Source: Candidatus Omnitrophota bacterium (GTDB lineage: Bacteria > Omnitrophota > Gorgyraeia > Gorgyraeales > Gorgyraeaceae). Taken from it: DNA of 36,911 nucleotides. Numbering within the stretch: position 1 is the stretch's first letter; every line of letters begins with the position of its first letter. The notes below the pieces were generated by a model, which saw only the letters and a list, made by a program, of their open reading frames with translations, had not been told where the DNA came from and did not search any database. Made by a program: the position numbers and the translations under genes. Positions 1 through 36,911 of this stretch are shown here, one piece after another. Where the stretch lies: the NCBI GenBank assembly GCA_030691625.1, contig JAUYDX010000022.1:1-36911 (forward strand), given 5' to 3'.

Positions 1-390
1 GCGGCTATAATTAATAAAATGCAGGAACAGCTGGTTTCCCTGGAAAGGAAAATAGACACACTTATCAATCAGTCTTCAAGGCCTTCTCAGCCCCAGCGCT
101 TTGACCGGCCCCGTCATCACGATAGGGGAGACAGGGATAATAACTTCAGGGAAAGAAGTTTTACTAAGGTGATCTGCTCAGACTGCGGCAAAGAATGCGA
201 AGTCCCTTTTAAGCCCAGCGGAGACCGCCCTGTGTATTGTAAGGATTGTTTCGCGAAGCGCAAAGAAGACAGAGGCCAGCGCAAAGAACAGATTTTTATC
301 CCTGAACGCCGTTTTGACAAACATAAAAGTAGAGAAAGCCAAAAGCCAGGTAAAAGCAAGAAATCAGGTTTCAAAAGGCGAAAAGGATAG
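1..390 (+). CDS. CxxC-x17-CxxC zinc-ribbon protein (5' end cut by window)
   Basis: The frame is open from base 1, and the ATG at 19 has no clear ribosome site, so the gene probably starts upstream of the window. A short helical stretch (QEQLVSLERKIDTLI) is followed by a low-complexity Arg/Asp/His-rich linker. A zinc-ribbon comes next: CSDC, 17 residues, then CKDC. The tail is very basic and rich in Lys/Arg. Proteins with this CxxC-x17-CxxC arrangement are common in Omnitrophota and other uncultured lineages and have no established function. The basic tail and ribbon suggest nucleic-acid binding, which is inference. The next gene starts 22 bases downstream in the same direction. Confidence 0.75.
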   Translation, partial: AAIINKMQEQLVSLERKIDTLINQSSRPSQPQRFDRPRHHDRGDRDNNFRERSFTKVICSDCGKECEVPFKPSGDRPVYCKDCFAKRKEDRGQRKEQIFIPERRFDKHKSRESQKPGKSKKSGFKRRKG

Positions 391-411
391 TAGGCCTATC
401 CGGGAGTTAGC

Positions 412-822
412 GTGGATTTCAGCATAAGCAGAGACAAAGAAGAGGCATTAAGGATAAAGATGGATTCGCTTGGGATCAAAGAGACTGACATAGATGAGAA
501 ATTTATACGCTCAAGCAAGAAAGGCGGGCAAAAGGTCAATAAAACCTCCGCGCGCGTTTATCTCAAGCATCTACCCACAGGTATTGAGGTCAAGTGCCAG
601 GAAGAGCGCTCTCAGGCCTTGAACCGGTTTCTTGCGAGGCGAATACTCGTTAATAAAATCGAGTCGCTGATTTTGGGAAAGAAAGCAGAGGCGCGGAAGG
701 AAATAGAAAAGATAAGGCGCCAGAAGCGAAAACGTTCCAAGAGAGCCAAAGAAAAGATCCTCAGATATAAAAAAATACATTCCGAAAAGAAAAACTTGAG
801 AAAAACGCCTGTTATAGAATGA
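412..822 (+). CDS. GGQ-domain peptide chain release factor-like protein (ArfB/RF-H type)
   Basis: This 136-residue protein carries the class I release-factor catalytic motif GGQ at residues 38-40, in the context SSKKGGQKVNKT, followed by a conserved EERSQALNR segment. It lacks the codon-recognition domain of RF1/RF2. The C-terminal third is very basic, as in ArfB (YaeJ), whose tail reads an empty mRNA channel. The likely role is hydrolysis of peptidyl-tRNA on stalled ribosomes; an RF-H-like role is the alternative. The start is GTG with a GGGAG-like site about 5 bases upstream. The residues are clear, but the subfamily assignment is less so. Confidence 0.85.
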   Translation: MDFSISRDKEEALRIKMDSLGIKETDIDEKFIRSSKKGGQKVNKTSARVYLKHLPTGIEVKCQEERSQALNRFLARRILVNKIESLILGKKAEARKEIEKIRRQKRKRSKRAKEKILRYKKIHSEKKNLRKTPVIE

Positions 823-877
823 CCTTTACTAATCTTATAGCTGGTTTTATTTTTAGCGGGATTAAAGGAGGTAAAAA

Positions 878-1153
878 ATGAGCGATAAAAAATATTTTAC
901 GCAAGGTGAGGCTAAAAAGACCGGAGACGAACTCGGAATAAAATGGGATAAGTTTGATGTTGAGCAGTTCAGGCGAGGCATGGATGTGGAACTGGAGCAT
1001 GGCTCGAGGGACCCTAAAACAAATGTCACGAATGACGATAGTATCATCACAGGCAAGATAGCTCTCGCTCATCTTAACGAGTTCCCTGATTATTATACCA
1101 GACTGGAAGAGCTGGAAGAAAAAGCTGAAAAATTCTGGGAAGGAAAAAAATAG
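878..1153 (+). CDS. DUF5661 family protein
   Basis: This 91-residue soluble protein is preceded by a strong site (aaaggaggt, 6 bases before ATG). It has the conserved core of the DUF5661 family: KFDVEQFRRGMDVELEHGSR, then a segment ending TGKIALAHLNEFPDYYTRLE. Members occur widely in environmental bacteria and also in phage-related contigs. No biochemical function is established. The sequence is acidic at both ends, has no signal peptide or membrane segment, and no cysteines. Neighbours give no clear hint: a ribosome-rescue factor lies upstream and an arsenic-type cluster begins downstream. Confidence 0.8.
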   Translation: MSDKKYFTQGEAKKTGDELGIKWDKFDVEQFRRGMDVELEHGSRDPKTNVTNDDSIITGKIALAHLNEFPDYYTRLEELEEKAEKFWEGKK

Positions 1154-1190
1154 GAAAATAAATAGAAGTATATTTTAGAGTAGTAGGCCG

Positions 1191-1433
1191 ATGAGTAAGC
1201 TTAAGAGCGTATATCTCGCGCTCGATGAATTTGATGCAATACGCCTGGCGTGCCTGGGAGGATTAAAGCATATAGACGCCGCGAAGAAGATGAAGATTTC
1301 CAGGCCGGCATTTTCCAGGATCATGTCTTCCGCTCATAGCAAAATCGCAGACTCTCTGGTGAACATCAAAGCTATACGCATCGAAGGGGGCTGCTGCAGG
1401 ATAGGCGGAAGGAGAAAAAATGATAATAACTGA
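1191..1433 (+). CDS. UPF0251/DUF134 family DNA-binding protein
   Basis: This 80-residue protein contains a sigma-70 region 4-like helix-turn-helix (ALDEFDAIRLACLGGLKHID, then AAKKMKISRPAFSRIMSSAH). It ends in a Cys-Cys segment, GGCCRIGGRR. That matches UPF0251/DUF134, a family of predicted DNA-binding proteins, though this copy is short for the family. Its 3' end overlaps the following permease gene by 14 bases, so the two are translationally coupled. No ArsR-type regulator is visible in the cluster, so this is the only candidate regulator here. The two adjacent cysteines could bind metal(loid). That role is inference. Confidence 0.8.
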   Translation: MSKLKSVYLALDEFDAIRLACLGGLKHIDAAKKMKISRPAFSRIMSSAHSKIADSLVNIKAIRIEGGCCRIGGRRKNDNN

Positions 1434-2487
1434 TTTATTTATCGCAGGTATAAAAGCTGTAATAGAGTATGTATCTCTTCATGTGTTAACGTGCCTTGTC
1501 CCTGCATTTTTCATCGCAGGCGCCATGTCAGCCCTGCTTCCGAAAGAAAAAATTATTCAATATCTCGGTCAGAAAGTTCCAAAGTATAAGGCGTACCCCT
1601 TGTCAATTTCCGCAGGCCTATTGCTTGCGGTATGTTCCTGCACGATCCTGCCCTTATTCGCGGGGATAAAAAAGAAGGGCGCGGGCATAGGCCCAGCCTT
1701 AGCTTTCTTATATACCGCTCCCGCGACCAATATAATGGCGATTCTTTTTACAGGGAGCGTTTTAGGATGGAATTTTGCGCTTGCCAGAATAATCCTGTCC
1801 GTTACCTTTGCAAGTCTAATCGGCATGATAATAGCCGCGGTATTCAAGAAAGAAGATCTAGAAGAGGAGAAAAAAGCGGTTCCTGCCCTTGTCAGCGCTG
1901 AATCCAAAGATATGAAAAAAATACCTTTCTTTCAGAGGCGCAGGCTAATCTTATTTTTCATTACGCTCATAGCCATTCTTATTGCAGGGACAAGGCTAAA
2001 TGGATATTTAAGATATATAGGTATATCGGGCTTGATAATTATTTTGGCGATATTGGCTAAGTTATTCTTTACAAAAGAAGAAATCAGGGCATGGTTTTCT
2101 GAAACATGGATTTTCACTAAGAAAATATTTCCACTCCTATTAGGCGGTATTTTTATTGCAGGGGTCTTAACAGCGCTATTGCCTCAGAACTTTCTTGCAA
2201 CCTTTATGGGCAAGAATACGCTATCCGCCAACCTTATAGCTGTCATATTCGGGGTGTTCATGTATTTCCCAACCTTGGTAGAAGTCCCTATGGCAAAAAT
2301 GTTTTTAGGCCTTGGGATGGCGAAAGGGCCTCTGCTGGCATATCTGCTCGCAGACCCTGTTATCTCATTGGCAAGCATTCTTGTTGTTAGAAAATTTATA
2401 GGAAACAAGAGAACGCTTGTGTATGTGGGCTTAATTATAGTGTTCACAACCATTTCAGGATTGATATATGGCGCAATAGTCCGTTGA
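1420..2487 (+). CDS. DUF318-type permease (ArsP / SO_0444 family efflux transporter)
   Basis: The protein has 355 residues and two repeated blocks of membrane segments around a charged central loop (about residues 140-175). The first block contains AGLLLAVCSCTILPLFAGIK and the segment FLYTAPATNIMAILF. The second contains LVEVPMAKMFLGLGMAKGP. These are the signatures of pfam03773 permeases. Family members include ArsP, which exports trivalent organoarsenicals, and SO_0444-type proteins annotated as Cu/Zn efflux. Because arsM lies 30 bases downstream, export of methylated or other trivalent arsenic is the favoured role. Substrate cannot be read from sequence alone. A ggaaggag site precedes the ATG. 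Confidence 0.85.
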   Translation: MIITDLFIAGIKAVIEYVSLHVLTCLVPAFFIAGAMSALLPKEKIIQYLGQKVPKYKAYPLSISAGLLLAVCSCTILPLFAGIKKKGAGIGPALAFLYTAPATNIMAILFTGSVLGWNFALARIILSVTFASLIGMIIAAVFKKEDLEEEKKAVPALVSAESKDMKKIPFFQRRRLILFFITLIAILIAGTRLNGYLRYIGISGLIIILAILAKLFFTKEEIRAWFSETWIFTKKIFPLLLGGIFIAGVLTALLPQNFLATFMGKNTLSANLIAVIFGVFMYFPTLVEVPMAKMFLGLGMAKGPLLAYLLADPVISLASILVVRKFIGNKRTLVYVGLIIVFTTISGLIYGAIVR

Positions 2488-2517
2488 TGAAATATTGGGG
2501 ATGTTTAAAGGAGGAAT

Positions 2518-3315
2518 ATGGAGAGAACAAGAGAGGTTATAAGGAAAATAGTAAAGGATGGTTATGCGAAAGTCGCCGAGCAGGGGATTTCCTGCTGTCC
2601 GTCTGGTTCCTGCTGTTCACCTTCAAACTCAGCCAGAAATATCAGCAAAACCGTTGGCTATAGCGATGAAGATATGAACGCAGTTCCTGAGGGGTCCAAT
2701 CTTGGTCTAGGCTGCGGCAACCCTGTAGCTATTGCGTCGCTTAAAAAAGGCGAAACCGTGCTTGATCTTGGAAGCGGAGCAGGGTTTGACGCTTTTTTGG
2801 CGGCTCAGAGAGTTGGCAAATCCGGCCGTGTTATTGGTGTTGATATGACGCCGGAGATGATAAAAAAGGCGCGCGCGAATGCCCAAAAAGGCAAATATGC
2901 CAATGTAGAGTTTCGTTTAGGAGATATTGAAAAGCTTCCGGTAGAAAACGACTCTATTGATGTGGTTATCTCTAATTGCGTCATTAATCTTTCGCCGGAT
3001 AAAGAAAAGGTCTTTAAAGAAGCTTTCAGGGTATTAAGACCCGGAGCCAGGCTTATGGTTTCGGATCTCGTGTTAGTCAAGGCGTTGCCGAAAAACATCA
3101 AAGAATCAATTGAGGCGTATGTTGGCTGTCTTTCCGGAGCGGTTAGAAAAGCCGAATATCTGAAACTTATAACAAAGGCTGGGTTTCAGGATGCGGAAGT
3201 GATCAGCGAATCGAATTATCCGGTGGATGCTATGTTTGATAATCTTAAAGGCGCCGAGGATGCTGTAGTCAGCATAAAAGTCTCGGCAAAAAAACCGGCT
3301 GTAAAAGGAGCGTGA
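2518..3315 (+). CDS. arsM: Arsenite S-adenosylmethionine methyltransferase
   Basis: This 265-residue class I methyltransferase has motif [17 protein letters not shown] and an acidic [10 protein letters not shown] loop. The cysteines expected of ArsM are present: an N-terminal CCPSGSCC cluster, a cysteine in NCVINL and another in [12 protein letters not shown]. ArsM methylates As(III) to mono-, di- and trimethyl forms. The adjacent DUF318 permease and Acr3 fit methylation plus export. The rich N-terminal cysteine cluster may hold As(III) before transfer. A strong aaaggagg site precedes the ATG. The downstream thioredoxin-like gene starts immediately after its stop and could reduce its disulfides. 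Confidence 0.92.
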
Positions 3316-3317
3316 AG

Positions 3318-3551
3318 ATGAAAATAGAGATTTTAGGTATAGGTTGTTATAAATGCAAACAATTAACCGCAAATGCCGAAGCGGCGGTAAAAGAATTAAA
3401 TATCGTAGCTGAGATATCCAAGGTAACGGATATTGATAAAATCACTGAATACGGAGTAATGATGACTCCCGCGCTTGCGGTAGATGGAACAGTAATTTCC
3501 GCGGGCAAGGTTTTAACAAAAGACGAAATAAAAAAGCTGATCTCAAAATAG
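3318..3551 (+). CDS. arsE: ArsE-like small thioredoxin-fold protein
   Basis: This 77-residue single-domain thioredoxin-fold protein has the redox pair C10-Y-K-C13 and a cis-proline region MMTPALAVDG. Such small thioredoxin_3 proteins precede arsF and arsG in described arsEFG clusters, which are linked to reduction of nitrated aromatic arsenicals and resistance to trivalent arsenicals. I chose ATG 3318 over the in-frame GTG at 3312 because GGAG at 3307-3310 is then 7 bases away. The gene sits 2 bases after the arsM stop. The family is clear; the symbol rests on gene order. Confidence 0.75.
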   Translation: MKIEILGIGCYKCKQLTANAEAAVKELNIVAEISKVTDIDKITEYGVMMTPALAVDGTVISAGKVLTKDEIKKLISK

Positions 3552-3560
3552 GAGGAAAAG

Positions 3561-4001
3561 TTGAAAAGAATATTCCTGATTCTTATAGCCGTTATCTTTA
3601 TTAATCAGGCAGCGGGATGCTCCGCATCGGCGGATACCGCTGTGCCTAAACCGCAAAAGACAGATTGCGTGAAAGTCTATTATTTCCACGGTTTTTTCAG
3701 GTGCTCAAATTGCTATAAAATAGAAAAGTATTCCAGGGAAGCGATTGATAAATATTTTGCCAAAGAACTCGCCTCAGGCGAATTGATATACGAAGTGATT
3801 AATACTGACGAAAAAGATAACGAGCATTTTCTTAAAGATTACAAGCTTTACACGAAATCCCTTATTATTTCCAGGATAAAAGGCGGGGAGGAAATAGAAT
3901 ATAAAAATCTTGAGAAGGTCTGGAATTATTTAGGCGATAAAGAGGCGTTTTATAATTATGTGGAGGAAGAAGTAATAAAATTTTTAGAGGCGGATAAATG
4001 A
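3561..4001 (+). CDS. arsF: ArsF-family lipoprotein with CxxC
   Basis: This 146-residue protein starts at TTG behind a strong aggagg site. It has a lipoprotein-type signal ending in AAG-C20, so it is probably anchored on the outer face of the inner membrane. The mature part has a thioredoxin-like CSNC motif (FRCSNCYKIEKYS). It resembles the family annotated as nitrophenyl compound nitroreductase subunit ArsF. Between arsE and arsG it would form the extracytoplasmic part of an electron relay. Its stop overlaps the arsG start (ATGA). The -3 position of the lipobox is Ala rather than Leu, so lipidation is likely but not certain. Confidence 0.8.
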   Translation: MKRIFLILIAVIFINQAAGCSASADTAVPKPQKTDCVKVYYFHGFFRCSNCYKIEKYSREAIDKYFAKELASGELIYEVINTDEKDNEHFLKDYKLYTKSLIISRIKGGEEIEYKNLEKVWNYLGDKEAFYNYVEEEVIKFLEADK

Positions 4002-4687
4002 CACTTCTTTTAACCGGATTTTTATCAGCCCTGTGGCTTGGGATACTGACTTCTATAAGCCCGTGTCCGCTCGCGACTAATATTGCCGCGATATCGTTTC
4101 TTTCTAAGCGCATCACTAATCCGATTTTTGTTTTTCTTGCAGGATTAGCTTATACGCTTGGAAGGATGTTTTCTTACGCTATCCTCGGAATACTTATTAT
4201 TAAGTCAGTCCTGGCAATCCCGGAATCCGCGCAATTTCTCCAGAAGTATGTAGTTAAAGCCATGGGCCCGATCCTGATACTTACAGGCCTTGTTTTACTC
4301 GAGGTAATCAAACTAAAATTTTCTGGCGCTGTCCTTTCTGAGAAACATCGTAACGCCCTTACTGAAGCAGGCGCGCCAGGCGCGTTTATTCTGGGGGCTT
4401 TTTTCGCGCTTGCCTTCTGCCCTATATCCGCGGCGTTATTTTTCGGAAGCCTTATCCCACTCGCGCTCAACCATAAAATGGGTGTTATACTGCCTTTTAT
4501 ATATGGCATTGGAACAGGCCTGCCGGTCTTATTTTTCGCAATAGCTATAGCAGTGGGCGTTAGCTCGCTCAATAAATGGTTTTCTAAATTAACTGTTCTT
4601 GAGCTATATATGCGAAAAATTACCGGAGTTATTTTTATACTAGTGGGCCTATATTACAGCGGTGTTTATCTTATTAAGATTTTTTAG
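3998..4687 (+). CDS. arsG: ArsG-family DsbD-like membrane protein
   Basis: This protein has 229 residues with about six membrane segments and the two half-site cysteines typical of DsbD/CcdA-like electron carriers: SPCPLATN near the N-terminus and [13 protein letters not shown] in the middle. It matches the ArsG family, annotated as an aromatic aminobenzylarsenical efflux permease. The fold suggests instead, or in addition, that it moves electrons from cytoplasmic ArsE to extracytoplasmic ArsF. Translation is coupled to arsF by a 4-base overlap. Which role holds, transport or electron transfer, cannot be decided from sequence. Confidence 0.8.
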
Positions 4688-4700
4688 AAAGAGAGAAGCG

Positions 4701-5744
4701 ATGTCCGAAGGCATTATAAAAAAATTATCATTTTTAGACAGATTTTTGACCTTGTGGATTTTTCTGGCCATGGGTTTCGGAGTGGCAGGAGGATATTTTT
4801 ATCCGGGGATAGTGGATTTCTGGAATAAATTCCAGATTGGCACAACAAATATGCCAATCGCTATAGGTTTAATATTAATGATGTATCCACCTCTGGCCAA
4901 AGTCAAATACGAAGAGCTTGGGGATGTTTTTAAAAATGTGAAGGTGCTTTCCTTGTCGCTTGTCCAAAACTGGATTATTGGCCCTATCCTGATGTTTATC
5001 CTGGCTGTAGTTTTTCTGCGCGGTTATCCTGAATACATGGCGGGGCTTATCCTGATAGGCCTTGCCCGATGCATTGCTATGGTAATCGTTTGGAATGATC
5101 TTGCCTGCGGCGATACGGAATATTGCGCGGGGCTTGTGGCGTTTAACTCTATTTTTCAGGTCTTATTTTTTTCAGTATACGCGTGGGTTTTTATCACGAT
5201 TCTGCCAGCTTGGCTGGGCTTAAAAGGTGTCATTGTAAATGTAACTATGGCGCAAATAGCTCACAGCGTTTTTATTTATCTGGGCATACCGTTTTTAGCA
5301 GGGATTATCACGCGTTTTACGCTTATTAAACTTAAAACCAAAGATTGGTATCAGACTAAGTTTATTCCTGCTATAAGCCCATTGACGCTCATCGCCCTTT
5401 TATTTACCATTGTGGTAATGTTTTCGCTTAAAGGTGAATTTATAGTCAAGATTCCACTGGATGTGGTGCGCATTGCCATACCGCTTTTAATATATTTTGT
5501 TGTAATGTTTCTCGTGTCATTTTACATGGGTAGAAAACTCAACGCGGGCTACGCTAAAACCGCCACGCTTTCGTTTACCGCTGCGAGCAATAATTTCGAA
5601 TTGGCTATCGCTGTGGCAGTGGCTGTATTCGGGATAAATTCCGGTGTCGCGTTCGCCGCTGTCATCGGGCCTCTTGTGGAGGTGCCGGTTCTTATCGGCT
5701 TAGTAAATGCAGCGCTTTATTTTAAAAAAAGGTGGTTTGTGTGA
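4701..5744 (+). CDS. acr3: ACR3-family arsenite efflux permease
   Basis: The protein has 347 residues and ten predicted membrane segments. Recognisable Acr3 features are [13 protein letters not shown], the Cys-containing segment [18 protein letters not shown], and [20 protein letters not shown] near the end. Acr3 exports arsenite using the proton-motive force. I start at ATG 4701 (site agagag) rather than the upstream in-frame start inside arsG. The GTG start of the pyruvate kinase gene overlaps its stop by 4 bases. No arsenate reductase gene accompanies it, which fits an anaerobe that mostly meets As(III). Confidence 0.92.
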
Positions 5745-6796
5745 AAAGACGTGTGGTTAAGACAAAAATAATCTGCACTATTGGCCCTGCGAGCGATAAT
5801 TATCCTGCCTTAAGGAAAATGATGCTTGCGGGTATGGATGTAGTCCGGCTTAATTTTTCTCACGGAAACCAGGCCAGGCACGCAGAGGTTATTAATCTTA
5901 TAAGGGCGCTGAACAAAAAATATTCAAGGCGTCTGAAAATACTTGGAGATTTGGAAGGTTACAGGATAAGAATAGGGAAGCTTAAAGATCAAACACCTCT
6001 TAGAAAAAGGCAAAAGCTTCTTTTGAGCAATGATTCAATCCTTTGCGGTAAAGGCGCTATACCTTTTGACTACGAGGGTCCTCTAAGCGATATAAAAAAT
6101 AACTCGCTTATATACATTGATGACGGAAATATAGCGCTTAAAGTTAAATCAAGGAGTGAGGGGTGTCTCCGGACAGAGGTTATTGTCCCCGGAGTCCTGA
6201 AGGAGCATAAGGGCATAAATATACCCGATATTAAACTCAAGTTTGACGGCTTGACTGATAAAGATAAAGAAGATATAGAGTTCAGTATAAGAAATAAGGT
6301 AGACTACATTGCCCAGTCATTTGTAAGAAGCAGGAAGGATATCCTGAGTTTCAGGGATTCGGTTAAGGACAGGCTACCGAATTGCAAAATAATCGCCAAA
6401 ATTGAAAACAGGCAGGGTATAAAAAATATCGATGAAATCATCTCGGTCTGTGACGGGATTATGGTCGCGAGAGGAGACATGGGGGTGTCTCTGCCTGTTT
6501 ACGAAATAGCCGTGATACAGAAGATGATCATTAGAAAATGCAACCGCATGAAAAAATTTGTGATTACAGCTACTCAAATGCTTGAGAGTATGACCGAGAA
6601 TTTAAGGCCCACGCGCGCGGAAGTTACTGACGTTGCCAATGCGCTTCTTGACGGTTCTGATTATCTTATGCTTTCCGCGGAAACCGCGGCAGGGAGACAC
6701 CCTGTTGAATCCGTGAATATGATGAACCAGATCATTAAGTTCACCGAAACCCACGCTAAAGATATTTCTCCTAAACATGCCTGGAATTTGGTATAA
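5741..6796 (+). CDS. pyk: Pyruvate kinase lacking the C-terminal regulatory domain
   Basis: This 351-residue protein keeps the catalytic A and B domains: the start [14 protein letters not shown], substrate loop [10 protein letters not shown], catalytic Lys/Glu in [10 protein letters not shown], metal-binding [11 protein letters not shown], and TATQMLESM. It stops after the barrel, at the point where typical enzymes of about 470 residues continue into the allosteric domain. It should convert phosphoenolpyruvate and ADP to pyruvate and ATP without domain-C allostery. The following gene starts 12 bases later, so nothing suggests a frameshifted remainder. The GTG start at 5741 has an aggtgg site and overlaps the acr3 stop. 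Confidence 0.88.
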
Positions 6797-6797
6797 T
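6789..6797 (+). promoter_or_regulatory. Extended -10 promoter for thioredoxin reductase gene
   Basis: The sequence TGGTATAAT is a perfect extended -10 element and overlaps the pyk stop codon (6794-6796). The expected start of transcription, about 7 bases downstream (6804-6805), lies only about 3 bases before the ATG at 6808, and no ribosome site is visible. The message would be nearly leaderless. No good -35 box is present, as is usual for extended -10 promoters. Confidence 0.5.
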
Positions 6798-6807
6798 ATC
6801 CAATACT

Positions 6808-7728
6808 ATGGACTATGATTGTATTATTATAGGAGGAGGGCCGGCCGGTCTTACAGCAGCTATATACGCTTCAAGGGCCAGGCTTAAGACGCTTCTCATA
6901 GAGAGTATATCTATTCCGTGTCAGGCTATAACCACAGACCACATTGAAAATTATCCCGGATTTCCTGAAGGCATCAATGGATTCGAATTAATAGAGAAGT
7001 TTAAGAAGCAGGCTGAAAAATTCGGCGCGAAGTTTATTGCAGGCGAAGTAAAAGGCATTAAGGAAAATAAACCCGGCTGGACAATAGAAACAGATGATAA
7101 GCCTTATACCAGCCGAGCTGTGATTATCGCGAGCGGGGCAAGGCCCAAGAGGCTGGGTATTCCCGGCGAGGATAAGTTCAGAGGCAGGGGTGTATCTTAT
7201 TGCGGGACCTGCGACGGCGCGTTATTTAAAAATAAAGAAGTGGTGGTGGCTGGCGGAGGGGATACCGCGCTGGAAGAAGCTATATTTCTCACCAGGTTCG
7301 CGAAAAAAGTCACTGTTATACACAGGAGAAGCGCTTTACGCGGCACAAAGATACTGCAGGAAAGGGCATTTGCCAATAAGAAAATAGAATTTATCTGGGA
7401 CGCGGTTATTTCTGAGATTTTGGGAGAGGCTAAGGTTTCAGCTGTAAAGGTGAAAAATGTAAAAACCGGAGCGGAAAAGGATTTATTGTGCGACGGGGTT
7501 TTTATATTCGTAGGTTATACGCCTAATACAGCTTTTTTAAAAGATCTTTTGCCGCTGGACCAAAGCGGTTATATAATAGCGGATGATAATTGCCTGACCT
7601 CAAAGGTCGGGATATTCGCGTGCGGCGACTGCCGCAAAAAGCTTTTAAGGCAGGTAGTGACCGCGGCTGGAGAAGGGGCAACAGCGGCATTCGCCTGCCA
7701 GCATTTTCTCGAGACCCAAACAACTTGA
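6808..7728 (+). CDS. trxB: Thioredoxin reductase, NADPH type
   Basis: This 306-residue flavoprotein has an N-terminal FAD site GGGPAGLTAAIYASRA, the redox pair C132-G-T-C135, and a second Rossmann site GGGDTALEEA. The HRRSALRG motif near residue 172 marks NADPH preference, and the C-terminal GDCRKK/GEGATAA region is present. It reduces thioredoxin in the cytoplasm. The stop codon lies inside the left arm of a family A hairpin repeat, which therefore supplies the last codons (TT-stop). There is no ribosome site; see the promoter just upstream. Confidence 0.93.
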   Translation: MDYDCIIIGGGPAGLTAAIYASRARLKTLLIESISIPCQAITTDHIENYPGFPEGINGFELIEKFKKQAEKFGAKFIAGEVKGIKENKPGWTIETDDKPYTSRAVIIASGARPKRLGIPGEDKFRGRGVSYCGTCDGALFKNKEVVVAGGGDTALEEAIFLTRFAKKVTVIHRRSALRGTKILQERAFANKKIEFIWDAVISEILGEAKVSAVKVKNVKTGAEKDLLCDGVFIFVGYTPNTAFLKDLLPLDQSGYIIADDNCLTSKVGIFACGDCRKKLLRQVVTAAGEGATAAFACQHFLETQTT

Positions 7729-7762
7729 CACTTGCGACATTGTTTGAAGTGTCAAGTTGTTT
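7718..7762 (+). repeat. Intercistronic hairpin, family A copy 1
   Basis: A perfect 16-bp stem (7718-7733 with 7747-7762, arm ending in AACAACTTGACACTT) surrounds a weaker inner stem with loop ATT. The trxB stop codon TGA (7726-7728) lies in the left arm. The right arm ends 16 bases before the ZIP gene start. There is no T-run after it, so it does not look like a classic terminator. Confidence 0.85.
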
Positions 7763-7777
7763 AGAATAGGAGCAGGG

Positions 7778-8530
7778 ATGAAGGTTTGGCTGTGGACATT
7801 AGGGAGTGTAATGGTGATAAGCCTGATTTCGCTTGTGGGCGTCGCTACGCTCTCGATCAATAAGACAAAGCTCAGGGCAATGCTTCTTTTTATGGTGAGT
7901 TTTGCTGTTGGCGGTTTGTTTGGCGACGCCTTTATACATCTTTTACCGCAGTCATTCGAGGCATTGGGCGCAAACCTTAAGACCTCTCTTTATATATTGG
8001 CTGGGATTTTTATTTTTTTTATTCTTGAAAAATTTATACGCTGGAGGCATTGCCATATACCTACTTCTAAGGAGCATATTCACCCTGTAGCTACGCTGAA
8101 TATCATAGGAGACGGGGTGCATAATATGCTGGACGGCATGATCGTGGCTGCGAGCTTTGCCGTATCAGTTCCGATAGGCATAGCTACTACGCTTGCCGTG
8201 ATATTACATGAGATACCGCAGGAGATAGGGGATTTCGGCATACTAATACATAGCGGCATGTCTGCTCAAAAAGCCCTCTTTTTTAATTTTCTTTCAGCGC
8301 TTACAGCTATTGTCGGCGCGATAACAGCTCTTCTTCTAGAATCACGCATAAAAGGTTTTTCGAGTTATCTTCTGCCCATCACAGCGGGCGGTTTTTTATA
8401 TATCGGCGGGTCTGATTTAATACCCGAACTTCACAAGGAAGACCACGTAAAGATCTCCACATCGCTCGCGCAGCTTAGCGCGATTATGCTGGGTATCGGC
8501 ATAATGGCTTTACTGGTTTTCGTTGAATAA
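7778..8530 (+). CDS. ZIP-family divalent metal transporter
   Basis: This 250-residue membrane protein has a GDAFIHLLPQSFEALG segment in the N-terminal half. The two ZIP metal-site helices follow, HNMLDGMIVAASF (H115, N116, D119) and HEIPQEIGDFGILIHSG (H144, E145, E149), then SGSDLIPELH-like residues near the end. ZIP proteins bring Zn2+, Fe2+ or related ions into the cytoplasm; substrate is not readable here. ATG 7778 is chosen over an upstream in-frame start because taggag lies 5 bases before it. It is followed by a metal-ligand-rich exported protein and a P-type ATPase. Confidence 0.88.
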   Translation: MKVWLWTLGSVMVISLISLVGVATLSINKTKLRAMLLFMVSFAVGGLFGDAFIHLLPQSFEALGANLKTSLYILAGIFIFFILEKFIRWRHCHIPTSKEHIHPVATLNIIGDGVHNMLDGMIVAASFAVSVPIGIATTLAVILHEIPQEIGDFGILIHSGMSAQKALFFNFLSALTAIVGAITALLLESRIKGFSSYLLPITAGGFLYIGGSDLIPELHKEDHVKISTSLAQLSAIMLGIGIMALLVFVE

Positions 8531-8546
8531 AAGAAAGGGGTGCAGG

Positions 8547-8897
8547 ATGAAAAAGATATTGTTTGCGCTGATCGCGGCGTTAGTCTGCGCGTCATTTGTG
8601 TCCGTGTCTTTTGCCAGGGACATGGGCCAAGAGAAATGGGATAAAAAAGATAAGATGGGATGCCCCATGTGCCATATGCATAAGATGATGATGTGCGGCA
8701 AAGAGTTGCTTGCGACTCAGGATGGCGGGGTGGTGTTGATGATGGGGAACAAACTTATAAAATACGATGCAGGCATGAATCTGGTAAAAGAAGTTGAGAT
8801 AAAAATGGACATGGAAGCGATGAAAAATATGATGGAAGAGATGAAAAAGAATTGTCCGATGCGCGGTAAAGAAAGCAATAAAGGCGAAAAGAAATAA
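8547..8897 (+). CDS. Exported Met/His/Cys-rich protein, probably metal-binding
   Basis: This 116-residue protein has a clear Sec signal (MKKILFALIAALVCASF, cleavage after SFA near residue 23). The mature part carries a dense ligand cluster, CPMCHMHKMMMCGKELL, then a short beta-rich stretch, then a Met-rich helical tail (KMDMEAMKNMMEEMKKNCPM). I do not recognise a named family. Such clusters usually bind Cu(I) or other soft metals. Lying between a ZIP transporter and a P-type ATPase, it may act as a metal buffer outside the membrane. Start chosen at ATG 8547 with an aagaaagggg site. Confidence 0.75.
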   Translation: MKKILFALIAALVCASFVSVSFARDMGQEKWDKKDKMGCPMCHMHKMMMCGKELLATQDGGVVLMMGNKLIKYDAGMNLVKEVEIKMDMEAMKNMMEEMKKNCPMRGKESNKGEKK

Positions 8898-8900
8898 CGC

Positions 8901-11582
8901 ATGAAGAACTGGTGGGAACTGGACATAGCTGGAATAGAAGAGGCCCTTGGCGTAGACGCGTCTAAGGGCCTTTCTCTGGAAGAGGCTGAGTCGCGCCTGG
9001 AAAAATACGGGCCTAACCAGCTCAAAGAGAAAAAAGGCATAAATCCTTTAGATATTTTTATAGACCAGTTCAAAGATTTTATTATCTGGGTTTTGGCAGG
9101 CGCGGCGCTTGTCTCTGGATTTTTACAAGAATGGGTGGACGCGTTTGCCATACTGGGCATTGTGATACTGAACGCGATACTCGGATTTATCCAGGAATAC
9201 CGCGCTGAAAAATCCCTCGCAGCTTTAAAAAGGCTTTCTTCCCCGAATTCAAAGGTTATCCGCAGTGGAAACCGGCAGATGGTAAGCTCTTATAAAATAG
9301 TCCCCGGGGATCTGATTGAGCTCGAGGCAGGGGATAATATCCCTGCTGACAGCCGGCTCGTATGGATCACGCCTAATTTTACCGCGAACGAGGCGAGCCT
9401 CACAGGCGAATCACACCCAGTGGCAAAAACCACGCTTTTCTTAAAAGAGCCGGAGGTAGCGCTCGCTGACAGGGCAAACATGGTCTATGCGGGCACATCC
9501 ATTGCATCTGGAAAGGCCAGGGCTATTGTAGTAGAAACAGGCATGACTACCGAACTTGGAAAGATCGCAGGCATGATCCAGGGAATAGGCCGCGAGACCA
9601 CGCCTTTACAAAGGCGGCTTGAGGAATTCGGGAAATTTATAGTCTATATATGTTTCGGCCTTGTAGGGTTAGTATTTTTACTGGAGCTTTTGCGCGGCAA
9701 TAAGCTTATAGATGTATTTCTGACTTCAGTGAGCCTGGCTGTGGCTGCCATACCAGAAGGCCTGCCCGCGGTTGTGACTATTGCCCTCGCGCTAGGGGTC
9801 CAGAGGATGGTGAAGCGTAACGCTATTGTCAGAAAACTACCTTCAGTGGAAACCCTTGGCTGCGCTACTGTTATCTGTTCTGATAAAACAGGCACCCTTA
9901 CTAAAAATGAAATGACAGTGCAGGCGCTTTATGTAAATAGGATTTTATTCAATGTCACAGGCGTAGGATATGGCATAAAAGGCGAATTCACGAGAGACTA
10001 TAAAACAATAGACCCGTCTGACTATCCGGAGCTTAAAAAACTGCTTTCTTACTCAGCGCTTTGTAACGGCGCTGAACTTTCGCAGGATAAGTCAGGTTAT
10101 AAGATAGTCGGCGATCCCACTGAAGGCGCTCTCCTGATCTCAGCCGCGAAGCTGAATATCTGGAAAAAAGAACTGGAAGAAAAAAATCCTTTCATAGAAG
10201 AAATCCCTTTTGATTCAGAGCGCAAAAAAATGACTATTGTGAGAAATGCAGGAAACAGGGTGATCGCTTTTGTAAAAGGCGCGCCTGACTTATTTCTCGA
10301 GGATTGTATAGAGATAGAAGATAGAGAGGGCCCCAGGAAGCTGGACGATAAAGACAAAAAAGAAATCCTGGCCACTAACGATAAACTCGCCTCGTCAGCA
10401 ATGAGGGTCCTTGCTATCGGATATAAGGTTCTGGACAGGGTCCCTGAAAGCTATACCGCAGAGGCGATTGAAAAAGGCCTTGTATTCCTGGGCCTTGCGG
10501 CAATGATAGACCCGCCCCGCGAAGAGGTGAAAAAGGCCATTGAAAAATGCTCCACAGCAGGCATTAAGACAGTCATGATAACAGGCGACCACAGGAATAC
10601 CGCTGTGGCTATCGCGAAAGAACTCGGATTTTTCAAAAAAGACTCTTTAGCGCTTACAGGCGAAGAACTTGATAAATTAAACGACGAAGAACTTTATGAA
10701 AAAATAGAATTCACGCCTGTTTACGCCAGGGTTTCGCCTGAACATAAACTCAGGATTGTAAAGGCGTGGCGCAGGCATAATGAAATCGTGGCAATGACAG
10801 GGGATGGGGTGAATGACGCGCCTGCTGTAAAAGAGGCTGATATAGGCGTGGCAATGGGTATTACCGGCACTGATGTCACAAAAGAAGTTTCTGACATGGT
10901 GATTACAGACGATAATTTCGCCTCTATTGTTTCAGCAGTGGAAGAGGGAAGAGGCATATATGACAATATCAAAAAATTTATACATTATCTTTTGTCCTGT
11001 AACGTTGGCGAGATACTGGTGATGTTTATTTCGTCCCTCATCGGTTTTCCGGCGCCGCTTTTACCTATACATATATTATGGGTGAATCTCGTGACTGACG
11101 GCCTTCCCGCGCTTGCCCTGGGAGTGGATCCTGTGGATAAGGATGTGATGTCCAGGCCCCCGCGCAAGCCTGATGAACCCGTGGTCACAAAAGAAAATCT
11201 ATTTTTAATGCTGTGGCAGGGCGCGTTTATAGCGTTCTGCAGTTTGCTCGCGTTCAGCCTGGTGCTGTTTGTGGAGAAGGAAGGGTTGGGCCGCGCGAGG
11301 ACAGCGGCGTTTATAGTGCTTTCCTGCGCGCAATTATTTCATTCATTTAACTGCCGCTCTAACCGCGAATCAATTTTTAAGATAGGATTTTTTACGAATA
11401 AGAAATTAATTATTGCCACGCTTATCTCGTTCAACCTTCAGATGCTCGTAGTCTACGTACCTTTTTTACAGACTATCTTTAAGACAGAGCCGCTTGGGGG
11501 CATTGACTGGTGCCTGGTGATACTTATCTCTTCGTTTCCATTATGGGCGATGGAATTGGTAAAGCTTATAAGGAATCGATAG
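8901..11582 (+). CDS. P2A-type cation-transporting ATPase (Ca2+-ATPase-like)
   Basis: This 893-residue P-type ATPase has an actuator loop LTGESHPV, a phosphorylation site at D328 in CSDKTGTLTKNE, and nucleotide-site KGAPD. The hinge MTGDGVNDAPAVKEADIGVA is also present. Ion-site residues match Ca2+ pumps: VAAIPEGLPAVVTIALALG in TM4, NVGEIL in TM5, and NLVTDGLPALALG in TM6. There is no N-terminal heavy-metal domain and no CPC motif, so it is not a Cu/Zn P1B pump. It most likely exports Ca2+ (or Mn2+). It starts 3 bases after the exported metal-binding protein, so they are co-transcribed. Confidence 0.92.
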   Translation: MKNWWELDIAGIEEALGVDASKGLSLEEAESRLEKYGPNQLKEKKGINPLDIFIDQFKDFIIWVLAGAALVSGFLQEWVDAFAILGIVILNAILGFIQEYRAEKSLAALKRLSSPNSKVIRSGNRQMVSSYKIVPGDLIELEAGDNIPADSRLVWITPNFTANEASLTGESHPVAKTTLFLKEPEVALADRANMVYAGTSIASGKARAIVVETGMTTELGKIAGMIQGIGRETTPLQRRLEEFGKFIVYICFGLVGLVFLLELLRGNKLIDVFLTSVSLAVAAIPEGLPAVVTIALALGVQRMVKRNAIVRKLPSVETLGCATVICSDKTGTLTKNEMTVQALYVNRILFNVTGVGYGIKGEFTRDYKTIDPSDYPELKKLLSYSALCNGAELSQDKSGYKIVGDPTEGALLISAAKLNIWKKELEEKNPFIEEIPFDSERKKMTIVRNAGNRVIAFVKGAPDLFLEDCIEIEDREGPRKLDDKDKKEILATNDKLASSAMRVLAIGYKVLDRVPESYTAEAIEKGLVFLGLAAMIDPPREEVKKAIEKCSTAGIKTVMITGDHRNTAVAIAKELGFFKKDSLALTGEELDKLNDEELYEKIEFTPVYARVSPEHKLRIVKAWRRHNEIVAMTGDGVNDAPAVKEADIGVAMGITGTDVTKEVSDMVITDDNFASIVSAVEEGRGIYDNIKKFIHYLLSCNVGEILVMFISSLIGFPAPLLPIHILWVNLVTDGLPALALGVDPVDKDVMSRPPRKPDEPVVTKENLFLMLWQGAFIAFCSLLAFSLVLFVEKEGLGRARTAAFIVLSCAQLFHSFNCRSNRESIFKIGFFTNKKLIIATLISFNLQMLVVYVPFLQTIFKTEPLGGIDWCLVILISSFPLWAMELVKLIRNR

Positions 11583-11606
11583 ATAAAACAGGCTGGAAGC
11601 TCTTGT

Positions 11607-12032
11607 CTATCGCTTGATCTTGTCGATTAGTTTATTGATCCCGTCAACGAGGGGTTTGAATTTATCGCCTTTTCTTATTACGATGTGGCCTTGTTTTTTA
11701 CCTGCGGCGCATTCGTCCAGTTCTCTTACTATCCTGTCAAAAGGCCCGAGTATCCTGTAGGTTATCCTGTAGGCTAAAAGCAGTATTATAAAGACAGTGG
11801 CTGGCGTGGCCCATATAAGGATGAGGCTTACTTTTCTGGCTGCGGGAATGATGTTGTACGCTATCGCTTCTGGCATGGCTAATTGGCCTGCCATAACGTT
11901 GAAAATCACGTAATAAAGAGCGATTGTTATGACAAAGCAAGGGGCAAGCGCAGCTACCAGCACTGTTAAATAGACCTCCATGTGCAGTTTATTCGCGAAA
12001 GTCTTGTATCTTTTATTATTTTTAATTTTCAT
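11607..12032 (-). CDS. Two-TM membrane protein with HAMP-like linker
   Basis: This 141-residue minus-strand protein has two membrane segments (about residues 18-48 and 70-92) separated by a short loop. A HAMP-like region follows (ILGPFDRIVRELDECAAGK), then a short amphipathic end, DGINKLIDKIKR. It carries no kinase, cyclase or methyl-accepting domain, so any signal output must come from a partner. It overlaps the upstream DUF3047 gene by 11 bases, so the pair is probably translationally coupled. It converges with the P-ATPase gene and the 24-base gap has no clear T-run terminator. Function unknown. Confidence 0.75.
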   Translation of the reverse strand: MKIKNNKRYKTFANKLHMEVYLTVLVAALAPCFVITIALYYVIFNVMAGQLAMPEAIAYNIIPAARKVSLILIWATPATVFIILLLAYRITYRILGPFDRIVRELDECAAGKKQGHIVIRKGDKFKPLVDGINKLIDKIKR

Positions 12033-12744
12033 TTTTATACCCTACCTTTATATTTTTGTACGACGCCTCTGCTGTGGAAAGCGTGTTATCGGTATCGGTC
12101 ATAAGCGCTATCGCGCCTACAGGCGGCGGCGTGCCCCTGAAACACTTTTTATAATCCTCGTAGATATTTCGCTCCTCGCGTATCCATTTACCCATATTTT
12201 TCCTGCCGGATTCCGCCACTATCAGTTTGATGTTCCCGAAATAAGGGCTTGTGGTTATGGTCCCCTCGGGCAGGCCCTCGTCCCACAAGTATTCGATGCT
12301 TTTAATGTTCATGAAGTTCCAACTCGGAAAAATCACGTAAACCCTGGCTGCGTAATCGTCTTTTTCCACCCATCCGGTTTTTGCGCTTGAAGGATTTGAT
12401 TTATCGGGAAACTGTGTCACCTTCCATTCCCAGCTCATGAGGGGGAGTTTTTTAACGTCAAACTTTATCCTGTAGATAAGGCCTGAGCAGGCGCTGTCGC
12501 TTTTAGCCAGAAGATATCCGTCGCCCTTGATGGCTTTTATGCTGTACACCACCTTATTCTGGAATATCTTTTCCTGCCATTCTTCAAGGGAGTTTTCCTT
12601 GTTAAGCGGGAACCACTTTGGCAGGTCGTAGGAATAGGCGTGATATATGACTACAACGCACATGCTCAATAAAAATACAATCGTGTAAATAAACGCCCTT
12701 TTTCTCATTCCCAATAGTTTATCTGATTTTTCCCTGTTTTGCAA
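12022..12744 (-). CDS. DUF3047 family protein, membrane-anchored or exported
   Basis: This minus-strand protein has 240 residues from a TTG start at 12744. ATG at 12708 (MRKRAFIYTIVFLL) is the alternative and would place a basic N-terminus directly before the membrane segment. Neither has a well-spaced ribosome site. After the signal or anchor comes a beta-rich domain with the DUF3047 pattern: segments such as MSWEWKV, DDYAARVYVIFPSW, GRKNMGKWIREERNIYEDYK and PPPVGAIALMTDTDNT. DUF3047 proteins are extracytoplasmic and of unknown function, often in sulfur- or metal-reducing bacteria. The downstream HAMP-like protein is a likely partner. Confidence 0.8.
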   Translation of the reverse strand: MQNREKSDKLLGMRKRAFIYTIVFLLSMCVVVIYHAYSYDLPKWFPLNKENSLEEWQEKIFQNKVVYSIKAIKGDGYLLAKSDSACSGLIYRIKFDVKKLPLMSWEWKVTQFPDKSNPSSAKTGWVEKDDYAARVYVIFPSWNFMNIKSIEYLWDEGLPEGTITTSPYFGNIKLIVAESGRKNMGKWIREERNIYEDYKKCFRGTPPPVGAIALMTDTDNTLSTAEASYKNIKVGYKNEN

Positions 12745-12786
12745 TATATAATCGTTTTATAACAGGTGGTAAAATCAACAAATCTC

Positions 12787-12795
12787 TGGTATAAT
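12787..12795 (+). promoter_or_regulatory. Extended -10 promoter for slipin gene
   Basis: TGGTATAAT, identical to the elements before trxB and cspA, lies 36 bases upstream of the slipin ATG in the gap between divergent genes. Expected transcription start is near 12802. The region 17 bases upstream (tggtaa) is not a good -35. The gene itself has a strong ribosome site (aaggaggggg). Confidence 0.55.
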
Positions 12796-12830
12796 AAACC
12801 CGTGAAAGATAATATAAAAAGGAGGGGGAG

Positions 12831-13703
12831 ATGAATATTATTTACGCGGTGGTTATAGCGGTCGTGATTATTTTTTTCTCAGGCATCAGGATAGTGAGGC
12901 CTACCCATAGAGGGTTAATTGAAAGGCTTGGGAAATACAGCAGATTCGCGAGCGCGGGGTTCAATTGGGTAATACCGGTTATAGAGAAGATATACCTGGT
13001 AAATGTGACAGAGCAGATGGTGGACGCCGAGCCGCAGGAAATTATCACTAATGATAATCTTAACGCCCGCGTGGACGCTCAGGTTTATTTTAGGGTCAAG
13101 GCAGATGAGGAGAGCGTTAAAAATTCTATCTACAATGTGAATAATTACAAATGGCAGATTGTTAACCTGGCCAGGACTACCTTAAGGAATATTATAGGCA
13201 CGCTTACCCTGAAATCCGCCAACAGCGAAAGAGGCAAGATAAACTCGGAATTGCATAGAACCCTGTGCAACGAGACAGGCAGCTGGGGCATTGATATAGT
13301 CAGGACAGAATTAAAGGAAATAGACCCTCCTAAAGATGTCCAGGAGACGATGAATAAGGTTGTGAAGGCTGAGAATGAAAAAATAGCAGCTGTGGATTTT
13401 GCCACAGCCACTGAAACCGTCGCTGACGGCGCCAGACGCGCTGAGATTAAAAAGGCGGAAGGCATAAAGCAGGCCAAGATCCTGGAGGCCCAGGGCGAGG
13501 CAGAGGCCATAATGCTCGTAAACGAGGCAGCTGAGAAATTTTTCGTGGGCAATGCCCAGGTCTTGAGAAAACTTCAGGCAGTGGAAAACGCGCTTATGCA
13601 TAACTCCAAGATAGTGGTGCCTTCCAATACCCAGCTGATTAATATGGTGGGTGAGATGGCAGGCGTTATTCCCATAGAGAAAGAAAAGAAGCATAACAGC
13701 TAA
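12831..13703 (+). CDS. SPFH/Band 7 slipin-family protein
   Basis: This 290-residue protein has one N-terminal membrane segment (residues about 2-20). A Band 7 domain follows (RPTHRGLIERLGKYSRF onwards, with VNVTEQMVDAEPQEIIT and DAQVYFRV). The long helical, Ala/Glu-rich part (AEIKKAEGIKQAKILEAQGE) forms the coiled coil that drives oligomer rings. Slipins organise membrane microdomains and often pair with NfeD proteases, but no NfeD gene is visible here. The neighbouring receiver protein is separated by a hairpin repeat, so a functional link is open. Confidence 0.9.
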   Translation: MNIIYAVVIAVVIIFFSGIRIVRPTHRGLIERLGKYSRFASAGFNWVIPVIEKIYLVNVTEQMVDAEPQEIITNDNLNARVDAQVYFRVKADEESVKNSIYNVNNYKWQIVNLARTTLRNIIGTLTLKSANSERGKINSELHRTLCNETGSWGIDIVRTELKEIDPPKDVQETMNKVVKAENEKIAAVDFATATETVADGARRAEIKKAEGIKQAKILEAQGEAEAIMLVNEAAEKFFVGNAQVLRKLQAVENALMHNSKIVVPSNTQLINMVGEMAGVIPIEKEKKHNS

Positions 13704-13743
13704 ACAACTTGACACTGAGACATTGTCTCAATGTCAAGTTGTT
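13703..13743 (+). repeat. Intercistronic hairpin, family A copy 2
   Basis: The arms AACAACTTGACA (13703-13714) and TGTCAAGTTGTT (13732-13743) pair perfectly. After one C/A mismatch, six further pairs close on loop ATT (13722-13724). The slipin stop TAA (13701-13703) touches the left arm. The right arm ends 22 bases before the next ATG, upstream of its ribosome site. Confidence 0.88.
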
Positions 13744-13765
13744 GGGAGTTGGGAAGGAGGGTGTT

Positions 13766-14140
13766 ATGGCCAGAAAAAAGATACTTTTGGTAGATGATGA
13801 AGAAGATATAATAAAGATGAATATGCTGAGGCTTTCAGAATCCAATTACCACGTGATATCAGCCAGCGACGGCAAAGATGGAATCGAGAAGGCTGAAAAG
13901 GAAACGCCTGATTTGATACTCCTGGACGTGGTAATGCCCGGGATGGACGGCCTGGAGACATTGACCAGGCTTAAATCCAACCCCAGGACCTCGCATATCC
14001 CTGTTATAATGCTGAGCGGGGTAGGACAAAAGACAGCCCTGGATAAGGCCCTGTCCAGCGGAGCGATTGATTTTATTGACAAGCCTTTTAATGGCGAGAT
14101 GCTCATGGAGGCTATTAAGAAGAACCTGCCCGCGGCATAG
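13766..14140 (+). CDS. Stand-alone CheY-like response regulator receiver protein
   Basis: This 124-residue protein is a complete receiver domain with no output domain. It has the acidic pair LLVDDEEDI, the phospho-acceptor Asp in LILLDVVMPGMDG, a switch Ser in VIMLSGVG and the Lys in IDKPFN. A strong aaggagg site precedes ATG 13766. Such proteins work through protein contacts. The only membrane signalling-like protein nearby is the HAMP-like gene on the other strand. No histidine kinase is in the window. Confidence 0.9.
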   Translation: MARKKILLVDDEEDIIKMNMLRLSESNYHVISASDGKDGIEKAEKETPDLILLDVVMPGMDGLETLTRLKSNPRTSHIPVIMLSGVGQKTALDKALSSGAIDFIDKPFNGEMLMEAIKKNLPAA

Positions 14141-14152
14141 ATAGGAGGGTAT

Positions 14153-14305
14153 ATGAAAATAAAAGGTAAGTCAGTCAGTGTTTTTAAGATAAGGAACCGC
14201 AAAGGTTACGCAGCTATCTGTTCAGGTAACCTGACAGAAGGCAGAACAGCCCAGGAGGCATGCGCCAGAATGGAGAAGGCCCTAAGGAGAAAGCCGAAAA
14301 AATAA
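14153..14305 (+). CDS. Small basic protein, HicB-like pattern
   Basis: This 50-residue ORF starts 12 bases after the receiver gene behind a strong ataggaggg site. It has a beta-hairpin-like start (KSVSVFKIRNRKGYAAICSG) and a predicted helix EGRTAQEACARMEKALRR with a Lys-rich end. The pattern of 'G-T/Q-EA-x-A' followed by an amphipathic helix recalls the partial RNase H-like fold of HicB antitoxins, but the protein is too short to be sure and no HicA toxin is adjacent. The function is unknown; ribosome site, codon use and position support it as a real gene. Confidence 0.6.
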   Translation: MKIKGKSVSVFKIRNRKGYAAICSGNLTEGRTAQEACARMEKALRRKPKK

Positions 14306-14308
14306 ATA

Positions 14309-14336
14309 TTGACAGAATCGGGGAAGATGGTATAAT
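14309..14336 (+). promoter_or_regulatory. cspA promoter
   Basis: TTGACA (14309-14314), a 16-base spacer and TATAAT (14331-14336) with the extended TGG make this the strongest promoter in the window. Transcription should start near 14343, giving a leader of about 128 bases before the cold-shock gene. Confidence 0.85.
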
Positions 14337-14342
14337 ACCATC
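14326..14342. promoter_or_regulatory. 17-bp perfect palindrome over the cspA -10 box
   Basis: GATGGTATAATACCATC is an exact inverted repeat (8 + 1 + 8) centred on the -10 element. This is the position of a repressor operator or a start-site hairpin. It shares the GAT...ATC ends, the 17-bp length and the -10-proximal placement with the two Rrf2-type palindromes in the window, but its half-sites differ. Confidence 0.55.
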
Positions 14343-14470
14343 TAAGTAGGGAAAAGTAGTAAATAAGGGATTAGATGTCTGGAGCCGTAAGGTAAAGAGT
14401 ACTAACCTTGCGGCGTTTGTGTTTCTGCCATTATTTGCTATTAAATCTGAAGGAAAGGAGGTAGTGGATA
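14343..14470 (+). ncRNA. Structured 5' leader of the cold-shock gene
   Basis: The long leader can form a 10-bp hairpin with one T-G pair (14384-14393 with 14405-14414). A longer-range stem of about 12 bp (14357-14368 with 14428-14440) encloses it and ends 13 bases before the ribosome site aaaggaggt (14454-14462). Long structured leaders that refold with temperature are known for cspA in enteric bacteria. This sequence is not that known RNA as far as I can tell. Folds were judged by eye. Confidence 0.55.
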
Positions 14471-14671
14471 ATGGCAAGAGGTAAAGTAAAGTGGTTCAAT
14501 AACCAAAAAGGTTATGGATTTATTACACCTGAGAACGGTAAGGATGTATTCGTACATCACAGCGTTATACAGGGAGAAGGCTATAAGTCCTTAGAAGAAG
14601 GCCAGGAAGTGGAGTTTGACATACAGAATGGTCCTAAGGGCGAGCAGGCTGTAAACGTAGTAAAGGTATAA
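14471..14671 (+). CDS. cspA: Cold-shock protein (CspA family)
   Basis: This 66-residue single cold-shock domain has both RNA-binding motifs: KGYGFIT (RNP1) and VFVHHS (RNP2). GKVKWFNNQ lies at the start and EGQEVEFDI after the long loop. It binds single-stranded RNA and acts as an RNA chaperone. The length is typical. It is an independent unit with its own strong promoter, a long structured leader and a terminator just downstream. Confidence 0.96.
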
Positions 14672-14698
14672 CTGTACGGAAGTAGTTTAAGACAATGA

Positions 14699-14734
14699 GG
14701 CCCGGTATCGTAAAGATCCGGGCCTTATTTTTTT
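14699..14734 (+). terminator. Rho-independent terminator after cspA
   Basis: A GC-rich hairpin (ggcccggtatc / gatccgggcc with one bulged base) with loop gtaaa is followed by ttattttttt. It ends the cspA unit before the promoter of the next operon. Confidence 0.9.
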
Positions 14735-14750
14735 GCCAGAAAATTTAATG

Positions 14751-14779
14751 TTGCTTTTAAGATACTAAAATGGTATCAT
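14751..14779 (+). promoter_or_regulatory. Promoter of the PHP-kinase/Tpx/Kor operon
   Basis: TTGCTT (14751-14756), 17 bases, then TATCAT (14774-14779) preceded by TGG. Predicted start near 14786. It lies directly after the cspA terminator and before a run of co-directional genes that extends to feoA. The palindrome at 14761-14777 fills the spacer. Confidence 0.6.
14761..14777. promoter_or_regulatory. Putative Rrf2 operator, site 2
   Basis: GATACTAAAATGGTATC is an inverted repeat (GATAC-N7-GTATC) lying between the -35 and -10 boxes. It is identical at 15 of 17 positions to the palindrome in the promoter of the Rrf2 gene at 24933-24949. Position and similarity suggest repression by the same regulator. 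Confidence 0.6.
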
Positions 14780-14840
14780 ATTGGCAGGCTATAAAATCTT
14801 AATATTATACCCAGGTTCAATTGATATAAGGCCTATAAAT

Positions 14841-16334
14841 ATGTTATTAGAGATACATTGCCACACTTCAAGATATTCCAGGTGCAGCCAGATCGATCCT
14901 GTGACGCTTGTCAGGCAGGTGAAGAAGAAGGAGCTGCAGGGTGTTGTCATCACAGAGCATCACTATCTTTGGAGCGATGAGGAATTAAAGGCTCTCAGGG
15001 TAGAGGCTGAGCTGGATGAAAATTTCCTGATACTCTCTGGCCAGGAGGTGGAGACCGATATCGGGCATGTCCTTGTATTCGGGGCCTCTAGGACCATCGA
15101 AGAGGAGTTGAGCCTAAAGGATTTAAGAGGGATGTTTCCGGAAGCAGCCCTGGTGTGGGCGCACCCTTTCAGGGGAGGAAATGTTCCTGACGGGAAAAAA
15201 TTACTGAATCCCATGCTTGACGCTATAGAGATATTCAGCATGAATCAAACGCAGAAGGAAAATTATTCAGGCCTCAAGGCCTGGCACAATTATAAATTCA
15301 CAGCCGTGAGCGGAAGCGATGCGCATTCGGAGATCATGGCCGGGGTTTATCCGTCGCAGTTCGATCACCCCATTCTTGGCATAAATGATATAGCGATGGA
15401 GATTAAAAAGTCCCGCGCGAGGCCGTTTTTTAAAGAGATACCGAAATCAGGCTCTAATATAGTGGTGACCGAGATCACTATTGGCACAAAAGGCGGCGAC
15501 GAATCCAGGAACAGGATCATATTGAAAAATATAATGGATGATAAGAAATGGGAATCCGCGAAATTGTCATCGGATATTACCGCGTTTTTATACAGGAACG
15601 GGTTCGGGGAAGGCAGGTTCAGGGTGCCTGGCATAATAGATGTGAATGAAAAGGAGAGGCTTATTATAGAGGACGGCCAGCGCGGGAAAAATCTTTTCGA
15701 TCTCCTGACCCATGTGGATAAATCCATAGGGGCAGATTATTTCGCTCTGGCAGCCAGGTGGCTTGCCAGGTTTCACAATAAGGCCATAAAACAGGGCGAT
15801 ACAGAAGGCGCCATAAAGAAAGAACGCAGAAGGTTTGATTCGTATCTGAATTCATTCACTGGGATTAATAGCCCGTATCTCAAGAAAATACAGCCTGTGA
15901 TAGATTTTGTGAAGGCGAGGGAAGAGGAGATATTTTTAAAGAAAAGAGGCTCTTTTATACTGAACCACGGCGATTATCACCCTAAGAATATTATAATAGG
16001 CCAGGACCGCCAGCAGGACTCGACCACGCTTTTTATCTCAGTGATAGATTTTGGGAACAGCATCATGTTCCCGCGTTCGTTCGACGTAGGATATTTTTTG
16101 TCCCAGTTCCAGGGCCAGTTTCACGCTTACCCTGAGATCTTGAGATACTGTATGGAAGCGGATTTTATTGACACCTATATAAAAGAGTCTGATAATATAC
16201 CTGAGGATTTTCTGGAAGAGGTGAAGCTTTTCAAGTTAAGGGCTAACCTTAGCATTGCCTCATATCTCATAAAGGTAGGCAAGGGCCAGGGCCCCGAGAT
16301 GGAATCTTTGATTTCCAGATGCGCGATAAAATAA
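14841..16334 (+). CDS. PHP-domain phosphoesterase fused to an aminoglycoside phosphotransferase-like kinase
   Basis: This 497-residue protein has two domains. Residues 1 to about 205 form a PHP metal-dependent phosphoesterase: EIHCHTSRYS (H6, H8), VVITEHHYLW, the histidine in GHVLVFG, WAHPFRGG and SGSDAHS. Residues about 225-490 form an APH/choline-kinase-like domain with the catalytic motif NHGDYHPKNI (D378) and the metal Asp in VIDFGNS (D403). A phosphatase-like and a kinase-like domain in one chain suggests opposed activities on a small molecule, but substrate is unknown. ATG 14841 starts the PHP domain exactly; a TTG at 14781 would add 20 residues. First gene of the operon. Confidence 0.82.
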   Translation: MLLEIHCHTSRYSRCSQIDPVTLVRQVKKKELQGVVITEHHYLWSDEELKALRVEAELDENFLILSGQEVETDIGHVLVFGASRTIEEELSLKDLRGMFPEAALVWAHPFRGGNVPDGKKLLNPMLDAIEIFSMNQTQKENYSGLKAWHNYKFTAVSGSDAHSEIMAGVYPSQFDHPILGINDIAMEIKKSRARPFFKEIPKSGSNIVVTEITIGTKGGDESRNRIILKNIMDDKKWESAKLSSDITAFLYRNGFGEGRFRVPGIIDVNEKERLIIEDGQRGKNLFDLLTHVDKSIGADYFALAARWLARFHNKAIKQGDTEGAIKKERRRFDSYLNSFTGINSPYLKKIQPVIDFVKAREEEIFLKKRGSFILNHGDYHPKNIIIGQDRQQDSTTLFISVIDFGNSIMFPRSFDVGYFLSQFQGQFHAYPEILRYCMEADFIDTYIKESDNIPEDFLEEVKLFKLRANLSIASYLIKVGKGQGPEMESLISRCAIK

Positions 16335-16347
16335 CGAGGATAATAAA

Positions 16348-16851
16348 ATGAAGATAACAGTTAAGGGAAATCCGGTAACGTTAATAGGAGAAGAGATGAA
16401 AACAGGCCAAAAGGCAAAGGATTTTAAGGTGTTAAGCACCGGCCTTGAGGAGGCGTGGCTATCGAGTTTTAAGAATAAAATTAAGTTGATAGCGTCTGTG
16501 CCTTCCCTGGATACGCCTGTGTGCGATCTGGAGATAAAAAGGTTTAACGACGAGGCGTCTAAACTTTCAAAAGACCTTGTTATCATCTTTATTTCAATGG
16601 ACCTGCCTTTCGCCCAGAAAAGATTCTGCCAGGCGAATGAGATAAAGATAGTTAAGACGTTTTCAGACCACAGGGAAGCTGATTTCGGCCTGAAATTCGG
16701 GGTACTTATAAAGGAATTAAGACTTTTAGCCAGGGCCATATTCATACTTGATAAAGACGACATGGTAAGATATATTCAGATAGTGCCGGAGCTTTCTTCG
16801 CCGCCTGATTACGACGCTGCTCTTTCAGCCCTTAAAGGGCTTGTAAAATAA
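16348..16851 (+). CDS. tpx: Thiol peroxidase (Tpx-type peroxiredoxin)
   Basis: This 167-residue enzyme has the family start VTLIGEEMKTGQKAKDF. The peroxidatic C59 lies in VPSLDTPVCDLE and the resolving C94 in RFCQA, the spacing of atypical 2-Cys Tpx enzymes (C61/C95 in E. coli). The catalytic Thr/Arg environment is conserved. It reduces alkyl hydroperoxides and H2O2 using thioredoxin, and two thioredoxin reductase-like genes are in the window. It lies 13 bases after the PHP-kinase gene and is followed by rubredoxin, both in the same unit. Confidence 0.94.
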   Translation: MKITVKGNPVTLIGEEMKTGQKAKDFKVLSTGLEEAWLSSFKNKIKLIASVPSLDTPVCDLEIKRFNDEASKLSKDLVIIFISMDLPFAQKRFCQANEIKIVKTFSDHREADFGLKFGVLIKELRLLARAIFILDKDDMVRYIQIVPELSSPPDYDAALSALKGLVK

Positions 16852-16863
16852 AAGGAGGCAGAT

Positions 16864-17001
16864 ATGAAAAAATACAGATGCATTGTGTGCGGCTATGTGT
16901 ATGACCCGTCGGATAATAATGACGTGGCTTTTCAGGATCTTCCGGATGACTGGACGTGCCCTGAATGCGGGGTAGGAAAAGATCAGTTCGAGGAATTGTA
17001 A
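16864..17001 (+). CDS. Rubredoxin
   Basis: This 45-residue protein starts 12 bases after tpx behind an aaaggagg site. The two Cys pairs CIVCGY and CPECGV ligate one iron, with conserved aromatic residues (YVYDP, DDW). It is shorter than the usual 52-54 residues because the loop between the Cys pairs is trimmed ([16 protein letters not shown]), as in the short rubredoxins of some anaerobes. It is a one-electron carrier for rubrerythrin or the flavodiiron protein encoded further on. Confidence 0.95.
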
Positions 17002-17028
17002 TCAAGTGGAATAAACAAGAGTTTCTTT

Positions 17029-18669
17029 ATGGACAATATTTCAATACTTATTGGCGGAAAGGCAGGGGACGGCATTGATAAGTCGAGTCTTATTATCGGC
17101 CATATCCTGGCTCAGCTCGGGTATCGCGTTTATATCTACAGGGATTACCCTTCTATAATAAGGGGCGGGCATACCTTTTCAATCGTGAGATGCTGCCGGG
17201 ATACAATAGCTACTCACCTGGATAGCGTGGATGTGCTTTTGGCCTTGAATCAGGACAGCCTGGACCTTCATAAATCCAGGCTGAACACGGGTTCTCTTAT
17301 AGTCTATGATTCAACTTCTGTAAAATCAGATAAGGGCACAGGGATTCCAATAGGCCTTATAATAAAGGAATCCGGCGCGATCGATATAATGCGCAACTCC
17401 TGCATGATAGGCGCCATGTGCAAGGCGCTTGGCATAGGTAAAGATATACTTGAAGATGTCTTCAGGAAAAATATATCCAGGGAGATTGATCTGAACCTGA
17501 AGGTGGCGTTCCTGGGGTTCGATGAGGCAAAAGAATCTGTCAGAATAGAAAAATTAAAACAAAAGGCCCTGCCTCTTATTACAGGTAGCGAGGCCCTGGG
17601 CCTGGGGCTTATTAAAACAGGGCTCAACGCGTATATTTCGTATCCCATGACCCCCAGTTCAGGGATATTGCATTTTTTAGCAGGCGTTAGCGAAAAATTT
17701 TCCCTGAAAGTAATTCATCCTGAGAATGAAATAGGCGTTATGCTTATGGCAGCTGGTTTCGCATATGCCGGAGAAAGGACAGCTGTTGGTACCTCAGGCG
17801 GAGGGTTCTGTCTGATGACAGAAGGCTTTAGCCTGTGCGGTATGGCAGAATTGCCTGTAGTGGTTTTGCTGGGCCAGAGGCCCGGACCAAGCACCGGGCT
17901 GCCTACTTACACAGGCCAGACAGAGTTGAATTTTGCCTTAAGCGCGGGCCAGGGCGAGTTTACGCGTTTTATAACAGCTCCCGGAGACGCGGAAGAGGCA
18001 TATTACTGGTCAGGCGTGTCCATGAATCTCGCGTGGAAATACCAGGTGCCTGCTATTATTCTATGCGACAAGACTTTAAACGAGGGGACCTATAGTTTTG
18101 ATATAGAATCTATCAGGGAAATAGACGCGGGCGGGCCTTTATTGTGGGATAAGGCAGGGATTTATCAAAGATACAAAAATACAAGAGACGGCGTATCTCC
18201 TCTCGCGTTTCCTTCTGATAAAGACGCTATAGTAAAGGTCAATAGTTACGAGCATGATGAATCAGGCATCACCACTGAAGACAGCCATCTTACAATAGCG
18301 ATGCAGGATAAAAGGCTTGGCAAAGAAAAATATCTTCTGAAAGAGCTCGAGCATTACGAAACCGTAAAGGTTTACGGAAGAAAAGACGCATCGACAGCGC
18401 TTTTATTCTGGGGCTCAAATAAAGGCCCATGTGTGGAAGCTGGCTCGAAGCTTGGTTTAAGGGTTGTACAGCCGCTCGTATTTTCGCCGTTTCCGTCCAG
18501 AAGGGTAAAAGAAGCTCTTCAGGGCGTCAAAAGAATAATATGCGTTGAAAATAACGCCACAGGGCAGATGGCGGATTTTCTAAAATGCCGCGGTATAAAT
18601 GTGGATCAGAGGATATTAAAATACGACGGCAGGCCGTTTACTCCTATGGAACTGGAGCAAAAACTATAA
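17029..18669 (+). CDS. korA: 2-oxoacid:ferredoxin oxidoreductase, fused gamma-alpha subunit
   Basis: This 546-residue protein joins a gamma domain and an alpha domain. The gamma part (residues 1 to about 185) has GGKAGDGIDKSS and the RDYPSIIRGGHTF segment. The alpha part has GSEALGLGLIKTGLNAYISY, then PMTPSSG and TSGGGFCLMTEGFSLCGMAE. With the next gene it forms a ThDP enzyme that oxidises a 2-oxoacid to acyl-CoA and CO2 and reduces ferredoxin. The fused arrangement is typical of 2-oxoglutarate or broad-specificity KorAB. Substrate is not certain. No separate delta (ferredoxin) subunit is present, so it must use free ferredoxin, such as that encoded at 25386. Confidence 0.9.
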   Translation: MDNISILIGGKAGDGIDKSSLIIGHILAQLGYRVYIYRDYPSIIRGGHTFSIVRCCRDTIATHLDSVDVLLALNQDSLDLHKSRLNTGSLIVYDSTSVKSDKGTGIPIGLIIKESGAIDIMRNSCMIGAMCKALGIGKDILEDVFRKNISREIDLNLKVAFLGFDEAKESVRIEKLKQKALPLITGSEALGLGLIKTGLNAYISYPMTPSSGILHFLAGVSEKFSLKVIHPENEIGVMLMAAGFAYAGERTAVGTSGGGFCLMTEGFSLCGMAELPVVVLLGQRPGPSTGLPTYTGQTELNFALSAGQGEFTRFITAPGDAEEAYYWSGVSMNLAWKYQVPAIILCDKTLNEGTYSFDIESIREIDAGGPLLWDKAGIYQRYKNTRDGVSPLAFPSDKDAIVKVNSYEHDESGITTEDSHLTIAMQDKRLGKEKYLLKELEHYETVKVYGRKDASTALLFWGSNKGPCVEAGSKLGLRVVQPLVFSPFPSRRVKEALQGVKRIICVENNATGQMADFLKCRGINVDQRILKYDGRPFTPMELEQKL

Positions 18670-18711
18670 ACAACTTTACACTTGAAACAATGTTTGAAGT
18701 GTAAAGTTGTT
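18669..18711 (+). repeat. Intercistronic hairpin, family A copy 3
   Basis: A perfect 15-bp stem has arms AACAACTTTACACTT (18669-18683) and AAGTGTAAAGTTGTT (18697-18711). After a G/G mismatch, four pairs close on loop AAT. Relative to the other copies, the G-C pair at the sixth inner position is T-A, a compensated change. The korA stop TAA (18667-18669) touches the left arm; korB starts 11 bases after the right arm. Confidence 0.88.
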
Positions 18712-18721
18712 GGGAGCGGAG

Positions 18722-19564
18722 ATGGGGGATACAAGCTTAATAACAAATGCGAAGAATACGTGGTGTTCGGGATGCGGGAATTTCGCTATACTGAACGCCA
18801 TAAAGGCTGTGTTCGGCGCGCTTATAGACGAGGGAACTCCGCGCGAAGATATAGTGATGGTTTCTGGCATAGGATGTCACGCTAAAATCGCGGATTATAT
18901 AAACGTGAACAGTTTCTACTCCCTGCACGGCAGGGTGGTGCCTGTTTGCGAAGCCATAAAACTCGCTAATCCAAAGCTAAAGGTAATAGGTTTCGCAGGC
19001 GATGGAGACACTTACGGAGAAGGGCTGGAGCATCTCGTATTCGCCGCGAAAAGGAATGTTGATATAAGCATAGTGATCCACAATAACTCTGTCTATGGGC
19101 TTACCACCGGCCAGTATACTCCTACCTCGCCTCTGGGTTTCAAGGGCCGCTCTACCCCCGGAGGCACTAAAGAATTACCCATGAATCCGTTGGAGCTAAT
19201 GCTGGCGAGCCACGCCAGTTTTATAGCGAGAGGTTATTCTCACGGCATAGAGCTTCTCAAAAAGATGCTTAAAGAGGCTATTACGCATAAAGGATTCAGC
19301 CTGGTGGATATATTGCAGGTTTGTGTGACGTTTTACAACATGTACGAGAATTACAATGCGAGGGTTTACGAATTAAAGGACCACGATCCTTCGGATGGTT
19401 CCAGGGCTTTGGAAAAGATAAAGGAATGGGATTATAATTCTGACGCGAAGATCCCGCTTGGGGTATTTTATAAAAAGGAAAGGCCTGTGTTTGAGTTCCC
19501 GCCTAAAATCAAGGAGATAGACCTGGACGCTAAAATAAAGGGATTATTGAATGATCGCGCCTGA
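18722..19564 (+). CDS. korB: 2-oxoacid:ferredoxin oxidoreductase, beta (ThDP) subunit
   Basis: This 280-residue protein contains NTWCSGCGNFAIL and the ThDP-binding segment GFAGDGDTYGEGLEHL, followed by a Mg/ThDP stretch VIHNNSVYGLTTGQYTPTSP. Together with the fused gamma-alpha protein it makes the catalytic pair. The extra cysteine motif CSGCG contributes to the Fe-S cluster found in such beta subunits. I chose ATG 18722 (site ggag at 18713-18716). The upstream in-frame start would run into the hairpin repeat. Its last 14 bases overlap the next gene. Confidence 0.92.
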   Translation: MGDTSLITNAKNTWCSGCGNFAILNAIKAVFGALIDEGTPREDIVMVSGIGCHAKIADYINVNSFYSLHGRVVPVCEAIKLANPKLKVIGFAGDGDTYGEGLEHLVFAAKRNVDISIVIHNNSVYGLTTGQYTPTSPLGFKGRSTPGGTKELPMNPLELMLASHASFIARGYSHGIELLKKMLKEAITHKGFSLVDILQVCVTFYNMYENYNARVYELKDHDPSDGSRALEKIKEWDYNSDAKIPLGVFYKKERPVFEFPPKIKEIDLDAKIKGLLNDRA

Positions 19565-20018
19565 TATAATAGAATTTTTCCATAAACAACGCTTTACCGT
19601 CATAACCACCATTGATGAAAAAGGCTATCCGCATAACGCCTGTAAAGGCATAGTAGATATAGATGGCGGCGGAAGAGTATATCTTCTGGACCTTTACACT
19701 GCCAGGACATACGAAAACCTGAAACGCGACCCTCGCATAAGCATAACAGGTATTGATGAGCATAAATTCCTCGGATACACAATGAAAGGGACGGCGAAAA
19801 TAACACCTAAAAATAAAGTTTCTCAAAAAATACTAAAGATGTGGGAAGATAAGATCAATAGCAGGATCGCCCACCGTCTTTTAAAGAACATGCAAGGCGA
19901 GAAAGGCCACTCTTTACATCCGGAGGCGATGCTTCCGGTGCCGACGTATCTGATAGAAGTAGACGTTCACGAGGTCATAGACCTTACGCCTCCTCATATA
20001 AAGAAAAAAGGAGCTTAA
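19551..20018 (+). CDS. Pyridoxamine 5'-phosphate oxidase-like flavin-binding protein
   Basis: This 155-residue split-barrel protein has the PNPOx-fold pattern: FTVITTIDEKGYPHNACKGI, then VYLLDLYTARTYENLKRDP and SITGIDEHKFLGYTMKGTAK. Members bind FMN, F420 or haem and are rarely true PNP oxidases. Here it overlaps korB by 14 bases and ends right at the start of an FAD-dependent reductase. A role as a flavin-dependent reductase or electron acceptor in the redox operon is plausible. Real substrate unknown. Confidence 0.82.
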   Translation: MIAPDIIEFFHKQRFTVITTIDEKGYPHNACKGIVDIDGGGRVYLLDLYTARTYENLKRDPRISITGIDEHKFLGYTMKGTAKITPKNKVSQKILKMWEDKINSRIAHRLLKNMQGEKGHSLHPEAMLPVPTYLIEVDVHEVIDLTPPHIKKKGA

Positions 20019-20924
20019 ATGATCGCGGATCTTATCATTATAGGCGCAGGGCCCGCGGGCATAACAGCCAGCGTATACGCCGCGCGTAAAAAAATGAATT
20101 TCCTGACGATCACTAAAGATATCGGGGGCCAGGCAGCGTGGAGCAGTGACGTGGAAAATTATCCCGGCTACCAGTTTATAACAGGGCCTGACCTTGTGGC
20201 TAAATTCCAGGAGCACATGGATAAATACGGGATTAAGCTGAACCTGAACGAAGAAGTCGTGGACCTGGAGAAGAAAGGCAATGTTATCTATATTAAGACT
20301 ACTAAATCGAGTTACGAGGCAAAGACAGTGATAATATCAGCAGGGAAAAAGGTAAAGGAGCTGGGTGTCCCTGGGGAAAATGAATATAAAAATAAAGGCG
20401 TTGCCTACTGCGTTACATGCGACGGCCCGATTTTTGCTGAAAAAAACGTGGCAGTGGTAGGCGGAGGTAATTCCGCGCTGGACGCTAGCATACAGATGAT
20501 GAATATAGCGAACAAGGTGTACCTTATAAATATAACAGAGTCATTCACAGGCGACCCAGTGATGCAGGATAAGGTGCAAAATAATCCAAAGGTGGAAATC
20601 CTTCATAATACAAGGGTGGAGTCAATAACAGGGGAGAGGTTTGTTAAAGGTATAAATGTGGACACCAGAGGCAGAAAACAGTCTCTTAGCGTTGAAGGCA
20701 TATTTATAGAGATAGGCCTTATGCCTAATTCCTGGTTTGCCAGGGAACTGGATAAGAACGAAAGAGGGGAAATAAAGGTAAACTGCGCTAGCGAGACAAA
20801 TATCCCCGGGATATTTGCCGCAGGTGATGTGACGAGCGTTCCTGAGAAACAGATTGTGATAGCTGCGGGCGACGGAGCAAAAGCAGCGCTTGGGGCATTC
20901 AGATACCTCGCTCGTTTGAAATAG
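20019..20924 (+). CDS. AhpF/TrxB-like flavoprotein disulfide reductase without NADPH motif
   Basis: This 301-residue TrxB-fold protein has the FAD site GAGPAGITASVYAARK, the redox pair C131-V-T-C134, and a second Rossmann site GGGNSALDASIQMM. Unlike the TrxB at 6808, the HRRxxxR motif is replaced by NITESFTGD (about residues 171-179). That resembles AhpF and Clostridium pasteurianum Cp34-type reductases, which use NADH. It lacks the N-terminal thioredoxin-like domains of AhpF, so it needs a separate carrier; the glutaredoxin-like protein at 30728 is a candidate. It begins one base after the PNPOx-like stop. Confidence 0.88.
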   Translation: MIADLIIIGAGPAGITASVYAARKKMNFLTITKDIGGQAAWSSDVENYPGYQFITGPDLVAKFQEHMDKYGIKLNLNEEVVDLEKKGNVIYIKTTKSSYEAKTVIISAGKKVKELGVPGENEYKNKGVAYCVTCDGPIFAEKNVAVVGGGNSALDASIQMMNIANKVYLINITESFTGDPVMQDKVQNNPKVEILHNTRVESITGERFVKGINVDTRGRKQSLSVEGIFIEIGLMPNSWFARELDKNERGEIKVNCASETNIPGIFAAGDVTSVPEKQIVIAAGDGAKAALGAFRYLARLK

Positions 20925-20928
20925 CTAT

Positions 20929-20975
20929 ATGTCCAACTTCGCAAGTTGCCTATGGCAACTTGCGAAGTTGGACAT
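20929..20975 (+). repeat. Intercistronic hairpin, family B copy 1
   Basis: A perfect 22-bp stem (20929-20950 with 20954-20975) has the 3-base loop TAT. Each arm also contains its own palindrome, CAACTT-CGC-AAGTTG. It begins 5 bases after the reductase stop codon and ends 10 bases before the RnfD-like ATG. There is no T-run. It is the longest of the nine copies. Confidence 0.9.
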
Positions 20976-20985
20976 GGTATAAAGT

Positions 20986-21714
20986 ATGAATATAAAATCA
21001 ATAAAAGTCCAGCTTGGTATTTTCCTGATATTGTTTTCGCTATATATATCCTTTGTCGCGAAAGATTCGCCATTTTTATTAAGTTTAGGCTTAAGTCTTA
21101 TTGCAGCAATAGCCGCTGATTCTTTTATCATATTAGTGAAGACAAGAAAGTTAATCATCACCGAAGGGTCAATTGTATCAGGCCTGATAATAGGTTATGT
21201 GATATCTTCGGGAGAACAATGGTGGATAACAGCCCTGGCTTCTGTATTAGCGATAAGCTCCAAGCATATTATCAGATTCAGCGGAAGGCATTTATTTAAT
21301 CCAGCCGGGTTCGGGGCCATAGCAGCTGTTTTTTTATTTGGCGCTTCCACTGAGTGGAAAGGCGCGTATCTCTGGTATATCATTATACCTTTCGGCATTT
21401 ACTTTATATCGAAGATCAGGAAGATAGAGATCGTGGCCGGTTATTTCATAGCCTCTTTTATCCTGTTTGGAGCCCAAGCGCTTATCCAGGATACGCAGGT
21501 CCTTAATATACTTGGCTACCTGAATTGGTTCTTTATTTTTATAATGCTTATAGAGCCCATGACAACGCCCGGGACATATTACGGTAAAATAATATTCGGC
21601 GCAGGGACGGGCGCTTTGATTTTTATCTTATATTTAATCGGGATTAAAGAGGCGGAACTCGTCGCGCTTTTATGCATGAATTTATCAGCGCCTTTATTAA
21701 ACAAAAGGAGGTAA
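20986..21714 (+). CDS. NqrB/RnfD-family membrane protein (orphan)
   Basis: This 242-residue protein has about eight membrane segments and RnfD-like landmarks: GRHLFNPAGFGAIAAV and, near the end, IEPMTTPGTYYGKIIFGAGT, matching the DPVTSP region of RnfD. It is short for the family, and I cannot identify the covalent-FMN threonine motif. The other five Rnf/Nqr subunits are not in the window. It may be a redox-linked ion-translocating membrane module working with the flanking flavoproteins. The ATG has only a weak ribosome site (ggt), in contrast to its neighbours. Confidence 0.8.
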   Translation: MNIKSIKVQLGIFLILFSLYISFVAKDSPFLLSLGLSLIAAIAADSFIILVKTRKLIITEGSIVSGLIIGYVISSGEQWWITALASVLAISSKHIIRFSGRHLFNPAGFGAIAAVFLFGASTEWKGAYLWYIIIPFGIYFISKIRKIEIVAGYFIASFILFGAQALIQDTQVLNILGYLNWFFIFIMLIEPMTTPGTYYGKIIFGAGTGALIFILYLIGIKEAELVALLCMNLSAPLLNKRR

Positions 21715-21716
21715 AA

Positions 21717-22061
21717 ATGAAGAAAATAACCGTATTTTTAATCCTAAGCTTTTTCATGTGCTCGCTAGCGTACGCGCATCCGCCGTCGGACATAAAGCTA
21801 ACATTTGATTCAAAGACCAAGATCCTGAAGGCGGTAATTATGCACAATGTAAGCGATGTCAAAAAACATTTTATTAACAAGGTGGATGTGGGGCTTAACG
21901 GAAAAGAGATAATAGAACACTCTATCAGCCGGCAGGACAATAATATCAGCCAGACCGTTAGCTATCTTATACCTGATGCCAAGCCCGGGGATAAACTGTC
22001 TGTTGAGGGTTATTGCAATATCAGCGGCAAACTTCAGAAAGAAATCAAGGTAACGAAATAA
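21717..22061 (+). CDS. Small exported beta-sandwich-like protein, unknown function
   Basis: This 114-residue protein has a Sec signal (MKKITVFLILSFFMCSLAYA, cleaved before HPPSD). The mature part is about 94 residues and beta-rich: DIKLTFDSKTKILKAVIMHN, then HFINKVDVGLNGKEI and KPGDKLSVEGYCNISG. It looks like a small Ig-like or SoxZ-like domain; I do not recognise a named family. The ribosome site aaaggaggt lies within the last codons of the preceding membrane gene (TAA at 21712-21714), so the two are tightly coupled. An extracytoplasmic partner of that protein is a reasonable guess. Confidence 0.75.
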   Translation: MKKITVFLILSFFMCSLAYAHPPSDIKLTFDSKTKILKAVIMHNVSDVKKHFINKVDVGLNGKEIIEHSISRQDNNISQTVSYLIPDAKPGDKLSVEGYCNISGKLQKEIKVTK

Positions 22062-22075
22062 TAGAGGGGTGCAAC

Positions 22076-22711
22076 ATGAAAATTCTGCATATTATTGCCA
22101 CGCCAAGAGGCGAAGAGTCAAGGACCTTAAAGGTTAGCAGCGCTTTTTTCGAAGGGTTAAAAAAGAGTTACCCTGGCTGCAAGGTGGATACTTTGGATGT
22201 TACAAAGGAAAAACTCCCGCCTTTAACAGTGAAAGCTGTAAATGGGAAGTATGTATTGCTGGGCGGGAAGGATTTGCCCGAGGACATTAAGCCAGCTTGG
22301 ACGGAAATTATAAAGCATATTGAAAGGTTTCTTTCAGTAGACGCTTATGTCATAAGCACTCCCATGTGGAATTTCAGCATTCCCTATTATCTGAAACATT
22401 ATATAGATGTGATACTCCAGCCGAAATATCTTTTTAGGTATACTGAAAAAGGGCCGGAGGGGCTTGTGAAAGATAAAAAGATGGTTGTGATCACAAGCCG
22501 CGGCGGCGATTATTCTCCCGGGAGCCCCGGACATGCCTATGATTTCCAGGAGCCGTACATCAGATCCGTGTTCGGCCTGGCAGGCATACAGGATATCACC
22601 TTTATAAACAGCCAGCCAATGGACGCCCTTGGCCCCAGCGTGCAGGAAGAAAAGATAAAAGAATCGCGGGAGTTGGCGAGGAAACTGGGCGAAAAGGCCT
22701 TCGATAAATAA
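22076..22711 (+). CDS. Flavodoxin-fold FMN-dependent NADH:quinone reductase (AzoR-like)
   Basis: This 211-residue protein starts KILHIIATPRGEESRTLKVS, the phosphate-binding start of AzoR/AcpD enzymes. It has STPMWNFSIPYYLKHYIDVI (the PMYNF-type FMN loop) and VVITSRGGDYSPGSPG. Such enzymes carry out two-electron reduction of quinones and azo compounds with NADH. ATG 22076 is chosen, with a gaggggtg site; the upstream in-frame start overlaps the previous gene. It ends one base before feoB-N. The overall fold is clear; the physiological substrate is not. Confidence 0.85.
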   Translation: MKILHIIATPRGEESRTLKVSSAFFEGLKKSYPGCKVDTLDVTKEKLPPLTVKAVNGKYVLLGGKDLPEDIKPAWTEIIKHIERFLSVDAYVISTPMWNFSIPYYLKHYIDVILQPKYLFRYTEKGPEGLVKDKKMVVITSRGGDYSPGSPGHAYDFQEPYIRSVFGLAGIQDITFINSQPMDALGPSVQEEKIKESRELARKLGEKAFDK

Positions 22712-22712
22712 A

Positions 22713-23216
22713 ATGAGCGTAAAAAAGATAGCTATCGCGGGAAATCCCAACGTGGGGAAAAGTGTGCTCTTTAACGCCCTCACAAAGCAGTATGTAGCGG
22801 TCTCCAATTATCCGGGCACTACAGTTGAGGTATCCAGGGGCAGGATGAACCTGGAAGGAGAGGAATACGAGGTGATCGATACGCCCGGGATGTATTCTCT
22901 TTACAGCATCACTGAAGAAGAGAGGGTCGCGAGGCGCATCCTGATAAATGAAAGGCCTGATATAGTTATCCACGTCCTGGACGCGAAAAATCTGGAAAGG
23001 ATGCTGCTTCTTACCTTGCAGTTAATAGAAGCGGATCTCAACGTCATACTGGTGCTTAACATCATGGACGAGGCTGTTAAGGAAGGGATTTCGATTGATG
23101 CGAGCGGTCTGGAGAAAGAATTGAAGATACCAGTGGTGGAGACTGTTGCCACTGCTGGTAAAGGCATAGATGAGCTTAAGAAAAAGATAGGCGGGTATGG
23201 AAAAAAGAGACTATAA
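22713..23216 (+). CDS. feoB: FeoB N-terminal GTPase (split gene)
   Basis: This 167-residue protein is only the G domain of the ferrous iron transporter. It has P-loop GNPNVGKSVLFNAL, switch I NYPGTTVEVSRG, DTPGMYSL and the NIMD guanine motif, with a short end resembling the G-domain C-terminus. In most bacteria this is fused to the membrane pore. Here the next gene carries the pore and begins 20 bases before this stop, in the +1 frame. The GTPase would have to associate non-covalently with the channel. Part of a feoB-N, feoB-C, feoA set. Confidence 0.93.
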   Translation: MSVKKIAIAGNPNVGKSVLFNALTKQYVAVSNYPGTTVEVSRGRMNLEGEEYEVIDTPGMYSLYSITEEERVARRILINERPDIVIHVLDAKNLERMLLLTLQLIEADLNVILVLNIMDEAVKEGISIDASGLEKELKIPVVETVATAGKGIDELKKKIGGYGKKRL

Positions 23217-24648
23217 AGGACCAATAGAAAATTCCATAGAAATGGCCATAGAGAAGATAGAAAATCTCCTCAAGAGCGATTATTATCTGTCAGGCCGCTC
23301 CATAGCTATACTTTTACTCCAGGAAGACGAGGAGATAAGAAATCTTGTCAAAGAAAAAGACGTGGCTAATTTTGACAGGATAGAAGATATTATCAAAGAT
23401 ACAAAACTGCATTATGCTAACCCTATTTCGTATGAACTGGCTATTGAAAGACAGGATGAGGTAAAGGACATCCTGGGAAGGTATGTGAAATTTGAAAAAG
23501 ACAGGATAAGTCCGCAGGAAAAATTAAGCCGGGCTCTAATGAATCCTTTATTTGGGATCCCGGCGCTTTTACTGGTCCTGTACCTGGGGCTTTATAAATT
23601 CGTGGGCCAGTTTGGCGCGGAAACAGTGGTGAATTTTCTGGAGTCAAGTATATTTGATAAATATGTAACACCTTTTTCAACAGTTTTAGCCGCAAGGATT
23701 ATACCATGGATAGCCTTGCAGGATCTATTTATAGGAGAGTACGGGATTGTCACAATGGCATTCAGGTACGCGTTCGCGATCATACTCCCTATAACAGCGG
23801 TTTTCTTCCTGTTTTTTTCTCTCCTGGAGGATTCAGGGTATCTTCCCAGGCTCGCCATGCTCATAGACAGGACCTTTAAGAAAATAGGTCTGAGCGGGAG
23901 GGCTGTCATACCAATGGTGCTTGGCTTCGGCTGCGCCACCATGGCTACAATGGTTACCAGGATCCTGCCCACTAAGAGAGAGAGGATTATTGCCACGCTG
24001 CTTCTGGCGCTCGCTGTACCTTGTTCTGCGCAGCTGGGCGTTATCATGGCGTTATTGCAGCATAATCCTAAGGCGCTACTAGTATGGGCTGGCGTGATAC
24101 TGTTTATATTTTTATTGGTAGGATATCTTACCTCAAAGATATTGCCCGGAGAAAGGCCGTCTTTTTATATGGAAATACCTCCGCTCAGGATCCCCAGCCT
24201 GTCCAATGTAATGATAAAAACTTATGTCAGGGTCAAATGGTATTTTCTCGAAATAATGCCTTTATTTTTATGGGCGAGCGTTTTAATATGGATAGGCAGG
24301 TTAACTCGCGTATTTGATTTGCTTATAAATCTTCTAAAAGGCCCGGTCAGCGCCATAGGATTGCCTCCTGAAGCCAGTAAGGCTTTTTTATTTGGTTTTT
24401 TTAGAAGGGATTACGGCGCAGCAGGCCTGTATGACCTGAACGCCCATAATAAACTGGATGGCGTACAGCTCGCAGTGGCTTGTGTGGCGCTTACCCTGTT
24501 CCTGCCGTGCATAGCGCAGTTTCTAATGAATATAAAAGAACGGGGATGGAAGACCGGCCTGGGCATATCGGTATTCATACTGGTTTTTTCTTTCAGCGTA
24601 GCGTATGCCCTTAATATCATATTGCGCAGTCTGGTTGTTGTATTATAA
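23197..24648 (+). CDS. feoB: FeoB C-terminal membrane pore (split gene)
   Basis: This 483-residue protein starts with a soluble helical linker (residues 1 to about 120, the usual helical region after the G domain). It continues into two Gate domains: IPMVLGFGCATMATMVTR with VPCSAQLGVIMALL, and FFRRDYGAAGLYDLN with the Cys in LFLPCIAQFLMN. These hold the conserved cysteines of the FeoB pore. It imports Fe2+. The ATG lies inside the end of the G-domain gene, so it is translated by coupling. Everything a normal FeoB needs is present across the two genes. Confidence 0.94.
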   Translation: MEKRDYKGPIENSIEMAIEKIENLLKSDYYLSGRSIAILLLQEDEEIRNLVKEKDVANFDRIEDIIKDTKLHYANPISYELAIERQDEVKDILGRYVKFEKDRISPQEKLSRALMNPLFGIPALLLVLYLGLYKFVGQFGAETVVNFLESSIFDKYVTPFSTVLAARIIPWIALQDLFIGEYGIVTMAFRYAFAIILPITAVFFLFFSLLEDSGYLPRLAMLIDRTFKKIGLSGRAVIPMVLGFGCATMATMVTRILPTKRERIIATLLLALAVPCSAQLGVIMALLQHNPKALLVWAGVILFIFLLVGYLTSKILPGERPSFYMEIPPLRIPSLSNVMIKTYVRVKWYFLEIMPLFLWASVLIWIGRLTRVFDLLINLLKGPVSAIGLPPEASKAFLFGFFRRDYGAAGLYDLNAHNKLDGVQLAVACVALTLFLPCIAQFLMNIKERGWKTGLGISVFILVFSFSVAYALNIILRSLVVVL

Positions 24649-24667
24649 AGGTATATAAAGGAGCGAA

Positions 24668-24901
24668 ATGGACAAAAAGATAATGCCTCTTTCCAAGCTG
24701 GACATCAATAAGAAGGCAAAGGTCTCTCATATAAAGACAGAGGATAAGGCTATGCTCCAGAGGATAATAGCCATAGGCGCGCTTCCGAACACAGACATTA
24801 CCCTTATCCAGAGATTTCCTTCATTTGTCTTTCAGATAGGCAAGAGTCAGTTCGCCGTGGACAAGGAGCTGGCGTCCTGCATATACGTGAGACAAATTTA
24901 G
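24668..24901 (+). CDS. feoA: FeoA-domain protein
   Basis: This 77-residue SH3-like protein has the FeoA features MPLSKLDINKKAKVSHI and LQRIIAIGALPNTDITLIQR, ending in the usual DKELASCIYV. FeoA binds the FeoB cytoplasmic face and supports iron uptake. Here it follows feoB, whereas in many genomes it precedes it. A clear ataaaggag site lies 5 bases before the ATG. It is the last gene of the run beginning at 14841; the next promoter starts 14 bases after its stop. Confidence 0.92.
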   Translation: MDKKIMPLSKLDINKKAKVSHIKTEDKAMLQRIIAIGALPNTDITLIQRFPSFVFQIGKSQFAVDKELASCIYVRQI

Positions 24902-24914
24902 TCTATAATTTTTC

Positions 24915-24943
24915 TTGACAAATTATTTAAATGATACTAATAT
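24915..24943 (+). promoter_or_regulatory. Promoter of the Rrf2/Hcp/FprA operon
   Basis: TTGACA (24915-24920), 17 bases, then TAATAT (24938-24943). Transcription should start near 24950, giving a leader of about 17 bases before the Rrf2 ATG. The -10 box lies inside a palindromic operator. Confidence 0.75.
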
Positions 24944-24950
24944 AGTATCA
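24932..24950. promoter_or_regulatory. Putative Rrf2 operator, site 1
   Basis: TGATACTAATATAGTATCA is a perfect 7-bp inverted repeat around a 5-base centre, covering the -10 box of the regulator's own promoter, the usual place for autorepression. Its 17-bp core differs at only two bases from the palindrome at 14761-14777 in front of the PHP-kinase/Tpx/Kor operon. Confidence 0.7.
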
Positions 24951-24966
24951 ATAAGAAAGGAAGTTA

Positions 24967-25377
24967 ATGAGGTTTATAACGAGGGATACAGATTACGCGT
25001 TGAGGGCCATGATACTAATGGCCAGGGCTTTAAGGTATAAAGATAAGAAGGTTATTAGTGTGGAGGATATAGTTTCCGGAGAAAAGCTCCCTAAGGTATT
25101 CTTGAGGAGGATACTGCAGAAGCTGGCTGAGAAAAAAATACTCTCATCTTATAAAGGCAAGGGCGGCGGGTTTTCATTTCTGATCTCTCCGGAGAAAATA
25201 AGCCTGGCTGATGTGATCAAGGTATTTCAGGGTGAGATAGACCTTACAAACTGTTTTCTTAAAGGAAAGGTTTGCCCGAACAGGCCCGAATGCAGGGTAA
25301 GAGAAAAGATAAAGGCGATAAGTTTAAGGGTTGTAAAAGATATGGACAATATAACCATAGAAGAGATGTCTGAATAG
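24967..25377 (+). CDS. Rrf2-family Fe-S transcription regulator
   Basis: This 136-residue protein has the Rrf2 winged helix (RFITRDTDYALRAMILMARA, then LPKVFLRRILQKLAEKKILS and the KGKGGGFSFL wing) and three cysteines, C96, C103 and C109 (C-X6-C-X5-C), which can hold an Fe-S cluster as in NsrR and IscR. It controls genes in response to NO, O2 or Fe-S status. The operon it heads encodes Hcp, a flavodiiron protein and rubrerythrin, which favours an NsrR-like or oxidative-stress role. Ribosome site aaaggaag. Confidence 0.92.
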   Translation: MRFITRDTDYALRAMILMARALRYKDKKVISVEDIVSGEKLPKVFLRRILQKLAEKKILSSYKGKGGGFSFLISPEKISLADVIKVFQGEIDLTNCFLKGKVCPNRPECRVREKIKAISLRVVKDMDNITIEEMSE

Positions 25378-25385
25378 GGGTAGAT

Positions 25386-26099
25386 GTGGCGAAACGTAAA
25401 ATAGTCAAGATAGACGAGGGAAAATGTACCGGTTGCGGGCTTTGTATCCCTAACTGCGCAGAAGGCGCGCTTCAGATAGTAGGCGGCAAGGCAAGGCTTG
25501 TAAAGGATATTTACTGCGATGGACTGGGCGCCTGCCTGGGGCATTGCCCTGAAGGCGCTATTACTATTGAAGAGAGAGGCGCAAAGGAATTTGACGAAGA
25601 TGCCACAAAAAAACATCTGGAGGAGATGAAAAATAAAGAGGAGAAGAAATTACCATGCGGATGCCCGGGAACAGCGGTAAGAGAAATAAAAATACAAGGG
25701 ACAGGAGACATGGGGCAAGGAAAAACAAAAACCAGTTATGAGCTTATAAACTGGCCGGTGCAGCTTAAGCTTGTACCCCCAGACGCGCCGTATTTTAAAA
25801 ACGCGGATTTACTGATAGCGGCTGATTGCGTGGGATTTTCATGTCCTGATTTTCACAGGGATATGTTGAGCAGAAAGCCGCTTATCATATGCTGCCCTAA
25901 GCTTGATGACGCTGAATTGTATATAAAAAAGCTTGCCCAGATTTTTAGAATCAACAGCCTGAAAAGCGTGACTGTGGCGCATATGGAGGTGCCATGCTGT
26001 TTTGGGTTGAGCCAGATAGTGAGCGAGGCCTTGAAATTATCAGGCGCTAAGATACCTTTAAAAGAGATTACAATAGGCATTCAGGGGGATGTGAAATGA
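25386..26099 (+). CDS. Dicluster ferredoxin-domain protein
   Basis: This 237-residue protein has two [4Fe-4S] motifs near the N-terminus: CTGCGLCIPNC and, after an insertion, CDGLGACLGHC with PEGAI. After a charged linker (DEDATKKHLEEMKNKEEKK) and CGCPG, the C-terminal half has further cysteines (ADCVGFSCPDFH, ICCPKLDD, EVPCCFGL). This layout is common in proteins annotated as 4Fe-4S ferredoxin beside Hcp in anaerobes. It probably delivers electrons to Hcp. GTG start with an aggggt site; the next gene overlaps by 4 bases. Confidence 0.88.
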   Translation: MAKRKIVKIDEGKCTGCGLCIPNCAEGALQIVGGKARLVKDIYCDGLGACLGHCPEGAITIEERGAKEFDEDATKKHLEEMKNKEEKKLPCGCPGTAVREIKIQGTGDMGQGKTKTSYELINWPVQLKLVPPDAPYFKNADLLIAADCVGFSCPDFHRDMLSRKPLIICCPKLDDAELYIKKLAQIFRINSLKSVTVAHMEVPCCFGLSQIVSEALKLSGAKIPLKEITIGIQGDVK

Positions 26100-26338
26100 G
26101 TTTTTTTGACGGGTGTCCCGGATCCAAAAGGATCAGGGAGCCTTTTCCTGAGAATATAAGGTGCGCGTGCGGCAAAGATATAGAGATATGGTCTGACGAG
26201 GCGGAGACTATATGCCCTTTTTGCAAACAAAAAGCGCGCAGGTGTATGCCTGGCTCATGCCTGGACTGGTGCAAGATGGCAAAGGAATGCATCGGCCCGG
26301 AGAAATTTGACAAATATAAAAAACATAAAGGGGGTTGA
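26096..26338 (+). CDS. Small Cys-rich protein, unknown
   Basis: This 80-residue protein has nine cysteines in pairs or isolated positions: C7, CAC, CPFC, CMPGSC, WC and EC. It begins FFDGCPGSKRIREPFP. The arrangement could bind zinc or an Fe-S cluster; I do not recognise the family. It overlaps the ferredoxin gene (ATGA) and ends one base before hcp, so the three are translated together. It looks like an accessory protein of the ferredoxin-Hcp pair. Confidence 0.78.
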   Translation: MSFFDGCPGSKRIREPFPENIRCACGKDIEIWSDEAETICPFCKQKARRCMPGSCLDWCKMAKECIGPEKFDKYKKHKGG

Positions 26339-26339
26339 C

Positions 26340-27632
26340 ATGTTTTGTTATCAGTGCGAACAGACAGCTGGCGGAACAGGATGCACGAGGATCGGGGTTT
26401 GCGGCAAAAATGAGGACATCCAGAGCCTTCAGGACACGCTTTTATTCGGATTAAAAGGCATTGCCGCGTACGCGTATCACGCAAGGGAATTAGGCGCCAT
26501 AGATAAGGAAGTGGACGCCTTTATGCACGAGGCGCTTTTTAAGACAGTCACAAACGTGAGTTTTGACTTAAACCAGTATATCGAGCTGGTTTTAAAGTGC
26601 GGCTATATCAATATAAAGGTAATGGAGCTTCTGGATAAGGCCCATACCGAGAAGTTCGGTAACCCTGTGCCTACAGAAGTTGAGACAGGCACCAGAAAAG
26701 GCCCTGGTATAATTATAACCGGCCACGACCTTCTGGACCTGTATGAATTATTGAAACAGACAGAAGGCACTGGAGTGAATGTTTATACCCACGGCGAAAT
26801 GCTTCCGGCCCACGGATACCCGGAGCTTAAAAAATTCAAACACCTGGCAGGTAATTACGGAGGGGCGTGGCAGGAGCAGAAAAAGGAATTTAGAGATTTT
26901 CCAGGCGTCATTCTGGCGACTACAAACTGCGTCCTGATACCCCCGGAAAATACTTATCTAGATAGATTATTTACAATAGGTATAACAGGCGTTAGTGGAT
27001 CAAGGCGCATACAGGACAGGAAGGATTTCAGCGAACTTATTAAAAAGGCTAAGAGCCTGCCTGGGTTACCTGAGGCGCCGGGTAAAAAGATAATGACAGG
27101 ATTCCATCATACAGCTGTCCTGGGCCTGGCTGATAAAGTTATAGGAGCTGTAAAATCAGGAAAAATAAAGCATTTCTTTCTGATAGGAGGATGCGATGGC
27201 GCAAAAGCAGGCAGGAATTATTACACGGAGTTTGCGGAGATGGTACCCAAGGATTGCGTGATACTTACGCTTGCGTGCGGGAAATACCGTTTCAATAAAC
27301 TTGATTTCGGAGATATAGACGGTATCCCTAGACTGATAGACGTGGGCCAGTGCAATAACGCGTATTCAGCCATAAAGATCGCAGAGGCACTGGCAGGCGC
27401 TTTTAAGACAGACGTGAACGGCCTGCCTTTGACCCTGGTCCTGTCGTGGTTTGAGCAGAAAGCAGTTGCGATTCTCCTGAGTTTATTGTATCTTAATATT
27501 AAAGGTATATACATTGGCCCTACGCCGCCCGCGTTCCTGACAAAGAATGTTTTTAGCGTGCTTCAGGAAAAATTTGATTTGAGATTGATCACCAACCCTA
27601 AAGACGATATTGCTAAAGTATTGAAAACCTGA
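26340..27632 (+). CDS. hcp: Hybrid-cluster protein (hydroxylamine reductase), short form
   Basis: This 430-residue protein starts with the Fe-S ligands C3, C6, C15 and C21 (CX2CX8CX5C), the anaerobe-type N-terminal cluster. Hybrid-cluster ligands are visible in TTNCVLIPP, GGCDGAKAGR, LACGKYRFN and VGQCNNAYSA. At 430 residues it is about 110 shorter than the usual form, lacking the second helical region, as in the archaeal/thermophile class. It reduces NO and hydroxylamine, or acts as an S-nitrosylase in some bacteria. ATG 26340 is right for the Cys motif, with aaaggggg before it. Confidence 0.94.
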   Translation: MFCYQCEQTAGGTGCTRIGVCGKNEDIQSLQDTLLFGLKGIAAYAYHARELGAIDKEVDAFMHEALFKTVTNVSFDLNQYIELVLKCGYINIKVMELLDKAHTEKFGNPVPTEVETGTRKGPGIIITGHDLLDLYELLKQTEGTGVNVYTHGEMLPAHGYPELKKFKHLAGNYGGAWQEQKKEFRDFPGVILATTNCVLIPPENTYLDRLFTIGITGVSGSRRIQDRKDFSELIKKAKSLPGLPEAPGKKIMTGFHHTAVLGLADKVIGAVKSGKIKHFFLIGGCDGAKAGRNYYTEFAEMVPKDCVILTLACGKYRFNKLDFGDIDGIPRLIDVGQCNNAYSAIKIAEALAGAFKTDVNGLPLTLVLSWFEQKAVAILLSLLYLNIKGIYIGPTPPAFLTKNVFSVLQEKFDLRLITNPKDDIAKVLKT

Positions 27633-27636
27633 AATA

Positions 27637-27671
27637 AACCTCGCAGGTTGCCAAAGGCAACCTGCGAGGTT
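27637..27671 (+). repeat. Intercistronic hairpin, family B copy 2
   Basis: A perfect 16-bp stem has arm AACCTCGCAGGTTGCC and loop AAA. Each arm is itself a palindrome (AACCT-CGC-AGGTT). It begins 5 bases after the hcp stop and ends 11 bases before the flavin reductase ATG. Compared with copies 1 and 4 the unit changed from AACTT to AACCT in all four quarter-sites. Confidence 0.9.
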
Positions 27672-27682
27672 GGGGTGGTTAT

Positions 27683-28375
27683 ATGGATCCGAATGTCCTG
27701 CATAATATAGGCTATGGCATGTATATAATAAGTTCCAGTAAAGAGGATTTACTTAACGGCCAGATAGCGAATACGCTGTTCCAGATAACGAGCGAGCCTG
27801 TTACAATGGCTGTGAGTATAAATAAGAAGAATCTTACGCATGAGTATATAGAATCGAGCAAGAGGTTTAGCGTATCGGTGCTTTCCGAGGACGCGCCCTT
27901 GAGCTTTATAGGCAAGTTCGGATTCAAATCAGGCAGGTCTGAGGATAAATTCAAGGATACAAAATTTATAAAACTTGATTCAGGATGTCCTGTTGTTTTA
28001 GACAACGCGTTGTGCTATCTGGAAGCGGAGGTAATAAACCGGTTCGATTGCGGCACACACACACTTTTTCTGGGCAGTATGACGGACTCTAAGATATTGA
28101 AGACAGGTAGGCCTATGACGTATGATTATTATCACCAGGTAAAGCACGGCATAACGCCTGAGTCAGCGCCTACATTTATTAAAAAAGAAGCTGGGCAAAT
28201 CAAAGGAGTAAATATGCAAAAATACAGATGTACAGTGTGCGGTTATATATATGATCCGGCTATAGGAGATCCTGATGGCGGGATAAAACCGGGCACGAGG
28301 TTCGAGGATATCCCTGATTCCTGGGTTTGTCCTGTGTGCGGGGCAAAGAAGATAGAATTTGTTAAAACCGCGTAG
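27683..28375 (+). CDS. Flavin reductase-rubredoxin fusion (high molecular weight rubredoxin type)
   Basis: This 230-residue protein has two domains. Residues 1 to about 165 are a flavin reductase split barrel ([28 protein letters not shown]-like strands, [19 protein letters not shown]). Residues about 178-230 are a rubredoxin with [10 protein letters not shown] and CPVCGAKK. This matches Hrb of Moorella, which passes NADH electrons to a flavodiiron protein. The flavodiiron gene follows directly here. A ribosome site and ATG lie between the domains, at 28202-28216. The stop codon is inside a family B hairpin. No strong ribosome site for the first ATG. Confidence 0.92.
28214..28375 (+). CDS. 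Possible independently translated rubredoxin (nested in the fusion)
   Basis: Within the fusion gene the sequence aaaggag (28202-28208) precedes an in-frame ATG (28214) by 5 bases. Starting here gives a complete 53-residue rubredoxin beginning [14 protein letters not shown], the normal size and start for a free rubredoxin. The site is stronger than that of the full-length start. Either both forms are made, or this is a trace of two genes that fused. Confidence 0.5.
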
Positions 28376-28400
28376 GTGGCCGAAGGCCTCCTACGCGGTT
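28366..28400 (+). repeat. Intercistronic hairpin, family B copy 3
   Basis: The arms pair at 15 of 16 positions (28366-28381 with 28385-28400), with loop GAA. The left arm encodes the last two residues and stop codon of the fusion protein. The flavodiiron gene starts 11 bases after the right arm. Confidence 0.85.
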
Positions 28401-28411
28401 GGGAAGGCAAT

Positions 28412-29578
28412 ATGAAGGCTTTAGAGATCAAAAAAGGCATATACTGGGTAGGCGCTATAGACTGGGACCTCAGGAATTTTCATGGCTATTCCACGCAGAT
28501 GGGCTCTACGTATAACGCGTATCTCGTTATAGATAAAAAGATCGCGCTTGTGGACACTGTAAAGCATTATAAATTTGACGAAATGCTTGAAAGGATAAAA
28601 AGCGTCATAGACCCATCCAAAATAGATTATATTGTTTCAAATCATACTGAGATGGACCATTCAGGCAGCATCCTGGATATGGCGGATATAGCGAAGAACG
28701 CGGTCATTGTATGCTCTCCGAACGGAGAAAAAGGCCTGAAAAAACATTTTAAGAAAAATTTGAATTTCAAGATCGTGAATACCGGCGATTCTATTAATAT
28801 AGGCGCCAGAAGTTTGAATTTTGTATTGATGCAGATGGTGCATTGGCCTGATTCAATGGCTACTTATATCCCTGAGGATAAATTGTTTCTCCCGAATGAC
28901 GCGTTTGGCCAGCACATCGCGTCCAGCGAAAGATTTGACGATGAGTTCGGATGGGATAGGATAAGATTAGAGGCTGCGAAATACTACGCTAATATAGTCC
29001 TTCCTTACGGCGCTCAGGTGGCTAAAGCGCTTGAGGCTGTCTCAAGTCTTGATATAGATATGATAGCTCCGAGCCACGGCCTGATATGGAGAAGCCATAT
29101 AAAGGATATAATAGAGCTTTATAAAAAATGGGCGCAGAACGCGTGCGAGAAAAAGGCTGTTATTGTATATGACACCATGTGGCATAGCACTGAAAGAATG
29201 GCGTATGCGATAAAGGATGTCTTTGAAGAAAAAAGTATCCCGTGCGAAATAAGAAATCTAGCGGCTAGCCACATATCAGATGTTATGACATCTGTCCTAG
29301 ACGCGAAATATATATGCGTGGGTTCCCCGACTTTGAATAACGGAGTTTTGCCGACTGTTTCCGCGTTCTTGACTTACCTGAAAGGACTTGCGCCTAAAAA
29401 CAGGATCGGCATTGCGTTCGGGTCTTTTGGCTGGGGAGGCCAGAGCATAGGCGATATAGAAAATATTCTCGAATCAGCTAAATTTGAATTGCCAATTAAA
29501 GGGCTAAAGGTACAATGGGTGCCTGACGATAAGGAATTAGACGAACTAAAAAATAAAATAAGGGAGGTAGTAAAATGA
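28412..29578 (+). CDS. fprA: Flavodiiron protein (FprA type)
   Basis: This 388-residue protein is a class A flavodiiron protein. The metallo-beta-lactamase-like domain has H78-x-E80-x-D82-H83 (SNHTEMDHSGS), VHWPDSMATY, an Asp in LPNDAFGQH and the His in APSHGLIWR. A flavodoxin domain follows from about residue 250 (VIVYDTMWHSTERMAYAI, then SPTLNNG). It reduces O2 to water and/or NO to N2O with electrons from rubredoxin. Flanked by a Hrb-like donor upstream and rubrerythrin downstream (4-base overlap). ATG 28412 follows a ggaaggc site. Confidence 0.95.
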   Translation: MKALEIKKGIYWVGAIDWDLRNFHGYSTQMGSTYNAYLVIDKKIALVDTVKHYKFDEMLERIKSVIDPSKIDYIVSNHTEMDHSGSILDMADIAKNAVIVCSPNGEKGLKKHFKKNLNFKIVNTGDSINIGARSLNFVLMQMVHWPDSMATYIPEDKLFLPNDAFGQHIASSERFDDEFGWDRIRLEAAKYYANIVLPYGAQVAKALEAVSSLDIDMIAPSHGLIWRSHIKDIIELYKKWAQNACEKKAVIVYDTMWHSTERMAYAIKDVFEEKSIPCEIRNLAASHISDVMTSVLDAKYICVGSPTLNNGVLPTVSAFLTYLKGLAPKNRIGIAFGSFGWGGQSIGDIENILESAKFELPIKGLKVQWVPDDKELDELKNKIREVVK

Positions 29579-30147
29579 AGATGAAAGGAAGCCAGACAGA
29601 AAAAAATCTTCTCGCGGCGTTCGCGGGAGAATCCCAGGCAAGGAACCGCTACACGTATTTCGCGAGCGTGGCGAAAAAAGAAGGCTATGAGCAGATATCA
29701 GCTATATTTTTAGAAACAGCTGAGAATGAAAAAGAGCACGCGAAAAGATTTTTCAAATTACTCGAAGGCGGAGACGTGGAAATAACCGCGGCTTATCCCG
29801 CGGGAGTTATAGGAAATACCGCCGCAAACCTCAAGGCCGCCGCAGAAGGAGAACAGCTCGAATGGACCAAGCTTTATAAGGGTTTTGAGGACGTCGCGCG
29901 CAAGGAAGGTTTTACAGAAGCCGCTGACCAATTTAAAGAGATAGCTATGGTTGAAGTAGAGCACGAAAAAAGATACCGCAAGTTTCTAAAAAATGTCAAA
30001 GAAAAAGCCGTGTTTAAAAGAGAAAAGACCATTAAATGGAAATGCCGTAATTGCGGCCGTGTCTATGAGGGTGCGGAAGCGCCCGAGAAGTGTCCTACAT
30101 GCGATCATCCTCAGGCATATTACGAACTTCTGGGAGAAAATTATTGA
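29575..30147 (+). CDS. rbr: Rubrerythrin
   Basis: This 190-residue protein has an N-terminal ferritin-like diiron domain (AAFAGESQARNRYTYFA, ETAENEKEHAKRFFKLLEGG, then AMVEVEHEKRYRKFL). The C-terminal rubredoxin domain has CRNCGRVYEG and CPTCDHPQAYY. It reduces H2O2 to water using rubredoxin electrons. Its ATG overlaps the flavodiiron stop (ATGA), with a gggagg site 7 bases before. The length is typical. Confidence 0.96.
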   Translation: MKMKGSQTEKNLLAAFAGESQARNRYTYFASVAKKEGYEQISAIFLETAENEKEHAKRFFKLLEGGDVEITAAYPAGVIGNTAANLKAAAEGEQLEWTKLYKGFEDVARKEGFTEAADQFKEIAMVEVEHEKRYRKFLKNVKEKAVFKREKTIKWKCRNCGRVYEGAEAPEKCPTCDHPQAYYELLGENY

Positions 30148-30149
30148 TC

Positions 30150-30725
30150 ATGAAGGTATTCGGCATAAGCGCTAGCCCCAGGATAAACGGCAATACAGAC
30201 CTGCTTCTGGATAAGGTTCTACAGGGCGCCAGCAGTAAAGGCGCTGACACGGAAAAAATTGTCCTTAATAAGCTTAAGTTTGTCCCGTGCCAGGAATGCG
30301 AAGAAATGGATGATAGCGGCGGGTGCCTGGTAAATGACGATATGCAGGCAGTATACAAGAAGCTAAAAGAGGCTGACGCTATTGTGCTGGCCTCGCCTGT
30401 ATTCTTTGGAAGCCTTAGCGCCCAATCAAAGATGATGATAGATAGGTTCCAGTGCGCGTGGAGGGCAAAGTATATATTGAAAAAAGGCAATGGCTATAAA
30501 AAAATACCAGGGATATTTATCTCCGTAGAGGGTTCCAAACGGAAAGATTTTTTTCAAAACGCGAAGTCAATTGTCAGAAATTTCTTTGCCACAATTAATA
30601 CGTCTTATAAATATGAGCTTTTCTGCCCCGGTATAGAGACCAAGGGAGATATACTCGCAAGCCGCGGATGCCTGAAAAAGGCCTTTGACATTGGCGCGAA
30701 ACTGGTATTGCTAAAAAAGGAGTAA
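30150..30725 (+). CDS. NADPH-dependent FMN reductase / iron-sulfur flavoprotein-like
   Basis: This 191-residue flavodoxin-fold protein starts VFGISASPRINGNTDLLLD (FMN phosphate loop). A Cys cluster C-Q-E-C then C after eight residues (PCQECEEMDDSGGC) follows at about residues 52-64, and ASPVFFGSLSAQSKMMIDR is the second FMN loop. The Cys cluster could hold an Fe-S cluster, as in archaeal and clostridial iron-sulfur flavoproteins, but has three rather than four close cysteines. It probably shuttles electrons in the stress operon. ATG 30150 lies 2 bases after the rubrerythrin stop. Confidence 0.85.
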   Translation: MKVFGISASPRINGNTDLLLDKVLQGASSKGADTEKIVLNKLKFVPCQECEEMDDSGGCLVNDDMQAVYKKLKEADAIVLASPVFFGSLSAQSKMMIDRFQCAWRAKYILKKGNGYKKIPGIFISVEGSKRKDFFQNAKSIVRNFFATINTSYKYELFCPGIETKGDILASRGCLKKAFDIGAKLVLLKKE

Positions 30726-30727
30726 TT

Positions 30728-30964
30728 ATGCCTAATGTAAAGCTATATTCAACTTCAACATGCCATTATTGCGCCATGGCAAAGGAATTTTTGAAAAAAA
30801 ACAACATCCAGTATGAAAATTTGGATGTCGGAATGAATCGCGAGGCAGGAAAAGAAATGGTAAATAAATCAGGCCAGATGGGAGTGCCTGTCCTGGATAT
30901 AGACGGCGAGATAATCGTGGGTTTTGACAAAGACGCCATATCCAAGGCCCTGGATTTAACCTAA
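30728..30964 (+). CDS. Glutaredoxin-like protein (NrdH/Cp9 type)
   Basis: This 78-residue protein has the pair C-H-Y-C (STCHYCAMAKEFLKKNNI) and the family end MGVPVLDIDGEIIVGFD with cis-Pro. Such proteins accept electrons from TrxB-like flavoproteins rather than glutathione. In Clostridium pasteurianum, Cp9 of this type pairs with the AhpF-like Cp34, and the reductase at 20019 is a good match for that role here. Start 2 bases after the flavoprotein stop, with an aaaggag site. The stop codon touches a family A hairpin. Confidence 0.9.
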   Translation: MPNVKLYSTSTCHYCAMAKEFLKKNNIQYENLDVGMNREAGKEMVNKSGQMGVPVLDIDGEIIVGFDKDAISKALDLT

Positions 30965-31002
30965 CAACTTGACATGGAGACATTGTCTCAATGTCAAGTT
31001 GT
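30964..31002 (+). repeat. Intercistronic hairpin, family A copy 4
   Basis: The arms ACAACTTGACAT (30964-30975) and ATGTCAAGTTGT (30991-31002) pair perfectly. After one G/A mismatch, five pairs close on loop ATT (30982-30984). The left arm begins at the last base of the glutaredoxin-like stop codon. The next gene's ribosome site ggagggg follows directly. Confidence 0.88.
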
Positions 31003-31014
31003 CGGAGGGGATGC

Positions 31015-31644
31015 ATGAAGGATATGCTGGAGTATTACGCTAAAAATAAAACGCAGATAAAAAACAGGCTGAGGGATTTTGAGGACAGCTATAAAAAAGA
31101 CGATAAGCATGTTTTTTCAGAGCTATGTTTCTGCCTCTTGACGCCCCAGGCAGAGGCAGTGGAATGCGATAAGGCGATAAAGGAGCTAAAGAGGACAGGC
31201 CTTCTTTATGAGGGCCATCCAAAGGCTATAAGCCCTTACATCAAAGCGGCAAGATTCCTTAATAAGAAAGCGGAATTCATTGTAAACGCGAGGGGGTTAT
31301 TTAAAAAGAACGGCTGCCTCAGGATAAAAAATTGCATAGACCGGAATGACATATTTAAAACCAGGGAATGGCTCGCAGAAAATATAAAGGGTATGGGCTA
31401 TAAGGAGGCAAGCCATTTTTTAAGGAATATAGGTTTTGGGAAAAATCTCGCGATACTGGATGTGCACATACTCAAGAATCTTAAAAACTGCGGCGTGATA
31501 AACAAAATACCAAAGCACCTTACAAAAAAGGAATATCTGAAAATAGAAAATAAACTTAGGAGTTTTTGTAAAAAGATAAAGATACCAATGGATGAGCTGG
31601 ATCTTTTATTCTGGTCTAAAGAGACAGGGTTTGTGTTTAAATAA
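31015..31644 (+). CDS. N-glycosylase/DNA lyase (Ogg2-type 8-oxoguanine glycosylase)
   Basis: This 209-residue protein has the helix-hairpin-helix-GPD features of archaeal-type Ogg: the helix with FSELCFCLLTPQAEAVEC, the catalytic Lys region MGYKEASHFLRNIGFGKNLA, and the catalytic Asp in ILDVHILKNL. It removes 8-oxoguanine and cuts the abasic site, repairing oxidative damage. This fits its place at the end of an oxidative-stress operon. ATG 31015 has ggagggg 4 bases before it. Its stop is the start of a family B hairpin. Confidence 0.9.
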   Translation: MKDMLEYYAKNKTQIKNRLRDFEDSYKKDDKHVFSELCFCLLTPQAEAVECDKAIKELKRTGLLYEGHPKAISPYIKAARFLNKKAEFIVNARGLFKKNGCLRIKNCIDRNDIFKTREWLAENIKGMGYKEASHFLRNIGFGKNLAILDVHILKNLKNCGVINKIPKHLTKKEYLKIENKLRSFCKKIKIPMDELDLLFWSKETGFVFK

Positions 31645-31677
31645 CTTCGTAAGTTGCCTACGGCAACTTACGAAGTT
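31643..31677 (+). repeat. Intercistronic hairpin, family B copy 4
   Basis: A perfect 16-bp stem (31643-31658 with 31662-31677) has arm AACTTCGTAAGTTGCC and loop TAC. Each arm is a palindrome (AACTT-CGT-AAGTT). The left arm overlaps the glycosylase stop codon. A second small palindrome, GATATTAATATC (31678-31689), follows at once, just before the ribosome site of the next small gene. Confidence 0.88.
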
Positions 31678-31704
31678 GATATTAATATCAGAAAGGAGGG
31701 TATG

Positions 31705-31788
31705 ATGAAAGTAACTATTCATTACATGCTAAGGCCTGTAGCTCACTGCAAAGAGGGCTGCAGTTTTTGCTCCTGGGCACGAGCTTAA
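31705..31788 (+). CDS. 27-residue peptide with CX3CX2C motif
   Basis: The ORF reads MKVTIHYMLRPVAHC, then KEGCSFCSWARA and stop. A strong site, aaggagg (31693-31699), lies 5 bases before ATG 31705; ATG 31702 is also possible. The three cysteines form C-KEG-C-SF-C, exactly the CX3CX-aromatic-C pattern that holds the [4Fe-4S] cluster of radical SAM enzymes, but nothing of that enzyme fold follows. It is the last ORF of the stress operon, 12 bases before a long hairpin. It could be a free cluster-binding peptide, a regulatory leader, or a remnant. No family is recognised. Confidence 0.55.
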   Translation: MKVTIHYMLRPVAHCKEGCSFCSWARA

Positions 31789-31800
31789 ACTACCGCCATG

Positions 31801-31842
31801 AATGGTGCCAGGCACTAAATTATAATAGTGCCTGGCACCATT
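31801..31842. terminator. 17-bp hairpin, probable transcription terminator or REP-like element
   Basis: A perfect 17-bp inverted repeat (31801-31817 with 31826-31842) is built around ATGGTGCCAGGCACT with an A/T-only 8-base loop and is followed by ttttatt. It ends the stress operon 12 bases after the small peptide and lies 13 bases before the GH5 gene. The core GGTGCC-GGCACC type palindrome also resembles REP-like dispersed elements. No second copy is in the window. Confidence 0.6.
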
Positions 31843-31855
31843 TTATTGTATAAAT

Positions 31856-33040
31856 ATGCTAAAAACAAAAAACACCCTTATTATTAATTCTGAAGGCAAG
31901 GAAGTCTTTTTGCACGGGGTAAACCTGGGCGGATGGCTTATGATGGAGGGCTATATCCTGCAGGGAAGGAACATAGCCGAAAAGGTTTTGAAGAAAGAGT
32001 TTAAAAAACGCTACGGTCAGAAGGAATTAGATAATTTCTCCAGCCTCTACAGAAATAATTTCATACAGGAATCAGACTTCAAAAATATAGCCTCGCTTAA
32101 TCTAAATTGCATAAGACTCCCGTTTAATTATAGAGTTTTAGAAGAAGACAGGATTGATTTACTTGATAAAGCAGTTGATTTTTGCGAAAAATACAATATC
32201 TACTGCATCCTGGATATGCACGCCGCGCCAGGATCCCAGAACGAAGATTGGCACGCTGATAGCGAGGGGAAGGCGGAACTCTGGACGAATAATAAATACC
32301 AGGAAAGATTTTTTGAGCTGTGGGAATTAGCGGCGGACAAGTTCAAAGGCAGGGATATCATTGCGGGGTATGACGTATTGAACGAACCTGTTATCAGGAC
32401 TCCTGATGCGGGCAAGGTTTTGAGAAAACTTTATATGAGCCTTGTTAAGCGCATAAGGGCTATTGATAAGGGGCATATCATATTCCTTGAAGGGAACACG
32501 TGGTCGCAGGTCCTTGAAGATATAGGAGAGCCTTTTAGCGAAAACCTTTCATACAGCGCGCATTTCTATCACCCGCTCGAATTTACGTTTAATTTTCAGA
32601 AAGGGCTCAAGTATCCAGGAGATATTTTGGGAGAGCAATGGGCGAGGGATACGATAAAAAGAAGGTTAGAAATTTATTATAACCATTCAAAGAAATGGAA
32701 TATCCCTATTTTTTTAGGGGAGTTCGGGGTGAATTCAAGAGACGGCTATTATGGGGAATTTGAGTGGCTTAAAGATACTATAAGCTGTTTCAGGGATTTT
32801 AAATTTCATTGGACATACTGGACATATAAAGCAGCGGCAAACAGCGTTTTTCCAGACGGCATTTATCAATATTTAGCGAATCCTTTATGGGTCAATCGGC
32901 AGGGGCCTGTATCCGGATGGGAGAATTTTTATGACCTGTGGGATAGCCATAAAGAGAAAATCGCGGAATCCTGGAAAACAGAGAATTTTACAAAGCAGGA
33001 ATCCCTGGCTAATTTACTTGCCAGTTCCCCTTCCTTCTGA
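31856..33040 (+). CDS. Glycoside hydrolase family 5 enzyme, intracellular
   Basis: This 394-residue protein is a GH5 barrel. It opens with VFLHGVNLGGWLMMEGYI, which resembles exo-1,3-beta-glucanases. The conserved RLPFNYR and LDMHAAPGSQN follow, with the acid/base E177 in DVLNEPV, SAHFYHP, and the nucleophile E289 in FLGEFGVNSR. It has no signal peptide, so it acts inside the cell on imported or internal oligosaccharides. Pairing with a phosphorylase-like protein supports beta-glucan or glycan recycling; the linkage is inferred. No ribosome site precedes the ATG, only an A/T-rich stretch. Confidence 0.88.
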   Translation: MLKTKNTLIINSEGKEVFLHGVNLGGWLMMEGYILQGRNIAEKVLKKEFKKRYGQKELDNFSSLYRNNFIQESDFKNIASLNLNCIRLPFNYRVLEEDRIDLLDKAVDFCEKYNIYCILDMHAAPGSQNEDWHADSEGKAELWTNNKYQERFFELWELAADKFKGRDIIAGYDVLNEPVIRTPDAGKVLRKLYMSLVKRIRAIDKGHIIFLEGNTWSQVLEDIGEPFSENLSYSAHFYHPLEFTFNFQKGLKYPGDILGEQWARDTIKRRLEIYYNHSKKWNIPIFLGEFGVNSRDGYYGEFEWLKDTISCFRDFKFHWTYWTYKAAANSVFPDGIYQYLANPLWVNRQGPVSGWENFYDLWDSHKEKIAESWKTENFTKQESLANLLASSPSF

Positions 33041-33054
33041 TAGAATTATCGAAA

Positions 33055-36000
33055 ATGGACAAGGTAAAGTATTATCTCAATTCAGAAAATGAATTTGTAA
33101 TAGAAAATTATCATAATTCCGGCGCCTTTTCCAATTTTCTGCCCGGCATAGCCGGCCTTTTCGGAATACCAATGTGGGTATTTTACGTCAATAGAGGCCA
33201 GGGCGTATGCAGTTTTGGCGTAGGAGGAAAAGACAGTTCTATAATGGAATTCCTGCCGGCGAATAGGGCGTACCAGCTTACAACTCTCCAGGGTTTCCGG
33301 ACATTCATCAAGATAAAGAATAAAAAGAAAACAGTATTCTATGAGCCTTTCCAGCCCCACTCTATGCATAAATTCCATTCAGCTGAGCAGAGGATGTTTA
33401 TCAATTCCTGCGAATTCAGGGTCCAGGAGATAAACCCTGAACTTGGCATCCGGATAGAGGTGGAATATTTCACAATACCAAACGAGCCTTTCGCGGGCCT
33501 TGCCAGGCTTGTGACTGTAAAAAATATATCAAAAAAGAATTTGTCTTTGGACATGCTGGACGGGACCCCGCTTATCATCCCTTATGGTGTATCAAATTTT
33601 TTCCTGCAGAAGATGAGGCGGACCATAGAGGCGTGGATGTTGGTGGAGAACCTTGATAAAAAAGCCCCTTTTTACAGATTGAAGGTGGACCCCAATGACG
33701 TCTCAGAAGTGGTTTTTATAAAAGAGGGGAATTTCTACATTTCCTCTTCCATCGATGGAAGAGGCGCAGGCTCCGCTCTTCCTGTAATCGTGGATCCTGA
33801 GGCTATATTCGGCCAGATCAATGATTTTTCTTACCCGCTTAATTTCATGAATTCCAAAAGGTGCGAACTTCCGGCAAAACAGATGAACCAAAATAAGCTT
33901 CCATGCGCAATGGCGCGCTCATCAGTTGAATTAAAACCCGGGAAAGAGTTTAAGCTGTACTCTGTGGCAGGCCATATGAGTTCCCTGGAAAATTTAAACT
34001 CACTTGGCCCTAAATTAAGGGACGAGGCGTTCTTTATTAGAAAGAAAGAAGAAAATAGGAACCTCATAAAGGACCTTGAAGGCAATATATTCACAGTCAG
34101 CTCTGATAAAAGGTATGACAGGTATTGCGGACAGGCATTCCTGGACAATACTATCAGGGGAGGTTTTCCTATAGTCTGCTCCAGCGAGCGCAGTCAGGCG
34201 TTTTATGTCTATTCCCGCAAGCATGGAGACCCTGAGAGGGATTACAATAAATTTTTCCTGGAGCCGAATTATTTTTCCCAGGGGGATGGCAATTTCAGGG
34301 ACACGAACCAGAATCGCAGGAACGATGTATTCTTCAGCCCGGAGATAAAGGATTTCAACGTCCTGTATTTTTACAGCCTTCAGCAAGCAGATGGGTACAA
34401 TCCGCTAGTTTTAAAAGGCATGAGGTTCAGGCTGAAGGATACGCAGAATTTGAGGGATAGCCTTAAGGGCAAGATTGACGAGAAGGATATGGATAAAATA
34501 AAATCTCTCGTATCTGTCAGTTTCACTCCGGGCAGGCTTTTCATGGGCATGGAGAAACTGGGGATAAAACTAAAATCTAACTGGCATGATTTTCTGCAGG
34601 CGCTTTCTAAAAATTGCGTAACCATATGCGACGCCGAACACGGAGAAGGTTTCTGGATAGATCACTGGACGTATAATCTTGACCTTGTGGAGAGTTATTT
34701 AAAAGTGTATCCGGATAAATTAAAGGAGCTGCTCCTGGATAAAAAAGAGTTCACGTTTTATGACAACCCCTTCTGCGTAAAACCCAGGTCCGAGAGATAC
34801 CTTCTGGCCAGAGAAAACACAGTAAGGCAGTATCATTCGCTGGAAAAGGACCTTAAAAAAGACAGCATTATAAGAAAAAGAGATATAGAACCGCACGCAG
34901 CTAGAGCCAAAAACGGGGACGGTGATATCTGCAGGACAACGCTTCTTGTTAAGATGCTTTGCGTTGCGGTCAATAAAGTTTCTTCGTTTGACGCCTCAGG
35001 TATTGGCATAGAAATGGAAGCTGATAAGCCGGGATGGTGCGATTCCATGAATGGCTTGCCTGGGCTGTGCGGTTCATCTACCCCGGAGGTTTTTGAATTA
35101 AAGAGGCAGGTTGTTTTTCTGATGGATTCTCTGAATAAGCTCGCGCTAGATGAAAATTACAGAGTCAATGTCCCTGAAGAGATATGCGGCTTGCTGAAAA
35201 GTCTCAGAGACCTTATAAAAGAAAAAACAGACGATTTTACTTACTGGGACAGGGCAAATTCTTTAAAAGAGGAATACAGGAAGAAAACGAGATATGGCTT
35301 TAGCGGCGCGGAAACAGATTTGAACATAGGAGAATTAAAGGATATCTCAGGGGCATTTTTATTGAAGACAGACAGCGCGATTAAAAAGGCGTACGACCCT
35401 GTTAAAAAGGTATATACCACATATTTTATAAATGAAGTTGTGAAGTATGAGCTCCTTAATAGAGCGGATTCTGTAAAGGGAATGTCTCTGGTAAGGCCGC
35501 TTGCGTTTAAAAGTATAAGACTGCCTTTATTTTTAGAAGGGCCTGTGAGGGCGTTAAAGGTGGAGGATGACCTGGGGAAAGCAAGATCCATGTACGAAGC
35601 TATTAAGAATACAGAGTTGTACGATGCAGGGTTAAAGATGTATAAGATCAATGAACCTTTGAACAATGTGACCAGGGAAGTAGGCCGCTCCACTATATTT
35701 ACCCCAGGCTGGCTGGAAAATGAATCCATATGGCTTCACATGGAATATAAGTATTTACTGGAGATATTGAAGAAAGGCATGTACGGGGAATTTTTCAAAG
35801 AGTTCAGAAGCGTCCTGATTCCTTTTCAGAAGCCGGAGAGATATGGGAGAAGTATTTTTGAAAATTCTTCTTTCATAGTCTCGAGCGCTTTTCCTGACAA
35901 AAGAATGCGCGGGAGGGGTTTTGTGGCGCGTCTGAGCGGTTCAACAGCTGAGATGCTGAATATATGGCTTGTGATGAGCGCGGGCAAAGAGCCATTTTTC

Positions 36001-36309
36001 TTAAATGAAAAAAGAGAGTTGAATTTGAGGTTTAATCCTGCGCTTCCATCCTGGCTTTTTACCAAAAAGCCCCAGAATGGTTTTCCGAAAAACACATACG
36101 CGTTTAAATTTTTAGGTAAAACAATCGTGGTTTATCATAACCCGAAGATGAAGGATACTGCAGGCGAGTCCAGCGTCAAGCCTAATTCCATGACCCTGGA
36201 ATATGACGACGGACGAAAGATTGACATCCGAAAAGACATCATAGGCCCGCCTTGCGCTCTAGATATGAGAGACAGAAAAGTAAAAAGAATAGATATTTAC
36301 TTAAGCTAA
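33055..36309 (+). CDS. Large glycoside phosphorylase-like protein (GH94-related, GH149/GH161-like size)
   Basis: This 1084-residue protein is annotated by resemblance to cellobiose-phosphorylase-like enzymes. The N-terminal beta-sandwich (about 1-330) has GIPMWVFYVNRGQGVCSFG, then NRAYQLTTLQGFRTF. A helical barrel follows, with LEPNYFSQGDGNFRDTNQNR and RNDVFF (about residues 402-427), HGEGFWIDHWTYNLDL, ADKPGWCDSMNGLPGLCGS and VGRSTIFTPGWLENESIWLH. The RNDV/GNFRD region probably supplies the catalytic acid. At 1084 residues it is larger than typical GH94. A phosphorylase would release sugar-1-phosphate from glucans with the GH5 enzyme. Substrate uncertain; no signal peptide. Confidence 0.75.
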   Translation: MDKVKYYLNSENEFVIENYHNSGAFSNFLPGIAGLFGIPMWVFYVNRGQGVCSFGVGGKDSSIMEFLPANRAYQLTTLQGFRTFIKIKNKKKTVFYEPFQPHSMHKFHSAEQRMFINSCEFRVQEINPELGIRIEVEYFTIPNEPFAGLARLVTVKNISKKNLSLDMLDGTPLIIPYGVSNFFLQKMRRTIEAWMLVENLDKKAPFYRLKVDPNDVSEVVFIKEGNFYISSSIDGRGAGSALPVIVDPEAIFGQINDFSYPLNFMNSKRCELPAKQMNQNKLPCAMARSSVELKPGKEFKLYSVAGHMSSLENLNSLGPKLRDEAFFIRKKEENRNLIKDLEGNIFTVSSDKRYDRYCGQAFLDNTIRGGFPIVCSSERSQAFYVYSRKHGDPERDYNKFFLEPNYFSQGDGNFRDTNQNRRNDVFFSPEIKDFNVLYFYSLQQADGYNPLVLKGMRFRLKDTQNLRDSLKGKIDEKDMDKIKSLVSVSFTPGRLFMGMEKLGIKLKSNWHDFLQALSKNCVTICDAEHGEGFWIDHWTYNLDLVESYLKVYPDKLKELLLDKKEFTFYDNPFCVKPRSERYLLARENTVRQYHSLEKDLKKDSIIRKRDIEPHAARAKNGDGDICRTTLLVKMLCVAVNKVSSFDASGIGIEMEADKPGWCDSMNGLPGLCGSSTPEVFELKRQVVFLMDSLNKLALDENYRVNVPEEICGLLKSLRDLIKEKTDDFTYWDRANSLKEEYRKKTRYGFSGAETDLNIGELKDISGAFLLKTDSAIKKAYDPVKKVYTTYFINEVVKYELLNRADSVKGMSLVRPLAFKSIRLPLFLEGPVRALKVEDDLGKARSMYEAIKNTELYDAGLKMYKINEPLNNVTREVGRSTIFTPGWLENESIWLHMEYKYLLEILKKGMYGEFFKEFRSVLIPFQKPERYGRSIFENSSFIVSSAFPDKRMRGRGFVARLSGSTAEMLNIWLVMSAGKEPFFLNEKRELNLRFNPALPSWLFTKKPQNGFPKNTYAFKFLGKTIVVYHNPKMKDTAGESSVKPNSMTLEYDDGRKIDIRKDIIGPPCALDMRDRKVKRIDIYLS

Positions 36310-36350
36310 CAACTTTACACTTGTGACATTGTTTCAAGTGTCAAGTTGTT
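36308..36350 (+). repeat. Intercistronic hairpin, family A copy 5
   Basis: The arms pair over 16 positions with one T/C mismatch (36308-36323 with 36335-36350), and an inner stem closes on loop ATT (36328-36330). The stop codon of the phosphorylase-like gene overlaps the left arm. The right arm ends 12 bases before the last gene's ATG, next to its ribosome site aggag. Confidence 0.85.
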
Positions 36351-36362
36351 TAGGAGTTTTTT

Positions 36363-36911
36363 ATGGAAAATGGATTAATGCCTCTATATATAACCGCGGC
36401 CACGCTGGGTTTCATGCATACTGTTTTCGGGCCTGACCACTACGTGCCTTTTATTGTCATGGCAAAGGCAAGAAACTGGGGAGCGATTAAGACAGTGATA
36501 TTGACTATCCTGTGCGGCATAGGCCATATAATGAGTTCTGTCATTATAGGCCTTGTGGGTGTTATTTTCGGAATAAAGGTGATGAGATTAGAAGCGCTTG
36601 AATCCTTCAGGGGAAACATAGCAGGATGGCTTTTGATAATATTCGGGTTTACATATCTGGTGTGGGGTATTTACAGGGCTATAAAAAACAGGCCTCATGA
36701 ACATGCGCACAGCCATATTGATTCTAATGAGCACTCGCATACCCATTCTCATGAGGAAGGGCATGTCCATATGCACACGGAAAAAGGCAAAGTGAATATA
36801 ACGCCCTGGATACTATTTACTATATTTGTTTTCGGGCCATGCGAACCGTTGATACCCATCATTATGAACCCGGCAGCGAAAAATAAAAGCATAGGCGTAG
36901 CGCTGGTAGCC
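36363..36911 (+). CDS. Ni/Co-type transporter, His-rich loop (3' end cut by window)
   Basis: The frame is open for 183 residues to the window end. The first helix holds HTVFGPDHYVPFIVMAKARN, a spaced variant of the HX4DH nickel/cobalt signature. GIGHIMSSVIIGLVG follows, then a long His-rich cytoplasmic-type loop (HEHAHSHIDSNEHSHTHSHE and HVHMH), then VFGPCEPLIPIIMNPAA. The pattern fits RcnA/UreH-like metal transporters or related permeases. Uptake or efflux cannot be told. The start ATG 36363 follows an aggag site (36351-36356) directly after a hairpin repeat. Confidence 0.85.
   Translation, partial: MENGLMPLYITAATLGFMHTVFGPDHYVPFIVMAKARNWGAIKTVILTILCGIGHIMSSVIIGLVGVIFGIKVMRLEALESFRGNIAGWLLIIFGFTYLVWGIYRAIKNRPHEHAHSHIDSNEHSHTHSHEEGHVHMHTEKGKVNITPWILFTIFVFGPCEPLIPIIMNPAAKNKSIGVALVA

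Follow-up and report, generated by a model that had tools for sequence, protein, structure and literature searches.

A conserved two-cysteine micropeptide gene of redox-stress regulons with a candidate translation-coupled pseudoknot

Compact pseudoknots are familiar from viral recoding sites such as the luteovirid frameshift knot and the murine leukaemia virus readthrough knot, and a small pseudoknot also forms the preQ1 class I riboswitch. A different kind of device, built on a cysteine-containing peptide, is the copper-responsive upstream ORF of Bordetella, CruR (DUF2946), a product of about 145 residues in which a CXXC lies 45 residues before a RAPP arrest motif (PMC9426467). Translation of CruR is thought to arrest, and its target downstream is Rho-dependent (PMC9426467). 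Here we describe a locus that resembles each of these systems in part. It lies in a window of 36,911 nucleotides (the whole stretch analysed, contig JAUYDX010000022.1 of a Candidatus Omnitrophota bacterium), where the gene for a 27-residue peptide, MKVTIHYMLRPVAHCKEGCSFCSWARA, overlaps with its last codons a conserved RNA pseudoknot at 31770-31795 (Table 1).

Like CruR, the micropeptide is a small protein with a cysteine pair that is found in stress or metal operons, and we infer for it too an arrest at a fixed C-terminal point. Unlike CruR it is only 18-28 residues long, has its CX3C at the stopping point itself, contains no RAPP, is followed by an RNA knot instead and is often found without a downstream target. 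The CruR/DUF2946 model in Pfam did not match the micropeptide, and we take CruR as one illustration of how such a peptide might act, not as a member of the same family. The knot shares with the compact viral recoding knots an H-type fold of about 26 nt, a short loop 1 and an A-rich loop 3, and its spacing is also similar, as viral recoding knots begin 5-9 nt beyond the codon that occupies the ribosome and this one starts 8 nt past the Cys19 codon or, in phages, 6-8 nt past stop codons. It differs from them in having neither a slippery site nor an extended product, in its very invariant sequence and in its occurrence in bacteria and phages. With preQ1 class I it has in common its size, the H-type fold and highly conserved loops, but its position is set by a codon or a stop codon and not by a ribosome-binding site, and no Rfam covariance model matched it in searches that extended to an E value of 5 for the window and of 1 for other copies and viral loci. 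Our search of the open literature, which took in few subscription papers, found no paper on the peptide or the knot, so that an earlier description is possible. The knot is an unlisted 26-nt pseudoknot, present in many phages and set at a fixed distance from a presumed stopping point of the ribosome, with a candidate role as a device at the end of translation or at the 3' end of mRNA, and the peptide is a candidate thiol/metal or redox factor of anaerobe stress operons.

A short cysteine peptide and its distribution

An earlier note on this DNA had taken a strong ribosome site and a clean ORF as signs of translation, and both hold up well: nearly all family copies have a strong Shine-Dalgarno sequence (5-6 of 6 positions identical to AGGAGG), the second of the tandem ATGs at 31702 and 31705 is the conserved start, and the ORF is conserved far beyond chance. 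An order-wide search located the peptide in 14 of the 19 genomes of the window's order. At the level of the class (Omnitrophota) a profile search recovered it from 166 of 384 genomes, representing 125 of 282 genera; these frequencies rule out a chance ORF. Every match listed in a phylum-wide search belongs to the same class. A codon-pattern scan of GTDB contigs additionally matched the cultured Firmicutes Desulfofundulus thermobenzoicus and Desulfovirgula thermocuniculi, as well as one metagenome-assembled genome labelled Proteobacteria that may be mislabelled. Subsequent counts gave 62 of 113 genomes in the order of Desulfofundulus and 51 of 398 genomes drawn from its phylum. No convincing copy was found in the plasmids and E. 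coli genomes scanned. Judged by sequence, the micropeptides form an unannotated family that spans at least two phyla. Two small plasmids of Macrococcoides canis (NZ_CP047364.1 and NZ_CP046366.1) carry weak knot-like matches, at the sequence level only.

Table 1. Coordinates of the micropeptide locus and its redox gene run in the window
Feature	Position	Strand	Basis or remark
TTGACA box and palindrome TGATAC-N7-GTATCA, before the Rrf2 gene	24915..24950	+	sequence pattern
Redox gene run: Rrf2, ferredoxin, Hcp (prismane), flavin reductase-rubredoxin, flavodiiron protein, rubrerythrin, FMN reductase, glutaredoxin, Ogg	24967..31644	+	
Ogg-HhH 8-oxoguanine DNA glycosylase, upstream neighbour	30991..31644	+	Pfam PF22175, E 1e-57
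Shine-Dalgarno sequence AAAGGAGGG	31692..31700	+	read from window sequence
Micropeptide ORF, 27 codons and stop (31786-31788)	31705..31788	+	conserved class-wide
Conserved protein core YMLRPVAHCKEGC, codons 7-19	31723..31761	+	codon-position entropies
Spacer of 8 nt from Cys19 codon to pseudoknot	31762..31769	+	length fixed, sequence mostly free
Pseudoknot stem 1: CUC 31770-31772 / GAG 31781-31783; fourth pair G31769-C31784	31770..31783	+	
Pseudoknot stem 2: GGGCA 31775-31779 / UACCG 31791-31795	31775..31795	+	3/5 pairs in window

That the locus encodes a short cysteine peptide, as had been proposed from the window alone, is supported by alignment. The core LRPVAHC(K)(E/G)GC shows protein-level selection in alignments of 146-195 copies: in 146 copies, entropy over codons 9-19 is about zero at second positions, low at first positions and mostly about 1-1.9 bits at third positions, C15, G18 and C19 are invariant, and H14, K16 and E17 nearly so. 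CKGGC is frequent in Firmicutes copies. The distance from the start to Cys19 is 16-20 codons, 19 in most copies, and the residues that follow show no protein-level conservation, with stop codons mostly at codon 20, 22, 24, 26 or 28. The conserved motif is HCKxGC, which takes in only the first two of the window's three cysteines. The CX3CX2C (C-KEG-C-SF-C) that the earlier note read as a radical SAM loop is present in the window, and relatives retain the short length and the first two cysteines but not the third: codon 22 encodes Cys in 11 of 195 copies, in 5 of which it lies past the stop codon, and elsewhere it is Ser, Leu, Lys, Val, a stop or others. In the window the third Cys codon is made up of the last spacer bases, TG, and the first base of the pseudoknot stem. 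Two diverged Firmicutes copies (L514 and L503) have an intact knot and have lost or shifted the second cysteine of the CX3C. The peptide had no match in Pfam and only a chance-level best match in NCBIfam (13.1 bits against a cut-off of 270), and neither peptide nor knot had a match in PHROG or the PDB.

A pseudoknot at a fixed distance from Cys19

Base-pairing patterns indicate that the region after Cys19 is conserved as RNA and not as protein. Its consensus, GUCC-Y-GGGYA-N-GAC-NN-UAAAC-URCCY, describes a 26-nt H-type pseudoknot with stems GUC/GAC (stem 1) and GGGCA/UGCCC (stem 2), which begins exactly 8 nt past the Cys19 codon in 198 of the 198 copies with a detectable knot. Stem 1 is canonical in 140 of 140 copies, with an outer pair of GC in 123 and CG in 17, the GUC/GAC and CUC/GAG forms representing a compensatory change. 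Stem 2 is 93% canonical overall in the same 140 copies (84-99% paired over copies), and individual copies carry compensated forms (GGACA/UGUCC, UGAGCA/UGCUCA, UAGACA/UGUCUA, GGGAA/UUCCC and AGCC/GGCU). As a control, the partner strand was slid in these copies, which left canonical pairing at 31-43% in stem 2 and at 10-53% in stem 1. We also considered whether the +1 frame is read beyond codon 19, where AVxxPGHxxKLP seemed open, and rejected this because the changes, among them GGGCA/UGCCC becoming GGACA/UGUCC, track base pairing and destroy the +1 residues. For a hairpin within the coding core (GUAGCYC/GGGCUGC) double changes were not found. One genome breaks the 8-nt rule: in L014, around position 1560, a GC-rich hairpin of 26 nt separates the Cys19 codon from an otherwise intact pseudoknot.

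The copies were gathered with peptide profiles, so the chromosomal link between peptide and knot is partly by construction, and knot-only searches served as the control for this link. With the exact knot pattern, all knots listed in 147 Omnitrophota genomes sit at peptide positions, and those checked in 113 Firmicutes genomes adjoin either the peptide or a diverged version; a reversed control pattern was absent from both sets of genomes. Stops within the knot show neither depletion nor enrichment, codon-22 stops occurring at the rate predicted from base composition. Eight copies without a knot carry a stop as codon 20 and usually have a plain hairpin at about the same place. This codon-20 stop is found in 8 of the 14 copies that fail the knot test versus 11 of the 181 with a knot (Fisher p about 4e-6, computed ignoring the relatedness of the copies). 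Of the other failing copies, one has lost the knot and has no codon-20 stop (L240), and the rest have weakened or shifted knots. On the simplest reading, the working peptide would end at Cys19 and a structure abutting the ribosome there would matter; the ribosome may pause at this point.

Our leading explanation, which we put forward tentatively and build throughout on sequence comparison, is that the locus is a micropeptide gene belonging to redox/metal-stress regulons and that its pseudoknot is coupled to translation. The sequences show protein-level selection on an 18-20 codon peptide that ends in HC(K)(E/G)GC. The knot starts at a constant distance of 8 nt, so that ribosomes translating the gene should reach it at about the time when Cys19 is the last residue added, and the knot may hold or mark the ribosome at this codon and so define the end of the working peptide. 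Either released or held on the ribosome, the peptide may then act through Cys15, Cys19 and His14, possibly as a metal or redox-responsive ligand for the accompanying stress genes. As these three residues are its conserved chemistry, we favour with moderate confidence a thiol, metal or redox function over others. Several observations count against our explanation: phage knots lie behind ordinary stops and beside tRNA genes, stem 2 is weak in the window, Firmicutes neighbours are diverse and the second cysteine is missing from a few copies such as L514.

Knots without the peptide in viruses

The knot alone was found in more than 200 viral contigs, with the exact pattern in at least 120 IMG/VR contigs, and a pattern combining peptide and knot had no viral match. 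Similar sequences occur in named phages of Synechococcus, Moorella, Microbacterium, Corynebacterium and Nostoc, and in a Sigmofec virus (6-kb record). Compensated variants of stem 1 and stem 2 gave 51 and 55 viral matches respectively, while the mismatched control of each gave 0. Viral knots begin 6-8 nt past the stop of the upstream ORF in 36 of 50 distinct copies and in 17 of 41 knots of a second viral set, as compared with 0.9% of random positions, and the genes that end there are unrelated. Some viral knots have a tRNA gene close by, a few to about 15 nt away, with the knot first in L363, L399 and L413 and the tRNA first in L367, L370 and L377, and tRNA processing could leave such knots near an RNA end.

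The position of phage knots behind ordinary stops and beside tRNA genes suggests a role without stalling. The knot could be a general 3' element of mRNA that blocks 3' exonucleases or aids termination and recycling, in which case the peptide would still be functional and would simply own a protected mRNA end. Firmicutes copies would suit such an element, as their stop is often codon 20 or 22, ahead of the knot, with a terminator-like hairpin behind. In most Omnitrophota copies, however, the stop codon lies inside the knot, which a terminating ribosome should then open, and the 8-nt distance is held to the Cys codon and not to the stop. We regard a pure 3' element as a possible but doubtful account of the locus.

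Gene neighbourhood and the remaining alternatives

In the window the micropeptide is the last gene of a redox run that we infer from spacing and strand to be an operon, and the gene that comes next is a cellulase gene. The association with an oxidative/nitrosative-stress operon, already suspected in the earlier note, is borne out by Rrf2, Hcp, flavodiiron protein, rubrerythrin, glutaredoxin and Ogg, and the palindrome ahead of the Rrf2 gene is predicted to be a candidate Rrf2 operator for the operon that ends in the micropeptide. In other Omnitrophota the peptide is often part of an Rrf2 redox operon, as the first gene, after hcp or as the last gene, and a TGATAC/GTATCA palindrome precedes the micropeptide itself in 56 other copies. 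Ogg is directly upstream in 14 copies; further neighbours are Hcp, NifU, CopA, CsoR, YHS and DUF1622-like proteins, where names outside the Pfam-searched clusters come from our own reading of the sequences. Neighbourhoods in Firmicutes are diverse.

Rrf2 follows the peptide directly in 69 of 169 copies, mostly 42-70 nt past Cys19, and 47 of these 69 have a TGATAC-N-GTATCA palindrome ahead of the peptide. This frequent arrangement makes a leader peptide, regulating the next gene (most often Rrf2) in cis by nascent-chain arrest, still a serious rival, and a length of 18-20 codons with the conserved part at the stopping point is typical of arrest leaders. We nevertheless judge a cis leader unlikely, as the window copy closes its redox run, a convergent gene faces the peptide in 8 of 29 Firmicutes copies, and a terminator-like hairpin (L130) or a hairpin with a T run (L294) comes after the peptide in others. 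A trans-acting product fits better than a pure cis leader, given that the place of the gene in the regulon varies and that several copies close a transcript or lie opposite a convergent gene. The Cys-codon leader once suggested for this ORF is also unlikely, because the copies use the two Cys codons freely and many of them lack a dependent gene downstream.

It is improbable, in our estimate, that the knot substitutes for a stop codon. On that reading it would halt the ribosome with Cys19 in the P site, and a peptide with HCKxGC as its exact end would be let go or retained although no stop codon is present, perhaps aided by the Cys15 thiol attacking the ester of the peptidyl-tRNA; if true, this would be a new way of ending or holding translation. 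Programmed frameshifting or stop-codon readthrough driven by the knot appears very unlikely. The 6-8 nt spacing and compact H-type fold do resemble viral recoding stimulators and UGA comes after Cys19 in many Firmicutes copies, but there are no conserved slippery bases, wobble positions are free, codon 20 can be any sense codon, UAG, UGA or UAA, and no long extension follows. In phages the in-frame extension past the stop has a median of 18 codons, too short for readthrough. Selenocysteine at codon 20 was ruled out, as UAG, UAA and many sense codons also come after Cys19. Binding of [4Fe-4S] through a radical SAM-type CX3CX2C loop, suggested by the window's motif and an FeS-rich operon, is barely credible in view of the unconserved third cysteine and chance-level family matches, which likewise rule out a radical SAM remnant: no homologue was found inside any radical SAM protein, and the 27-residue peptide contains no partial TIM barrel and has no significant family match. 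The peptide may still bind a cluster through other ligands. In close relatives the peptide is kept.

The hairpin after the ORF (31801-31842), once cited in support of translation, is not seen behind the ORF in relatives; it is a palindrome (GGTGCCAGGCAC...GTGCCTGGCACC) of a second family that is dispersed elsewhere in the same genome. Three related perfect or near-perfect palindromes of the form AAC...GCC/GGC...GTT lie near gene ends of the redox operon, at 27637-27671, 28366-28400 and 31643-31677, and the last of these recurs on many contigs of the genome and is thus probably a REP-like repeat.
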